Position numbers and translations under genes: made by a program. DNA of 57,340 nt from Planctomycetota bacterium (lineage in GTDB: Bacteria > Planctomycetota > Planctomycetia > Pirellulales > Thermoguttaceae): contig JAKPGL010000128.1 in NCBI GenBank assembly GCA_029550925.1, forward strand, positions 1-57,340, in the 5' to 3' direction. This document shows, piece after piece, positions 1 to 57,340 of this stretch (positions are counted from its first letter, which is position 1; every line of letters starts with the position of its first letter). The notes below the pieces were generated by a model. The model saw only the letters and a program-made list of their open reading frames with translations, was not told the origin of the DNA and did not search any database.

Positions 1-2
1 CC

Positions 3-3000
3 CTGACAGGGGAACATCTTCGTCTGGTGGTGCAAGGCCCCTCCGTGCTTCGCTCTGGAGCGGAAAACCATTTCCTGGTGCTGACCAGCCGCGTGGACGG
101 CGAACCCGTGGAAAGTCAGGTCGAATTGGCCCTGTTCGGTCCTGACCAGAAACGTTTTTTTAGCCAAAAAGAAGCGGCCGACGCCCAAGGCCAGGTTCGG
201 GTGGTGTTGCCAGCCGACATGAATTTGCCCAGTTGGGTGGAACTGAAAGTTACGGCCGAAGCAGGAGGAAAAGTGGAGAGCAGTTCGGCCCGGCTTGCCG
301 CTGCGCCGGTGGACTATCAGACATTTTTAGGAGTGGATCGGCTTTATTATCGTCCTGGGGATAGGGTATTGTTTCGCTCCTTATCTACGCCCCGTTTTCG
401 CCGCAGCGTGGAAGAAGAAATGTGGGTGGAGTTTGAGGTGCGAGACGCCGAGGATCGGCCTGTGCCGGGGTCCTATCAGGAAGGCCGCACTTGGCAGGGA
501 GTCGGTTGTGGAGAGTTTCGCATTCCTCCGGACATGCCTAGCGGACTTTATAGTGTGGCGGCACGGAACGCCCAGCGGCGTTTTGCCGAGGTACGGAAAC
601 CGTTTTGGGTTGCACCCCGTCCTATCGAACGTTTCCAGATGACGGTGGAATTCCAGAAGCCGCCCTACCGTCCCGGCCAAACGGTTGCCGTCCAGATCGA
701 GGTCCGGGAAAAAAACAAGCCGGCGAGCAAACAGCCGGTGGAATTGTGGGCCGAACTGGCCGGCAACCTTCTCCATCGGGAGACCCTCCAGACGGACGAC
801 GACGGCCGATTGCAGACTTCGTTTCGCCTTCCCGATCGCATGTCCGGGCCGGACGCCTGGTTGTGGGTGAAACTTTCCGGCCCCAAGCCGCCAGTGATCC
901 TATGGAGACCTATCCCCCTGAGCACGCCGAAGATCGAATGCCGGTTTTATCCAGAAGGCGGCCTGCTGGTCCCTGGGGTGGAAAATCGGGTGTATTTTTC
1001 CGTCCGGGATCGCCAGGGTCGGCCCGTGGAGGTGCAAGGTGTGCTTCTGGATCGACAGGACCGAACCGCCGCGGAGGTCCGCACCAGTCATCTTGGCCGG
1101 GGCGTGTTCCAATTTGTTCCCCTGGAAGAGCAAACGTACCGATTTCGGATTGTGCACCCCGAAGGTTTTTCTCAGGAGACCGAACTCCCTCCTGTTTCTG
1201 CGGGGGTGAAGGCGCTTGTGAAAACAGACCTTGCGGTGGTGGGGCCCGAGGCGCCGGTAGAATTCCGTCTGATTACTCCTCCGGCGGTCAAGAGCCAGAC
1301 GCCTTTCATGGCGGCGGTGATCTGTCGGGGGGTGCAGGCGGCCCGCCAATGGGCGGTCGCACAAACGCCCAAAGGCGGTCGTCCAGGAGAAACTTTTGTA
1401 CAGATTCCCCTTCCGGCAGACCTCTGGGGCCTCCTGCAATTGCGGGTCTATGATTACAGCCGGACGCCGCCGGTCCTGGCGGCCGAGCGGCTCTTGTATC
1501 GGCTTCCGAACCGTCGGCTTCAAGCGGAGTTGGCCCTTCTGCAAAACCAGCCTCGCCCTGCCAATCCGATCCGAGTGCGTCTTGCCGCCAAAGATGAACA
1601 GGGCGGGGCTATTTCCGCGGCGGCCGGTTTGGCCGTCGTGGAGGAAAAATTCTTGGGTACAATGCCCGGCCTTTGCCCCATCAGCCCATGCTGGTTTTTG
1701 GACGGTCTGTGGGAAATCCCGGAAGACTTGGAAGAAGTGGACTATCTGCTTTCGGACCATCCGGAGAGCCGGAAGGCGTTGGACTTGCTTTTGGGGACAT
1801 GGGGAGGACGGCCCATGGTCGCCGCCGATCGCGACGAACGTTCCCCGGGGACCCCATCCTTTCCGCCGACAAATGAACAAATTGCCTCTGCATCGCTCGA
1901 GCCGGAAGAAGCCCCCCCGTTGCTCTTAGACAATCTTCATCGCATCCAGGCCAGTTACCAAGAAGCGATGGAGGTTTTTCAGAAAGCCCGGCCGGAGACC
2001 TTAAATGCGATTACCCTTTCCAGCTTATTGGGCGGGGCGGCGCTGGTTCTGTTTGTCAGCCTGGCCGCCCTTCTGCAAGTCTCTGGAGGGATCCGCATTT
2101 GGGCGCCCACGGTGGTGGGGGCTAGCCTCTGTGTGGGCGTCGGATTGGTGCTGGCCCATCCGGAACTCTTACGCCCCGGCAGTCCCTATGCCGTTCCGTT
2201 TGCCGAATATCCGCCCCCAGAAGGTCTCGACGCCCGGGAGTCTTCGCCCCAGACCCATATCGAATCGTCGCCTTCGGCCAAAGGGGCGCCGGCGTCCGCC
2301 GCTTCTTCTCTCTCTGGCGATAAGCTCGGTGGTTCTTCCCCGGACCAACGAGGCCCCGCCGCCCCGCTCCCCGCGAAGCTCTCCGTAGGAATGGTGCAGC
2401 CGTTTGGCGTCCCCCGAACTACGTGGCGCCGGCTCCTTTCGGTCGGATTCCAGGAGGCCCAGCAGCTTGGTTGGGAATACTTGGCGCCCAAGCCGAAAGA
2501 ATCCAGCCCTCCGGTTTCCGCACAGCCGGTCTCTCCTTCCCAAGGCAAGCCTCCTGAGAGTCTGGTTCCAAGTGGGACTCCAGGAACGGGTTCTTCGGCG
2601 GCCCGGCCGTCTGTGGATCAGCCGTCTTCCCCCGACAAGCAGGCCGAAACCACGGATGCACTCGTTCCGCCGTGGGAAAGTTCGGAGGTGCTTTCCCCGA
2701 TGCCCGGTTCTCGGTTTGTGGTTCGAGAGTACGTATATCGGGCCGATCGCTTCCCTGCCGCCTCGGGGCCGGAAAAGATTCGCCCGCCGGTAGTCCTCTA
2801 TTGGCATCCTTTCTTCCTGACCGGGCCGGAGGGTTCGTCCGAGTGCCGCTTCGATTTACCGGAGCTGCCCGGCGTTTTCCGCATTCGAGCCGATCTCCAA
2901 GCCGCCGAAGGCCGAATGACCCTCGTCGAGACCAAAATCACCGCAGGTCCGCCCTCGGCGAACGGCGGCGCCGAGTCGGAAAAACCACCCGCCGGGAAAC

Positions 3001-3011
3001 GGCCGCCGTAA
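3..3011 (+). CDS. Large MG-domain-like envelope protein, 5' end outside window
   Basis: The frame is open to the left edge without a stop, so the true start lies upstream; the GTG at 27 is only an internal candidate. The first 300 or so residues read as repeated beta-sandwich modules of macroglobulin/MG2 type, with phrases such as DRLYYRPGDRVLFRS typical of alpha-2-macroglobulin-like proteins. I see no CXEQ thioester motif in the visible part. Around residues 668-720, counted from codon 27, lie two hydrophobic segments (SSLLGGAALVLFVSLAALL and a following one), then a long Pro/Ser-rich low-complexity stretch and a short final beta-rich segment. The protein is therefore probably anchored in a membrane with large domains on one side. 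Family assignment is by general resemblance only. It is convergent with the gene at 3035-3877, 23 bp away. Confidence 0.75.
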   Translation: MTGEHLRLVVQGPSVLRSGAENHFLVLTSRVDGEPVESQVELALFGPDQKRFFSQKEAADAQGQVRVVLPADMNLPSWVELKVTAEAGGKVESSSARLAAAPVDYQTFLGVDRLYYRPGDRVLFRSLSTPRFRRSVEEEMWVEFEVRDAEDRPVPGSYQEGRTWQGVGCGEFRIPPDMPSGLYSVAARNAQRRFAEVRKPFWVAPRPIERFQMTVEFQKPPYRPGQTVAVQIEVREKNKPASKQPVELWAELAGNLLHRETLQTDDDGRLQTSFRLPDRMSGPDAWLWVKLSGPKPPVILWRPIPLSTPKIECRFYPEGGLLVPGVENRVYFSVRDRQGRPVEVQGVLLDRQDRTAAEVRTSHLGRGVFQFVPLEEQTYRFRIVHPEGFSQETELPPVSAGVKALVKTDLAVVGPEAPVEFRLITPPAVKSQTPFMAAVICRGVQAARQWAVAQTPKGGRPGETFVQIPLPADLWGLLQLRVYDYSRTPPVLAAERLLYRLPNRRLQAELALLQNQPRPANPIRVRLAAKDEQGGAISAAAGLAVVEEKFLGTMPGLCPISPCWFLDGLWEIPEDLEEVDYLLSDHPESRKALDLLLGTWGGRPMVAADRDERSPGTPSFPPTNEQIASASLEPEEAPPLLLDNLHRIQASYQEAMEVFQKARPETLNAITLSSLLGGAALVLFVSLAALLQVSGGIRIWAPTVVGASLCVGVGLVLAHPELLRPGSPYAVPFAEYPPPEGLDARESSPQTHIESSPSAKGAPASAASSLSGDKLGGSSPDQRGPAAPLPAKLSVGMVQPFGVPRTTWRRLLSVGFQEAQQLGWEYLAPKPKESSPPVSAQPVSPSQGKPPESLVPSGTPGTGSSAARPSVDQPSSPDKQAETTDALVPPWESSEVLSPMPGSRFVVREYVYRADRFPAASGPEKIRPPVVLYWHPFFLTGPEGSSECRFDLPELPGVFRIRADLQAAEGRMTLVETKITAGPPSANGGAESEKPPAGKRPP

Positions 3012-3034
3012 AGGCCAGAGCATCTAGCCCCCAG

Positions 3035-3877
3035 TTACGGCGACGGACGTGGCTGAGGAGGCGTTTTCTTGCCTGCTTGGGCCTCTAAGGCTTTGGCCAG
3101 GTCTTGATCTGCGTCGAGAAGCATCTTTCGCAGTTGGCGTTTCTCCTCCTCGGAAATATCCTCGGGCATCGCATCTAAAGAGTCTAACAAAGCCCGCACC
3201 AGGGCCGTCTGCGCTTGCTGGGGTTGAGAAGACCCTGGAGAAGGTTTGGATGGTCCAGCCGAGTGAGAGGATTTTGTTCGATCCGCCGCCGGGCCAAGAG
3301 ACGAGGACGGTTGGGCCGGCGGCTTGGAAGGGGTGGGAGAAGTCGGCTTGTCCGAAGAGGTCTCCGCGGCGGCTTTCTTAGCTCCAGAAGGCGCTGGGCC
3401 GACCCGCTCCTCGATCAGGGGCAAAACCACCTTTCGGTTGGCTTGCAGGATCTTCTGTTTTCTGTCGTGCAGGAGGGGCCGAAGCTGTCGGCCGGCTTCT
3501 TCCAGACGGTCTCGGAGGGCGTCTTTGGCGTCGGCCCCTTCGCCGTGAAACGCATCCAAGGTGTCAAGCAGGGCCTGGATCAGCGGATGGATTGGCTCAG
3601 CAGGCTCGCGGCCTGGTTCTGGTTGGGCGGCTGGGGCGATTTGTTTTTTGCCCTCCCCATGAGCAGCCGGGTCGGCCACTGGATTACCGCCCACCGGCTC
3701 CCGCGGCGCCAACAAGGCCGCCAGTTGCTCGCGCTGGCCGCCAGGCAGACCCGGCAATCCCTGCCAAGCCAAGCCCCATTGGGCAACCGCCCATAACAGG
3801 ACAGCCCCCAGGCTGCCTAGCAATATCCATTTGTCCCTGAGGCGACTCTTTGACCGACGATTCGTGGGGAGATTCAT
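3035..3877 (-). CDS. Membrane-anchored protein with two related helical units
   Basis: This 280-residue protein starts at an ATG preceded by AAAGGAGCGGGAAG, a good ribosome site. A basic N-terminus is followed by one membrane segment (about residues 18-38, WILLGSLGAVLLWAVAQWG), so the rest is probably outside the cytoplasm. Two similar helical units are separated by a Pro/Ser/Lys linker. The first begins PLIQALLDTLDAFHGEG near residue 97 and the second ALVRALLDSLDAMPEDI near residue 225. Both share the core [VI][RQ]ALLD[TS]LDA followed by a basic/acidic helix ending in a Leu-rich stretch. I do not recognise a family, and no catalytic motif is visible. It may be a scaffolding or peptidoglycan-space protein, but that is a guess. 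Confidence 0.7.
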   Translation of the reverse strand: MNLPTNRRSKSRLRDKWILLGSLGAVLLWAVAQWGLAWQGLPGLPGGQREQLAALLAPREPVGGNPVADPAAHGEGKKQIAPAAQPEPGREPAEPIHPLIQALLDTLDAFHGEGADAKDALRDRLEEAGRQLRPLLHDRKQKILQANRKVVLPLIEERVGPAPSGAKKAAAETSSDKPTSPTPSKPPAQPSSSLGPAADRTKSSHSAGPSKPSPGSSQPQQAQTALVRALLDSLDAMPEDISEEEKRQLRKMLLDADQDLAKALEAQAGKKTPPQPRPSP

Positions 3878-4090
3878 CTTCCCGCTCCTTTGTGAGCGAA
3901 AAACCCCGGGGGACTACTCTCCGAGGAAGTTTTTCTTTCCACCGCCGCCCGGTGTCAGGCCATTAGGGGGAACCGTGTGCCGCGGCAAGCAACCTACGCC
4001 TGCCTGGATTGAGCTAGATTAGCTGATTTTCGGAGCTTATGTAAATTGTCTATATTCTCTTAGTCTATTTTCTTTCCTAATACAACTATT

Positions 4091-4150
4091 GTAACATTTC
4101 AACCGAACAGAGAACCCCCCTCCTGTCATCCCCGCGGAAGCGGTGGATTC
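4091..4150 (+). repeat. Solo end of the element C family
   Basis: The sequence starts GTAACATTTCAACCGAAC and runs to CCTGTCATCCCCGCGGAAGCGG. It matches the arrangement at 57091-57140 (GTAACAATTCAGCC...CCTGTCATCCCCGCG) and resembles the ends of the element at 39759-39952. No inverted partner end is visible nearby, so it looks like a decayed or one-ended copy. Confidence 0.6.
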
Positions 4151-4177
4151 AGAGGAGAGGACCTGTTTTTTCTGGCT

Positions 4178-4350
4178 GGATTCCCGCCTGCGAGGGAATG
4201 ACGAAGGGGGAACAGGAGGAGGGCACAAGATGCCTGGATTCCCGCTTGCGAGGGAATGACGAAGGGGACCCTCACCCGGCCTGGCCGTGTCCAGGTTACC
4301 CCGAAAAGGGGAGAGGGAGAAGCCTGGATTCCCGCCTGCGCGGGAATGAC
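4178..4350. repeat. Cluster of three REP-like palindromes
   Basis: Three 25-bp units of the form GGATTCCCGC-nnnn-(C/A)GGGAATGAC lie at 4178-4202, 4236-4260 and 4326-4350. Each can fold into a short hairpin with arms TTCCCGC and GCGGGAA or a variant. Related copies are at 10270-10294, 37117-37141, 39787-39810, 39870-39894, 57119-57143 and 57160-57180. The unit resembles the widespread bacterial REP/dRS3-like repeats. Confidence 0.85.
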
Positions 4351-4709
4351 AATAAGAAAATCGCCTTGCATGTAGCACCGTTTGTCCAGACGGTATCTCA
4401 CCGGTCTGCTTTGTCCTTGCGGATAAAGCTCGGTCCTCCGCTTCTTTGCGGGCGTGGCTCGGCCGTCCAGGTAAAGTGTTACCCTTTCTTCCAGTTCCTG
4501 GATAGAATGGCATGAGGCCAGAAGGTCTCCGGCGTCCATGGTTGGGGGGCCATGTTCTCTGTGGGGGACGCAGAAACGAAGCGACCGTGGATAGGCGTTT
4601 TGGCCCCGAAGAGCCGAAGCCGAGGAGCAGGGATTGCTTCCAGGGAAGAGGAAAGCCCCACGCCAATAGCAGCCGTAACGGTTTTCTTTCAGAGTCCTTA
4701 GAAAAAGCC

Positions 4710-5819
4710 ATGAAATATCTGGATGAGTATCGGGACCCACAGATGGTGCGGCGATTGGCCGAGCAGATCGCCCACTTGGTAAGGCGTCCTTGGAACATTA
4801 TGGAAGTTTGTGGCGGGCAGACCCATGCGATCATGCGGTTTTCTTTGGACGCATTGTTGCCGACGGAGATTACGCTGATTCATGGGCCGGGCTGTCCGGT
4901 GTGTGTAACGCCGGTGGAAACAGTGGATCGCGCCATTTGGTTGGCCAGCCAGTCGGGGGTGATTTTATGTTCGTTTGGCGATATGCTTCGGGTGCCAGGG
5001 TCGCAGAAGGACCTTTTTACCGCCAAATCGGAGGGGGGCGATGTGCGGGTGGTGTATTCACCGTTGGATGCGGTGCGATTGGCCCAGCGTTATCCGGATC
5101 AAGAGGTGGTCTTTTTTGCAATCGGGTTTGAGACGACGGCGCCGGCCAATGCGGCGGCGGTTCGGCTGGCCAAGCAATGGGGCCTGAAGAATTTTTCCTT
5201 GTTGGCAGCTCATGTCCTTGTGCCGCCGGCTATGGAGGCGGTGCTTCAGGCGCCCGGTTGCCAGGTACATGGTTTTTTGGCCGCCGGCCATGTCTGCACC
5301 GTGACGGGCATGGAACCCTATCGGACTATTGCCGACAGATACCGGACCCCGATTGTCGTAACCGGCTTTGAACCGGTGGATATCCTTCGGGGAATTCTCT
5401 GTTGTGTGCGTCAACTGGAGGAAGGACGCCATGAGGTGGAAAACGCCTACGGTCGGTCGGTCCGGCCCGAAGGCAATCTGTTGGCCCAGCGGCAAATCGA
5501 GGAAGTTTTTCAACGTTGCGACCGGAAATGGCGGGGCATCGGCGTGATACAAGGCAGTGGACTGGAGCTTCGGCCGGAGTACGCCCAGTTTGACGCGGTG
5601 CGTCGATTCGGGCTGGAACAACTTTCGGCGGAAGAACCCGCCGAGTGCATTGCGGGCCAGGTGTTGCAGGGGATCAAAAAGCCGGTGGAGTGTCCGCTGT
5701 TCGGCACGGCCTGTACGCCCGAACATCCGCGCGGGGCGCCGATGGTTTCGGCGGAAGGGGCTTGTGCGGCGTATTACCGATACCGGCCAGTCGCCTCTTC
5801 TCCCAACAAGCATCGCTGA
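4710..5819 (+). CDS. hypD: Hydrogenase maturation protein HypD
   Basis: HypD is the iron-sulfur scaffold that, with HypC, assembles the Fe(CN)2CO group of [NiFe]-hydrogenases. The conserved cysteines are all visible: C34 in CGGQTH, C62 and C65 in GPGCPVC, the GHVCTVTG segment, and the C-terminal cluster [20 protein letters not shown] followed by [10 protein letters not shown]. From the ATG at 4710 the product is 369 residues, the normal family length; the frame extends upstream but that part is repeat-derived and unlike HypD. No hypA, B, C, E or F and no hydrogenase structural gene is in this window, so its partners must be elsewhere. Nothing suggests degeneration. Confidence 0.95.
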
Positions 5820-5881
5820 GCAGCCGGTTTGGCCCAGGAGCGATCCTTGGCTCTGTTGGTCCTGGATCAGAACGTTTCGAG

Positions 5882-6340
5882 TCAGGATGTTTCAAGAATA
5901 TGGGGCAATTGCTCGACGAACGCGCGGATTTCATCCCGCATGCGGCGATAGGGGGCCAGACGCTGTTCTTCTGTCGCAGCCGAGGCGGCTAGTCGAGGCG
6001 GATCGTCAAACCCACGGTGAACTATCTTGGCCCGGCCCGGAAACACCGGACAATGCTCCTGGGCGTGATCGCACACCGTGATCACATAATCGAATTCGAT
6101 CGCGGACAGTTCACGCACATGTTTGGACCGTTGGCCGGAAATATCCACCCCGGCTTCCGCCATCACCCGAACGGCGTCGGGATTCAGGCCGTGCGTTTCG
6201 ATCCCGGCCGAATAGGGTTCGATCAGGTCGGATTTCAAGGCCCTGGCCCATCCTTCGGCCATTTGACTCCGACACGAATTGCCGGTACATAGAAAAAGGA
6301 CTTTAAGTTTTCGCCTCTGCGGAGACGGCGGAACCGACAT
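5882..6340 (-). CDS. arsC: LMW-phosphatase-fold arsenate reductase, thioredoxin type
   Basis: The 152-residue protein has the low-molecular-weight phosphatase P-loop CTGNSCRS (nucleophile C18, R24). It also has a second cysteine pair, C90 and C97 in CDHAQEHC, spaced like C82 and C89 of the Staphylococcus pI258-type ArsC, so all three redox cysteines are in register (offset 8). This favours arsenate reduction with electrons from thioredoxin over plain tyrosine phosphatase activity. I chose the ATG at 6340 because GGGGAGG lies about 8 bases upstream; longer starts at 6370 and 6439 lack a site. No arsenite pump or arsR regulator is adjacent. A housekeeping Wzb-like phosphatase is the alternative. 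Confidence 0.85.
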   Translation of the reverse strand: MSVPPSPQRRKLKVLFLCTGNSCRSQMAEGWARALKSDLIEPYSAGIETHGLNPDAVRVMAEAGVDISGQRSKHVRELSAIEFDYVITVCDHAQEHCPVFPGRAKIVHRGFDDPPRLAASAATEEQRLAPYRRMRDEIRAFVEQLPHILETS

Positions 6341-6517
6341 CAGAAAGGCCTCCCCAAAAGAAACACGCATCGCTACGACTATTCTATTCCTTTGGAAGAC
6401 GAGAAAGAAGCAGAGGAGGCAAAGCGGGAATCCGTCCACCGAGGGAAGCCGCGAGAGGTTTCTATATCGGAAGGAGCGAATATGTCGCTGCCGCTCTAGC
6501 GGCAGTCCGGTTTCCCG

Positions 6518-7441
6518 TCAGTTGGCCAGCGAGCGAACCACCCCTTCCAAGCCCCGGACCACCCGGGCGAAATGATCCCAGTGGATTTTGTCCGGCGTAT
6601 CGTTCGAGGTATGATAATAGGGATTTCGATACATGGCGGTGTCGGTAACCATCACCGCGGGGTACCCTTGCCGCCAAAAGGCCCATTGATCGGAAAACGC
6701 CGCGCCGGGTACGTCTTCGGATAGCGCCGCCGCCGCCCGGGGAAACGTTTCCGTCTGGCCAAACAGGTCGGCCGCACGGCGAAGCAACTGCTCCGACTCT
6801 TCGTTGCTGACAAAAGCGATAAAGTTCCCCTCGCTCGGGGCCTCCTCACCCAGTGGCAAAGGATACTGTTGGCTGCCGGGCCGGGGATCGTAATACCCGA
6901 GCGATTCCAGACAGATCATGGCCGAAATAGATTCCCCGCGCCGCTGACACCGCTGCGCATAGACGAAGGAACCCATCGCCTGGGTGTGGAAAAAAGGAGG
7001 CTCTTCATTGGCGAATGCGGCAAAGCGGAGAGTGCAGCTCGGCTGGGCCTGGGCAAATCGCTCCGCCAAGGCCAACAAGGCGGCAATGCCGGTCGCATTG
7101 TCATCGGCGCCTGGCGAGCCGAAAACCGTATCGTAATGGGCGCCTACCAAAAGGATTTGTCCCGCCTGATTGCCGCCGAAACGCTGGACAGTCAGGTTCA
7201 CGACGGATTGGCCCCCGGCAGAATACTCCTGCCGATCCACCGGATATCCCAGACCTTCCATCCGGCTCTGGATGTAATGAGCGGCCTGGGAGAGTTTTTC
7301 CGGACGGTCGAGCAAACTGCGGGGACCGATCTCGCCCGCCAACACTTCCACGTCCCGACGAAGCGTCTGGGCCAGGGCATCCAGTTCCGCATCGGGCGGC
7401 GGCAATTTTTCTGCGCCGGCAGAAAAAAACTGAATAAACAT
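6518..7441 (-). CDS. M28-family zinc aminopeptidase-like protein
   Basis: The 307-residue protein carries the M28 metallopeptidase layout: HYDTV with metal ligand H102, GADDNATG with bridging D113, FANEEPPF with catalytic and ligand glutamates E146/E147, a later Asp region, and the C-terminal YYHTSNDTPDKI supplying the last histidine ligand. This family cleaves N-terminal residues or glutaminyl peptides using two zinc ions. The N-terminus (MFIQFFSAGAEKLPPP) is only weakly hydrophobic, and no clear signal peptide is seen. The start is preceded by a GGGG-rich stretch. The nearest genes on the same strand are arsC downstream and the isomerase upstream, with gaps over 150 bp, so it is probably transcribed alone. 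Exact substrate is unknown. Confidence 0.88.
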   Translation of the reverse strand: MFIQFFSAGAEKLPPPDAELDALAQTLRRDVEVLAGEIGPRSLLDRPEKLSQAAHYIQSRMEGLGYPVDRQEYSAGGQSVVNLTVQRFGGNQAGQILLVGAHYDTVFGSPGADDNATGIAALLALAERFAQAQPSCTLRFAAFANEEPPFFHTQAMGSFVYAQRCQRRGESISAMICLESLGYYDPRPGSQQYPLPLGEEAPSEGNFIAFVSNEESEQLLRRAADLFGQTETFPRAAAALSEDVPGAAFSDQWAFWRQGYPAVMVTDTAMYRNPYYHTSNDTPDKIHWDHFARVVRGLEGVVRSLAN

Positions 7442-7604
7442 CTTTTCGTACCCCCCGAACTAAAAACAAACACACCCCCTTTCCGCCTTTCCGGCGGATA
7501 GCCGCCTGGAAGACCGGTAGTGCAGAATCGGCCGGCAACCGGTCCAAGATCAGGGAACACCCCCAGTTATACAACCGCCCGATAGCCGCTGTTCCCCGAC
7601 CGTT

Positions 7605-8537
7605 TTATACGTCGCACAGTTGGACTGCTTCCCGCAGCGATTGGAGCGGGTCACGCGTCGGGATGAACTCCTGGGCCAGGTAGCCCTGGTAGCCCGTCTC
7701 CACAATAGTCCGGAGAACGGCGGGATAGTTGATTTCCTGATTTTCGCCGAGTTCGTTTCGGCCCGGCACGCCCGCCACATGATAATGGCCGATGTAATCC
7801 TTGAACTGCCGAATCCGGGTGATCAGGTCGCCCTGCATGATCTGCACATGATAGATGTCGAACAGAATCTTCATCCGTTCGGAACCGATCCGTTTGCACA
7901 CCTCGACGCACCATTCGACCGTGTCGCCCATATAGCCGGGATGCCCTTTCATCTCGACATCGACTCGGCTGTTCAGAACCTCGATACAGAGGGTAACTTT
8001 CTTTTTCTCGGCGTAGCCGATGACGGTTTTCAGCCCGGCGACGGTGTTTTCCAGCCCCACGTCATCCGCCATGCCTTCCCGGAAGCCGGAAAAGGTGATC
8101 ACGTTCGGGAAACCGGCCTCGGCGGCCGCATCCACCGCCTGCTCGATCTTCTCTTTGCACATGGGCCAGTTTTCTTTATGGTTCCAGCCCTTGACGAAAC
8201 CATGACTGGGGGCCATGGCGCAGACAAGGCCGTATTTTTTCAAAATAGGCCAATCCTTCGGCTGCACCAATTCGACCGACAGGATTCCTAGGGCCTTGGC
8301 TTTTTGACAGAGTTCTTCCAAGGTCCAAGGCTGAGGAGAGCTGTTGGTGATAAAACACCAGTCGCACACCGATTGGCGAATGCGGCCTTTGGTTACCGCC
8401 GGCCCTTCTTCCAAAACACGGCGTTTTCGTCGCTCGGCGGCCCAAAGACGCCCGCCTAGTCCCATCGCTCCCGCCACTGCCGCCGCTCCGCCTAACCATC
8501 GTCGCCGACTCATACCCGTTGGTTTGTTTTCAGTCAT
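7605..8537 (-). CDS. Tat-exported sugar isomerase/epimerase-like TIM barrel
   Basis: The protein begins with a twin-arginine signal (MSRRRWLGGAAAVAGAMG, cleavage probably near LWAAE). A xylose-isomerase-like AP-endonuclease-2 barrel follows, similar to hydroxypyruvate isomerase (RQSVCDWCF at the start of the barrel, CIEVLNSRVD and LFDIYHVQIMQGD as metal-site strands, AQEFIPTRDP near the end). Such proteins isomerise or epimerise small sugars or keto acids with a divalent metal. The ATG at 8537 is preferred, with GAAGGG upstream; a GTG two codons earlier is possible. A near-consensus promoter lies about 100 bp upstream. Exported members of this family are abundant in planctomycetes, but the substrate cannot be read from sequence. 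Confidence 0.88.
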   Translation of the reverse strand: MTENKPTGMSRRRWLGGAAAVAGAMGLGGRLWAAERRKRRVLEEGPAVTKGRIRQSVCDWCFITNSSPQPWTLEELCQKAKALGILSVELVQPKDWPILKKYGLVCAMAPSHGFVKGWNHKENWPMCKEKIEQAVDAAAEAGFPNVITFSGFREGMADDVGLENTVAGLKTVIGYAEKKKVTLCIEVLNSRVDVEMKGHPGYMGDTVEWCVEVCKRIGSERMKILFDIYHVQIMQGDLITRIRQFKDYIGHYHVAGVPGRNELGENQEINYPAVLRTIVETGYQGYLAQEFIPTRDPLQSLREAVQLCDV

Positions 8538-8942
8538 GGACACGACCCTTCTCTTAGTAAACTAGACCCACTTGAACGTTCCCAAAACCCTTTGGCGTCA
8601 AAAACTTAACGCGAAAAGTTTCTCGATCTTGCCTTTCTTATCATAATGGCTGGCAGGCTACGTGTCAACAAACGCTCCTTGAGCTGTTTCGCCACTTCCA
8701 ACCCATCCCCGAAAGCTTTTGCGGGGGCAGTTTACAGGAGGTCCACCCTCTTCCAGGGGCGTTCTCTGGGCCTTCCTCCGCGAAAGAGTCGTTCGCTTCC
8801 TGTTCGCCAAGTTGCTAACCCGCTAGCGGCGCGGTAAAGTAAGAGGGTTTGACCGGCGCAGACATCTCACGTGCTTGGAAAGCCAGCGAAGAGTCTGTTT
8901 TTTCCCAAGAGGCCTGTTTTGCAAAACCAGGAGAATCCCTCG
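8538..8942. other. Divergent intergenic region, isomerase gene to thiG
   Basis: This 405-bp spacer separates the minus-strand isomerase gene from thiG. Apart from the minus-strand promoter at 8640-8668 I see no gene. I looked for the CUGAGA and ACCU...GAUCUGG elements of a TPP riboswitch upstream of thiG and did not find them. The ribosome site for thiG (CAGGAG) is at 8928-8933. Confidence 0.6.
8640..8668 (-). promoter_or_regulatory. Sigma70-type promoter for the isomerase gene
   Basis: Read on the minus strand there is a perfect -35 box TTGACA (8668-8663), a 17-base spacer, and a -10 box TATGAT (8645-8640), one mismatch from consensus. Transcription would start near 8633, leaving a leader of about 95 nt before the ATG at 8537. 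Confidence 0.7.
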
Positions 8943-9773
8943 ATGGAGACTTCTGCTTCCGATTTGTTGCGGATTGGAGCCCATACGTTCCGTAGTCGGC
9001 TGATCGTGGGCACGGGTAAGTACGCCACGTTCGAGTTGATGCAGCAGGCCCTGGAAACAGCCGGGGCGGAATGTGTTACCGTGGCGGTCCGCCGGGAACG
9101 GCTCCTGGACGCCCAGGGGCGGAATCTCCTGGATTATCTGGACCCGAAACGCTACACCATCCTGCCCAATACCGCCGGCTGCTACACAGCCGAAGACGCC
9201 GTTCGGGTGGCCCGCCTCGGACGGGAAATCCTCTCCCAGTTGGGCAATCCCGGCGCCAATTGGGTCAAACTGGAGGTGTTGGGCGACCCGAAAACTTTGT
9301 TGCCCGATCCAATCGGCACATTGGAAGCCACCCGGCAATTGGTGGCCGACGGGTTTGAAGTGCTCGTTTATACGACGGATGACCCGGTAACGGCCCGGCG
9401 TCTGAAAGAGGCGGGCGCAACCAGCGTCATGCCGGCCGGCAGTCCCATCGGGTCCGGTCAGGGGATTCTCAATCCGAATAATATCCGTATCTGTTTGGAA
9501 TATCTCAAAGACGACGACCCGGAGTATCCGGTGATTGTGGACGCCGGCGTGGGGACGGCCAGCGATGTAACCGCTGCGATGGAACTAGGCGTGGATGGGG
9601 TGCTTTTAAACACCGGTATTGCTCACGCCAAAAATCCGATCGCCATGGCCCGGGCCATGCGACTGGCCGCCGAAGCAGGCCGATTGGCATACCTGGCCGG
9701 CCGCATCCCGAAACGTCTCTATGCCACCGCCTCCAGCCCCCTGGAAGGCGTCGTCGCCTCGGCGGGCCGATAG
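8943..9773 (+). CDS. thiG: Thiazole synthase ThiG
   Basis: ThiG makes the thiazole phosphate half of thiamine from 1-deoxyxylulose 5-phosphate, dehydroglycine and the thiocarboxylate of ThiS. The 276-residue product has the normal length. It shows the Schiff-base lysine K109 in WVKLEVLGD, the [13 protein letters not shown] segment, the phosphate-binding [13 protein letters not shown] loop, and the [18 protein letters not shown] and [12 protein letters not shown] barrel strands. The start at 8943 follows CAGGAGAATCCCTCG, a good site. No thiS, thiF, thiE, thiC or thiO gene is adjacent, so the pathway is dispersed. No TPP riboswitch was seen. Two YjbQ-family genes, a family linked to thiamine-phosphate synthase side activity, are further along the window. 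Confidence 0.95.
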
Positions 9774-9937
9774 CCCACCGGAAAAATTCCGCCCTCAACG
9801 AGAGGTCTTTGTACGAAGAGAGGAACACTCCGGGAAAAGAGGGAATATGTCAACCGGGTGAGGTTGGTCGCCTTGGAGGATGCGGCGCTGTCTTTTAGAC
9901 GGCAAGGGGGCGGTCGCCGGGGCGTGCAGGCCGGTTG

Positions 9938-10168
9938 AACAGACTCTGGAGTTTACCCAGTGTGGGTTGATCGCCAAATACCGGGCAGAAGCTAAAATTC
10001 GCCCATCTTTCGGGTTACCGCCGGGATGTCGTCCGCGCTAGCACTCCAGCGGGTTGGTATGATCCGAGCTGGGCGGTCCAAAGCGACTTAACCTGGTCAA
10101 TCGCCGTAAATTCCAGCCAATTCGCACATCCCCACGAAATCAACTCTGGGTAAACTCCAGAACAGACT
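9938..10168. mobile_element. MITE-like element A with 8-bp target duplication
   Basis: A 215-bp element (9946-10160) is bounded by a perfect 15-bp inverted repeat: CTGGAGTTTACCCAG at 9946-9960 and its complement CTGGGTAAACTCCAG at 10146-10160. Immediately outside each end is the same 8-bp direct repeat AACAGACT (9938-9945 and 10161-10168), the mark of a target-site duplication. The interior has no open frame and no transposase. It shares the CTGGAGTTT tip with element B at 19400. Confidence 0.8.
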
Positions 10169-10269
10169 GGGTTGCAGCACTATGTATTATATACTACACT
10201 GAATATTCGCCGTACTCGTCGGGCCAGCCTCCGGTTGGTCGTCCTCTCCGCCGAGGGAGGAACAGTTTG

Positions 10270-10294
10270 GGATTCCTGCGTTCGCGGGGATAAC
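10270..10294. repeat. REP-like palindrome
   Basis: A diverged copy of the 25-bp unit (GGATTCCTGCG...CGCGGGGATAAC) lies 50 bp before the oxidoreductase gene, in the same family as the cluster at 4178-4350. Confidence 0.6.
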
Positions 10295-10345
10295 AGAGGA
10301 GGGCCATTCGGCCGAAATGTTTTTTCCTTTTTTGGGAGGTCTTCA

Positions 10346-11797
10346 ATGAGTTATCAGCGTTTCTTCGATAGAAAAGACAGCGTTTCTTCAAAAGTATCTG
10401 GGGTGTCACGGCGATCCTTTGTTGGCGGGTTGGCTTCGGCGGCCGCATGGACGATCGTCCCTCGTCATGTCCTGGGCGGCGAAGGCCAAGTGGCGCCCAG
10501 CGAAAAGATCACCTTGGCCGGGATCGGCGTCGGCGGCCAAGGCATTCAGAACCTGGCCATTTTCGCCAAGTTTCCTGAAATCCAAATTACGGCCGTCTGC
10601 GATCCCGAACGAGAGCGGGAAGGCTATCTTTCCTGGAATTGGGCCCAAGGGAAAGAGACCCACACCGCTGGCCGGGAACCGGCGCGCCGAATGGTCGAGG
10701 AGCATTATGCGGCCCAGAAGCAAGCGGGCAAGTGGAAAGGCTGCGCCGCCTACGCCGACTATCGGGAACTGCTGGAAAAAGAAGACGTGGATGCGGTTAT
10801 GATCGCTGCGCCGGATCATGTGCACGCAGTGATTACCATGGCCGCCCTGAAAAAAGGGAAACATGTTTACTGCGAAAAGCCTCTTACCTGGTCGGTCTAT
10901 GAAGCCCGGCAGGTAACCGAGATGGCTCGCAAAATGAAGGTGGCCACCCAATTGGGCAACCAAGGCCAGGCCAGCGAAGAGGCTCGGCTTGTGCAGGAAT
11001 ACATCTTGGATGGCGTGATCGGCCCGGTCCATGAAGTCCACATCTGGAGCGGGCCTCGCTTCTGGACCTATCCGACCTGGGAAGGCCGTCCGAAAGAAAC
11101 CCCACCTGTGCCGGAAGGCTTGGATTGGGACCTTTGGCTCGGACCGGCGCCCGCGCGCCCCTATCATCCCTGCTATCATCCGTGGACCTGGCGGAATTGG
11201 TGGGATTTCGGCACCGGACTGATCGGCGATCTATGGTGTCATAAGGTTTCCACCGTCTTTAAGGCCCTGAAGCTTGCGCATCCGACGAGCGTGGAAGCCT
11301 CGGCCACCAAATGGGACCGGGACAACCCGGAACAGTATCCATTGGGCGTGATTGCTCGGTACGAATTCCCGGCGCGGGGCGACATGCCGCCGTTGGTGCT
11401 CTGGTGGTACGACGGCGGGTTGAAACCGCCTCGGCCCAAAGACCTGGAACCGGGCCGACCAATGGGCGACGTGATCTATATCGGCGAGAAGGGGACGCTG
11501 ATGAACCATCGGCTCATTCCGGAAGAAAAGATGAAGGCGTATGGTCGGCCGCCGCGCAAACTGCCCCGGTCGCCTGGGCACCACAAGGAGTGGATCGACG
11601 CCATCCGGGGCGGCCAGCCCGCCGGGAGCAACTTCGTCGATCACGCCGGGCTGCTTACCGAGGCAGGTCTGCTGGCCAACGTCGCCCTACGCACCGACCG
11701 AAAGCTCTACTGGAACGGGCCGGAACTGAAGTTCGTGAATGACGATGCGGCCAATCAATACCTTCATCGGCCCTACCGCGACGGCTGGAGCTTGTAA
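10346..11797 (+). CDS. Tat-exported Gfo/Idh/MocA-family oxidoreductase
   Basis: The 483-residue protein begins at an ATG 7 bases after GGGAGG. It has a twin-arginine signal (SRRSFVGGLASAAAWTI, cleavage near the VLGGEG region). A Rossmann fold follows (LAGIGVGGQGIQ, weak GxGxxG), then AVCDPERE, the DVDAVMIAAPDHVHA strand and the conserved EKPLTW motif, whose lysine is part of the active site. The C-terminal part carries the alpha/beta domain with the WNWWDFGTG-like segment WRNWWDFGTGLIGD. These exported enzymes use NAD(P) on sugars or inositols; the true substrate is not readable. It stands alone, with no partner gene on either side. Confidence 0.92.
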   Translation: MSYQRFFDRKDSVSSKVSGVSRRSFVGGLASAAAWTIVPRHVLGGEGQVAPSEKITLAGIGVGGQGIQNLAIFAKFPEIQITAVCDPEREREGYLSWNWAQGKETHTAGREPARRMVEEHYAAQKQAGKWKGCAAYADYRELLEKEDVDAVMIAAPDHVHAVITMAALKKGKHVYCEKPLTWSVYEARQVTEMARKMKVATQLGNQGQASEEARLVQEYILDGVIGPVHEVHIWSGPRFWTYPTWEGRPKETPPVPEGLDWDLWLGPAPARPYHPCYHPWTWRNWWDFGTGLIGDLWCHKVSTVFKALKLAHPTSVEASATKWDRDNPEQYPLGVIARYEFPARGDMPPLVLWWYDGGLKPPRPKDLEPGRPMGDVIYIGEKGTLMNHRLIPEEKMKAYGRPPRKLPRSPGHHKEWIDAIRGGQPAGSNFVDHAGLLTEAGLLANVALRTDRKLYWNGPELKFVNDDAANQYLHRPYRDGWSL

Positions 11798-11890
11798 CAG
11801 GTTCGAGTTCGAGGGTGGGCTGGTTCTCATGGTCGGCCCAGAAGCCTCTTGGCCGATATACCAGAGGCGAGGGCTGAGAAGGCGGAATGG

Positions 11891-12193
11891 TTAGCCGGCC
11901 TTTTCAGGCCGAGGGAGGGCCAGGGCGTGCAGGATCAACACCGACCCGATCGAAAGAAGCGAATAGCCGAGCCAGTCCGGCGGTCGAATCGTTCGGGTTG
12001 CGGCGGGAGGTCGTTCGTGCGGTAGGAGATTCGACAGAGAGAAGCTCGCGGCCGGCGCATGCCTGGGTTCGCCCATCAAGAGTTTCGCGGCGTCCGAGGT
12101 GAGCACCGCCGTCTCCACCAACCGAAACTGGACCCCCAACAGGACCAGCAGGACCCCGATCAGGAAAAATTGATTGCGATTCAGGTCGCGCAT
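11891..12193 (-). CDS. Small two-helix membrane protein
   Basis: The 100-residue product begins MRDLNRNQFFLIGVLL and has two hydrophobic helices, about residues 9-25 and 74-92, joined by a 45-residue polar linker rich in Pro and Ala. A GGGGGTAGGA stretch sits just before the ATG. No enzymatic motif is visible and I do not recognise a named family. The regular two-helix pattern and ribosome site support it as a real gene. Function unknown. Confidence 0.6.
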   Translation of the reverse strand: MRDLNRNQFFLIGVLLVLLGVQFRLVETAVLTSDAAKLLMGEPRHAPAASFSLSNLLPHERPPAATRTIRPPDWLGYSLLSIGSVLILHALALPRPEKAG

Positions 12194-12654
12194 GATTCCT
12201 ACCCCCAGAGGGCGGTCTGTGCGGTATTTTGCCGTGGTAGGTATCGGCTGGCCGAATCGACTTCTGCAAGCAACCTCGCGAACATCGCCTTCTAAGGACC
12301 GGAGCGGTGGGAGCGATTAGACCGAAAATTCCTTAGGAATCGACTTTCCTTACGACCAAGGAAAGGGGGCGGGGGGCTTCCGGGGGGGAATGCGGCGGAA
12401 AATTCCTCAAAACTGCGTTTCTTTTCCCCGAGGCCTCCTTCTTTTCGGACTCCGGGAGAAAGCCTCGCCGCCTAAAAGGGCCTGAGAGTTCGCTTTCTTC
12501 AACGCGCCAGATTTCCTCCGGGAAGAGCAAGATTCCAAGGGGTTTTTTATTCTATATTTAAACACAGTGCCAGTGTACAGGTTCAAAAAAGTCGTAGGAA
12601 AAAGTCTTTTTTTGTGGTTTGCCTTCTTTCTTTTTCCTTGGCGAGGAAAGCGTT
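12194..12654. other. Intergenic region before the receiver gene
   Basis: A 460-bp spacer between divergent genes. It contains a short perfect stem CTTTCCTT...AAGGAAAG near 12345-12366, an AT-rich patch with TATATTTAAA near 12553, and the GAGGAAAG ribosome site at 12643-12650. I see no gene and no clear -35/-10 pair. Confidence 0.4.
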
Positions 12655-13029
12655 ATGTGCCCCAAAGTGCTGATTGTGGACGATTCGGTGCTGATGCGTC
12701 GGATGATCGGCGAAACGCTCGCAGCAGCCGGTTGGGAAGTTGCCGGCGAAGCCGGTGACGGACGAGAGGCCGTGGAAAAATACCAGCAGCTTCGCCCCGA
12801 TGTAGTCACGATGGATATCGTGATGCCGGAAACCAACGGTATTCAGGCTCTGGAGGAAATTCTGGAGTTCGATCCCCATGCTCGGGTGGTGGTCGTCAGC
12901 GCCCTGAATCAAACCCGTATGATCTCCGAAGCGATTCGCAAAGGGGCACACGATTTCATTGCCAAGCCCTTCTTGCCGGAACAACTTCAGAACACCCTGG
13001 CCCATTGCTTGCCGGCCAAGCAGAACTAG
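12655..13029 (+). CDS. Stand-alone CheY-like response regulator receiver
   Basis: The 124-residue protein is a single receiver domain. The acidic pair is D9/D10 (LIVDDS), the phosphoacceptor is D54 (VTMDIVMPETNG), the switch Ser is S82 (VVVSAL) and the conserved lysine is K104 (IAKPF). There is no output domain, so it must act by protein contact, as CheY or Spo0F do. The ATG at 12655 follows GAGGAAAGC; an in-frame start at 12619 lacks a site. No histidine kinase or chemotaxis gene is adjacent, so its partner is unknown. The DIVMPETNG and SALNQTRMI wording is close to chemotaxis-type CheY proteins. Confidence 0.93.
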   Translation: MCPKVLIVDDSVLMRRMIGETLAAAGWEVAGEAGDGREAVEKYQQLRPDVVTMDIVMPETNGIQALEEILEFDPHARVVVVSALNQTRMISEAIRKGAHDFIAKPFLPEQLQNTLAHCLPAKQN

Positions 13030-13501
13030 GCCCTCGGAACAATTGAAGGGCCGTCAGGCCGACCTGCCCGGGCCGGTCTGTCCGTCTTTGGCCCGATGCA
13101 CTATCGCCGAGAAGGGAACTTCTGTACTCTCATTCCCTCCGGTACGTTTCTGTCGATATACTATTCTCTTTCACGGCGCGTTGCCTGCGGTTGAGGCGGC
13201 GGGGGAGGTCCCTGTCGGCTTAGAGCCTCTCACAGAATGACCGCCTCCTACCACCCTTCGTGGGGTACGCTCGCCAATCGCCAATTCTTCAGGGATTTCA
13301 AGTTACTAGAGGTTTTTAATTGCAAAACAGAATCAAAAACCCTCGGCGTTTCCTCTGCGTCTTCTGCGGTGAAATCTTTGCCGCGGAGAACGCGGAGAGC
13401 GCAGAGAAGCAACGGTGAGAAAGAGAGAAATCAGGGTATCCGGCGGCCCGATTCCGCGTGGGTTTGTGTTCTCTGCCGCTCCGAAAGCAAAGGGAACAGG
13501 C
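13030..13501. other. Intergenic region before the acyl synthetase gene
   Basis: About 470 bp without a recognisable gene. Open frames start in it but have no family resemblance and overlap the following gene out of frame. The region contains an inverted repeat of GCGGAGAACGC type at 13353-13406. Confidence 0.4.
13353..13406. repeat. Imperfect inverted repeat, GCGGAGA/CGCAGAG type
   Basis: CTCTGCGTCTTCTGCGG (13353-13369) faces CCGCGGAGAACGCGGAG plus AGCGCAGAG (13381-13406) across an 11-base loop. Hairpins with CTCTGCG...CGCAGAG wording recur in intergenic DNA of several unrelated bacteria. I found no second copy in this window. Confidence 0.6.
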
Positions 13502-15253
13502 GTGTCGAACAAGTTAGCCATTGGAAAGGGGATTTCTGTGGCGGCCTCCGAGGCGTCGGGCGCTTCGGCGCCCGCGCTCACCGCGACGGACATTCGGCTT
13601 GGAGAGAACCTGCCGAGGCGATTTTTGCGGATGTGTCGGCAAGCCGGGCGGCGATCCAAAGCGGCCGATTCCACCGGCATGGACCTGACGGGCCAGGAGC
13701 TTCTACTCCGGACGCTCCTTTTGCGACGTCTGCTCCGTCGGCATGTATTGGCCTCCGGAGAAGAGACCGTGGGCGTCCTGTTGCCGCCGTGCGTCCCCAG
13801 CGTACTGGTCAACGCCGCTTTAACGCTCGACCGCCGGGTGGTGGTCAATCTCAATTACACCTTGACAGCCGAGCTTCTGAACCAAGCTTGCCTGGCCCAG
13901 GCGGGCGTCCGCCATGTGATCACCAGCCAGAAAATGCTGGAGCGATTCCCACTCCAGTTGGACGCCGAAATGGTACTGCTGGAACAGTTGCGCGAAAAAA
14001 TTACGCCGGCCGATAAACTGCTGGCGTATCTGGAGGCTCGATGGATGCCGGTCTGCCTACTGGAACGGTTCTTGGGACTGCACCGCATCCAATGGGACGA
14101 TCTGATGACGATCATCTTCACCTCCGGCTCCACCGGCCAACCGAAAGGCGCCATGCTCACCCACGGCAACATCGGCGCCAATATCGAGGCGTTCCAGCAG
14201 GTGCTTTCGCTGCGGGCCTCGGATGTGTTGGTCGGGGTGTTGCCGTTTTTCCATTCATTCGGATATACCGTTACCCTTTGGACGGTGCTGAGCCTGGCGC
14301 CGAAGGGGATTTATCATACCAGCCCCTTGGAACCGCGGGCCATCGGCGATTTGTGCCGCCGTCACGGGGCCACCGTGCTCATCTCGACGCCCACCTTCCT
14401 CCGCAATTACCTTTGCCGCTGTGAACCGGAGGATTTCAAAACCCTGGACCTGATCATTTTAGGCGCGGAAGCGATGCCGAGGGATTTGGCCGATGCGTTT
14501 GAACAGAAGTTTGGCGTCCGGCCTGTGGAAGGGTATGGGACGACGGAACTATCGCCGGTCGTGTCGGTGAATATCCCGCCGGGTCGAGAAGTTCCGGGGC
14601 GGGAAGCGGGCCTTCGCGAAGGCACGGTAGGCCGACCTCTGCCCGGCGTGTGGGCCAAAGTCCTGGACGAGCAAACCGGCGAAGAACTGCCCACCGGCCG
14701 ACAAGGAATGCTCTGGATTCGCGGCCCCAACGTGATGAAAGGCTATCTCAACCAGCCGGAACAGACCGCCCAGGTCCTCCAGAACGGTTGGTACCAAACC
14801 GGCGATCTGGCCATCCTCGACCCGGACGGATTCATCCGCATTACCGGCCGCAGGAGCCGATTCTCCAAAATCGGCGGCGAAATGGTGCCCCATCTACGGG
14901 TCGAAGAGGTGCTCCGGCAGGTGCTGCAACTGGAGGACGCGGAGAACCCTTGCTTGGCGGTTACAGGCCTGCCGCATCCGACCAAAGGAGAACAACTGGT
15001 CGTGTTGCACACCGGGCTGCCAAAACCCCCGGAAGAAATCTGCCAGCAACTAACCCAGGCTGGGTTGCCGCCGCTGTGGACGCCATCGCCCGAAAACTTC
15101 CGCCAAGTCGAACAAATCCCTATTTTAAGCACAGGGAAACTGGACCTCCAGGCTCTCGCCCAGTTGGCAGAAGAACTGTTTTCTCCCGCCGCGACCCTGC
15201 CTTCCGAACGGCCTACCGGTTCGGCTGTTCCCCCAGAAGACGGCGCCGCGTGA
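13502..15253 (+). CDS. AMP-forming acyl-ACP/acyl-CoA synthetase
   Basis: This ANL-superfamily adenylating enzyme activates a fatty acid as acyl-AMP and passes it to ACP or CoA. Visible motifs are the P-loop TSGSTGQPKG (about residues 207-216), PFFHSFGYT, the GYGTTELSP acid-binding segment, YQTGD, and ITGRRSRFSKIGGE in the hinge region. The catalytic C-terminal Lys region reads STGKLD. The closest general likeness is the synthetase half of Aas (2-acylglycerophosphoethanolamine acyltransferase/acyl-ACP synthetase), here without the acyltransferase or transporter half. The start is uncertain: GTG at 13502 after AAAGGGAACAGG is used, while a GTG at 13415 would add 29 residues of non-conserved sequence. 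It is convergent with the next gene, 72 bp away. Confidence 0.88.
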   Translation: MSNKLAIGKGISVAASEASGASAPALTATDIRLGENLPRRFLRMCRQAGRRSKAADSTGMDLTGQELLLRTLLLRRLLRRHVLASGEETVGVLLPPCVPSVLVNAALTLDRRVVVNLNYTLTAELLNQACLAQAGVRHVITSQKMLERFPLQLDAEMVLLEQLREKITPADKLLAYLEARWMPVCLLERFLGLHRIQWDDLMTIIFTSGSTGQPKGAMLTHGNIGANIEAFQQVLSLRASDVLVGVLPFFHSFGYTVTLWTVLSLAPKGIYHTSPLEPRAIGDLCRRHGATVLISTPTFLRNYLCRCEPEDFKTLDLIILGAEAMPRDLADAFEQKFGVRPVEGYGTTELSPVVSVNIPPGREVPGREAGLREGTVGRPLPGVWAKVLDEQTGEELPTGRQGMLWIRGPNVMKGYLNQPEQTAQVLQNGWYQTGDLAILDPDGFIRITGRRSRFSKIGGEMVPHLRVEEVLRQVLQLEDAENPCLAVTGLPHPTKGEQLVVLHTGLPKPPEEICQQLTQAGLPPLWTPSPENFRQVEQIPILSTGKLDLQALAQLAEELFSPAATLPSERPTGSAVPPEDGAA

Positions 15254-15325
15254 ACTTTCCGCCGTTGGAGGGCGAGGCGTCGTTCTCCGCTGCGGAAGAG
15301 ACCATGCATTCCACGATGGGATCGC

Positions 15326-16306
15326 CTATCGCGGGGCGTCGGTGCGGGGGAGTTGGCTGGTTTGGACCACCGGCGGTTGACCAGGCGAGGTTGCCGAGCC
15401 GGACAAAGGGCCTGCCTGTTCTGCCGAGGATGGAGAGCCTCCGACCCCAGCAGCCTGCTGCGTCAACCGGACGAACTCCTGGCGGACTTCGGGCGATGTG
15501 GTTTGCAGTCGAGACGCCAACCGCTCCAATTGCCCAGGATTTCTTTGGGCGCATAGCCAAAGCTCTTCGACAAATCGGGCGGTCTGTTTGAAGTTGTAGT
15601 CGGAAACCCGACCGACGAGCGGATGGAAAGTTTTGGTAAGCACCTCCACAGCGCCGGGTTCCATCTGCAAAAACGTGTCCAGCCGACAGGAAATCCACGT
15701 CCGGCCGTCTTCCTGCCGACGCACCGAACTGTGCAGGATCAGCAGCGCCCGGCCCTGCACCTTTCTTTTCAACAGGGGACCTTCATAGCTTCCTTCCGCG
15801 TAGATCAGATGCAGTTCCGGACGCCGAAAGAGAAATTGCATCTGACACTGGGTCCCCATCCCGTCATCGACCTGATAGACGCCTTGGGCCGTCGGGTGCA
15901 ATTTCATCCGGCTGACGCCCAGCACTTGCCAGATGTCAACCACCAGCTCTGGATGATAGAGACAGAAGAGAAAAAACTGTGGCTCACACTGGATGACCTC
16001 CAGGGGCATCCGTCGAAACAGGGTGGCCTGCGAGACCACTTCCTGGACCCTGCTCCGGGCCGCGGCATCGAGATGTTCCCAGGGAATGGCCTGCAAGGCG
16101 GCGTCTTGGGCTTCTCGACTGCTGGAGCCTTCTTGGGGGGGCCTTTTCGGCCGAAACAAGGACGGCCCCTCTGCCCCCAGTAAAGCCCCCGTTGTCCAAA
16201 GCGGCAGAAGCATTCCTACCAGAACCCCCAGCCAGCCCCACTCTCTTTGTCCTCTGGCCGACCGGGAAGGCAAAAACGAAAAACACACTTTCGCCAGAAA
16301 GCTCAC
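15326..16306 (-). CDS. Secreted or membrane-anchored protein of unknown function
   Basis: The 326-residue product starts at a GTG behind AAGGGGGGCC. It has one hydrophobic segment near residues 24-44 (WGWLGVLVGMLLPLWTTGA), ending ALLGAE, which could be a late signal peptidase site. A compact conserved-looking domain follows (residues 70-250) with LEVIQCEPQFFLFCLYHPELVV, GQCQMQFLFRRPELHLIYAEGS-type and SCRLDTFLQMEPGAVEV features, and then a Pro/Ser-rich tail of about 50 residues. I do not recognise a named domain and see no catalytic signature. The order signal, globular beta-rich domain, disordered tail suggests a periplasmic protein. Confidence 0.72.
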   Translation of the reverse strand: MSFLAKVCFSFLPSRSARGQREWGWLGVLVGMLLPLWTTGALLGAEGPSLFRPKRPPQEGSSSREAQDAALQAIPWEHLDAAARSRVQEVVSQATLFRRMPLEVIQCEPQFFLFCLYHPELVVDIWQVLGVSRMKLHPTAQGVYQVDDGMGTQCQMQFLFRRPELHLIYAEGSYEGPLLKRKVQGRALLILHSSVRRQEDGRTWISCRLDTFLQMEPGAVEVLTKTFHPLVGRVSDYNFKQTARFVEELWLCAQRNPGQLERLASRLQTTSPEVRQEFVRLTQQAAGVGGSPSSAEQAGPLSGSATSPGQPPVVQTSQLPRTDAPR

Positions 16307-16774
16307 AGGGCCCCCCTTGGGTGAAACGATTTCCTAGCAAACTTTCCCAAAACCAACCAAGCAGCACCCTCGAATAGCTCTCATAGGCCAAAACACCCCC
16401 CCTCTTTGTGGTATTTCCGGGGGAATGGTACCTATAGAGAACACATCAGAGCGGTTAAAATTATTCGGCTTTTAGAAGCGGTAAGGGTCAGAGAAAAATT
16501 GCAACCGAGGAAAGGGGCAGGAAAAGGTGTTCTTGTTTTGCCTAAACTTCCAAAGACGCTTGAAGTTATCCAGAATGTGCATCTTTTTTAATTTTTGTAT
16601 ATTACAAATACATTTCCTAATTTGTGGTATGTAACACCGTCTGTCAGATGCTCATCAAGCCAGTCTGACATACGGGGTTACCACACAGGCATTCCTCCTC
16701 CCCAGGTACCTCCCTGTAAGCCCGGGCAGTGTGTGGCCCCCCGATTGCTTTTTAGAGCATCCTGGCGGGGGATG
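16307..16774. other. AT-richer intergenic region with long hairpin
   Basis: A 470-bp stretch between genes. Short open frames in it have no protein-like composition. The main feature is the inverted repeat at 16631-16681. The sequence around 16440-16620 is clearly AT-richer than the flanking genes. Confidence 0.5.
16631..16681. repeat. Long imperfect hairpin, dispersed CCGTCTGTC motif
   Basis: GTAACACCGTCTGTCAGA (16631-16648) faces TCTGACATACGGGGTTAC (16664-16681); 16 of 18 positions pair around a 15-base loop. Single arms of the same motif occur at 4372-4393 and, with flanking AAGCCAGTCTG, at 54061-54086 before gyrA. It is therefore a dispersed repeat and not a gene-specific terminator. Confidence 0.75.
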
Positions 16775-17446
16775 TCAGGCCCCGAACCAGGCTTCTAAGA
16801 CCGAAAGATAAAGCTCGCTCATCCGGGCGCAGAAGGAGGCGTCGTCTTCCAGGTGCAAAGGCGGAGTTGCCACCCGGCCGGGAGCACGCCACGCTTCCGG
16901 CGGCAACCGATAGACCAGCCCCGGATCGGGGACGAACAGACGCCCCGCTCCGATGGTGGTTTGGCTTACGAGTTGTTGGAATCGTCCTTCCTGAGCGGCT
17001 GCTTCCAATTCCGGCCCCCACACACTGATCACATACGGCGTTCCTGTCTCTAAGGCAAGGTCGGCGTGAATCCACGCATATTGACAATGGATGATCTGGG
17101 GATCGAAACTTTCCAATTCCGCCCGAAACGCCTTCCGGAACCGATCTTCGTAGCACTGCCATTGGGCCTCGGTCAATCGACAGAAGTGCATTTTGTCTGG
17201 GCCGGGTTCAAAGCAGGGCAACGGGATAGGCACGTCCGCCGCCGAGCACTCCGGCCGGCATATCACTCGGCGGACTGCAAAGGGGGGTTGAGTCTCGGAA
17301 TCGTCTTTCTGCTCTCCCGAATCCGCCGCCAACACCCGCACCTGGTGCCCCCAACGAGTCAGTCCTCGGGCAAGTCGGGCTGCTTCCCGTCCCCCAAGGC
17401 CTTGGCCTAAAGGATCATGGCTAGTGAGCAACACCCGGAGCGTCAT
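16775..17446 (-). CDS. Half-length GT4-like glycosyltransferase, likely truncated
   Basis: The first 190 residues read as the N-terminal Rossmann half of a GT-B glycosyltransferase of family 4: VLLTSHDPLGQGLGGREAARLARGLTRWGHQVRVLA, then DPQIIHCQYAWIHADLAL and TPYVISVWGPELE. Ordinary members are 370-400 residues, with a second half that binds the nucleotide sugar and carries an EX7E motif. Here the sequence jumps at about residue 195 to a short tail (ARMSELYLSVLEAWFGA) that resembles the extreme C-terminus of full-length enzymes. The donor-binding half is therefore missing, apparently by internal loss, so catalysis is doubtful. I found no donor-binding half in the flanking non-coding DNA. Confidence 0.72.
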   Translation of the reverse strand: MTLRVLLTSHDPLGQGLGGREAARLARGLTRWGHQVRVLAADSGEQKDDSETQPPFAVRRVICRPECSAADVPIPLPCFEPGPDKMHFCRLTEAQWQCYEDRFRKAFRAELESFDPQIIHCQYAWIHADLALETGTPYVISVWGPELEAAAQEGRFQQLVSQTTIGAGRLFVPDPGLVYRLPPEAWRAPGRVATPPLHLEDDASFCARMSELYLSVLEAWFGA

Positions 17447-17912
17447 GGCAGTAGCCTTTTTCTGAAAGAAGAGTTGCCCCTTGCCCTCTCTCCGTGATTA
17501 TAGTCCAGAGTATCCAGAAAAGGTAACATTTCCGCCGAATAGGTAACCTGCCATGGGGGCGTAGCATTGGTATCTACACAAATCGGTGGAGGGGGCCGAG
17601 GTTCAGAAGAGTGCAAACCGGGAAAGGACGGTGATCTGGGCCTTCGGGGATTTTAGGCCCCCTCCCCCGGCCTCTCGACGGCCAGGGCAGCGGCGAAGGA
17701 GTTCCGGCCGCCTCGGCGGTTTGCCCGGCTTCCGGCACGGGCCTCTGGAATATGTAGATACCAATGGCCATGCGGGCCTGCAACAGGCGGATGATTCCCT
17801 GGGGTTGCGGCGGGCGGCGATGCTTGATACAGTCAAAATAGTGTCGTTTTAAGGACCTCCCCGCATAATTTTTTGTGCCCCTATCTCTCCTGAAAGAGAA
17901 AAGAGAAAGAGA
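17447..17912. other. Intergenic region with nested inverted repeats
   Basis: A 466-bp spacer without a gene. At 17521-17547 the 7-mer AGGTAAC is repeated directly around ATTTCCGCCGAAT, and this unit resembles the element C family end. The nested inverted repeats are described at 17565-17766. A purine-rich ribosome site (AAAGAGAAAGAG) precedes the next gene. Confidence 0.5.
17565..17766. repeat. 202-bp region bounded by 14-bp inverted repeat
   Basis: CATTGGTATCTACA (17565-17578) and its perfect complement TGTAGATACCAATG (17753-17766) enclose about 174 bp. A second, inner pair GGAGGGGGCC (17588-17597) and GGCCCCCTCC (17656-17665) lies inside. I see no flanking direct repeat of convincing length, so this could be an eroded small element or a structured RNA. 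Confidence 0.6.
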
Positions 17913-19220
17913 ATGTCCCGGATCGTCTTTACCTTTGCCGTCGCAGCGATAGCGACTTTTTCCATAGGGGCGCTAGCAGAACAGACCGCTGAGCCTAGTG
18001 GGTGGAATCGGTTTCGCGGTCCCAACGGCCAGGGCCAGTCCGAGGCCGACTCCATCCCCATCCAGTGGACCGAAAAAGATTATCGGTGGAAAATCCAACT
18101 GCCCGGCGTCGGGCATTCGTCGCCGGTTGTCTTGGGGGGACGGGTGCTGATCACCGCCGCCCGAGAAGACGGAAGCTTGACCCTGCTCTGTGTGGACGCT
18201 CGGCAGGGCAACATCCTTTGGCAAAAAAGCCGATCTTTAGACCTTCATCACCTCCACCCCTATAACAGTTATGCCTCCTCCACACCCGCTGTGGATGCAG
18301 AACGAGTCTATTGGTGCTATGCCCAGCCGAAACGCTATGTGGTCGAAGCCCTGCGTCTGGACGACGGCCAAACGGTTTGGCAAGCCGATCTGGGGGCGTT
18401 TGAATCGGAACATGGTTTCGGGGCCTCGCCCATTGTGGCCGATGGCTTGGTGATTACGCCCAACGAACAAGACGGCCAAAGCAGCATTGTGGCGTTGGAG
18501 GCCCAAAGCGGTCGGGTCCGGTGGCGATGCCCCCGACGGACCGAAAAGACCGCCTACGCCACGCCTTGTCTCTATCGCCCTGCCGAAGGACCGGCGCAGG
18601 TGATTGTGGTCAGTTGGGCGCATGGCCCCAGCGGCATTGATCTGGAAACCGGCAAGCCGCTCTGGGAATTGCCGGTGCTGAAATACCGGGTGGTTGGTTC
18701 GCCGGTGGTGGTGGGCGATATCGTCTTTTGTGCTTGTGGAGTGGGCGGGGTGGGCAAACAGATGATTGCGGTTCGGCCCGGCAACCCGGCTACCGGCGCC
18801 AAGGCAGAGGTTCTTTATGAAGTCCCGCTGCCCGTGCCGTATGTTTGTACGCCGGTCGCCCGGGGAGAGATGCTTTTTGCCTGGGTGGATAAAGGCGGCG
18901 TGGTGGCCTGCCTGGAGACGCGGACCGGCAAAATCCTTTGGCGAGAAAAGGTGGGCGGCGATTACTTCAGTTCGCCCATTCGGGCGGGCAACCGCCTCTA
19001 TAATATCAGCCGCGACGGCCAGATGGCGGTCCTGGCCGCCGAGAAAGAATTCAAACTACTGGCCAAGTTCCCCTTGGGCGAGGGGACCCATGCCACACCG
19101 GCCATTGCCGACGGAGTCATGTATTTAAGGACATTGGGCCACCTGATGGCCGTCGGCCCTCCGAAAGCCGATTTGCCGACGCCCCCCGCAACAGGCCCTT
19201 CCCAATCCATTCCCCAATAA
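17913..19220 (+). CDS. Secreted PQQ-like beta-propeller protein
   Basis: The 435-residue protein has a signal peptide (hydrophobic FTFAVAAIATFSIGALA, cleavage after LAEQ or similar). It then has repeated PQQ-like blades with the recurring A-x-D-x-x-x-G-x-x-x-W pattern: CVDARQGNILWQK, LRLDDGQTVWQAD, LEAQSGRVRWRC, IDLETGKPLWELP, CLETRTGKILWRE. The opening NRFRGPNGQGQSE is the usual start of this planctomycete-abundant group. Such propellers usually serve binding or scaffolding, as in BamB; no calcium-PQQ dehydrogenase active site is evident. It has a proline-rich short tail. It is single-gene; its partner is unknown. Confidence 0.88.
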   Translation: MSRIVFTFAVAAIATFSIGALAEQTAEPSGWNRFRGPNGQGQSEADSIPIQWTEKDYRWKIQLPGVGHSSPVVLGGRVLITAAREDGSLTLLCVDARQGNILWQKSRSLDLHHLHPYNSYASSTPAVDAERVYWCYAQPKRYVVEALRLDDGQTVWQADLGAFESEHGFGASPIVADGLVITPNEQDGQSSIVALEAQSGRVRWRCPRRTEKTAYATPCLYRPAEGPAQVIVVSWAHGPSGIDLETGKPLWELPVLKYRVVGSPVVVGDIVFCACGVGGVGKQMIAVRPGNPATGAKAEVLYEVPLPVPYVCTPVARGEMLFAWVDKGGVVACLETRTGKILWREKVGGDYFSSPIRAGNRLYNISRDGQMAVLAAEKEFKLLAKFPLGEGTHATPAIADGVMYLRTLGHLMAVGPPKADLPTPPATGPSQSIPQ

Positions 19221-19846
19221 GTCGGAAGTGCTGATCCAACAGAAGAAGGAGTTTGGCCTGCCGGGCCGAGCAACATTCCGGCCTGTTGGCAAAAAAGGCG
19301 AAGGGGAAGAAAAAGAGGCTCTCTCAAAACGGCCTTGCCTATTTACTTCCTCCAGCGGGGAGAATAGGTCGAATCTTTTGAGGCTTCGTTTTGTTAGAGC
19401 TGGAGTTTTGCAAAATGGGCTTGTTCGGGTGTTCGTACACGGAACAGGTCCCTCAAAAATCCTGTGATTTTTGAGGGTCGGTAGTGTACAAGATCGGTGG
19501 AAATCCCAAATTTGCAAAACTCCAGTTAGAGCTTCAAAGTCGTCTCTGGTGTTTGGTCGGCTTTGCCGGATTTGCGGAAAACTCCGAGAAGGGGGAAGAA
19601 AACAGGGAAAGGCTCTTTTACGGCCCAGTTGGCGGGCCGGATGGTGCGGCAAACTTGCTCTAGGGTCTCCATTTTTCTCACAATTAGTAGGTTCGAGTTA
19701 TATAGATTCCCCTATAAATAGTGGTCGGTTGGCCCTTTGGCCCCTCCTTCTGGTTGGCCCCCTAGCCGAAACCCTCGGCTAGCGTAGTATGATAGAGAGG
19801 GTGGTTTTTGGCTGTCGAAATGGGCCAATTCGTTTAGGGTACGAGT
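19221..19846. other. Intergenic region carrying MITE-like element B
   Basis: A 626-bp stretch without a gene. It holds the small element at 19394-19531, an AT-rich patch near 19690-19720 with TATATAG and TATAAATAG sequences but no matching -35 box, and the upstream part of the following lipoprotein gene. Confidence 0.5.
19394..19531. mobile_element. MITE-like element B with central hairpin
   Basis: A 126-bp element (19400-19525) has perfect 15-bp terminal inverted repeats, CTGGAGTTTTGCAAA at 19400-19414 and TTTGCAAAACTCCAG at 19511-19525. Directly outside both ends is the 6-mer TTAGAG (19394-19399 and 19526-19531). In the middle is a perfect 12-bp stem, CCCTCAAAAATC/GATTTTTGAGGG (19450-19461 and 19466-19477), with a 4-base loop. 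There is no coding capacity. The tip CTGGAGTTT is shared with element A. Confidence 0.75.
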
Positions 19847-20410
19847 ATGTGGACATTTTTCGCCCTCTTTGTCAGGGGCGTTGTCATTGTCCTGGAGATT
19901 TTGATCTTCTCCGGTTGCGTGGAGGCAGGTCCTCCCGGAGGAGAGAAGGAATCTCCAGCATCGTCCCGTGGGATGTCGGCCTCGGAGAAGACTGAGGCCG
20001 CAGAGGGGGGATTTTCGTCCGTACCTCTGGAAGGTTCTGGGCTTAGAGACGGCCAGCAAAAAGCCAATTCCCTCGCCCAGCCGAACCGGCAATTTCAGGA
20101 ATCTTCGACGCCTTTGGCCGTCTCTTCGGGAAAGGTTAAACGTCCTTCGACTGCCGACGCCGAACGGTGGACAGAAAAAGCCTCTGCCAACCCGTCTTCG
20201 TCCTCGGCCAAAGATTCCCGCCCTTCTGGAAAACCCTCTCCGTCTTCGGCCAAACCCTCGGCTCCTGAGGGCAAACCGAAACCCATCTATGGATTGCCGT
20301 TGGAGTATCATTTTGAACTGCCCGAAGTTCCGGAGCGGATTCAAGGTCCCACGCCAATGCCGGTGGTCTCTAAACCGGCGATCCCTGGTCCCCAGCCAAA
20401 GCGGGAGTAA
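19847..20410 (+). CDS. Low-complexity lipoprotein
   Basis: The 187-residue product has a hydrophobic N-terminus ending in a lipobox-like LIFSGC (Cys24), so it is probably lipid-anchored after export. The rest is Ser/Pro/Lys/Glu-rich and likely disordered, except for a short closing segment YGLPLEYHFELPEVPERI that looks structured. The start codon is uncertain because no strong ribosome site precedes the ATG at 19847. I do not recognise a family. The Arg-rich antisense frame is an expected shadow. Confidence 0.6.
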   Translation: MWTFFALFVRGVVIVLEILIFSGCVEAGPPGGEKESPASSRGMSASEKTEAAEGGFSSVPLEGSGLRDGQQKANSLAQPNRQFQESSTPLAVSSGKVKRPSTADAERWTEKASANPSSSSAKDSRPSGKPSPSSAKPSAPEGKPKPIYGLPLEYHFELPEVPERIQGPTPMPVVSKPAIPGPQPKRE

Positions 20411-20668
20411 TGGGGACGCAGAAGTGTGCTATCCCGAGGGGGGCGAAACCAGGGGGTATCCTTTGGGAGGGCGACGGTCTTTCCTCTTTCCATACGGCAA
20501 GGGGCCTCCACCTCTAGCGGTCCGAAAGCAGGAATGAGAGAATAGGAAGGATTTTATTGGGGGTTCCTTTTGCCCTCCATCCAGACCGATGGGAGGCGGG
20601 GGAAATAAGCCGATGGTGAAGTTAGGACAAGTCGTTCTTCCTACGGCGATCGATCCAAGGAGCCTGAT

Positions 20669-21316
20669 GTGTCTGCTCAAGCAGAACCAGAAAGAGTGAA
20701 GACGATCGAGTTGAAAGACCCGGCCATGGCGGCTTTTTTGGCCTGGCTGGTTCCGGGATTGGGCCATCTGTACCAAGGCCGGACGGGCAAGGGGATTTTA
20801 TTTTTGGTCTGCATTTTGGGACTTTTTCTTTATGGGGTCTATTTGGGCGGCGATAGCGAGGTCGGTTGGGGCCGGGTCGTTTATATGTCGTTCCATCCGG
20901 AGGACCAGCGGTTACACTTTCTGTGTCAGGCGGGGGTTGGGCTGCCGACGTTGCCGGCGGTGATCCAGGCGTTTCGGGTTCGCGGCGGTCGGGCGCCGTT
21001 GTGGGGATCATTCATGGCGCCGCCCCGACTTCCGTCGGATCGCAGTTCGAATCGTCCCACATTGGACGACCTCCATAAAAGGTTGCACCATTTTTTTGAA
21101 CTAGGTACGTTATACACCATGATCGCTGGGCTTTTGAACATCTTGGCCATTTACGACGCCTGGGCCGGTCCCGTGCTGGACGAATCGATCAAAGAAGAAA
21201 AAGAGGACGAAGAAAAAGACGCTTTGGCGGGAGAAGAAAAGTCTTCGTCGGCGTCCGCCGACGCGAAAAGTTCAGAGCCGGGCGCGGAAACCGGCCCCTT
21301 GTCGGACCGCCATTGA
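20669..21316 (+). CDS. TM2-like multi-helix membrane protein
   Basis: The 215-residue protein starts at GTG behind AAGGAG. Its opening helix DPAMAAFLAWLVPGLGHLYQGRTGKGILFLVC has the AAxxxWLxPGxGHxYxGRxxxG pattern of TM2-domain-like proteins. A second helix follows, then a soluble loop with a histidine-rich segment (LDDLHKRLHHFFELGTLYTMIAGLLNILAIYDA) ending in a third hydrophobic helix. The tail of about 40 residues is highly acidic then Ser-rich. The next gene starts just after it, suggesting translational coupling. Function is unknown; relatives appear to be planctomycete-specific (from memory, not checked). Confidence 0.75.
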   Translation: MSAQAEPERVKTIELKDPAMAAFLAWLVPGLGHLYQGRTGKGILFLVCILGLFLYGVYLGGDSEVGWGRVVYMSFHPEDQRLHFLCQAGVGLPTLPAVIQAFRVRGGRAPLWGSFMAPPRLPSDRSSNRPTLDDLHKRLHHFFELGTLYTMIAGLLNILAIYDAWAGPVLDESIKEEKEDEEKDALAGEEKSSSASADAKSSEPGAETGPLSDRH

Positions 21317-21342
21317 CCCATCGTTTTTGGAGGACAACCGGG

Positions 21343-21552
21343 GTGCTGCCGACTGCGATATTCGCTCAACTAGGTTGGATTTATTTTTGGTACGCGGTTC
21401 CGGTGGCGGCGGCCATTAGTTTAGTCTATGCCGCCACACGCCATGAGGAAATCCACTTGATTTTTCGTCATGCCTTCGGCTGTGCGACCTGGATCGTAGG
21501 ACTCATGGCGGTCGTGGGGGTCGTCATGGCGGTGGTTTCTGCCTGGTTATAA
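21343..21552 (+). CDS. Small two-helix membrane protein paired with TM2-like gene
   Basis: The 69-residue product has two hydrophobic helices, IYFWYAVPVAAAISLVYAA and WIVGLMAVVGVVMAVVSAWL, joined by a short basic loop RHEEIHLIFRH. I place the start at GTG 21343 because GGAGG lies at 21329-21333; a TTG at 21313 overlapping the previous stop (TTGA) would add ten residues. The 26-bp gap and shared membrane nature suggest it works with the preceding protein. The stop codon lies inside a GGTTATAACAA repeat. Confidence 0.65.
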   Translation: MLPTAIFAQLGWIYFWYAVPVAAAISLVYAATRHEEIHLIFRHAFGCATWIVGLMAVVGVVMAVVSAWL

Positions 21553-21567
21553 CAACCGGTTATAACA
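21544..21567. repeat. Near-palindromic GTTATAAC pair
   Basis: Two copies of GTTATAAC, itself a palindrome, stand five bases apart, and together they read as an almost perfect inverted repeat. The first copy contains the stop codon of the small membrane gene. It could be an operator or weak transcription end; no tract of T residues follows. Confidence 0.4.
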
Positions 21568-21712
21568 AAACAGACGCCCAGCCGTCGAACACGATGCGTT
21601 CGGCGGCGAATCGGCGGGGCGGTTTGCTGGGACGGAAACCCGAGATCGCCCGGTCTATCAGAACACGATTTTACTGCTGGGAGTATGCATTCCGTTTGAC
21701 AAGGAGCCGACT

Positions 21713-23056
21713 ATGCGTGTAGTGGTTTTGGGGGCGGGAACTGTCGGTGCTTCCATCGCCGAATTGCTTTGCACCCATCGCCATGAGGTGACGGTAGTCG
21801 ATCACGATCCGGAGTGCATCAAACGGGTCCGGGAAGAATTGGACGTGCGGGCGTTGGTCGGCTCCGCGTCGCAATCCAGTGTGTTATTCCAGGCGGAGGT
21901 GAGCGGGGCCGACCTGTGCTTGGCGGTTACCGGCGTCGATGAGGTGAACATTGTGGCGGCCAGCATGGCCAAGGCGATGGGCGCCCGTCGCACGCTGGCT
22001 CGGGTCTATTCCCCGGTGTTTTGCGATCTGAGCACGTTCGATTACCAGCGGCATTTTAAGATCGATCGGCTTTTGAGCCTGGAGCATTTGTCGGCGGTGG
22101 AGCTGGCCCGGAGTATCCGCTATCCCGGGGCGATGTTGGTCGAGGATTTCGCCCGGGGCGAGGTGGAAATGCAGGCGTTTGCCCTTTCAGAAGAAATCGC
22201 CGCTTTGGGAACGCCGTTGCGGGAGCTGAAATTGCCGAAAGGGGTGCGGATCGGCTCGATCCATCGAGGCGAAAAGATTTGGATAGCCGGGGCGGACGAT
22301 CAGCTTCAGTTGGGCGACCATATCACGCTGATCGGCGCCCGCGACCAGATCGACGAAGTCAAAGAGATGTTTTCCATCCAGCCGCCGCCCAAACAGCGAG
22401 TCATCATTGCCGGCGGCGGCGAGACCGGCTATCATTTGGCCCAATTGCTGGAAGGGCGGCGGTTTTCGGTGTCGATTCTGGAATGGGACAAGGCCCGATG
22501 CGAGTTTTTGGCCGCCCATTTACCTCACGCCACCGTCCTGCAAACCGACATCCGCCGCCGCCAGACCCTGGAAGAAGAGCAGATCGGTCGGGCCGAGGTC
22601 TTTGTCGCCTGCACCGGCGACGACGAAAACAACATCATGGCCTGCGTCGAGGCCCGCGAACTAGGGGCCAAGACCTGCCTGGCCCTGATCAATCGGCCCG
22701 ATTACGCCAATGTGATCGGCAAACTGGGCATTGCCTACGCGGTCAGCCCACGGGAGGTGATCGCCCGCCATGTACTGGCCTTTTTGAACACCGGCCCGGT
22801 GGTAACCCGGTTGCCGCTCACGCCGGACGGCCCCATCGACGTATTGGAAATCGAAGTGTTGCCCGAGGCCCCGGTTACCCAACATGTCCTGTCGCAGGCG
22901 GCGTTGCCTCCTCAGTGCTTGGCCGCCGCGGTGGTCCGGGAAAACTTCGCCTGGGTCCCCGGCGCCGACGACCGCTTGCAACCGGGCGATACGGTGGTCC
23001 TTTTGGCCGACCGCGAGGTATTCAAGGACATCGTCCAAGCGTTCACTCCGCTCTGA
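21713..23056 (+). CDS. trkA: TrkA potassium-uptake regulatory subunit
   Basis: The 447-residue protein has the classic double arrangement: RCK-N Rossmann domain (VVVLGAGTVGASIAE, residues 3-17, with acidic VVDHDPE), RCK-C domain, then a second RCK-N (VIIAGGGETGYHLAQLLE) and a second RCK-C ending in LQPGDTVVLLADRE. This is full-length TrkA, the NAD/ATP-sensing ring that gates the Trk/Ktr potassium channel subunit. The start follows AAGGAGCCGACT. No TrkH/TrkG channel gene is adjacent in this window, so the membrane partner is elsewhere. All glycines of the first nucleotide site are present; the second has GGGETG. Confidence 0.95.
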   Translation: MRVVVLGAGTVGASIAELLCTHRHEVTVVDHDPECIKRVREELDVRALVGSASQSSVLFQAEVSGADLCLAVTGVDEVNIVAASMAKAMGARRTLARVYSPVFCDLSTFDYQRHFKIDRLLSLEHLSAVELARSIRYPGAMLVEDFARGEVEMQAFALSEEIAALGTPLRELKLPKGVRIGSIHRGEKIWIAGADDQLQLGDHITLIGARDQIDEVKEMFSIQPPPKQRVIIAGGGETGYHLAQLLEGRRFSVSILEWDKARCEFLAAHLPHATVLQTDIRRRQTLEEEQIGRAEVFVACTGDDENNIMACVEARELGAKTCLALINRPDYANVIGKLGIAYAVSPREVIARHVLAFLNTGPVVTRLPLTPDGPIDVLEIEVLPEAPVTQHVLSQAALPPQCLAAAVVRENFAWVPGADDRLQPGDTVVLLADREVFKDIVQAFTPL

Positions 23057-23193
23057 GCGTTCCTCCGGCCATCGTCGAAAAACCTCTCCTATCCCTGGCC
23101 GCTCGCCGCCCGATCTTTCTTCTCTTCTGAGAAGGGACATAGAATTTCCTTGCAACCTTTTTCACTCTACCTTCGGCTAGGAGGTCGTTTCCG

Positions 23194-23610
23194 ATGATCT
23201 ACCAAGAACAACTGACTCTTGCCACGCAAGGCCATCGGCATATCCAGGACCTGACGCCTCGGGTAGCCGAGGTGGTGGCCCGTTCCGGCGCCCGTACCGG
23301 GATCGCTCATGTCTTCCAAGTGGGCAGCACCGGCGCAGTGGGCACGATCGAGTTTGAACCCGGACTGTGCCAAGACCTGCCGGAACTTTTGGATCGGCTC
23401 ATTCCGCCGGGTCGAGACTACGGACATGAACAAACCTGGCATGACGGCAACGGCCATAGTCATCTCCAAGCCACCTGCCTGGGGCCATCGATCAGCGTGC
23501 CAGTGGCCGACGGCAAACTCGTCCTGGGAACCTGGCAGCAAATCTTCCACCTGGAATGCGACATCCGACCCCGCCGCCGCACCATCGTCATTACCATCAT
23601 CGGAGAATAG
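23194..23610 (+). CDS. yjbQ: YjbQ/UPF0047-family protein, copy 1
   Basis: The 138-residue protein matches the YjbQ (UPF0047) family, a compact barrel of about 130-140 residues. The E. coli member has been reported to have low thiamine-phosphate synthase activity. Visible family features are HVFQVGSTGAVGTIEFE, the DYGHEQTWHDGNGHSHLQA histidine-rich active region, and the C-terminal LGTWQQIFHLECDIRPRRR and VITIIGE. The start follows CTAGGAGGTCG. A second family member is encoded at 44060-44482. The wording differs (HVFQVGSTGAVGTIEFE here against [16 protein letters not shown] there), so these are diverged paralogues and not a recent copy. Confidence 0.9.
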   Translation: MIYQEQLTLATQGHRHIQDLTPRVAEVVARSGARTGIAHVFQVGSTGAVGTIEFEPGLCQDLPELLDRLIPPGRDYGHEQTWHDGNGHSHLQATCLGPSISVPVADGKLVLGTWQQIFHLECDIRPRRRTIVITIIGE

Positions 23611-23824
23611 CCGCGAGAATAACCGGTCTGGTGTAGCCGGTCGAAACCTCGCTTTCCTGCCGCCAAAAGGTCGTCGTCCATAGAGTGTTCTTTTGTGTGG
23701 ACTCTTGTTTTTCTCTTTCCGATAGGGTTCTCTAAATAGGCGTCGGCGGCGGAAACGTTGTTTTCCTCCGACTGGTTTCTGAAGCTGTTTCTCGGGCTGT
23801 TCTCTTCAAAAAGGTCGCTAACCC

Positions 23825-25651
23825 ATGTCCTATGCAAAACCCACAGTCTGTGTCGGCGTCTCTCGGTCGGAAGGGAAAAGAGGCGGACGGCAATCCCTTG
23901 GGCTTTTACGGTTGGGTATTTGGATAGGGGTCAGCCTGTGGGCGGCGATCTGCCAGGCCGCCTCGCCAGAGGATAACTTCCCGCAGCTCCAGCGTCGATG
24001 GCCGAACGGCCCGTTCCAAGACCCGAATCGGTTTCCCATTGCCGTTTGGCTCCAAGACCCCAGAAACGCCGGAAAATACAAGGAAATCGGCGTTACCCTG
24101 TATGTCGGTCTTTGGAAAGGGCCGACCGAGGCCCAATTAGCCGAGTTGCGCCGCCACGAAATGCCCGTCTTCTGCGACCAAAACGAGTACGCCCTGGCCC
24201 ACCTGAACGAAAAACTCATCGTCGGCTGGCTCCAGCAGGACGAACCGGACAACGCCCAGGCGCTGCCGGGCGGCAAAGGGTACGGCCCGCCGGTATCGCC
24301 CGAAAAAGTTATCGAGCGATACCAGCAAATACGTCGCCGCGACCCTAGCCGACCGGTTCTTCTGAACCTGGGCCAAGCCGTCGCCTGGGACGGCTGGCAC
24401 GGTCGAGGCGTGCGCACCAACCATCCCGAAGATTATCCCCTCTACGTCCAGGGCGGCGACATCGTGTCGTTCGACATCTATCCGGTGGTCCATTCTAAAC
24501 CAGCCGTGGCCGGCAAACTTTGGTATGTCCCGCGCGGTGTGCAACGCCTGCGACAATGGGCCGGGCCGGACCGGGTGGTTTGGAACTGCATGGAAACCAC
24601 CCGTATCAGCAACGTCCAAACCAAACCCTCCCCGCAGCAGGTCAAAGCCGAAGTGTGGATGTCGCTTATCCACGGTTCGCAGGGAATCATCTATTTCTGC
24701 CATCAGTTCAAGCCCAACTTCGTGGAAGCCGCCCTACTGGCCGACCGCGAAATGGCCGAGGCGGTAGGCAAACTGAATCGGCAAATCCACGACCTGGCGC
24801 CGGTCTTGCGGAGTCCGGAACGCCGGGAATTGGTACAGGCGTCGGCCAAACCGGCCGAGGTGGATGAAGAGATGGCCCGACTGTTGGGACCTGCTCCGAT
24901 CGCCGTATCCGCCCGAGTCTATAAGAACAAGCTGTATGTCTTTGCCGTTCGGATGCAGCCGTCCAACGCCCAAGGGGAATTCTGTATTACAGGACTTCCC
25001 GAATCCGCCGAAGCTCAGGTGTTGGGAGAAGATCGCACGCTGCCGATCCGCCAAGGAATGTTTACGGACCATTTCGGGCCGTATGAGGTACATCTGTATG
25101 AGGTCGCCCTTGGGGAGGCGAAGCAATCGTCAGCATCGGGGACGAAGCAGGCAGGGCCGGCGTCTCCAGACCGGCCCCCCCAGCCAGCCCATGCCGATTC
25201 GGCTAAAGAGGAGCGAGAGCTGCCGCCCGTGGAGTTTTACCCGGAAATGACCTATCCCGACGGCCTCGATGGCTGGATTCGCCCCAAGGAGTGGACCGAC
25301 GCCCAGAAAGTCCAGGTTGCCCAGGCTCAAAGCCTCGCCCAAGCCGAGTGGAAAAAGCTCGCCCCCCAATACGCCCGACGGCTGCCGGTCGAAAAGGTAC
25401 GGGAACTTTCCCGCTGGGCGCAGAAACAGATGGCCCAATATCAAGCAGTCCCGCCGCTGGAAAAAACCGTTTTAGAGCCGGTCGCTCTTGCGCCCAACGG
25501 CCGCCAATTCCTCTTGGAAGGCGTGATCGATACCCTGCCGAGCCATCATCGGCTGGTAACCCGCTGGCTAAAAGTTTACGTTCGCTATGATCTGGAGCAG
25601 AAACGGATCGCCGGCGTTGTCTTTACGATCCGAGGCCAACTGGAGGAGTAA
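23825..25651 (+). CDS. Secreted glycoside-hydrolase-like barrel protein
   Basis: The 608-residue protein has an N-terminal signal (hydrophobic LGIWIGVSLWAAICQA, cleavage after CQAA). A region resembling a (beta/alpha)8 glycosidase barrel follows: PIAVWLQDPRNAGKYKEIGVTLYVGLW, GWLQQDEPDNAQ with a D-E pair where an acid/base would sit, DPSRPVLLNLGQAV, DIVSFDIYPVV and GIIYFCHQFKP. Residues about 330-420 look like a beta-rich accessory domain, then a Pro/Ser linker, and a final domain (residues 450-608) with an unrelated look. I cannot name the GH family, and catalytic residues are inferred from position only. Exported polysaccharide degradation is a plausible role. Confidence 0.72.
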   Translation: MSYAKPTVCVGVSRSEGKRGGRQSLGLLRLGIWIGVSLWAAICQAASPEDNFPQLQRRWPNGPFQDPNRFPIAVWLQDPRNAGKYKEIGVTLYVGLWKGPTEAQLAELRRHEMPVFCDQNEYALAHLNEKLIVGWLQQDEPDNAQALPGGKGYGPPVSPEKVIERYQQIRRRDPSRPVLLNLGQAVAWDGWHGRGVRTNHPEDYPLYVQGGDIVSFDIYPVVHSKPAVAGKLWYVPRGVQRLRQWAGPDRVVWNCMETTRISNVQTKPSPQQVKAEVWMSLIHGSQGIIYFCHQFKPNFVEAALLADREMAEAVGKLNRQIHDLAPVLRSPERRELVQASAKPAEVDEEMARLLGPAPIAVSARVYKNKLYVFAVRMQPSNAQGEFCITGLPESAEAQVLGEDRTLPIRQGMFTDHFGPYEVHLYEVALGEAKQSSASGTKQAGPASPDRPPQPAHADSAKEERELPPVEFYPEMTYPDGLDGWIRPKEWTDAQKVQVAQAQSLAQAEWKKLAPQYARRLPVEKVRELSRWAQKQMAQYQAVPPLEKTVLEPVALAPNGRQFLLEGVIDTLPSHHRLVTRWLKVYVRYDLEQKRIAGVVFTIRGQLEE

Positions 25652-26144
25652 GGGGGGCAGCCTTCTGCCTGGCCCAATATCAGTCCTGATAGGGTTCTGA
25701 ACTTGCCGAGGCAAGGCGGTTCGGTTGTCGCATTCTCGCGGGGCAGATAGGTAGGCGAAATGATTCTGGATCGCCGTTTGTCCGGGAGCGGCATCTCCGG
25801 GGGGCGATACGTCGGGGCGTGGAAAGGAATATATGTTCACTTTTTTCTTGCCAAAACGCCTCCGATCTGCTATATTCCGCATTAGGGCAAGATGATGATC
25901 TAATGAATCGTACTGCTCTGCTTTCCGCTGGCGGTGCGGGCGGCCATCCGCCGTCGGACCGTTCCCGCGCCAAGGCGTCCCGCGGCCTGGATGAATGAAT
26001 TGGCCGCCTGAGCACTCGAGGGAGTCCCGGCGAATGTTTTCGCCGGAGGGGGCAATTCTTCGCAAGTGCTACCGTCGAAAAGGTTTTTCGAGGGGATGGT
26101 TTTCTCTGGATAGATGTAAAAATGAATATCAATCGAGGCGCATT
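25652..26144. other. Leader region of the protease pair
   Basis: This 490-bp region has no gene I can support. A promoter is predicted at 25848-25876, leaving a leader of roughly 260 nt before the ATG at 26145. A 31-codon frame (25902-25997, starting MNRTALLSAGG) lies in the leader but has no ribosome site. The frame of the next gene also runs on upstream of its ATG without a stop. Confidence 0.45.
25848..25876 (+). promoter_or_regulatory. Sigma70-type promoter before the protease pair
   Basis: TTGCCA (25848-25853; one mismatch from TTGACA), a 17-base spacer and TATATT (25871-25876; one mismatch from TATAAT) stand in an otherwise GC-rich context with a T-tract just before the -35 box. It points towards the gene at 26145. 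Confidence 0.6.
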
Positions 26145-26759
26145 ATGGAACCAACCCGGCTTCGACAAGTCCCCTACTCCAAGGCTCGCCGATGGATCCG
26201 CAGCGGCGACTTATTGCTTTTGCGCCGAGGCCGATCCTGGACCCATCGGCTGATTGCCGCGGGCGGGCGCAGCCTGTACGTCCATGCGGCCATGGCCGCA
26301 TGGTGGAACCGCGATCTGATGTGCCTGGAAATGGTCCAATGGCGCGGGGGCCGGGCCGTCTGCCTTTCCCATCAGGTGGCCCTATGTCCGGGCCGATGGG
26401 ATGTCTATACCCTCACGCCGGTCGGGCGGGAAAGCGTGGATCGCACGCTGGCCGTCCGGGCGATGAAACGACTCACCGGGACCCCCTACGGGTGGAAGGC
26501 TCTGTGGCGGGTGATCTGTCGGCATTTGCCGTTGGTGCGTTGGCTGGTGGCGCCGCCGACGGAGGACCCGGAGGTGGTTTCGGCCGGCGGCTTGCCGCCG
26601 ATGCCGACCGCGCCGATGTTCTGTTCCCAGGCAGTAGCCTGGGCGTATCGGGCGGCCGGGGTCGATCCGGCGGCGAACCTGCCCGACCGGCTTACCGAAC
26701 CGGGCGATCTGGCCCGTTCGCCCCTTTTCCGCTATCGGTTTACCTTAATGCCTGACTAA
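26145..26759 (+). CDS. Permuted papain-like (YiiX/NlpC-P60-type) hydrolase
   Basis: The 204-residue protein begins with an IRSGDLLLLRRGRSWTHRLI segment, typical of permuted NlpC/P60-like proteins (YiiX/YaeF group). A conserved histidine (H47 in SLYVHAAMAA) follows, and near the C-terminus a cysteine (C160 in APMFCSQAVAWAYRAAG). In permuted papain-like folds this His-then-Cys order is expected. Substrates in this group include cell-wall peptides and acyl or amide bonds; none can be assigned here. It lacks a signal peptide. I take ATG 26145 (GAGG before it); the upstream extension to 25995 is less protein-like. It is 13 bp from the next gene, so the two are co-transcribed. Confidence 0.75.
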   Translation: MEPTRLRQVPYSKARRWIRSGDLLLLRRGRSWTHRLIAAGGRSLYVHAAMAAWWNRDLMCLEMVQWRGGRAVCLSHQVALCPGRWDVYTLTPVGRESVDRTLAVRAMKRLTGTPYGWKALWRVICRHLPLVRWLVAPPTEDPEVVSAGGLPPMPTAPMFCSQAVAWAYRAAGVDPAANLPDRLTEPGDLARSPLFRYRFTLMPD

Positions 26760-26772
26760 AGGAGTCCGACTC

Positions 26773-28161
26773 ATGCGAAGTGTGGTGTGGACTTGTTGGT
26801 GGGTGTTTGTGGGGTGTCTGGCGATTAGCGCAGAGGCGGTCGCCCAGAGTTGCGGCCCCAATGGATGTTCGCCGAATCCCAGGGCGAATGCCGGCGCCCA
26901 TCCGGCCGTGTGCCGGGTGATCCATAACTTGCCCGGCGGTCTGCGGTGCCTTGGGTCCGGCGTTCTGGTGGATAAAGAAGGACAATATGGCCTGGTGATT
27001 ACCTGCCAACATCTTTTCCGAGATGGTCCGGGTACGACCCAGGCGATTTTTCCCGACGGGCAGGCGTTTGAGGCCAAGTTGCTTCATCAGGACCCGGCGG
27101 CGGACTTGGCGGCCCTTTTGATTGCTCGGCCCTCGGCGGAGCCGGTCCCCGTGGCCGACACACCGCCCCAGCCGGGCGAACCGGTCCAAAGCTGCGGGTA
27201 CGGCCCAGACGGACGCTATTGGTGCAACCAGGGCCGGGTGGTCGGATACGCACGTACCGCATCGGCCCCCGGTTGGGAAACCTTGGAACTTACCGGCCGA
27301 GCACGCCAAGGCGATAGCGGCGGGCCGGTCTTCAACGCCCAGGGCCAGTTGGTCGCGGTCCTGTGGGGCACAGACGGCCGATCCGTTAGCGCCGCCTATT
27401 GCGGCCGGGTGGATCGCTTCTTGCAACAAACCGGCCGGTATCTGCTGCCCTGGAACGCCCGAAACGACCCCGCCAATCGGCCGCCGACCAATCCACCGGG
27501 TAGCTCCAATGCTCCCGGTTCTGGCGGAGCGGCGGGATCAGCAGGGGATTTGAACCGGATCGAAGCCCGGTTGGACCGAATCTTGGACCTGTTAAACCAA
27601 GGCCGATCGGGACCGTCGGCGCCTGTGCCTCCAGCGGAGCAACAGGGGTTTGGCAGCGGCGCAAGCGGCATCGGCGTCCCGTCTGGCGGCGAATCCAAGG
27701 GGACTGCTCCGTCGGCTGGGGCCTCGGCGGAATCGACCCGGAGCGAGGCGTCGGTCCTCCAGCAGGCTGTCCAACACCTGGTCGGCGAACTGGGCAACTT
27801 GCCCGAACGCATCCAGGCCCGTATCGAAAAGGTCCAGTCGGCCGGGGCACAAACTACCCCGGAAACTATCCGGGCGTATGCCCAGGACTTTTTGGCCGAG
27901 AAATTGGCCGACGGCAGCCTGGGTTGGACGATGGGCAAACTTTTGGCCGCCGCCTTGGGGCTGAGCGGGCCGGTGGCGTTGGGCCTGACGCTGGGCGCCT
28001 GGCTGGTGTCCCGCCGGATCGGTCGAAAGGTGCAGGCCGGTGAGCCGCTCTTGGTTCAACAACTGGCCGAGCGCCTTGGCGCCCTCCTGGGCCGATCCAC
28101 CTCTTCAGGTACGCCAATCGGCCAGGGGCCTTTGCCCACTTCCGCTACGCCGACTTCCTAA
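26773..28161 (+). CDS. Exported trypsin-like protease with C-terminal membrane anchor
   Basis: The 462-residue protein has a signal peptide (VVWTCWWVFVGCLAISAEAVAQ). A Cys-containing SCGPNGCSPN segment and a trypsin-like serine protease domain follow, with H80 (VITCQHLF), D111 (DPAADLAALLI) and S182 (GDSGGPVF). Cysteines at C47/C59, C141/C151 and elsewhere could form disulfides. After residue 225 comes a Pro/Gly/Ser-rich linker, a helical coiled segment (DLNRIEARLDRILDLL, QAVQHLVGELGNLPERIQARIEK), and a single membrane helix near residues 393-415 (LAAALGLSGPVALGLTLGAWLV) with a basic end. This is an exported protease held by its C-terminus. It is tightly coupled to the papain-like gene. Confidence 0.85.
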   Translation: MRSVVWTCWWVFVGCLAISAEAVAQSCGPNGCSPNPRANAGAHPAVCRVIHNLPGGLRCLGSGVLVDKEGQYGLVITCQHLFRDGPGTTQAIFPDGQAFEAKLLHQDPAADLAALLIARPSAEPVPVADTPPQPGEPVQSCGYGPDGRYWCNQGRVVGYARTASAPGWETLELTGRARQGDSGGPVFNAQGQLVAVLWGTDGRSVSAAYCGRVDRFLQQTGRYLLPWNARNDPANRPPTNPPGSSNAPGSGGAAGSAGDLNRIEARLDRILDLLNQGRSGPSAPVPPAEQQGFGSGASGIGVPSGGESKGTAPSAGASAESTRSEASVLQQAVQHLVGELGNLPERIQARIEKVQSAGAQTTPETIRAYAQDFLAEKLADGSLGWTMGKLLAAALGLSGPVALGLTLGAWLVSRRIGRKVQAGEPLLVQQLAERLGALLGRSTSSGTPIGQGPLPTSATPTS

Positions 28162-28208
28162 GAATTGTTCCCCAGCCGTTGTTCCCCCCTCCTGAGATTC
28201 GCACCCTG

Positions 28209-28880
28209 TTAGGGCTGGAATGCGCCGTTGGCTGAGGGGAGAGGATAAACGGTTCGGCCGCCGATGTCCGGCGAGGAGGGGAGAGGGGAGGGGGCTGGAG
28301 TTCGGGAAGGATCGCCGGCAGCGGGTCGCCAGGAACCGGGAGCATTCGGCCCCAAAGTACCTGCTGGTCCAGGAGGAGTCAAACCGCCCGAAGGGGCGGA
28401 AACCGAACCCGGCCCAATCGCTCCCCCACCAAGAGGAGATGCCCCGGCGGAAGGAAGCACTATCTCCCCCCTGCGAAGCCGCTCCGCACGATCGACCAAT
28501 TGCTCGGGCGGGGTGATCCGCTGCGGTTGGAGTCGAAACTCCAAGGTCCGCTGGTCCCGAAGCTCGCCCGGGACAAGATTTTCCGAAACAAAATCCAACG
28601 GGGGGATTTCATACCAAGGAGGCCAAAACCGCTGCTTGGCCACGACCGTTTCATAGCCGTCTTTGACAAGCCGGATTTCTCTAGCTCCATAATAAGTGAA
28701 ATCTGTCGAAATGGGCGTTGTCCCAATAGGATAGCCATCCACATAGGCCATCGCACCCGGCGGATCGGTGCGGATGGTAAGCCGTCGCTGCACGCACCCT
28801 GATCCTGCCATCCCAATCAGGGAAGATGCCACCGCCCATAGAAGTATCTTTTGGAAAAGCGACAAAGTTCCGAAGGGCAT
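28209..28880 (-). CDS. PEGA-domain lipoprotein
   Basis: From the ATG at 28880 the 223-residue product has a lipoprotein signal peptide with lipobox MAGSGC (Cys29). A PEGA domain follows (LTIRTDPPGAMAYVDGYPIGTTPISTDFTYYGAREIRLVKDGYE), a short beta-rich repeat domain found in envelope proteins of many bacteria. The C-terminal half (residues 125-223) is a Pro/Gly/Ser-rich low-complexity tail. Longer in-frame starts exist (28949, 29228) but their extensions are not protein-like and overlap mnmE. The gene lies divergent from mnmE. Role: probably a surface or periplasmic carbohydrate-binding or scaffold protein; not more specific. Confidence 0.8.
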   Translation of the reverse strand: MPFGTLSLFQKILLWAVASSLIGMAGSGCVQRRLTIRTDPPGAMAYVDGYPIGTTPISTDFTYYGAREIRLVKDGYETVVAKQRFWPPWYEIPPLDFVSENLVPGELRDQRTLEFRLQPQRITPPEQLVDRAERLRRGEIVLPSAGASPLGGGAIGPGSVSAPSGGLTPPGPAGTLGPNAPGSWRPAAGDPSRTPAPSPLPSSPDIGGRTVYPLPSANGAFQP

Positions 28881-29102
28881 TGGGATTCCCTGGGAAGAAG
28901 TTGCCCCTTGTTTTTCTGGGTTTTCTGTTTTACGTATTTTAGGATTCATGGGAAAATAGGGAGTCTTCTGGCGGAAAAGGAGCAGTGTAGGATAGAAAAG
29001 GGTTGCTCTTCCCATAAGAGGCGGAAAGTATAGCTTCCTGGGCAGCCAGATACCAGAGCAACCTTTTTGTAAAAGGGGGCATTGAACTACCCAATTAGAG
29101 TT

Positions 29103-30680
29103 ATGCCGTACTCGCTGGAAGATACCATTGTGGCCGTTGCATCTCCTGCCGGAGGGGGGATTCGAGGGATCATTCGGCTTGCAGGCCCCCGGACCGAGGA
29201 GTGCTTGGCCCGTTGTTTCTTTCCCCAAACGGGTGGAATGCCGGGAGGGGAGTTTTTATGGGGAGGAAGTTTTTCCGAAACCGGGATCGCCGTTTCCGAG
29301 AGCGATGGCAAAGCCGCCACCATCCCTGATGGGGAACCTTTCGATTCCCCGCCGAGAGTAGAGCGAGGGGAAAAAACTTCTGGTTTTTCAGGTTTTTGCT
29401 CCAGGCCCGTGGTGATGCTGGGGGAGCTTCGGCTGGAGGGGGTTGCAAGCGGTCTTCCGTGTGAGGTGTACTGGCAGCCGGGGCCTCGCAGTTATACGGG
29501 CGGGCCGCAAGCGGAGATTCATACCCTGGGCTGTGGGCCTCTATTGGAAGCGGCGGTGCGAACCCTCTGTCGGGCAGGCGCCCGATTGGCCGAACCGGGG
29601 GAGTTTACTCTCCGGGCCTTTTTGAGCGGTCGAATCGACCTGACGCAGGCCGAGGCGGTGCTGGGCGTGGTGGATGCAGTGGATGGCCAGCAATTGGCGG
29701 CGGCACTAGAGCAACTGGCCGGCGGCCTAGCCCAGCCATTGCAAGAACTGCGGAACCGGCTGTTCGACCTTTTGGTCCATCTGGAAGCGGGCCTGGATTT
29801 CCCGGAGGAAGATTTGCCGTTCTTGAGCCGCCTCGAATTGGGCCGACAACTTCAGGAAGCCTCGGAACAACTGCAAAACCTGGCCGAGCAACTGCAAACC
29901 CGCCGAATGAGCGACGAAGGGGTTACCGTGGTATTGGTGGGGCGTCCGAATGTGGGCAAGAGCAGTCTGTTCAACGCCCTGCTTCGTCGGACGCAGGCGA
30001 TAGTCTCCCCTTGTCCGGGCACAACTCGGGATTATCTAGTGGGCCAATTGGATGCGGCCGGGCTGCGATGCCGACTGGTGGATACGGCCGGTTTGGATTG
30101 GGTCCAGGTAGTATCGGCCTCAGGAGGAATAGGAGAAGGAGAACAGGGGCAGATGTCGGTAGGGGCGGTGTCCCAGCAGATGAGCGTCCGGCAGGTTCGG
30201 GAGGCCGATGTGTTGGTCTGGTGTGTGGATGGCAGCCAGCCGATGGAACCGGAAGAATGGGCGGAGTTGGTTGCCAGGGGCCGGGCGCCCCGGTTGGTGG
30301 TGCTGACCAAAGGGGACCTGCCGGTTCGGATCGACGTGGAACAGTTGGCGGATCAGTGCGGCGTGGGGCCGATTGTGACCAGTAGTCGGACCGGCCAAGG
30401 ACTGGAGGAGCTTCGGAGCAGGCTCCGGGAGACCATCGAAGGGCTGGCCGCCACGGGGGGCCATGCGGTATGGGCCACGGCGATCCGCTCGGCGGAGTCG
30501 ATTCGGCTGGCCGAGCAGGCCCTCCGGCGGGCGATTACCCTGGGCGCCGAGACATGCCCGGAGGAGTTGATCGCCGCGGAAATCCGCCTGGCGTTAGAAG
30601 AAATTGGAAAGGTTTCCGGGGCGGTCTATACCGAAGACCTTCTGGAGCAGATTTTCAGCCGATTCTGCATCGGCAAATGA
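29103..30680 (+). CDS. mnmE: tRNA modification GTPase MnmE, with two insertions
   Basis: MnmE with MnmG installs 5-carboxymethylaminomethyl groups on wobble uridines of certain tRNAs. The 525-residue product (normal about 450-460) has the N-terminal folate-binding domain start MPYSLEDTIVAVASPAGGG and the helical domain. Its G domain has G1 GRPNVGKSS (residues 280-288), G3 DTAGLD and G4 TKGD, and the invariant C-terminal FCIGK. Two extra segments stand out: about 55 residues near positions 45-98 (Ser/Gly/Glu-rich) and about 15 residues after DTAG, rich in Ser/Gly/Gln. I take ATG 29103; a TTG at 29082 with AAGGGGG before it is possible. The insertions appear in frame and not as frameshifts. Confidence 0.93.
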   Translation: MPYSLEDTIVAVASPAGGGIRGIIRLAGPRTEECLARCFFPQTGGMPGGEFLWGGSFSETGIAVSESDGKAATIPDGEPFDSPPRVERGEKTSGFSGFCSRPVVMLGELRLEGVASGLPCEVYWQPGPRSYTGGPQAEIHTLGCGPLLEAAVRTLCRAGARLAEPGEFTLRAFLSGRIDLTQAEAVLGVVDAVDGQQLAAALEQLAGGLAQPLQELRNRLFDLLVHLEAGLDFPEEDLPFLSRLELGRQLQEASEQLQNLAEQLQTRRMSDEGVTVVLVGRPNVGKSSLFNALLRRTQAIVSPCPGTTRDYLVGQLDAAGLRCRLVDTAGLDWVQVVSASGGIGEGEQGQMSVGAVSQQMSVRQVREADVLVWCVDGSQPMEPEEWAELVARGRAPRLVVLTKGDLPVRIDVEQLADQCGVGPIVTSSRTGQGLEELRSRLRETIEGLAATGGHAVWATAIRSAESIRLAEQALRRAITLGAETCPEELIAAEIRLALEEIGKVSGAVYTEDLLEQIFSRFCIGK

Positions 30681-30702
30681 GCAGACGGTCTTTCCACAAG
30701 GA

Positions 30703-30728
30703 GACCCTCGGCGTAGTGTCCGAGGGTC
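30703..30728. terminator. Hairpin between convergent mnmE and ATPase operon
   Basis: GACCCTCGG (30703-30711) and CCGAGGGTC (30720-30728) form a perfect 9-bp stem with an 8-base loop. It sits in the 86-bp gap between the convergent 3' ends of mnmE and the K-subunit gene, so it could end transcription from both sides. No long T-tract follows on either strand. Confidence 0.65.
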
Positions 30729-30766
30729 ATGTCGTTTAAACCCTTGGGCGATCGTCCGAGGCTCTT

Positions 30767-31324
30767 TTAGCCGGCGGCGGGGACCATGCCGAGCATGAAG
30801 ACCATCGTGAAGATACCGACGGTTTCGACGATACCCATCGCGATGATGATGAAGGCCAAACCTTTGCCTTCGCCCTCGCACAGGGCGCGGATGCCGGCGG
30901 CGCCGATGACGCCCTGGAGCCAGGCGGAGAGCATTTCGCCCAGGCCGGTAGCGATGCCGATGCCCAGCAGCAGGCCGGCATTGGCGACGGCCAGGTTTTC
31001 ATTCGCCAGGACGCCTCGCATGTTGTTCATCACGATCATGGCGTAGAGGGTCTGGCTGATGGGCATACCGACCAAGATGATGTAGGCGAAGCTCAGGTTT
31101 CGGCCGGCACGGGCTTCTTTGGCCCATGCGCCGGCGGCGGCTTGGCCGGCCACGCCGATGCCCATCGAACTGCCGAAGGCGCCCATGCCAAGGCAGATGA
31201 CCGCCCCCAGTCCGGCGAAGAAGAGCCAAAGCACATTTTGGGCGCTTTGGGGTTGTTGGGCTGTTTGTTCGGCCAACAACATCGGAATCGTACTCAAACC
31301 AGTCCAAACGGTTTCATAGTTCAT
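30767..31324 (-). CDS. atpK: V/A-type ATPase membrane rotor subunit K
   Basis: The 185-residue proteolipid has four membrane helices from duplication of a hairpin and forms the rotor ring that moves ions. Only the second hairpin carries the essential glutamate (E167 in MGIVETVGIF); the first has Gln in its place (Q91 in PISQTLY). Compared with Enterococcus NtpK, where L61, T64, Q65, Q110 and E139 bind Na+, S90, Q91, Q137 (AWLQG) and E167 align with consistent offsets of 26-28. This suggests Na+ rather than H+ coupling. It is last in the operon; its start overlaps the stop of subunit I by 4 bp (ATGA). Confidence 0.95.
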   Translation of the reverse strand: MNYETVWTGLSTIPMLLAEQTAQQPQSAQNVLWLFFAGLGAVICLGMGAFGSSMGIGVAGQAAAGAWAKEARAGRNLSFAYIILVGMPISQTLYAMIVMNNMRGVLANENLAVANAGLLLGIGIATGLGEMLSAWLQGVIGAAGIRALCEGEGKGLAFIIIAMGIVETVGIFTMVFMLGMVPAAG

Positions 31325-33093
31325 TCTGAATACTCCTCAGAAACGCGGTACGAAAAAGGTCGATATTTATATCCGGTCCATTGCATTCCCAAATTATTGC
31401 AAAACTCTAGCATATTCAGCCGCACGCCATGAGCAAACATGGCGATCAGCGCCAGGCCGAGGTTCAAGGCGTGGCCGAACAGGAGCACCGCTACGGTTAT
31501 CGGCCAAAAGCCGATCTCCAGGGCCATGGCGTTGAAGCTGACGGCCAACACACTGCTGGCCAGTCCGACGGCCATCAGACGCACATAGCTGATGACATCG
31601 GAAAAGGCCGAGAGCATCGAAAGCGGAAACTGCGCCAGGCCCAACAGGAGCGTTTTGATCGGGTTTCGACTTGGGCTGGCAAAGAGGATCGCCAAAGCGG
31701 CGCCGGCCAGCAGCAGGTACGGCCAAGGGGTGGCCCAGTGGAGCGGCTCGCCCAGCACAAACATCCGCACCACGCCGTACATGCCCCATAGGAAAATCGA
31801 CCAACCAACTTTGTTGAGAAACGGTAAACTGGGATATAATCGGACGGCCTGCCACAGTTGCGCCAGCGACAGGTGCAACGCTCCGATCGTAAAACTCAGG
31901 CTCATCATGAACCGGCGGGACTGATCGCTCAGATCCACTTTAATCGCAGGCTCATAGGGAGTCAGGCCGAAAAACGAGGCGGTAATCACTCCCCAAATGA
32001 TCGACACAAAACCGACGATCGTCAGCAACTGGACAAACTGCTCGCCCAACGAGCGGGCCAATTTCCGATAGCCTAGCAGCATGACGGCCAGCAGCACCGC
32101 ACCATAGCCGCCGTCGCCGATCAGCATGGCGGTAAAAAGCGGCAGAGCGATCAGGAAGGGGATAGAGACGTCGTATTCCCGGTAACCTGGGATAGTGCCC
32201 AGGATGCGGAACAGTCCTTCGATGGGCCTGGCCCAGGCGGGCGGCCGGACCAGGGTGGGCGGTTCTTCCTCCGCAGTAGGCTCATGGAGTTCCACGGCCG
32301 CCGTAATGCCTCGGCGGGCCAACTCGTCGGCCAAGTGCGGGGCTTTTTCCGCCGGGACCCAGCCCCACAGGGCAAACAAATGCTCGTCTTCCAGGGCGCT
32401 TCGTTGGGTCAGGATGTATTCGGCCTGAAGCTCCAGGTCGGCGAGGGTCTTTTGTATTTGCGGCGTCAAGTGGGCCAACTGATGCAGCCGTTCCATATCC
32501 TGGTGCAGGGCGGCGTCGATCTGGGCCGCTTCCGCCCGAATGCTGGGGGCGTCGCGCGCGGGCAAGGGGATCGGCTCCGCTTCGGGCGGCAGATACTCCG
32601 GTTCGGCATGGCCGGCCACGGCCACCCAAACCCGTCGGCCCGGCAATTGGGCCGCCACTTCCACACACTCGGCCCGGACCTCAGAGACGCTCCGGGCGGG
32701 CATGGCGTAAAACCGCACCTTCAGGCCCCCTTCTTCCAGGGCCGCTAATTCCGAAAGCCGAATATTGCCCCAAAGAGCGATCTGTTCCAGTTGGTGGTAG
32801 AGGGCGGCCAATCGGCTCCGGGCCTCGGCCGATCGACGCTGGATGTCAAGGACTTCCTGGGCGGCTTGTTCCGGCGCGACATCGGGGACCGCGCCGCTCG
32901 GCGGGATGCTGCTTAGAGTTTGGATCGCCTGCCGAAGAACCTGAAGACGGCGGCTGGCGGTTTCGTCCAAAGTCGCTTTGGCCGGGTCGGCGGGCATCAC
33001 ATGCACCACGCCCAGCTCCCGCAGGCTGTCCAGAAGCCGCTCTCGATCCACCGCTCGGGCCACCAGATGCACTTTTTGCATCGGTACGATCAT
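31321..33093 (-). CDS. atpI: V/A-type ATPase stator subunit I
   Basis: This 590-residue subunit is the membrane half-channel and stator of the V/A-type ATPase. The N-terminal 300 residues are soluble and helical (VHLVARAVDRERLLDSLRELGVVHV at the start). The C-terminal part has about seven or eight hydrophobic helices (PFLIALPLFTAMLIGDGGYGAVLLAVMLLGY, LTIVGFVSIIWGVITASFFGLTPY, SYVRLMAVGLASSVLAVSFNAMA). The conserved Arg of the channel is likely in the SYVRLMAVGLA helix. It overlaps subunit D by 4 bp (ATGA) and subunit K by 4 bp. An ATG four codons later is an alternative start. Confidence 0.94.
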   Translation of the reverse strand: MIVPMQKVHLVARAVDRERLLDSLRELGVVHVMPADPAKATLDETASRRLQVLRQAIQTLSSIPPSGAVPDVAPEQAAQEVLDIQRRSAEARSRLAALYHQLEQIALWGNIRLSELAALEEGGLKVRFYAMPARSVSEVRAECVEVAAQLPGRRVWVAVAGHAEPEYLPPEAEPIPLPARDAPSIRAEAAQIDAALHQDMERLHQLAHLTPQIQKTLADLELQAEYILTQRSALEDEHLFALWGWVPAEKAPHLADELARRGITAAVELHEPTAEEEPPTLVRPPAWARPIEGLFRILGTIPGYREYDVSIPFLIALPLFTAMLIGDGGYGAVLLAVMLLGYRKLARSLGEQFVQLLTIVGFVSIIWGVITASFFGLTPYEPAIKVDLSDQSRRFMMSLSFTIGALHLSLAQLWQAVRLYPSLPFLNKVGWSIFLWGMYGVVRMFVLGEPLHWATPWPYLLLAGAALAILFASPSRNPIKTLLLGLAQFPLSMLSAFSDVISYVRLMAVGLASSVLAVSFNAMALEIGFWPITVAVLLFGHALNLGLALIAMFAHGVRLNMLEFCNNLGMQWTGYKYRPFSYRVSEEYSE

Positions 33094-33818
33094 GGCCGGT
33101 CCTCCTCGGCAGAAGGGGCGTCCGGGGGTTCGGCGTCCGGCTCTTCCGGGCCGATCGGTTCTGGCGGTTCCGCTATGGCGGTCAGCGTTTCGGTCTCTCC
33201 GGGTTGGGTGCTATAGGTTTCGGAGAGTTTCTTTTTGGCCAGTTTGCCTCGGCCAACGGCGGCGGTCATTTCGTCGCCCAATTGGATGCGGATGCGTCGG
33301 ATGGCGTCTTTGGCAAAGGGGATCATCACTTTCTCAAAGAGATTTACGCGTTGGATGATTTTCGTCAGTTCCCGTTGCAGACGGCGTTCTTGTTCCCACA
33401 GAATATCGACCTTGGCTTGCCGGCGGGCGCGTTCCCGCAGATCGGCCAACACTTGATCTACCCACGCCGGGGTGGCAAACAGACTGTAGCGGGCCTGCGG
33501 AAAGACGACCTCTTCAAACACCGGGATGCGCACTCCGGCGACGTTGGTGTGGCTTGTGCGGACTTCGGTCGGCTTGGCCCATTGGCGCAAAGGCACTCCG
33601 GCCCAATCCGCCAAAAGCCGATCGTATCGGCGGATGGCGGCGTCCATTTCATCGCGTTCCTTTTCGGCTTCCCGACGTTCTTGGACCACCGTGCGAACCG
33701 TCAGTTGCAGTTGTTGTTGTTTGAGCTTCAGGGTGGGCAGATAGCGTTCGTACCGGGTCAGGGCGTCCCGGTATCGTTTCAGCTCAGGTCGGGTGAGTTT
33801 GATCTTTTTCTGAGGCAT
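33090..33818 (-). CDS. atpD: V/A-type ATPase central-stalk subunit D
   Basis: The 242-residue product starts MPQKKIKLTRPELKRYRDAL, the usual opening of V/A-ATPase subunit D, and is dominated by two long charged helices forming the central rotor shaft (residues about 10-75 and 130-190). The usual FEEVVFPQARYSLFATPAWVD connecting segment is present. The last 40 residues are an acidic, Pro-rich tail (EPPEPIGPEEPDAEPPDA) that is longer than typical. It lies 26 bp after subunit B and overlaps the start of subunit I by 4 bp. It turns with the K ring and transmits torque to the A/B head. Confidence 0.94.
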   Translation of the reverse strand: MPQKKIKLTRPELKRYRDALTRYERYLPTLKLKQQQLQLTVRTVVQERREAEKERDEMDAAIRRYDRLLADWAGVPLRQWAKPTEVRTSHTNVAGVRIPVFEEVVFPQARYSLFATPAWVDQVLADLRERARRQAKVDILWEQERRLQRELTKIIQRVNLFEKVMIPFAKDAIRRIRIQLGDEMTAAVGRGKLAKKKLSETYSTQPGETETLTAIAEPPEPIGPEEPDAEPPDAPSAEEDRP

Positions 33819-33844
33819 AGCCGATGCTCAATCGCCCAACAAGA

Positions 33845-35212
33845 TCATGCGGTTACCAGTTGCTTAGACTCGTCTTTTTTAGCCGCCTTTTCCTTGCCCG
33901 TTGGGGCGGTGCTGACGCGCGGCTTAGGCCAGTGTTCGTCGATCAGCGCCCGGCGGATGCCGGTTTCGGCTGGTTCGAAGCACTCGGCCAAAATGGCCCA
34001 ACACCGATCCAACGCCTCGAACAAGGGGATATTGACGGCCAGGTCCATGATCCGCTCTTCAAACAGTTCACCGTATTTGAGCAGTTTTTTGTCCCACTCG
34101 GACATTTCAAAGCCCATGTCGCGTTTCTCTCGGCTTTCGCGGCAGAGGGCATAGAGTTGGATACATCCGTCCATGATGGCCCGATGGTCGTTCCGGGTTT
34201 TACCGTTCACTTGCTGTTTCAACCGGGAGAGCGAGCCGAACGGCTCGATCCGGCCGTTGCGAAGGTAAAATTGCCCTTCGGTGATGTAGCCGGTATTGTC
34301 CGGCACCGGGTGAGTTACGTCGTCGCCGGGCATGGTGACGCAGGCCAAGATGGTCATGGAGCCTGCGCCTTCCAGATCGACGGCCTTTTCGTACCGGCGG
34401 GCCATCTGGGTATAGAGGTCGCCCGGATACCCGCGGTTGGAGGGGATTTGCTCCATGATGATGGAGATTTCTTTCAGGGCGTCGGCAAAGGCGGTCATGT
34501 CCGTCAGCAACACCAAGACCCTTTTGCTTTGAAGGGCGAATTGTTCGCCGACGGCCAGACAAAGGTCAGGCACCAAAAGGCATTCGACCACCGGGTCGGC
34601 GGCGGTGTGGATGAACATGATCGTTCGGCCCAGGGCGCCGCCTTCCTCGAAGGTGCGACAGAACTTCAGGTAGTCGTCGTGCCGAAGACCCATGCCGCCC
34701 AGGATGATGATGTCGGCGTTGGCCTGCATCCCGATCCGGGCCAATAGCTCGTTGTAGGGTTCGCCGGCCACGGAAAAGATCGGTATTTTCTGAGATTCCA
34801 CCAAGGAGTTGAACACGTCGATCATGGGGATGCCGGTATGGATCATCTTGTCCGGCATGTGGCGCATCACCGGGTTGACCGGCGGGGCGCCGATCGGAAT
34901 GCGTCGGCCGGCGGGCATAGGCCGATCATCCCGCGGTCGGCCCGATCCGTCAAAAACTCGGCCAAACAAGTCCTCCGAAAAGATCGCCTCCATCGGACGC
35001 CGGAGGAAACGAACTCGGTCGTTATTCGATACGCCTTGAGAGCCGGAAAAAATCTGCACGCTCACCTGCTGGCCTTCCAGCCGGATCACCTGCGCCAACG
35101 ACTCCCCATGAGCCGACTCGATCACCGCCAGCTCGTCGTAGCCGACGCCGGTGGCCTGCACGGTAACCACATTCCCGGCAATGCGTCGAATCGCATCGAA
35201 GTACTTACGCAT
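33845..35212 (-). CDS. atpB: V/A-type ATPase subunit B (non-catalytic)
   Basis: This 455-residue subunit makes up half of the hexameric head of the V/A-type ATPase and sits between catalytic A subunits. It begins [21 protein letters not shown] and contains [47 protein letters not shown] in place of a P-loop, and [17 protein letters not shown]. As expected for B subunits there is no GxxGxGKT. The ATG at 35212 overlaps the end of the A gene by 8 bases (ATGCGTAA), with AAAGGACAG before it, indicating translational coupling. A Lys-rich tail of about 20 residues is slightly longer than usual. Confidence 0.95.
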
Positions 35213-36974
35213 GACGACGCTGTCCTTTCGTAGCAATGAACTCGTCGATGGCTTGGAGCCATCGGTTGTATTCTTCTGTGCCTTCAGCGGAGTAGTTCCA
35301 GTTGCGGAACAGGTCCGAAATTTCAAACATGACCCGTCGGGCTTCCGCCTTGTCTTGGACCTTCAACTCGGTATCGACCACTTCCATGGCCTTGCGGAAG
35401 ACGAACTTCTGCCGTTGGGCCGGGGTGGCCCCATCCACTGCGTCGAAGGCGTTCTGCTGTAAATAGCAGTTGTCGAAGAAGTCGGCCTTCAGGGCAACAA
35501 TAAAGTCCTCCAGCGAAGTGCCTTCTTCGCCCACGACGGTCATCATCTGCCGAACTTCGTTGCCTTGTTGCAGAAGCCGACGCATCTTGAGCATATCGGC
35601 CTGGGGAATGATGCCCGGATACTTGCTCCAGGATTCCAGGGGGTCGATGGCCGGGTAACGGCGGGCGTCGCTTCGGGCGCGGGAAAGCCCGTGAAACGCG
35701 CCGACGACTTTCAGGGTGCCCTGGGTAACGGGTTCTTCGAAGTTGCCGCCCGCCGGGCTGACCGTGCCGCCAATCGTAAGCGAACCGACCCGGCCGTCGT
35801 TCAGTTCGATGGCGCCCGCCCGTTCGTAGAAGGCGGCGATTCGGCTCTCCAAGTAGGCCGGGAACGCCTCTTCCCCGGGGATTTCCTCCAGCCGGCCCGA
35901 TAGCTCCCGCATGGCCTGCGCCCATCGGGAGGTGGAGTCGGCCAGGAGCAACACGTTCAACCCCATCTGCCGATAGTATTCCCCGATCGTAGCGGCCGTA
36001 TAAACCGACGCCTCCCGGGCCGCCACCGGCATGGCCGACGTATTCACAATGATCACGGTCCGTTCCATCAGGGTCCGACCGGTCCGAGGGTCGGTCAGTT
36101 TGGGGAAATCCCGCAGGGTTTCGACCACTTCCCCGGCCCGTTCGCCGCAGGCGGCAATGATTACGATGTCGATCTCCGCGTTCCGGGAGGTGATCTGCTG
36201 CAAGACGGTCTTTCCGGCCCCGAACGGACCGGGAATGCAATACGTCCCGCCCCGCACCACCGGAAACATCGAGTCGATGATCCGCACGCGGGTAACCAAC
36301 GGCTCTTCAGGCATCAGACGCCGTCGGCAGACCATCAGCGGGCGTTTGACCGGCCAGCGCTGCTGCATCGAGACGGAATGCAAATCGCCGCTCCGATCCC
36401 GCAGCACCGCAATCTCCTGATCCACCGTGTAACTGCCGCGAGGTGCGATCTTCTCCACCACATACTCGCCCCGCCAACCGAACGGCGCCATGACGCAATG
36501 TTCGAAAATCCCTTCCGGTACAGTCCCTAAGGTATCCGCCGCTCGAACCCGTTGGCCGATGGAAACTTTCGGCGTAAACTCCCAACGTTTTTCCGTCGAG
36601 AGGGCCGGCAGATACATGCCCGGTTTCAAAAAGTAGCCGGCTTGTTTAGCTACCTCGGGCAGAGGATTTTGCAGACCGTCGTAAATCTGGCCCAAAAGCC
36701 CCGGTCCTAAATCCACCGAAAGCATCTGCTCGGTCAGTTCCACCGGGTCGCCCACTTTCAATCCCCGGGTTTCTTCAAATACCTGCAAGTCGGCCGCTTG
36801 ACCCCGGACCCGGATCACTTCGCTCAGAAGCCGGACCCCATCGGAGCGGATGCAGTAAGCGACCGAGTTCTGCACGACTCGGCCCTCGGCTTCGACGACG
36901 ACCAGGTTTCCATAGACGGCCCGGATTTTGGCGTTTGCGGCTTTTGGGACGGCTTGTTCGAGTTGGGTAGCCAT
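35205..36974 (-). CDS. atpA: V/A-type ATPase catalytic subunit A
   Basis: This 589-residue subunit hydrolyses or makes ATP in the head of the complex. The P-loop GPFGAGKT is at residues 249-256. The A-specific bulge domain is present (residues about 90-200), and later catalytic segments read [32 protein letters not shown] and [16 protein letters not shown]. The start at 36974 ([22 protein letters not shown]) fits the family; the frame runs 27 codons further upstream but without conserved sequence. The ribosome site is weak. The 234-bp gap to the upstream DUF2764 gene contains repeat sequences, so expression of A downward may depend on read-through. Confidence 0.96.
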
Positions 36975-37063
36975 GGCGATTGCTGGTTCCGATCCAAGGA
37001 AATGGAGTTTTGGTAAAAGGGGTGTATCCTCTTCTTCCTGCAAATGGAAATCCAAAAATATCT

Positions 37064-37184
37064 CTCCCCTAGGGCGGGAGACCGGCCAACCTCCGGCTGG
37101 CCGGGTGAGGGACCTTGGATTCTCGCTTTCGCGGGAATGACCTTAGAGGTCCCTTCCGCAAGAGCCCCCTCCGCGGGAATGACG
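37064..37184. repeat. Dispersed repeats inside the ATPase operon
   Basis: Between the DUF2764 and A genes lie, on the minus strand, a CCCTCACCCGGCC...GGGGAGAG unit (37064-37110), which matches 4268-4321. Next to it is a REP-like palindrome GGATTCTCGC...GCGGGAATGAC (37117-37141) and a partial copy ending near 37184. Their hairpins would lie in the operon messenger and may affect relative expression of E/DUF2764 against A-K. Confidence 0.75.
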
Positions 37185-37208
37185 CTAGGGGACCCCGCGG
37201 CTAAAGGA

Positions 37209-37919
37209 CTATGTTTTTGCTGCCAGGGCGGCTTGTTCCTCGCTGCTACGTTGCCATTGGGTCAGGAGCAAAAGCCGAAGGGCATAGACCAACAGTTCAT
37301 CTTCGGTGAAACTGAACCAGGCCTCGTTGGCCCGGCACCAGTCCCATCGGTTTCGCAGGACCACCCGCCATCCGGCCAGCGGCGTGGGCGCCGAGGCCCA
37401 TTCTCGGAGCATTTCGGTAAAATCGGCCTCCGGATCAGCCAGTTCGTGGGCCACCAGGTACTCCGAGGCTTCCAAACCGAGTCGTTTGGCTCGTTCTTGA
37501 GCCAGGGCATTTCGCAAGGCCACCTCCATCCGCACCCATCGGTCCAGAAAGGGGGAATTTTCGCTTTGGGCGGTCTGGGCGATATGGCGAAAATAGGCGG
37601 CCCACACCAAATCTGTCTGCAAGGCCCCAGACTCCGTTTCGGACTCCACTTCTGGAGGAACCAAAAACTCCGGCAGAGGGGCTTCGTTACGCACTTGAGC
37701 CAGTTGGAGCACCGACGGCGCAACCTGTTGCACCTCGCCAGCCAAAAAGGCTTCCCGTTGCAACAGGTCATCCGAAAGGAACACCAAACCTACCAGACGA
37801 CTATATCGACTGGCAGGACCGAGCCAATCCAGAAGCTCGTCAAAACCCATCGGCGGGGCTGTGCCAAGCTCTCCCAAGCCCGGTAGCGAAGCCAGCAAGT
37901 AGTACAGGTTCCCTGCCAT
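37209..37919 (-). CDS. DUF2764 protein of bacterial V-type ATPase operons
   Basis: The 236-residue product begins MAGNLYYLLASLPGLGELGTAPPMGFDELL, the typical start of the DUF2764 family found between E and A genes in bacterial V-type ATPase operons (for example Bacteroidetes and chlamydiae). It is soluble, helical and has no motif for catalysis. It probably stands in for subunit C, the socket joining the rotor ring to the central stalk, because no ordinary C gene is present; this is inference from position. It sits 120 bp after E and 234 bp before A. Two internal segments, DLVWAAYFRHIAQTAQ and RWVRMEVALRNALAQERAK, are in keeping with V-ATPase C-like helices. Confidence 0.85.
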   Translation of the reverse strand: MAGNLYYLLASLPGLGELGTAPPMGFDELLDWLGPASRYSRLVGLVFLSDDLLQREAFLAGEVQQVAPSVLQLAQVRNEAPLPEFLVPPEVESETESGALQTDLVWAAYFRHIAQTAQSENSPFLDRWVRMEVALRNALAQERAKRLGLEASEYLVAHELADPEADFTEMLREWASAPTPLAGWRVVLRNRWDWCRANEAWFSFTEDELLVYALRLLLLTQWQRSSEEQAALAAKT

Positions 37920-38039
37920 CCGAGGTCCTCGGCCGCCTAAACAGTCCTAAACAGTACTGAGTTTCTTCCTCTCCACGCCGCCGTTTCCATTAAGGTCCAA
38001 CCGGACAGTGCGCACCGCATGGGCCAGATGATTATCTTC

Positions 38040-38702
38040 TTAGCCCACCGAAGCCGGCACCGCCGAACTTGGCTTCGCCGATTCCCCCAGGGCCGATTGC
38101 AGCAGCTTCTGGACCTCCGGAGAAACCATCTCCATGAGGACCGCGGCCACGGATTCCGGCGTAACCTCCACCGCGCCGCCGGAAAGCCGATATTCGAAGC
38201 CCGCTTCGGTCAACGTGCCGTGCAATTCGACGGCCAATTCCTGGGGACATTCGGCGTTATGGAATGCGCCGATGGCCCATTGGCTGAGACGGCGGCGCAT
38301 CGGTTCGGAGACGTTGATCGTGATGAGGTCCTCTTTTTCGGCGTCGGCCTTGGCATATTGGCAGACGACCTCTCGGATCAAATCCCGTAGCAGACCATCG
38401 TCTTGCAATTGGACTTCGGCCGCTTGCCGCACCAGCAGCGCTAGGCCCTTTTCCAACGCCTCCCGAAGCCGATGGATCGTGTCTCGAGCGGCTAGTTTCA
38501 GTTCGGTTTGGGTGCGGGCGAGGATTTTTTCCCGTTCGGCCTGGGCGGCGGCGATGATCCGCTGGGCCTCGGCCTCGGCCTGCTGAAGCCGCTGGGCAGC
38601 CTGCTCTTCCGCCTCCCGGCGAATCGCTTCGGCCGCCTGACGACCTGCCTCCACCCCGTCCGCTTTTAACCGTTCGACAAACGTTTCCAAAGTAGCAGCC
38701 AT
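38040..38702 (-). CDS. atpE: V/A-type ATPase peripheral-stalk subunit E
   Basis: The 220-residue protein has the E-subunit layout: a long helical N-terminal half rich in Ala, Glu, Arg and Gln (residues 10-100, EAIRREAEEQAAQRLQQAEAEAQ region) for the peripheral stalk, followed by a mixed alpha/beta head domain (residues about 110-205) with EYRLSGGAVEVTPESVAAVLMEMV. It is the first gene of the operon, with an ATG at 38702. It would link stator subunit I to the A/B head. No separate G (or H) subunit gene was found, so E may work alone or with a G encoded elsewhere. Confidence 0.92.
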   Translation of the reverse strand: MAATLETFVERLKADGVEAGRQAAEAIRREAEEQAAQRLQQAEAEAQRIIAAAQAEREKILARTQTELKLAARDTIHRLREALEKGLALLVRQAAEVQLQDDGLLRDLIREVVCQYAKADAEKEDLITINVSEPMRRRLSQWAIGAFHNAECPQELAVELHGTLTEAGFEYRLSGGAVEVTPESVAAVLMEMVSPEVQKLLQSALGESAKPSSAVPASVG

Positions 38703-39218
38703 GGAATCGCATCCTTCTATAAAAAATACGCCCTCGATTCTTTCCCCACGTTCAGCGGTCTTCCCCTGGTGTCTTATCCAAGGATCGCTTCCTACGCTAT
38801 CCTAGCTTGTGGGGATTCTCGAAACAGAAAATTTTCGTCCGTTCTCAGTCCTTTGCCAAGGAAGCCTCCCTAAACAGGGTCTTGCTACCCCTATAATGGG
38901 GTAATCTCCATCAGGGGTTTTCGAATTTCCTGGGGGCATAGATTCCTATCTACAGGGGGTTCCCTCCCATCTCCTTCCTCCCAAAAAACTTGGGCCTTGG
39001 GCCTTCCCGTGTCGATCCAGGGGGAAAAGGTCCCAGGCTGAAAAAAATCCCTTTTTTCCTAAGACCAAGCCAGGGGGACTTGTTCGGCCCTTTCCTGGGG
39101 AGATAGCATTGTCAAACTGCCGGAATTCCTCTTGGCCCCCTGGGAACAAGGAACTACAAAATATTATAGACTATCACATTTCCCTAAAACCGAAAAGCTA
39201 CCGAAAGGATCCTGCTCC
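38703..39218. other. Divergent control region of the ATPase operon and greA
   Basis: This 516-bp spacer must hold promoters for both directions. I see an ACCCC-TATAAT-GGGGT palindrome at 38888-38903 and an AT-rich AATATTATAGACTATC patch near 39161-39176, but no -35 box at a proper distance for either. Several G-tracts and C-tracts occur (38940-39060). No gene is apparent. Confidence 0.4.
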
Positions 39219-39701
39219 ATGACCGATCCCATCCCGATGACCCGCGCCGGCTACGATAAACTCAAGGCCGAGCTCCAACATCTGGAAACCGTGGAATTGC
39301 CGAAGGTGTTGGATCGGCTGGCCAAGGCCCGGGCCGAAGGCGATTTGAGCGAAAACGCCGAATATCAATTTAGCCAGGAAAGCCGACTCCTGCTGGAAGC
39401 CCGCATTCGGGACTATCGCGACCGATTGGCCCGGGCGTATTTGGTTGATTCTGCGCAGATGCCTCGCGATCAGGTCGCCTTTGGGGCCGTCGTTCGCGTC
39501 AAGGACCTCGACACCGGCGAAGAGGAAGAGTTCTCTCTGGTCGGCGCCGGCGAAGATGACCCCAACGCCAATAAAATTCTCATCACCTGTCCCTTGGCCC
39601 AGGGATTGGTCGGCAAACGAGTGGGCGAAGTGGCCGAAATCCAAGTTCCCGCCGGTCTGCTGCGGTTTGAAATCCTACAGATCCGCTACGAAGAAGGCTG
39701 A
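39219..39701 (+). CDS. greA: Transcription elongation factor GreA
   Basis: GreA enters the RNA polymerase secondary channel and stimulates cleavage of backtracked RNA. The 160-residue length is standard. The N-terminal coiled coil (residues about 8-75) carries the tip acids in ARAEGDLSENAEY (D42 and E45), and the C-terminal FKBP-like domain follows with AFGAVVRVKDLDTGEEEEFSLVG and AQGLVGKRVGEVAEIQVP. The ATG at 39219 has AAAGGATCC before it; the frame continues upstream but without similarity. The acidic EEEE stretch in the middle of the C-domain is slightly longer than usual. It is single-gene. Confidence 0.95.
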   Translation: MTDPIPMTRAGYDKLKAELQHLETVELPKVLDRLAKARAEGDLSENAEYQFSQESRLLLEARIRDYRDRLARAYLVDSAQMPRDQVAFGAVVRVKDLDTGEEEEFSLVGAGEDDPNANKILITCPLAQGLVGKRVGEVAEIQVPAGLLRFEILQIRYEEG

Positions 39702-39744
39702 GACGCTCTGGTTCGGGAAATCCGCTGCTCTCTGCCAGAGCGTC
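39702..39744 (+). terminator. Hairpin after greA
   Basis: GACGCTCTGG (39702-39711) begins directly after the greA stop codon and pairs perfectly with CCAGAGCGTC (39735-39744), with a 23-base loop. No T-run follows, so it could act as a 3'-end stabiliser as much as a terminator. Confidence 0.5.
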
Positions 39745-39750
39745 CAAAAC

Positions 39751-39960
39751 CCAGCCTCGTAACAGGTTAGCCGAATGCAGCACCTTGTCATTCCCGCGCA
39801 AGCGGAAATCTAGGCTTCTTGCAGCCACTACTTGGGAGGAATAACAAAGTAGTCGCCTCATAGGACCCTGGATTCCCGCTAGAGCGGGAATGACAATCCA
39901 GGGCAAATTTCGCTCTAAAATAAGCCCCCTTTGCATTCGGCTAAGGTGTTACCCAGCCTC
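39751..39960. mobile_element. MITE-like element C with 8-bp target duplication
   Basis: A 194-bp element (39759-39952) has terminal inverted repeats of 21 bp, with 19 positions matching: the left end begins GTAACAGGTTAGCCGAATGC (from 39759), and the right end (39932-39952) is the near-complement ending AAGGTGTTAC. The same 8-mer CCAGCCTC flanks both sides (39751-39758 and 39953-39960). Two REP-like palindromes (39787-39810 and 39870-39894) lie inside. There is no coding capacity. A solo end of the family, about 90 bp, is at 57001; shorter ends are at 4091 and 17523. Confidence 0.85.
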
Positions 39961-40184
39961 TAATCCATTCCAACAGCGATCCATCCCTTGGCGCATAGGA
40001 ATCTCGTCCCCTGACGCTGGGAGGAGTCTGTAGTTTTTTTTGAGTGAACCGATTACAATCTTTCTTGCTTGCCGGAGTTTTCTACGGGGGCGTTTTTCCC
40101 CGAGGGGCCAGGTTCGGACGGCCGACTGGGTGGCTGGGTTGGCCGGGTTGGCGGAACTCCACCGGACACAAGGAGTCGGGACGC
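39953..40184. other. Short region upstream of the sugar ABC operon
   Basis: Between element C and the ABC operon lies 232 bp with an eight-T run (40036-40040 region) and a possible TACAAT box. No -35 box stands at a proper distance, and no catabolite-type operator was recognised. The frame of the next gene is open upstream of its ATG but not conserved. Confidence 0.35.
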
Positions 40185-41168
40185 ATGAAACGATCGGTTT
40201 GGCCGGGTTGGTGTGGGATTTGGATTGGGGCCGTGTTGTTGGCTTTGGGAGGGTGCGGCCAGGGGCAGGAGGGGATCACCGTGGCCGTGATTCCGAAAAG
40301 TATGGGGGAAGACTTTTGGGGTACGGTGGAACAGGGCGCCCGTGCCGCCGCCGCAGATTTAGGCGTGCAGATCGAATGGCAGGGGCCGCTCACCGAGACC
40401 GATCACGCCGCTCAAAACAGCATCCTGGAAAACATGGTAAACCGAGGGGTCCAGGGCGTGGCCATTGCCCCGCTGGATCGCAAAGCCTCTCGCAAACCCG
40501 TGGAAAATGCGGTGCAGGCTGGGATCCCTGTGGTGGTCTTCGATTCCGAACTGGATAGCGACGCCTATGTGAGTTTTGTGGCCACCAACAACGAACAAGG
40601 TGGTCGGCTTGGTGCGGAGCACTTGGCCAAACTGTTGGGCGGCAAGGGCCGGGTCATGTGTATGCGGTTTGTCCAAGGCACCGGCAGCACCGAAGCACGG
40701 GCCAAGGGGTTTCTGGAGGCGGCCAAGACGGCCGGGTTGACCGTGGTTGCGGATCCCCACGCCGAAGACGCCACCGTAGCCGGCTGTAAAAAGACCGCGA
40801 TGAATACCCTGGAAAGTCTTGTCAAACAGGGCCGACTCGAACTGGACGGCATTTTCGCCTGCAACGATCGGTCCACGATGGGGGTTCTGGAAGCCCTGCA
40901 GGACCTGGCCAAAAGCGGCGTGCATATCCAGGTGCGTTTTGTCGGCTTTGATTTTACGCCCCGGCTAGTCGAGGGCGTGCAGAAAGCGGAGATAGACGCT
41001 CTGGTCGTCCAGAATCCCTACAAGATGGGCTATATGGCCGTCGAAGTCCTCGTCAAGCATCTCCGGGGGGAACCGGTGGAAAAGTTTTACGACACCGGCG
41101 TCCAGGTGGCTACCAAAGAGCGTCTGGAAAAAGAGCCGGAAATCCGCAAATTGGTAGGCCTGAAGTAA
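40185..41168 (+). CDS. Sugar ABC transporter substrate-binding lipoprotein
   Basis: The 327-residue protein is a periplasmic-binding protein of the ribose/galactose type (pfam peripla_BP_4). A lipobox LLALGGC (Cys24) indicates lipid anchoring. The mature protein starts ITVAVIPKSMGEDFWGTVEQGA, includes VQGVAIAPLDRKA and GIPVVVFDSELDSD, TNNEQGGRLGAEHL, and the hinge-proximal NDRSTMGVLEAL and FVGFDFTPRLVEGV. It catches a sugar and delivers it to the permease encoded two genes on. The ATG at 40185 follows AAGGAGTCGGGACGC. First gene of a three-gene operon. The specific sugar cannot be told from sequence. Confidence 0.92.
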   Translation: MKRSVWPGWCGIWIGAVLLALGGCGQGQEGITVAVIPKSMGEDFWGTVEQGARAAAADLGVQIEWQGPLTETDHAAQNSILENMVNRGVQGVAIAPLDRKASRKPVENAVQAGIPVVVFDSELDSDAYVSFVATNNEQGGRLGAEHLAKLLGGKGRVMCMRFVQGTGSTEARAKGFLEAAKTAGLTVVADPHAEDATVAGCKKTAMNTLESLVKQGRLELDGIFACNDRSTMGVLEALQDLAKSGVHIQVRFVGFDFTPRLVEGVQKAEIDALVVQNPYKMGYMAVEVLVKHLRGEPVEKFYDTGVQVATKERLEKEPEIRKLVGLK

Positions 41169-41235
41169 GCCGACCTATCCCCGCCGGGAAAAACCAATTG
41201 CTTCGGACGGCGCAGCCGTCCACAGGACTAGAACC

Positions 41236-42786
41236 ATGGGAACCGTTGCTCGTTTGCAGATGCAAGATGTGCATAAACGGTTTGGGGCTACCTGGGCCTT
41301 GCGAGGGGTCAATCTGTCGATCCTGCCCGGCGAGGTTCACGCTTTGGTAGGCGAAAACGGGGCGGGCAAAAGCACGCTGATGAAGGTCCTCTCCGGCGCG
41401 GTCTTGCCGGACCGCGGCCAAATCTGGCTGGACGGCCAACCGTTTACGCCCGGCAGTCCCCTTCACGCCCGGCAGGCCGGGATCGCCATGATCTATCAAG
41501 AGCTTTCGCTGGCTCCGCATCTAACAGTGATGGAAAACATCCTGCTGGGCATGGAACCGCATTGGGGCCCCTGGGTGCTTTGGGGAAAAATGCGCCGTCA
41601 GGCCGCCCTCGCTTTGGCGGCTTTGGAAATTGCCGACATTCCCTTGGACAAGCCGGTCCGGGAGCTTTCGGTGGCCCAGCAGCAACTGGTCGAAATCGCA
41701 CGGGCCATGGCGATGGAATCCCGGGTGCTCATCCTCGATGAACCCACCAGCAGCCTGACTCAACAGGAAATACCGAAACTGTTTTCGCTCATTCGTCGGC
41801 TGAAGGCCCGTGGCCATTCGATTGTGTATATCTCCCATTTTCTGGAGGAGGTGCAGCAGATCAGCGATCGGTTCACCGTGCTTCGGGACGGGCAGACGGT
41901 CGGCGCCGGACACACCAGCCAGACGAGCATCGATCAGATCGCGGCGATGATGGTAGGCCGCGAGATTCGAGAGCTTTATCCTCGGTCTCGGCGACGGCCT
42001 GGAGAGGTGGTTTTAGAGGTAGAGCATCTTTCTGGGCCGGGCAAACCGCTGGGCGCCAGCCTCCAACTGCGCCGGGGGGAGGTGTTGGGCATTGCCGGTC
42101 TGGTTGGTGCGGGCCGAACCGAACTGCTCCGCACCATTTTCGGCCTGGCGCCGGTGCGAGCGGGCAAGATTCGCATCGGCGCTTGGCTTGGGCCTGGCAG
42201 CCCGCCGCATCGGTGGCGGCAGGGCATCGGTTACCTGAGCGAAGATCGGAAACAGGAGGGCCTGGCCTTGGGGCTTTCCTTGGCCGACAATATCACCCTG
42301 GCCCGGCTCGATGGATTGGGACCGGGCTTTTTCGTTTGGCCTAGCCGACAAGCAGACGCCTGTCGATTTTGGATTGAGAAAATTCCCATCCGGTGTCAAT
42401 CTCCGTGGCAACCGGCCAGCGCCCTGTCGGGCGGCAATCAACAGAAGGTTGCCTTGGCCCGGCTTCTACACGCCGATGTGGATGTCCTGCTTCTGGACGA
42501 GCCGACCCGCGGCATCGACGTGGGCAGTAAGGCCCAGATTTACCAATTGATCGACGAATTGGTCGTCGGAAATCCAGCCCAAGGCCGTCGGCCCAAGGCG
42601 GTCCTGATGGCGAGCAGCAGTTTGCCTGAGCTATTGGGGCTTTGCGACCGGATCGGGGTGATGTGCCGGGGCCGATTGGTCGAGGTACGTCCGGCCCCGC
42701 AGTGGACAGAACATGAGCTGATATTGGCGGCCACCGGCCCCGCCGACTCTGCTCCCAATCCGCCAGTCGTAAGATCATCCCCATAA
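41236..42786 (+). CDS. Sugar ABC transporter ATPase, two ABC domains
   Basis: This 516-residue protein is of the RbsA/MglA/XylG type with two fused ABC domains. The first has Walker A GENGAGKST (residues 39-47), signature VRELSVAQQQLVEIARA and Walker B VLILDEPTSSLTQ. The second has the degenerate Walker A GLVGAGRTEL (near 288) typical of this class, signature SALSGGNQQKVALARLL and Walker B VLLLDEPTRGIDVG. It powers the permease in the next gene. It lies 67 bp after the binding protein and 33 bp before the permease. A C-terminal tail of about 20 residues is Pro/Ser-rich. Confidence 0.94.
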   Translation: MGTVARLQMQDVHKRFGATWALRGVNLSILPGEVHALVGENGAGKSTLMKVLSGAVLPDRGQIWLDGQPFTPGSPLHARQAGIAMIYQELSLAPHLTVMENILLGMEPHWGPWVLWGKMRRQAALALAALEIADIPLDKPVRELSVAQQQLVEIARAMAMESRVLILDEPTSSLTQQEIPKLFSLIRRLKARGHSIVYISHFLEEVQQISDRFTVLRDGQTVGAGHTSQTSIDQIAAMMVGREIRELYPRSRRRPGEVVLEVEHLSGPGKPLGASLQLRRGEVLGIAGLVGAGRTELLRTIFGLAPVRAGKIRIGAWLGPGSPPHRWRQGIGYLSEDRKQEGLALGLSLADNITLARLDGLGPGFFVWPSRQADACRFWIEKIPIRCQSPWQPASALSGGNQQKVALARLLHADVDVLLLDEPTRGIDVGSKAQIYQLIDELVVGNPAQGRRPKAVLMASSSLPELLGLCDRIGVMCRGRLVEVRPAPQWTEHELILAATGPADSAPNPPVVRSSP

Positions 42787-42819
42787 CAATAACCTTTGTC
42801 TATCTACCAGGGAGTTGGT

Positions 42820-43950
42820 ATGAGTAACCAGCCCATCTTGCCGTCGCCGGAAACTTCGGAAACTGTTGAGCCTGTTTTGCAGAAAGGGGATGTCGGTCCG
42901 TCAGGAGACTGGCGGAGGTTTTGGGATCCGGGAGTTCTGGGCCGACTCTTGGCGTTGGTGCTAATTTTTACATTTTTCGCCTTTGCCGTCCAAGGCGGCA
43001 GTTTCTACAAACTCCGGAATCTGGAAAGTGTTTTGCGTCAGTCGGCCGTCTATGCCACAGCCGCCCTGGGGATGACCATGATCATTATCGCCGGCGGGAT
43101 TGACCTTTCGATCGGGTCGGTCATCGCGTTGACCGGGGTGGTCGTAGCCTGGGTGCTGACTCTGCCCCAGAGCGTTTCCGCCGCCCCGGCAGGCAGTAGC
43201 CCGGCGAATTATTGGATTCACGATTGGCCGGTTCTACTTCCCTGTTTGGCGGTGCTGGCTGGCGTAGGGGCGGCCACCCTGGCCGGACTGCTGAACGGAC
43301 TTTTCTGCGTCGGGCTGCGGATCGTCCCCTTCGTGGTTACCCTGGGTACCATGATGATTTATCGCGGTCTGGCCAAGATCATCGCTCAAGAACGGCCGAT
43401 TTATCCACCAGCCAGTTGGCTCAGCGGCCTTATGGATCCTACCCTTACCACCCAAAGCCCCCAGCGCTGGATGCTTTTGCCGCCGGGCGTGTGGCTGCTG
43501 TTGCTTGCTGCGGTCGTCGCAGCCGTCATGCTTCGTTATACCCGCTTGGGCCGACATATCTACGCCGTGGGATCCAATGCGGAGACGGCCCGATTGTGCG
43601 GCGTCAGCGTCGGGCGTACGAAGATCATCGTCTATACTCTGGGCGGCTTTTTCGGCGGACTGGCCGGCCTGATGGAGTTCTCCTGGATCGGCGGCGTCGG
43701 CATTCCCACCACCGCCACCGGCTATGAATTGGCGATCATTGCTGCGGTGGTCATCGGCGGCGGCAGCCTCAGCGGCGGCGAAGGCTCGATCCTCGGCTCC
43801 CTGATCGGCGCTCTGATCATCACCGTGCTTTCCATGGGCGGCCAACAGATGGGCTGGCCACGCCCGGTCCAGGAAATGGCCATCGGCGCGATCTTGATCG
43901 GCGCAGTGGCCTTGGACTATTGGCAACGCCGCTGGAGACGCAAAGAATAG
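42820..43950 (+). CDS. Sugar ABC transporter permease, RbsC-type
   Basis: The 376-residue protein has an N-terminal cytoplasmic extension of about 45 residues and then eight to ten hydrophobic helices. The conserved BPD_transp_2 segment GMTMIIIAGGIDLSIGSVIALTGV is visible near residue 90, with YAVGSNAETARLCGVSVGRTKI in the cytoplasmic loop that contacts the ATPase, followed by AAVVIGGGSLSGGEGSILGSLIGAL. It forms a homodimeric pore for monosaccharides. I take ATG 42820 (AGGGAG six bases before); a start at 42796 would add eight residues. It is the last gene of the operon, followed by a hairpin. No kinase or isomerase gene for the sugar is adjacent. Confidence 0.93.
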   Translation: MSNQPILPSPETSETVEPVLQKGDVGPSGDWRRFWDPGVLGRLLALVLIFTFFAFAVQGGSFYKLRNLESVLRQSAVYATAALGMTMIIIAGGIDLSIGSVIALTGVVVAWVLTLPQSVSAAPAGSSPANYWIHDWPVLLPCLAVLAGVGAATLAGLLNGLFCVGLRIVPFVVTLGTMMIYRGLAKIIAQERPIYPPASWLSGLMDPTLTTQSPQRWMLLPPGVWLLLLAAVVAAVMLRYTRLGRHIYAVGSNAETARLCGVSVGRTKIIVYTLGGFFGGLAGLMEFSWIGGVGIPTTATGYELAIIAAVVIGGGSLSGGEGSILGSLIGALIITVLSMGGQQMGWPRPVQEMAIGAILIGAVALDYWQRRWRRKE

Positions 43951-43953
43951 ACT

Positions 43954-43973
43954 TCCCGGAACATTTTCCGGGA
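43954..43973 (+). terminator. Terminator-like hairpin after sugar ABC operon
   Basis: TCCCGGAA (43954-43961) and TTCCGGGA (43966-43973) form a perfect 8-bp stem with a 4-base loop, starting three bases after the stop codon. No T-tract follows. It stands between convergent genes and could work in both directions. Confidence 0.6.
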
Positions 43974-44059
43974 GTATCGAACAGATGCGGCGGCGCTGGG
44001 GAAAAAGGTTCTCGCCCCGAAGGGATCGCTGCGGTCGGCCCCGCAGGCTAGGGGAACTC

Positions 44060-44482
44060 CTACTCCCCGATGATTTTAATCAGCACCCGTTTGGGCCGAC
44101 GACCGTCGAATTCGCCGTAGAAAATCTGTTCCCAAGGGCCAAAGTCGAGCCGACCATTCGTAACGGCTACGACCACCTCCCGGCCCATGATTTGGCGTTT
44201 GTGATGGGCGTCGCCGTTGTCTTCTCCGGTTCGGTTGTGGTGATATGTGCTGGGCGAAGGATCGTAAGGGGCCAATTTTTCGAGCCATCGTTTATAATCC
44301 TCGTGCAGCCCCGGCTCGTCATCGTTGATGAACACACTGGCCGTAATGTGCATGGCATTGACCAGGCAAAGGCCCTCTTTGACGCCGCTCCGTTCCAAGG
44401 CGGCCTCCACCTGAGGCGTGATATTCACAAAATCCATCCGCTGCGGAATATGGAAGTTCAAATACTCGGTGTAGGACTTCAT
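44060..44482 (-). CDS. yjbQ: YjbQ/UPF0047-family protein, copy 2
   Basis: The 140-residue product begins [29 protein letters not shown] and shows the family features [42 protein letters not shown] and the C-terminal [24 protein letters not shown]. It is the longer-spaced type, with the NDDE motif, and is closer to the common archaeal and bacterial YjbQ sequences than copy 1 at 23194. GGAGAG lies nine bases before the ATG at 44482; a start at 44539 would add 19 unlikely residues. The E. coli relative has weak thiamine-phosphate synthase activity; the true role in this organism is unknown. Confidence 0.9.
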
Positions 44483-45216
44483 CAGGTGCTCTCCTAAAGG
44501 GTGGGAACGGACCGTTTCGGAAACATGCAGAGCCGACACTCCGAAGAATGGCTCTTCAGACGCCTTGGAGGATGAAATCTATAGGCCAATACGGAGGGCG
44601 ACGCCGAACATGTCCGGTGGGATGGAACTGGAATCGTGCCTCCCTGGATTATCGAAATTCGGAGGGCTTAAGGAAACCACCCCCTGGAAAATGCACTCCT
44701 CCCCTGACGATCGGGATTTTTGGCAAGCAGAAAATGGGGGGGCCGTCCATAACGCACAATAACAATAACCCACAATAACAATATGGTGTTATGGAAATCT
44801 GCAGTTGCCCCATAGAGCAGTCCAGTGGGAGGATATCTACGCTAGAGGGGCGGGCTGTGGGTTCAATGTCCCTTTCAAGGGGGGGCAATTGAGATTTCCC
44901 TCATTCGGGGGGAAAGTTTTAAGGGGCTCTGGGTCGGGTGTTTGACAGGAAGGCTATCTTCAATTAAGGTGGAAAATAGAGTTTTTTCCAGGCTATCGGG
45001 CTTGGGAAAAGATCGGTAGGGGGTGTGAATTTCCTTCCTGATTTTCCCAGCCGAAGCCTTGGAGTCTTCATGGATCGGCTTCTCACTGAAGGGGGACCAG
45101 CGAGCCGCCGCTTGCTTCTGGAGGGTTTCCTCCGGGGGGAGCGATTGTCATAGTAATCTCAAAGGGGGACCAAGGGGGATTGAATCTGTCGGCTCTATTG
45201 CAAAGCGAGGTGTCGC
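44483..45216. other. Long intergenic region before the giant TPR gene
   Basis: A 734-bp spacer with no supportable gene. It contains repeated AACAATAAC units near 44755-44785, a short TTTTCC...GGAAAA inverted repeat at 44983-45009, and a perfect TTGACA at 44942-44947 without a good -10 partner. GAGG at about 45205 serves the TPR gene. Small open frames here have biased, non-protein composition. Confidence 0.4.
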
Positions 45217-48200
45217 ATGAAGTCCGATGCTCCTGAAGTGCCGCCCACCCAGAATTCTGCTTTTGAGCCTTCCGTCGGTGCTCAGGAGCCGACTCAGGCG
45301 GCCTCTTCGTCCGTAGAACCCGCCGGGAATGGCCCTGTGGCGGCCGGTTCGCCTGGGGGCGGCGGTCCCGCTGCGTCGGAAAGTTCCGCCGAACCAGAAA
45401 AGGAAGAAAAGGGCGGATTGCTCAAGACGGTCTGGAGGGCGGCCAGCGGGCTGGCGCCGAAACGTCTTCCCGAAGAGATTGCCCTGGAGGAGGCCGAGAA
45501 ACGGGCCGAGGGGTTTGCCAAGGAGGCATTACGAGCTTCGCAGGCGGCCATAGCGGCTCGGGAGCGGGCCCGGCAGTCGGCGGAAGAAGCGGCGCAGGAG
45601 GCTCGGAAGGCGGTTGAAGCGGCACAGGCGGCCCAGGCTGCGTTGAAAGAAGTCCATGCGGCTCGTTTGGCGTTGGCGGCGAGGCGGGCTGCGGATCGGG
45701 CGGCGGTGCGCGCGGCGGAAGAAGCGGCCCGAGGGGCGGCGGTGGAGGCGGCGAGGGAGGCGGCCGCTCGGGCCGCCGAATTGGCCGCCCAGCAGACAAC
45801 GGCTCGGGAGGCGGCGGAACGGGCCGCCCAAGAGGCGGCTTTAGAGGCGGCCCAGCGAGCCGCACGCGAACAAGCGGAATTGGCCGCCCAAGAGGCTGCC
45901 TTGCGGGCCGCCCAAAAGGCCGCGGAGGAAGCCAGCCGACAGGCCGCCTTGGAGGCAGCCGAGCGTGCCGCCCGGCAGGCCGAAGCCGCCCGCCGCGCGG
46001 AGGCCGATCGCATTGCCCGGGCTACTCGGGCGGCCAAAGCGGCCCGAGCTGCAAGGGCGGCTAAAGCCGCTCGTTTGGCCCAACGCGCCGCCGAACAAGC
46101 CGGCGTCGAATACCGTCGGCCCAAACGCCTGAATCTCAAGGTGGCCATCGGCGTTCCCGTGACGGTGGTGGTGCTTGTCATCGCCGTGATAGTGGTTCAT
46201 GGGTTCCAAGTCAGTCGTACCGCGCAAGTGATGCTGGCCAAGGCCCAACAAGCGGAACAAGAAGGCAATAAAGAAAACGCAATCCAGTATTATACGTACT
46301 ATGTGAATTATGCGCCGAAAGACGCTTCGGCCTTTAGCCGATTGGCCTTGCTGGTAGCGGATCGGCTTCGGGGGACCAGCCATCCGCGTCAATTGTGGGA
46401 GGCGTTTACCATCCTGGAGAAGGCGGCCCAACAAGAACCGGAGAATATGGAGGTGCTGCGTCGCTTGGCGGATATTTGCCAAAAGGTGGGCCGACTGGAC
46501 GACGCCGTTAGCCATCTGACCCGGCTCCGGGAGAAGTTTCCCGAGGAATCGGCTCTGGGGGTGCAATTGGGCGAGTGCCAGATTCGGTTGGAAAAATATC
46601 GGGAGGCGTTGGCAACCTTCGAACATGTGATCGCCCAGGACCCCGCCAACCTGAAAGCCTATACGGCCCTGGCCGATCTGCTGCGGGAAAAATTGCAGGA
46701 CCCTAATCGGGCCGATTCCTGGATCAACCAGATGACGGCCCGCAATCCGAAATCGGTCAAAGCGTTGGTGGAACGGGCCAAGTATTTTCATCGGTCCAAG
46801 CAATTGAACGCCGCTACGGAAGACATTCGCCGGGCGTTGGAAATGTCGCCGCAGAATGTCGAGGTGTTGGTGGCCGCGGCGGAATTCGCCATCGACAACA
46901 AAGCCTACGAAGAAGCCGGCGACTATCTGGATCGGGCGCAAGCCTTGTTTCCGGACGATGAATCCGTGCAACGGGCGCGGATGGTGCTGAACCTTTCGTT
47001 GGGCAAGACGGCCGAGGTCTTGGAACCGTTGGAGAAGCGGATTCGGGAGCAGCAGTCGTCCGATGCAATGGACCTGCTCACGGTGGCGGACCTGCACCTG
47101 AAACAAGGGGATTTGAAGAAGGCCCGCGAAACGATCAAAAAGATGCGCGACGCCGGGTTCCGCGAGGAAATCTTGGACTTCTTTGAGGCCCGCGCCGAGG
47201 CGGCCGAAGGCAAATGGCGTGAAGCTGTTTACAAACTCGAACGTCTGCGCCCGAAAGTGGTGGGCTGGCCGGAATTCCTGACCCATGTCGATCTGTTTCT
47301 TGGGGCTTGTTACGAGCAGTTGCGGTTGCCCGACCGGCAATTGGCGATTTATCGAGGTCTTTTAGACCGTAATCCCAGCCTGCAACCGGCCCAGGCGGGC
47401 TATGCAGTGGCGCTGTTCCGATTGGGCAAATTGGACGAAGCCGCCCGGGAGTTCGCCGCTTTGGAAAAGAGCATGGGCGAAGCAGAGTTCCTCCAGACGC
47501 CCGCACTGCGAAACGCCCTGTTCCAACTGATCGTCGCTCGCACCCTTCAGCAGCCGGAAACGGCGCGCGATTGGTCGGAGCTGGAGAAATATGTGGAGCG
47601 ACTTTCGAAGGTCGAAGGGGTGGACGCGGCCCAACTGGCCCTTATGCAGGCCGAAGTCCTTTCCAAAAAGGGCGACAACGCCAAAGCCCAGCAACTCATT
47701 CAAGCCCAACTGGATAAGTATCCGAAGGATGTGGGATTGTGGACTGCGGCGATCAAACTAGCCGCCATGTTGCAGACGCCCCAGGAGGCCCTTCGGACGG
47801 CCGAACAAGCCCGCTCGGCCTGCGGCGATGATGTTACGTTGCGCCTGACCATCGCGGAGTTGGCCGTTCAACTGCCCGCCGAGGAAGCCGCCAAACGGCT
47901 CACCTCCTTAGCCGCCGGCGAAGAAGGCCTCTCGGAATTCGAAAAGGTCCGATTGTGGCGGGGTTTGGGGGCCTGCTGGTATCGGCTTCGGGACCGCCAG
48001 AAGGCCTACGCGTATTGGCAGAAAGTGGCCCAGTCGTCGCTTCGGGACCCGCAGATATTCCTGGTCCTTTTCGAATTGGCTCGGGAGGGAGAGGATGAGG
48101 CCCGGATGACCGAGGCCCTGGAAATGGTGAAAAAATATCTGGGCAGCCGATCTACCGAGGCCATCTATTGCGAGGCGTCGATGATGGTCTGGCAGGCGCA

Positions 48201-50361
48201 GCGGGGACAACTGGACAAAAAGGCCCTCATCGAGGCCAAGCAGCGGCTTCGGGAAGCGGGGCTGGAACGACCGGCTTGGCATGAAATTCCGCGGCTCGAA
48301 GCGGAGATTGCCCTGTTGGAGAACAAACCGGACGACGCCATCACGCTGCTGCGCAAGGCTTCGGAACTGGGGCCGTTGAGTCCGGTCCATGCGGGCCAGT
48401 TGGTCCAATTGCTCTTTGCCCGGGGTCGGTATGAAGAGGCCCGGGAGGTGATCAATCGGCTTGGCCCATCGGTGCAAACGTTTCTATTCTTGAAACGCAT
48501 CGAAGCGGAGATCAACCTCCGATTGGGCGACTTCCCGCAGGCGTTGGCCAAGGCCGCCGAAGCCGTCCAAAACTCCAACCAGCCGGGCGATTTCCTCTGG
48601 TACGGCGAATTGTTGGTCCGAAGCCGCAAGCTCGACGAAGCCCTCGCCCAGTTCCGCAAAGCGGTCCAACTCGACCCGAAAATCCCGCAGGGTTGGATCG
48701 CCCTGGTCGCCGTGCTGATGGAGACCAACCAAAAAGACGAAGCCCTTCGGACCATCCGCCAAGCACAGGCCAGCCTACCGGAAGACGAAGTTCCGCTGGC
48801 CCTGGCCCAGTGTTACCATCTGGTGGGCGATCTGAGCCAGGCGGAACAATACTATCTGACCGCCCTGCAACAAGCGCCGGAGAACCTGGGCGTGCTTCGA
48901 GCGACGGCCCGGTTCTACATGCTGACCGGCCAAAGCGAAGAAGCCAAACGCTACCTGGCCCAGATATTGACCCTGGCGGGTCGGGACCCGGAAAAACATC
49001 GTCTCGAGCTGGCCGAAGGCCGACGTTGGTTGGCCCGCGTCTTGGCCGCCGAGGGCGATTGGCGTCAGGTCCGGCAGGCGTTGGCCCTGTTGGACCGAAA
49101 CGCCGAGAAGGGCCAATTGCCTCTGGATGACCTCCGCTTGAAGGCCGCCATCTTGGCTTCCCGACCGGATCGGCAGTCCCGGTTGAAGGCCATTGAACTG
49201 CTGGAACAAATCCGCTCCGAGCATCAGAAATCCTTCTCTGCCCAGGAATTTTTCGCCCTGGCCCAACTCTACGAACAAACCAACCAGTGGATAACCGCCC
49301 AAGGCATGATGCGGGAATTGGTGCTGAAAAATCCCAAGGAGCCGCAGTTCTTGGCCGCCTATGTCCAAATGATGCTCAAGCATGACACCCCGCTGAATGC
49401 AGTGGAGTTCACGCTGGCCAAACTGGAACAACTGGCTCCGGAAACCCCGATCACGAAAATTCTCCGCGCCCGGGTGCTGATGAAAAAAGGCCAAGCCGCC
49501 GAGGGCGTCCAGTTGCTCAAGTCCTTGCTGCCCGCTCAATTGCCGCCGGAGCAGGTGCGGAACCTGGCCCAATTGGTCTCGGTCTTGGAAGAGCACGGCC
49601 AGATCGACGCCGCCAAACAACTCCTCCAGCAATACGCCGCCCAGCAGCCGGGGGCAATGTTGGTATTGGCCAATTTCCTCGGCAAACATGGGACCGCCCA
49701 AGAGGCGTTGGCATGGGTCGAAAAGGTGTTGCCCCAGACGCCGCCGGGCGCTCTGTTGCCGGTGGTCATCAATATCCTGACCGAACAGCGCAAGAAGGGC
49801 GCCCTGTCGCCGGAAGTGTTCCAGAAAGTGCGGCCTTGGTTCGTCAAGGCGGCTGAGGAAGCCCCCGGCTCGAAAGTCGTCCAGCTCCACTTGGCCTCGT
49901 TGGCCGATCTGCAAGACGATTACGCCGAACAAATCCGTCTCTATCGGGAGTTCCTCCGCCGGGACGATGTGCGAGACCGGGAAAAGGCCGTCGTCTGGAA
50001 CAACCTGGCGTTTCTATTGGCGGCCGAGGGAAAACAACCCGAAGAGGCCCTTCGGTTCATCGAACAGGCTATTGAAATCATGGGGCCTGTGCCTGAACTG
50101 CTGGATACTCGTGGGGTGGCCCTGTTGGCCGCCGGCAAACCCAAGGAAGCCTTGGCCGACTTGAACCAGGCCGTCCAGGAAGCCCCCTCCGGCGTTATGT
50201 ATTTCCATCGGGCTTTGGTCCACCAGGCGCTAAAGGACATGCGATCCGCCGCCGCGGACCTGCAACGGGCGCAGGAAAACTACCAGCTCACCTATGAGCA
50301 AATCCCCAAAATCGAACGCGATAGCTATAACAAGCTGTTGGCCGCCCTGAAAACTCCTTGA
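45217..50361 (+). CDS. Giant Ala-rich TPR membrane protein
   Basis: The 1714-residue product starts at an ATG behind GCGAGGTGTCGC. Residues 1-75 are disordered (Pro/Ser/Glu-rich). Residues 75-300 form a very Ala-rich region with repeated AARxAA and EAAxxAAR units, probably a long helix or coiled coil. A single membrane helix is at about 309-330 (VAIGVPVTVVVLVIAVIVV). From residue 340 to the end there is a continuous array of TPR-like helical hairpins (A-x-x-x-x-G-x-x-x-x-A patterns: AEQEGNKENAIQYYTYYVNY, LQPAQAGYAVALFRLGKLDEA, TGQSEEAKRYLAQIL). The topology is N-inside Ala helix, then a large TPR solenoid outside the cytoplasm. The TPR part could anchor many partners. Function unknown. Confidence 0.9.
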   Translation: MKSDAPEVPPTQNSAFEPSVGAQEPTQAASSSVEPAGNGPVAAGSPGGGGPAASESSAEPEKEEKGGLLKTVWRAASGLAPKRLPEEIALEEAEKRAEGFAKEALRASQAAIAARERARQSAEEAAQEARKAVEAAQAAQAALKEVHAARLALAARRAADRAAVRAAEEAARGAAVEAAREAAARAAELAAQQTTAREAAERAAQEAALEAAQRAAREQAELAAQEAALRAAQKAAEEASRQAALEAAERAARQAEAARRAEADRIARATRAAKAARAARAAKAARLAQRAAEQAGVEYRRPKRLNLKVAIGVPVTVVVLVIAVIVVHGFQVSRTAQVMLAKAQQAEQEGNKENAIQYYTYYVNYAPKDASAFSRLALLVADRLRGTSHPRQLWEAFTILEKAAQQEPENMEVLRRLADICQKVGRLDDAVSHLTRLREKFPEESALGVQLGECQIRLEKYREALATFEHVIAQDPANLKAYTALADLLREKLQDPNRADSWINQMTARNPKSVKALVERAKYFHRSKQLNAATEDIRRALEMSPQNVEVLVAAAEFAIDNKAYEEAGDYLDRAQALFPDDESVQRARMVLNLSLGKTAEVLEPLEKRIREQQSSDAMDLLTVADLHLKQGDLKKARETIKKMRDAGFREEILDFFEARAEAAEGKWREAVYKLERLRPKVVGWPEFLTHVDLFLGACYEQLRLPDRQLAIYRGLLDRNPSLQPAQAGYAVALFRLGKLDEAAREFAALEKSMGEAEFLQTPALRNALFQLIVARTLQQPETARDWSELEKYVERLSKVEGVDAAQLALMQAEVLSKKGDNAKAQQLIQAQLDKYPKDVGLWTAAIKLAAMLQTPQEALRTAEQARSACGDDVTLRLTIAELAVQLPAEEAAKRLTSLAAGEEGLSEFEKVRLWRGLGACWYRLRDRQKAYAYWQKVAQSSLRDPQIFLVLFELAREGEDEARMTEALEMVKKYLGSRSTEAIYCEASMMVWQAQRGQLDKKALIEAKQRLREAGLERPAWHEIPRLEAEIALLENKPDDAITLLRKASELGPLSPVHAGQLVQLLFARGRYEEAREVINRLGPSVQTFLFLKRIEAEINLRLGDFPQALAKAAEAVQNSNQPGDFLWYGELLVRSRKLDEALAQFRKAVQLDPKIPQGWIALVAVLMETNQKDEALRTIRQAQASLPEDEVPLALAQCYHLVGDLSQAEQYYLTALQQAPENLGVLRATARFYMLTGQSEEAKRYLAQILTLAGRDPEKHRLELAEGRRWLARVLAAEGDWRQVRQALALLDRNAEKGQLPLDDLRLKAAILASRPDRQSRLKAIELLEQIRSEHQKSFSAQEFFALAQLYEQTNQWITAQGMMRELVLKNPKEPQFLAAYVQMMLKHDTPLNAVEFTLAKLEQLAPETPITKILRARVLMKKGQAAEGVQLLKSLLPAQLPPEQVRNLAQLVSVLEEHGQIDAAKQLLQQYAAQQPGAMLVLANFLGKHGTAQEALAWVEKVLPQTPPGALLPVVINILTEQRKKGALSPEVFQKVRPWFVKAAEEAPGSKVVQLHLASLADLQDDYAEQIRLYREFLRRDDVRDREKAVVWNNLAFLLAAEGKQPEEALRFIEQAIEIMGPVPELLDTRGVALLAAGKPKEALADLNQAVQEAPSGVMYFHRALVHQALKDMRSAAADLQRAQENYQLTYEQIPKIERDSYNKLLAALKTP

Positions 50362-50670
50362 TCTCTCTCCTGCCGGGGAAAAGTCCGCCCTCTTGCGTCT
50401 CCGGGAAACATCGTCTAATGTGGCGTTATGTTCGGTGCGCCCGGAGAGGCCGCCGCTAGGAGACGACCGACTGGTACGGCTGGCTTGTCCCGCAGTGGAA
50501 GACGCGTTACCCATGGGGACTCCCCGCCGGGAGGCGGAAGACCGGTTCTCTTCTCCGGGGCTTCTCCGCATTAGGCGCCAAGAAACCCATCCTTTCTCTT
50601 TTTCGCGTGTTGGGATATTTACCAACCGTTGGAGGATCGTTGGACCGCTGGAGTATCGGAGATCGGGGCG
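50362..50670. other. Intergenic region before dprA
   Basis: A 309-bp gap. I see no gene, promoter pair or repeat of note; several weak CCGGGG/CCCCGG inverted pairs occur, for instance around 50530-50570. Confidence 0.4.
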
Positions 50671-51873
50671 ATGAGCCGTCGAGACGGCGAAACAGCAGAA
50701 CGTCTTTCCCCGGAGAGATCGCTCGAAACAGATACCGCCCCTCCGTCCGAAGGACCTTCGGACGGAGACGAGCAGGCCAAGCTGTTTGACGAATTGGCAT
50801 TGGCTTTGGTGCGCGGGGTGGGGCCTCGGACGCGGCGAAAACTTTTGGACTATTTCGGCGACGCCGCAGCGGTCCTTGGGGCTTCCGTAGAAAAATTGCA
50901 ACAAGTCCCTGATGTGGGGCCGAAGTTGGCCGCCGCCGTTCAGGCTGCTCAGGATCGGCGCGAGGCCCGGCAAGTGTTCGCCTTGTGTCAGCAGCAGGGA
51001 GTAAAGCTCGTTTTACAAACCGACCCGGCCTATCCCGAATTGCTCAAGCAGATCGCCGATCCGCCGGGGGTGCTTTTTGTGCGGGGGGAGGTCTTGCCGA
51101 GAGACCAGATCGCTGTGGCCATTGTAGGAACTCGGCATCCGAGTTTGTACGGGCTTCGGCAGGCGGAGCGATTGGCCGCCAGCTTGGCCCGGGCGGGGGT
51201 AACGATCATTAGCGGCCTGGCCCGCGGCATTGATGCGGCGGCCCATCGGGGCGCATTGGGCGCCGGCGGCCGAACGTTGGCGGTGCTGGCCAACGGAGTG
51301 TTGGACATTTACCCACCAGAACATCAGCAGCTAGCCGAGCAGATCGTCGCCCAAGGCGCCCTGGTCAGCGAGGCCCCGCCGGGCGCAGAACCATTGCCGG
51401 GGACGTTTCCGCAGCGGAATCGGCTCATCAGCGGGTTGTCGCTCGGCGTGGTGGTGGTCGAAGCGCCGCTGCGATCCGGGGCCTTGATCACCGCCCGCCA
51501 CGCCGCCGAACAAGGTCGAGAAGTCTTCGCCGTGCCCGGACGGGTCGATGAACGCACCTCCCACGGTTGCCATCGGTTGATCCGCGACGGGGCCAAACTG
51601 GTCGAATCGGCCGACGATATTCTGGAAGAACTCGGGCCGCTGGTCCAACCGACGGTAAGAGAAGATGGCCGAACACTCCGCCATCCAGGGGAACTGCTGC
51701 TGAATCCTACCGAAGAAACCGTCCTGGAGGCCGTGGGCGTGGATCCGACGGAAATCGACCAGATCGTCCGCTGCACCGGATTGCCGGTCCCCCGAGTTTT
51801 GGCCGCCCTCAGTGCGCTGGAGATGCGTCATCTGATCCGGCGGCTGAGCGGCGGCGCGGTCGTCCGCCGGTAG
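50671..51873 (+). CDS. dprA: DNA processing protein DprA
   Basis: DprA binds incoming single-stranded DNA and loads RecA during natural transformation. The 400-residue protein has an N-terminal SAM/helix-hairpin-helix-like part ([27 protein letters not shown]) and the Rossmann-like DprA core: [79 protein letters not shown] winged-helix C-terminal end ([28 protein letters not shown]) follows. ATG 50671 has a GGGG stretch before it; a TTG at 50629 is in frame. Natural competence genes other than dprA were not seen in the window. Confidence 0.93.
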
Positions 51874-51904
51874 GCGCTCACCGCATCCGGCGGCTGAATC
51901 CCCA

Positions 51905-52437
51905 TCAACTTTTTTGCGCCTGTTGGCCGAGCTGGGCCTGCAAACCGGCGTGGGCGGCGCGGACCTTTTCGACAAGCTCTTGCTTAAACCGGAGGAGTTT
52001 TTCCTGCAACTCCGGCTGGCCGAGGGCGAGAATCTGGACCGCCAAAAGCCCGGCGTTGCGCGGCCCGCCGGAATTGGTCCCCACCACGGCCACCGGCACA
52101 TCGCCCGGCATCTGGACCATCGAAAGGAGCGAATCCAAGCCGCCGGCCAGTTCCGTCGGCACGGGGATGCCGATGACCGGCAGGATGGTATGAGCGGCCA
52201 GGACGCCGGCCAGATGGGCCGCTCCGCGGCTGCGGCAATCAGCACTTTTACGCCTCGTGAGGCGGCCCGGCTGGCGTACTCCGCCACATCGCCGGGCGTC
52301 CGATGGGCGCTCATCACCGAGACCTCATACGGCACGCCAAACTGCTCTAGCACCTCGGCCGCACCGCGAACCTTCGGCCAATCGTTCGCACTGCCCATCA
52401 CAATCCCTACCCGTACGTCCTGGGGCTGCTTCGTCAT
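51905..52437 (-). pseudogene. purE: purE with a one-base frameshift
   Basis: N5-carboxyaminoimidazole ribonucleotide mutase (PurE) acts in purine synthesis. The first part reads normally from ATG 52437: [40 protein letters not shown] ending KVLIAAAA. The next expected residues ([30 protein letters not shown], the catalytic GGAAHL motif) are present but in another frame, running to a stop at 51905. At about 52222-52230 the sequence GCCGCAGCCGCGGAGC lacks one base compared with the expected GCC GCA GCC GGC GGA GC. The product would be cut short and then read into nonsense. It is either a real loss, a strain polymorphism, or an assembly error; the remainder is intact. Confidence 0.85.
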
Positions 52438-52601
52438 GTTTTTTCGTCCCATAAGGGGTTCGTAAAGAAGACGTTATTCCTGCAAAAACATTATTCCTGA
52501 TTTTTACGGAGACCTCCTCCTCCCCGGCGTCTGCGAAGAGGCGGAAATGCGGCACTGCCACTTTTCGCGGGGATGACAGGATACTCCGTTCGGCGGAAAA
52601 C

Positions 52602-53714
52602 TCAAGCGGCTTCAAAGCAAGGATTATAGGGCAAGGCAAAGGTTTCGGCCACTGCTCGGTTAGTGAGTTCTCCCTGGAAAATGTTGATGGCCGAGGCGAT
52701 TGGGGGGAGTTTTTCCGCCGCTTTCGGCAGTCCGAGGCGGGCAATCTGCAAGGCCCACGGCAAGGTAACATTACACAAGGCGAAGGTGCTGGTTCGGCCC
52801 ACCGCACCTGGAATGTTAGCCACACAATAATGCACGACCTCCTCCACAATATAGGTGGGGTTGCTATGGGTGGTGGGTCGGCTTGTTTCCACGCAGCCGC
52901 CTTGGTCGATCGATACATCGACAATCACTGCGCCGGGTTTCATCAGCCGAAGGTCCTCGGCCCGAACCAACCAGGGGGCTTTAGCGCCGGGAACCAACAC
53001 GGCGCCGATGACCAGGTCCGCCCGGGCCAGCAAGGACCGCACCGTATGGCGATCGCAAAATACCTGGACCACATTGGGCGGCATAATATCGTCCAGATAC
53101 CGCAGCCGATCCAGATCGATGTCCAATATCCAAATGGTGGCGCCGAAACCGGCGGCCACTTTGGCCGCATTCGTGCCGACCACGCCGCCGCCCAGAATCA
53201 ATACCTCGGCGGGCGGTACGCCCGGCACTCCGCCCAGCAGGATGCCCCGGCCCATTTGCGGCCGCTCCAGATATTTGGCCCCCTCCTGGATGCTCATCCG
53301 ACCGGCCACCTCGCTCATCGGCACGAGCAGAGGAAGCCGTCCGTTCCTATCCCGAAGCGTTTCATAAGCTACGGCAGTAGCCCCGCTAGCGAGGAACGAT
53401 TCGGTCAGTTCCCGATCGGCGGCAAAATGGAAATAGGCAAACACAATTTGCCCGCGACGCAGCAGCCGGATTTCCGAAGGCTGCGGCTCTTTGACTTTAA
53501 GGATCATCTCCGCCCGAGCGTAGATTTGTTCGGCGGAGGGTACTAGTTCGGCGCCGTGTTGGAGGTATTCTTGGTCGGAAATCCCCGAACCCAATCCCGC
53601 GCCGGCTTCCACCAGCACTGTATGACCCGCTTGGGTCAGTTCTTCCACCCCCACGGGAAGGATCCCCACTCGGTATTCATCTTGTTTGATCTCTTTGGGG
53701 ATGCCGATGATCAT
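52602..53714 (-). CDS. ald: Alanine dehydrogenase
   Basis: The enzyme interconverts alanine and pyruvate plus ammonia with NAD. The 370-residue length is standard. It starts MIIGIPKEIKQDEYRVGILPVGVEEL, has the catalytic lysine in MILKVKEPQ and histidine in FAYFHFA, and the nucleotide-binding EVLILGGGVVGTNAAKVAAGFGA. The following SRPTTHSNPTY and NIPGAVGRTSTFALCNVTLPWA segments are also conserved. ATG 53714 is preceded by AAGGGCCGAGGT. A longer start at 53801 adds hydrophobic residues unlike the family. It is single-gene, convergent with dprA across purE. Confidence 0.95.
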   Translation of the reverse strand: MIIGIPKEIKQDEYRVGILPVGVEELTQAGHTVLVEAGAGLGSGISDQEYLQHGAELVPSAEQIYARAEMILKVKEPQPSEIRLLRRGQIVFAYFHFAADRELTESFLASGATAVAYETLRDRNGRLPLLVPMSEVAGRMSIQEGAKYLERPQMGRGILLGGVPGVPPAEVLILGGGVVGTNAAKVAAGFGATIWILDIDLDRLRYLDDIMPPNVVQVFCDRHTVRSLLARADLVIGAVLVPGAKAPWLVRAEDLRLMKPGAVIVDVSIDQGGCVETSRPTTHSNPTYIVEEVVHYCVANIPGAVGRTSTFALCNVTLPWALQIARLGLPKAAEKLPPIASAINIFQGELTNRAVAETFALPYNPCFEAA

Positions 53715-54157
53715 ACCTCGGCCCTTTCTGAGAAGACAGGGAATACAGGAAACCCTAAAAAACCAAAAAGAATGCGTAAACAGGAGAAGTTTTGTCTCCA
53801 CTGGGATTGAACCTCAGTCCTGTATCCGGTATATTAACTTAGTTCCGTTTCGGTGGACAGGGATGCCTCTTTTTACAGGGTAAAAAGGGAGTTTTTTGCC
53901 TCTCTTAGCGCCCATGGCGGAGACGCTCCCCAGGGGGGGCCGTGAGCGAACTCGGGGCGCTGGTGGACCCTACAAAGGAGGAGTTATATTGCCCCCTTGG
54001 ATGTGGCCTTAGTCTGTGAGACGGTACTTACAACGGTAAGTGATCGGGCAATCGGGAACCAAGCCAGTCTGGACAGACGGGGTTACAAACCAGTCGCTCG
54101 CCGCCGCTCCCGCTGAACTCCAGAACGGTTTTTTTGGTTTGACGAAAGGAATCCCTC
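53715..54157. other. Divergent region between ald and gyrA
   Basis: A 443-bp spacer. It contains an 8- to 9-bp stem of TTTTTAC/GTAAAAA type followed by TTTTTT near 53865-53898, looking like an intrinsic terminator on the plus strand although no plus-strand gene precedes it. The AAGCCAGTCTGGACAGACGGGGTTAC repeat (54061-54086) also lies here. I found no structured RNA family. A tRNA-like stretch near 53810 failed to fold. Confidence 0.4.
54061..54086. repeat. Arm of the CCGTCTGTC dispersed motif
   Basis: The segment matches the right arm of the 16631-16681 hairpin, including the preceding AAGCCAGTCTG. Here the left arm is missing. It contains a small internal palindrome, GTCTGGACAGAC. It stands about 75 bp before the gyrA start. 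Confidence 0.6.
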
Positions 54158-57004
54158 TTGGCCAACGACGATGATCTTCCCCAGGAACCTTCCCCATCCG
54201 ACCCCGGCGATCAGGGATCGGGAGATGTGGAGGGTGCGTCGCCTCCACCGGCAGCGTCGGGCGAGTCCGGCGGTGCGCCCGCGGTAGTGGCGGCTCGGCT
54301 CATTGAACAAGCCATCGAGGATGAGCTTAAAGAAAGCTACCTCACCTATGCGATGAGTGTGATCGTCAGCCGGGCTTTGCCGGATGTCCGCGACGGTCTG
54401 AAACCCTCCCAACGTCGGATCCTGGTGGCGATGCAGGACTTGGGCCTAGGTCCCACCACGGCCACCTCCAAGTGCGCCGGCATCGTCGGCGAAACCATGA
54501 AGCGTTATCACCCCCACGGCGACCAGGCCATCTATCCCACCCTGGTGCGCATGGGGCAGGAGTGGAACACCCGGTATCCGCTGGTCGATAAGCAGGGCAA
54601 TTTCGGTTCGATTGCCGGTCTTCCGGCGGCGGCCATGCGATACACCGAGGCCCGACTTTCGCACATCGCCGCCCTGATGCTGGAAGACCTGGACAAAGAC
54701 ACGGTGGACTTCTTGCCCACCTATGACGAAAAGGGCCAGGAGCCGGTCGTCCTGCCCTCGAAGTTTCCCAACCTGTTGGCCAACGGCTCGCAGGGCATTG
54801 CCGTCGGGATGGCCACGTCTATTCCGCCCCACAACTTGAACGAAGTGTGCGACGCTATTATCCGGGTGATCGACGAGCCGGCGGTCTCGATCGACGAGTT
54901 GTTGGAAATTTGTCCCGGTCCTGATTTCCCCACCGGCGGCGTGATCTGCGGTCGGGAAGGCATCCGGCAGGGATATTACACGGGTCGAGGCGCCGTTGTT
55001 GTCCGTGCACGGGCCAGGATCGAAGAAGTCCACGGCGGCCGATTCCGCATCGTCATCTCCGAAATCCCCTACCAACAGGTTCGGGACCGCATCGAGGAAA
55101 AAATCCACGAAGTCGCCGCCGACGGCAAGATACCCGGCATCGCCGGGCTGCGCAACGAAAGCGACCTGGAAGAGCCGGTCCGTCTGGTCGTCGATCTCAA
55201 ACGGGACGCCGATCCGGAAATCGTGCTGAATCAGCTCTATCAATATACGCCGCTGCAAGATACGTTTTCGCTGATTTTCTTGGCCCTGGTCGATGGAAAG
55301 CCAAGAATTCTTTCGTTCAAGGGGCTGATCGAGGAGTTCATCCGGCATCGGGAAACAGTGATCCGCCGGCGCACGCAATATCTGCTGCAGAAGGCCCGCC
55401 AACGTAAACACACCGTCGAGGGGCTTCTGATCGCCCTGGCGAACCTGGACGAGGTGATTCAGACGATCCGCACCTCGGCGACTCAGGCGGAGGCCAAACA
55501 GCGGCTGATGGGCATTGCCTGTCCGGCGGCGATGTTGCGGCGGGCCTTGGGCGAGGAGGGATTCCAGATTCTGGTCCAAGAACGAGGGCTGGCCGACGCC
55601 TACAGCCTGACCCCCGTGCAGGCCGACGCTATTTTGCGGATGACGCTGGGCCAATTGGTCAATCTGGAGCAAGAGCGGCTTGGCGGGGAACATCGGGGGC
55701 TGCTGGCCGACATTGCCGAGTATTTGCGAATCCTTTCGGACCGCCGAAACATTCTGGAGATCATCCGACAGGATTGCCAGGAGTTGAAGCGGCGGTTCGG
55801 CGACGCCCGACGCACAGAGATCACCGGCGAAGAGATCGGGCCGGTGGATATGGAAGACCTCATCGAAGAAGAGACGATGGTCGTGTCGATCAGTTCCAAG
55901 GGATATATCAAGCGGACGCCGATCCACGCCTATCGGGCGCAGCGGCGCGGCGGCAAGGGACTGACCGGCGCACGGACCGATGAAGAAGACCCCATTGCCC
56001 ACCTGTTTGTGGCGAGTACCCATGATTATCTGATGTTCTTTACCAATCTGGGCCGGGTGTATTGGCGCAAAGTCTATGACCTGCCGCAATTGCCCCGGGA
56101 CAGTCGAGGTCGGGCCATCGTCAACCTGTTGAACCTGGCCGAGGGCGAAAAGGTGGCCGATTGCCGGGCGGTTCGGGACTTCGACCGGCCGGACCATTAT
56201 CTGATCATGGCGACCGCCCGAGGATTGGTCAAAAAGACCGACCTGGCCGCCTACGGACGACCCACTCGGGCTGGCATCATCGCCATTAAACTCCGGCCAG
56301 GCGATGAACTGGTGGATGTGGTGGTGGCCGGTCCGGGAGATGAAATCGTCCTGGCTACCGCCAAGGGGATGGCTATCCGATTCAAACATACGGACGTTCG
56401 CCCGATGGGTCGGGCCGCCACGGGGGTAAAAGGGATCACCCTGGGCCCGGACGATATGGTGGTCGGCATGGTAGTGGCCGATCCAGAAGGACAATTGCTA
56501 ACCGTTTGCGCGAATGGCTACGGGAAACGAACGCCGTTCGGGCCGAACGCCCCGGATCAGCCTGACCAAGAACCCCTGCCCGACGAAGAAGAACCGGCCG
56601 ACGAAGAAACCGCCCCTTCGCCGGCACAGACCGGTATCGCCGGGGTTCATGCCGACGGCCCGTCGGCTGGAGAAGAAGTCGAAGAATCCGAAGAAGAGGA
56701 AGAGCATTCCTCGGCCCGTTGCTATCGCACCCAGCGACGAGGCGGCCGAGGACTCCGGGACATTAAAACCGTGCCGCGAAACGGACCGGTGATCGGCGTT
56801 GTCCGGGTCCACGATGAGGACGAGGTGATGATGATCACCGCCCGAGGCAAAATCCAGCGGATTCCTGTCTCCGATATTCCCATGCGGGGACGAAACACCA
56901 TGGGGGTCCGTGTGATGACCCTGGAAGAAGAGGATACCCTGGTGGCCGTCAAACGCATCCCTGCCGAGGCGAACGGTAATAAAGAGGGGCCGAATTCCAC
57001 GTAA
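54158..57004 (+). CDS. gyrA: DNA gyrase subunit A
   Basis: The 948-residue protein starts at a TTG eight bases after AAAGGA and has an acidic, Pro/Ser-rich N-terminal extension of about 45 residues. The breakage-reunion domain shows KESYLTYAMSVIVSRALPDVRDGLKPSQRRIL, KYHPHGD-type RYHPHGDQAIYPTLVRM and the catalytic Tyr162 (AAAMRYTEARL). The C-terminal pinwheel has GyrA box QRRGGKG (residues 595-601), which marks gyrase rather than topoisomerase IV, and a second similar box QRRGGRG (859-865) after an Asp/Glu-rich insert (about 798-855). At the resistance-determining region the usual Ser83 and Asp87 (E. coli) are Gln123 and Pro127. Its stop codon lies within a dispersed repeat. Confidence 0.96.
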   Translation: MANDDDLPQEPSPSDPGDQGSGDVEGASPPPAASGESGGAPAVVAARLIEQAIEDELKESYLTYAMSVIVSRALPDVRDGLKPSQRRILVAMQDLGLGPTTATSKCAGIVGETMKRYHPHGDQAIYPTLVRMGQEWNTRYPLVDKQGNFGSIAGLPAAAMRYTEARLSHIAALMLEDLDKDTVDFLPTYDEKGQEPVVLPSKFPNLLANGSQGIAVGMATSIPPHNLNEVCDAIIRVIDEPAVSIDELLEICPGPDFPTGGVICGREGIRQGYYTGRGAVVVRARARIEEVHGGRFRIVISEIPYQQVRDRIEEKIHEVAADGKIPGIAGLRNESDLEEPVRLVVDLKRDADPEIVLNQLYQYTPLQDTFSLIFLALVDGKPRILSFKGLIEEFIRHRETVIRRRTQYLLQKARQRKHTVEGLLIALANLDEVIQTIRTSATQAEAKQRLMGIACPAAMLRRALGEEGFQILVQERGLADAYSLTPVQADAILRMTLGQLVNLEQERLGGEHRGLLADIAEYLRILSDRRNILEIIRQDCQELKRRFGDARRTEITGEEIGPVDMEDLIEEETMVVSISSKGYIKRTPIHAYRAQRRGGKGLTGARTDEEDPIAHLFVASTHDYLMFFTNLGRVYWRKVYDLPQLPRDSRGRAIVNLLNLAEGEKVADCRAVRDFDRPDHYLIMATARGLVKKTDLAAYGRPTRAGIIAIKLRPGDELVDVVVAGPGDEIVLATAKGMAIRFKHTDVRPMGRAATGVKGITLGPDDMVVGMVVADPEGQLLTVCANGYGKRTPFGPNAPDQPDQEPLPDEEEPADEETAPSPAQTGIAGVHADGPSAGEEVEESEEEEEHSSARCYRTQRRGGRGLRDIKTVPRNGPVIGVVRVHDEDEVMMITARGKIQRIPVSDIPMRGRNTMGVRVMTLEEEDTLVAVKRIPAEANGNKEGPNST

Positions 57005-57143
57005 CATTTTAGCCGAATGCAGTACCTCCTCACTGCCTCGCAATCGCCCAATCTAGGCTTCTTGTATCCCTCTTGGGAAGAATAAATAACGTAACAATTC
57101 AGCCAAAGGGAGTAGCCTGTCATCCCCGCGAAAGCGGGGAACC
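57001..57143 (+). repeat. Element C family copy at the gyrA stop
   Basis: The sequence GTAACATTTTAGCCGAATGCAG from 57001, with ATCTAGGCTTCTTG and CTTGGGA.GAATAA further on, matches 39759-39850 over about 90 bp. A second end GTAACAATTCAGCC starts at 57091, and the REP-like palindrome (57119-57143) follows. The TAA of gyrA is inside the first GTAACA. No opposing end with target duplication is visible before the window ends. Confidence 0.7.
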
Positions 57144-57159
57144 AGTTTTTCGTTGTTCT

Positions 57160-57180
57160 GGATTCCCGCTTGCGCGGGAA
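57160..57180. repeat. REP-like palindrome
   Basis: GGATTCCCGCTTGCGCGGGAA, the same 25-bp family as the cluster at 4178-4350, here lacking the final ATGAC. Confidence 0.75.
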
Positions 57181-57212
57181 AAGTGGTTCCAAGTCGGGTA
57201 TATTGATATAAG

Positions 57213-57338
57213 TCAAGGTGGCATAGGGAGTTGGGATGGGACAACGAGTTTGAGGCCGAGCTGTTTTTCGATCTGTCCGCGCAGCCAGCTCAGCAGCATC
57301 CGAAATCGAAGGCGATCCAGATGAAGCTCCAGCCCGCA
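57213..57338 (-). CDS. Possible 3' end of a minus-strand gene
   Basis: Read on the minus strand from the window edge, 41 codons end with a TGA at 57213-57215. The translation reads CGLELHLDRLRFRMLLSWLR and then GQIEKQLGLKLVVPSQLP, with an amphipathic helix and a tidy strand-like end. It looks protein-like and has codon use like the other genes here. I cannot name a family from so short a piece. It might equally be chance. Confidence 0.35.
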   Translation of the reverse strand, partial: CGLELHLDRLRFRMLLSWLRGQIEKQLGLKLVVPSQLPMPP

Positions 57339-57340
57339 CC

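Follow-up and report, generated by a model that had tools for sequence, protein, structure and literature searches.

CGTC REPs carry the tag CGTC, often in the form TGTC, and those of family 1 (CGTC-1) have an 8-bp stem starting with AT and a 4-nt loop. The units bear a CCA tail and occur mostly as dimers with the tags outside, the partners usually lying 20–100 bp apart, according to a 2013 survey (PMC3733652). In that survey, CGTC REPs are without associated transposase genes, and other transposases are left open as their movers. The bacterial MITEs covered there (RUP, NEMIS, ERIC, Nezha and others) are noncoding elements of 70–300 bp, present in many copies, with inverted ends of 15–30 bp and a target duplication. 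Elements of the IS66 family with 8-nt duplications are also in print (PMC10017437 and PMC3281130).

A 194-bp element at positions 39759–39952 of the window, the whole 57,340-nucleotide stretch of planctomycete DNA that we analysed, shares features with each of these systems. It agrees with the MITEs in all the properties listed above, but its ends appear to be of the IS66 type, and its interior contains an inverted REP pair that is also found outside the element. Single-ORF IS66 insertion sequences belong to the same family as the candidate transposase of this genome (NF033517, PF03050), and have in common with the element the 8-bp duplication and ends starting with GT, as in ISDrpg6 (PMC10017437). 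In contrast to these insertion sequences, the window element is geneless, and what it has in common with the IS66 of its genome is confined to the end sequence; as that IS66 is incomplete in the assembly, a single ORF is only presumed for it beyond the left end. The internal repeats resemble CGTC-1 REPs (dRS3 in Neisseria) in the TGTC/CGTC tag, the CCA tail, the tags-outward dimers 20–100 bp apart and, as far as the window units go, the 8-bp stem starting with AT and the 4-nt loop; nevertheless, most units sampled here are bracketed by transposon-like ends, whereas the survey reports no transposase link (PMC3733652). The CGTC-1 dimers of H. neapolitanus, which we compared by description, lie in 41-bp palindromes and are likewise flanked by a conserved inverted repeat. 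Those repeats were called target palindromes (PMC3733652), whereas 8-bp duplications and a candidate transposase were found here. As in the REPIN/RAYT system, an inverted pair of short palindromes occurs in many copies, but the RAYT-type domain Y1_Tnp (PF01797) had no match (E 0.001) in the draft genome, which is 97.5% complete, and a RAYT was rejected as the REP mover on this ground. Among open-licence literature, searched by titles and abstract openings, we found no description of REP dimers within IS66-type MITEs.

The original prediction described a small element with near-perfect 21-bp inverted ends, an exact 8-bp duplication and two internal REP-like palindromes, and this anatomy was borne out (Table 1). 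The ends are identical at 19 of 21 positions, and the REP-like pattern matches at 39787–39811 with two mismatches and at 39870–39894 exactly. The two REPs constitute a 35-nt inverted pair, 83% complementary, whose members are 56 bp apart with the tags outward. Three matches to the end pattern (up to three mismatches) were found in the window against none in 100 dinucleotide-preserving shuffles; the REP-like pattern matched eight times in the window and never in shuffles. The 152 bp between the ends hold no transposase gene, and the only ORFs of at least 80 aa touching the element (39445–39762 and 39583–39936) both cross its borders. The element starts 57 bp past the stop (39701) of an upstream ORF, which we take from its translation to be a GreA-type gene; the ORF beyond the element presumably encodes a sugar-binding protein.

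Table 1. Positions of the 194-bp element, its parts and related pieces in the window
Feature	Position	Strand	Remark
Left target-site duplication, CCAGCCTC	39751..39758	.	exact copy
Left terminal inverted repeat, putatively IS66-type GTAACA..TTAGCCGAATGCA; here GTAACAGGTTAGCCGAATGCA	39759..39779	+	2/21 differences from IS66 end G000:C224:3389-3409
REP unit 1: TGTC tag, stem ATTCCCGC/GCGGAAAT, 7/8 paired, loop GCAA, tail CTA	39786..39812	+	tag points to left end; class description from PMC3733652
REP unit 2: stem ATTCCCGC/GCGGGAAT, 8/8 paired, loop TAGA (+ strand reading), CCA tail	39869..39895	-	inverted relative to unit 1; tag points to right end
Right terminal inverted repeat; reverse complement GTAACACCTTAGCCGAATGCA	39932..39952	-	pattern match and pairing with left end
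Right target-site duplication, CCAGCCTC	39953..39960	.	exact copy
Second family copy, left part: end GTAACATTTTAGCCGAATGCA and interior (by eye)	57001..57090	+	interrupted by another, degenerate end at 57091-57111
Decayed GTAACA-like end 4091-4111, then REP-like units at 4178, 4236 and 4326	4091..4350	.	additional, more diverged REP-like unit near 4125 (by eye)
REP-like unit, 8 bp later degenerate right end 10303-10323	10270..10323	.	

The window element is far from unique and belongs to an abundant family. Its genome (G000) is a 4.9-Mb draft of 233 contigs, in which the end pattern matched 185 + 181 = 366 times with up to three mismatches, as opposed to no match for the reversed pattern. At least 40 sites are 81–100% identical to the greater part of the element (40 of 323 first-look candidates were scored), and the consensus of the family copies is 196 bp long. 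Among the 30 best-matching loci, 28 have paired ends, the remaining two being left out because no end pair lay near the match; the duplication in these 28 best copies is exact in 14, has one mismatch in two, and has two or more in 12. The duplicated octamers are not the same at different sites, in keeping with insertions that took place independently. We also sampled 837 kb, or 17% of the genome, on ten contigs (nine long ones and the window's own; repeat content may differ elsewhere), which contained 102 ends and 29 pairs. The interiors of 26 of the 29 pairs resemble the consensus interior, and the duplications were exact in 9/29 and had at most one mismatch in 13/29; a paired element at the edge of a contig, which lacks its left flank, was not scored as having a duplication.

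Two Thermoguttaceae bins, G001 and G002, are genus-mates of G000 and have 104 and 157 end matches, respectively. Both keep the order of the GreA-type gene and the substrate-binding-protein gene, and in the orthologous gap of either genome neither an end nor a REP-like unit was found with up to six mismatches allowed. Exact duplications are few among their sampled pairs: none of 13 in G001 (5/13 with at most one mismatch) and one of three in G002, which is consistent with older, decaying copies.

The REP units of G000 fit the CGTC-1 class, albeit some of the matching features are part of the search pattern. The first letter of the tag is free in this pattern (GTC is fixed) and gave TGTC in 51 and CGTC in four of 70 sampled units; the tail is CCAG in at least 46 of the 70 (TCCAG 43, ACCAG 3), where CC is fixed and AG free. 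The 8-bp AT-starting stem and the 4-nt loop are present in the window units but are built into the pattern, and an intact stem is absent in 15 of the 28 full copies. No Rfam match was obtained up to E 1, and a structured RNA family was rejected accordingly.

The original prediction proposed that the REPs spread partly as passengers of the element and suggested looking for REP-like units in or next to GTAACA ends genome-wide. The 837-kb sample contains 70 REP-like units (up to four mismatches), against none for two scrambled patterns: 24 lie within paired ends, a further 23 have one inward-facing end next to them, and 23 are free. Thus, 47/70 are inside inward-facing GTAACA ends, zones that make up 2.05% of the sampled bases. 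When ORFs of at least 150 aa were masked, 35 of 46 REPs fell in such zones, which then cover 10.1% of bases (binomial p 6e-26, a nominal value since REPs that share an element are not independent of each other); masks of 100, 200 and 300 aa gave 28/37 (12.5%), 36/51 (7.7%) and 45/63 (5.8%), respectively. With a weight matrix that accepts decayed ends (threshold 8), an inward end was found within ~200 bp of 52/70 REPs and of 17/1424 random places drawn from all DNA, genic included. The opposite picture, of a unique 194-bp element and REPs mostly apart from such ends, does not describe G000.

The association is weaker in G001 and absent in G002. In the former, 16/37 REPs are inside ends, and 13/26 outside ORFs of at least 150 aa, compared with 8.8% of bases; in the latter, the corresponding figures are 2/21 and 0/16, compared with 3.0%. 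The weight matrix gave 23/37 REPs against 66/1405 random places for G001 and 12/21 against 121/1468 for G002. The free units of G000 include inverted pairs devoid of recognisable ends (C88:13140-13275 and C173:74906-75035) and a place (C42:14295) where 113 bp resemble the MITE interior at 74%. No flanking inverted repeats with a duplication were found around the 15 free places searched for other ends. Taken with the limited number of full copies that keep an intact REP (13 of 28), the 23 free units, the weak or absent association in the genus-mates and the unrelated palindromes between these ends in other bacteria leave the passenger idea supported in part: the element may be one vehicle that spreads REP hairpins.

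As for the mover, many IS66 ends start with GTAA. A Pfam IS66 search of G000 returned three matches, a long ORF on contig C224 and C-terminal fragments on C232 and C4. The C224 protein scored 196.3 bits with NCBIfam transpos_IS66 (NF033517; cut-off 180) and 91.8 bits with DDE_Tnp_IS66 (PF03050). Its ORF, whose first start codon is TTG and which leaves the contig, starts 44 bp inside an end identical at 21/21 positions to the commonest end of the family, and agrees with the MITE consensus over 23 bp, GTAACATTTTAGCCGAATGCAGT; both ends of the window element differ from this end at two positions each. The 21/21 end recurs, again 44 bp away and with nearly the same sequence in between, at a second, broken N-terminal IS66 copy on C149. 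The right end is seen solely in the C232 fragment, which terminates in a diverged end, GTAATATTTTAGCCGTTTGCA, while the C4 fragment has a diverged end with three mismatches 546 bp upstream. No complete IS66 copy is assembled in the draft of G000. The fragments on C149 (L194, near 619) and C232 (L064, near 235) both adjoin an end of the CTGGAGTTTTG type, an arrangement that would result if IS66 had gone into that other element or next to it.

Relatives of the C224 protein at E 1e-40 or better are present in six of 147 genomes, G000 included. The closest, 82% identical, is in G041 and has one GTAACA-type end, TTAACACTTTAGCCGCTTGCA; the relative in G039, which belongs to another genus, is a gene fragment with GTAACA-like ends on both sides, GTAACAGTTTAGCCG.. 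and GTAACAGCTTAGCGG... Neither draft of the genus-mates has a PF03050/IS66 match, and among 11 other genomes bearing GTAACA ends, all draft assemblies, five have a PF03050 match, and the simple rule that GTAACA ends imply an IS66 gene in the genome was rejected. Near the 17 IS66 loci examined in end-bearing genomes, a weak end (three mismatches) was found at three and a close end at none. Simple internal deletion of IS66 was also rejected as the origin of the element, because the two have no sequence in common beyond the end, which on the left amounts to 23 bp. Judging from the shared ends and the place of the transposase frame behind them, the window family is most likely an IS66-type MITE.

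We consider the element to be a non-autonomous IS66-type MITE carrying a captured CGTC-1-type REP pair, which spread with it in this species, and assign this reading a probability of roughly 0.8. An IS66-family (TnpC-like) transposase of the same genome would recognise the 21-bp GTAACA..TTAGCCGAATGCA ends, both ends of the full IS66 being GTAACA..GCCGAATGCA under this reading, and would insert the 194–196-bp unit with an 8-bp target duplication. The tags-outward REP pair, an independent intergenic repeat, would have become cargo between the ends and multiplied along with the element in this species. We infer from the sequences that TnpC moves the MITE; there was probably a single capture event, in an ancestor of the family, with the free REP presumably coming first and the cargo second. 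The REPs thus appear to be a repeat in their own right, which the element acquired and multiplied in this species. The original prediction had the structure right and left IS66, the likely mover, unnamed. G000 offers a concrete candidate mover for CGTC-1-type dimers, namely an IS66-family transposase acting on the bracketing ends, and this suggests that some of the target palindromes reported to surround REP dimers may be the ends of transposons.

The same ends occur in other bacteria. A scan of named genomes with the end pattern gave at least 62 stretches, mostly from Planctomycetota including Brocadiia and Kuenenia bins; among the matches listed are a Hydrogenedentota bin and single matches, possibly due to chance, in Ignavibacteriales, Bacteroides and Flavobacterium. 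Ten end-bearing genomes have between 1 and 62 ends each (up to two mismatches). Many end pairs in these genomes have exact 8-bp duplications and differing palindromic interiors. When 15 interiors were compared, those from the window's genus shared sequence, much of it REP-related, and those from outside it were mutually unrelated barring weak Dive96/IP29b/casp40 matches. The palindromes also occur apart from GTAACA ends, just as GTAACA ends occur with different palindromes. The core palindrome of G147 was outside ends at 8/8 sites (400-kb sample), and that of G148 was inside ends at 1/3 (288-kb sample). A palindrome starting with CGTC matches 52 times in G149; of 14 loci, which were chosen by hand and do not represent a sample, two lie inside GTAACA ends, three inside another element, which is 137 bp long and has GGTGTACGGAAAGTC ends, one beside a single GGTGTACGGAAAGTC-type end (by eye), and eight have neither.

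These elements bear on a further possibility, compatible with the MITE reading, that the palindromic core has a function in IS66-type MITEs and is selected for bringing the ends together or as an RNA hairpin, so that separate lineages would each have captured palindromes of their own, unrelated to the others. Indeed, the same ends bracket different palindromes among Planctomycetota, with a Brocadiia bin as one example, and in the Hydrogenedentota bin, and the core palindromes are also found free, as at all eight sampled sites of G147 and eight of the 14 chosen loci of G149. Among the 40 distinct elements whose duplications have no more than one mismatch, 20 show strong folding of the core (z < -4), against 0/78 flanks. 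Nevertheless, the other 20 cores have no strong structure, and the 40 elements (43 minus three sites seen twice, from the overlapping loci L007/L008) are not independent, as two still overlap and several are of the same family. Moreover, three copies in G000 with good duplications (L006, L019 and L030) fold no better than shuffles, and MITEs in general often form hairpins. On sequence comparison we regard a selected core as possible, at somewhat less than even odds. Equally tentative is the wider proposal that IS66-type ends have been a recurrent vehicle for palindromes common in the host, captured independently by Planctomycetota and by one Hydrogenedentota bin or more; the palindromes concerned would be CGTC-1 REPs in G000, a CGTC-starting one in G149 and others elsewhere. 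If it is true, IS66 TnpC would be one missing mover of CGTC REPs, and a palindromic core would favour transposition.

How well the REPs are preserved inside the element bears on a second alternative, in which the REP itself is mobile and inserts or converts into pre-existing MITEs as its target. An intact stem (at least 7/8 pairs) was found on the left in seven, on the right in ten, on both sides in four and on at least one side in 13 of the 28 full copies; of the 14 copies with exact duplications, eight have at least one intact REP and two have both. Accordingly, 15/28 copies lack an intact stem, which excludes the REP as a strict hallmark of the element. The intact stems are of the types ATTCCCGC/GCGGGAAT, ACTGCCGC/GCGGCAGT and ATTCCTGC/GCAGGAAT, with matching changes on both sides, and half-replaced arms are seen in many full copies, which together hint at conversion between palindromes. 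That stem variants (ATTCCCGC/GCGGGAAT, ACTGCCGC/GCGGCAGT or half-replaced) differ between copies at the same position suggests that such conversion was local, and free REPs exist in G000 as well as in the genus-mates. Against this, the REP units hold a fixed position and orientation in aligned copies, the surrounding interior being shared; of the REPs within 60 bp of an end, 29 have the tag toward it and three away. With no RAYT found in G000 either, we think it unlikely that REPs invaded MITEs already in place.

It is very improbable that the ends belong to some other 8-bp-duplicating transposase family, with the IS66 match merely nested beside a MITE end, as the missing complete copy and the CTGGAGTTTTG-adjoining fragments might be taken to indicate, because in both C224 and C149 the transposase frame begins at the same distance inside the same end behind nearly identical sequence, and the G039 relative has such ends on its two sides.

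Other small elements were noticed along with the IS66-type MITEs. The 137-bp element of G149 (L275, L276 and L277) contains CGTC-starting palindromes as does the GTAACA-ended element of that genome, and L275 is flanked by an exact 9-bp duplication, TTCTTAGTG. In G150 (L279–L284), GTAACA-ended elements of 216–306 bp have an interior rich in AATCCGAAA-type repeats that fold into a long hairpin, with exact 8-bp duplications in three of the six. The window itself also carries small elements with CTGGAGTTT ends, one of 215 bp (9938–10168) with an exact 8-bp duplication, AACAGACT, and one of 126 bp (19394–19531) with an exact 6-bp duplication, TTAGAG. Ends of this kind number 23 in the sampled 837 kb of G000 but one and four in the 400-kb samples of the genus-mates.
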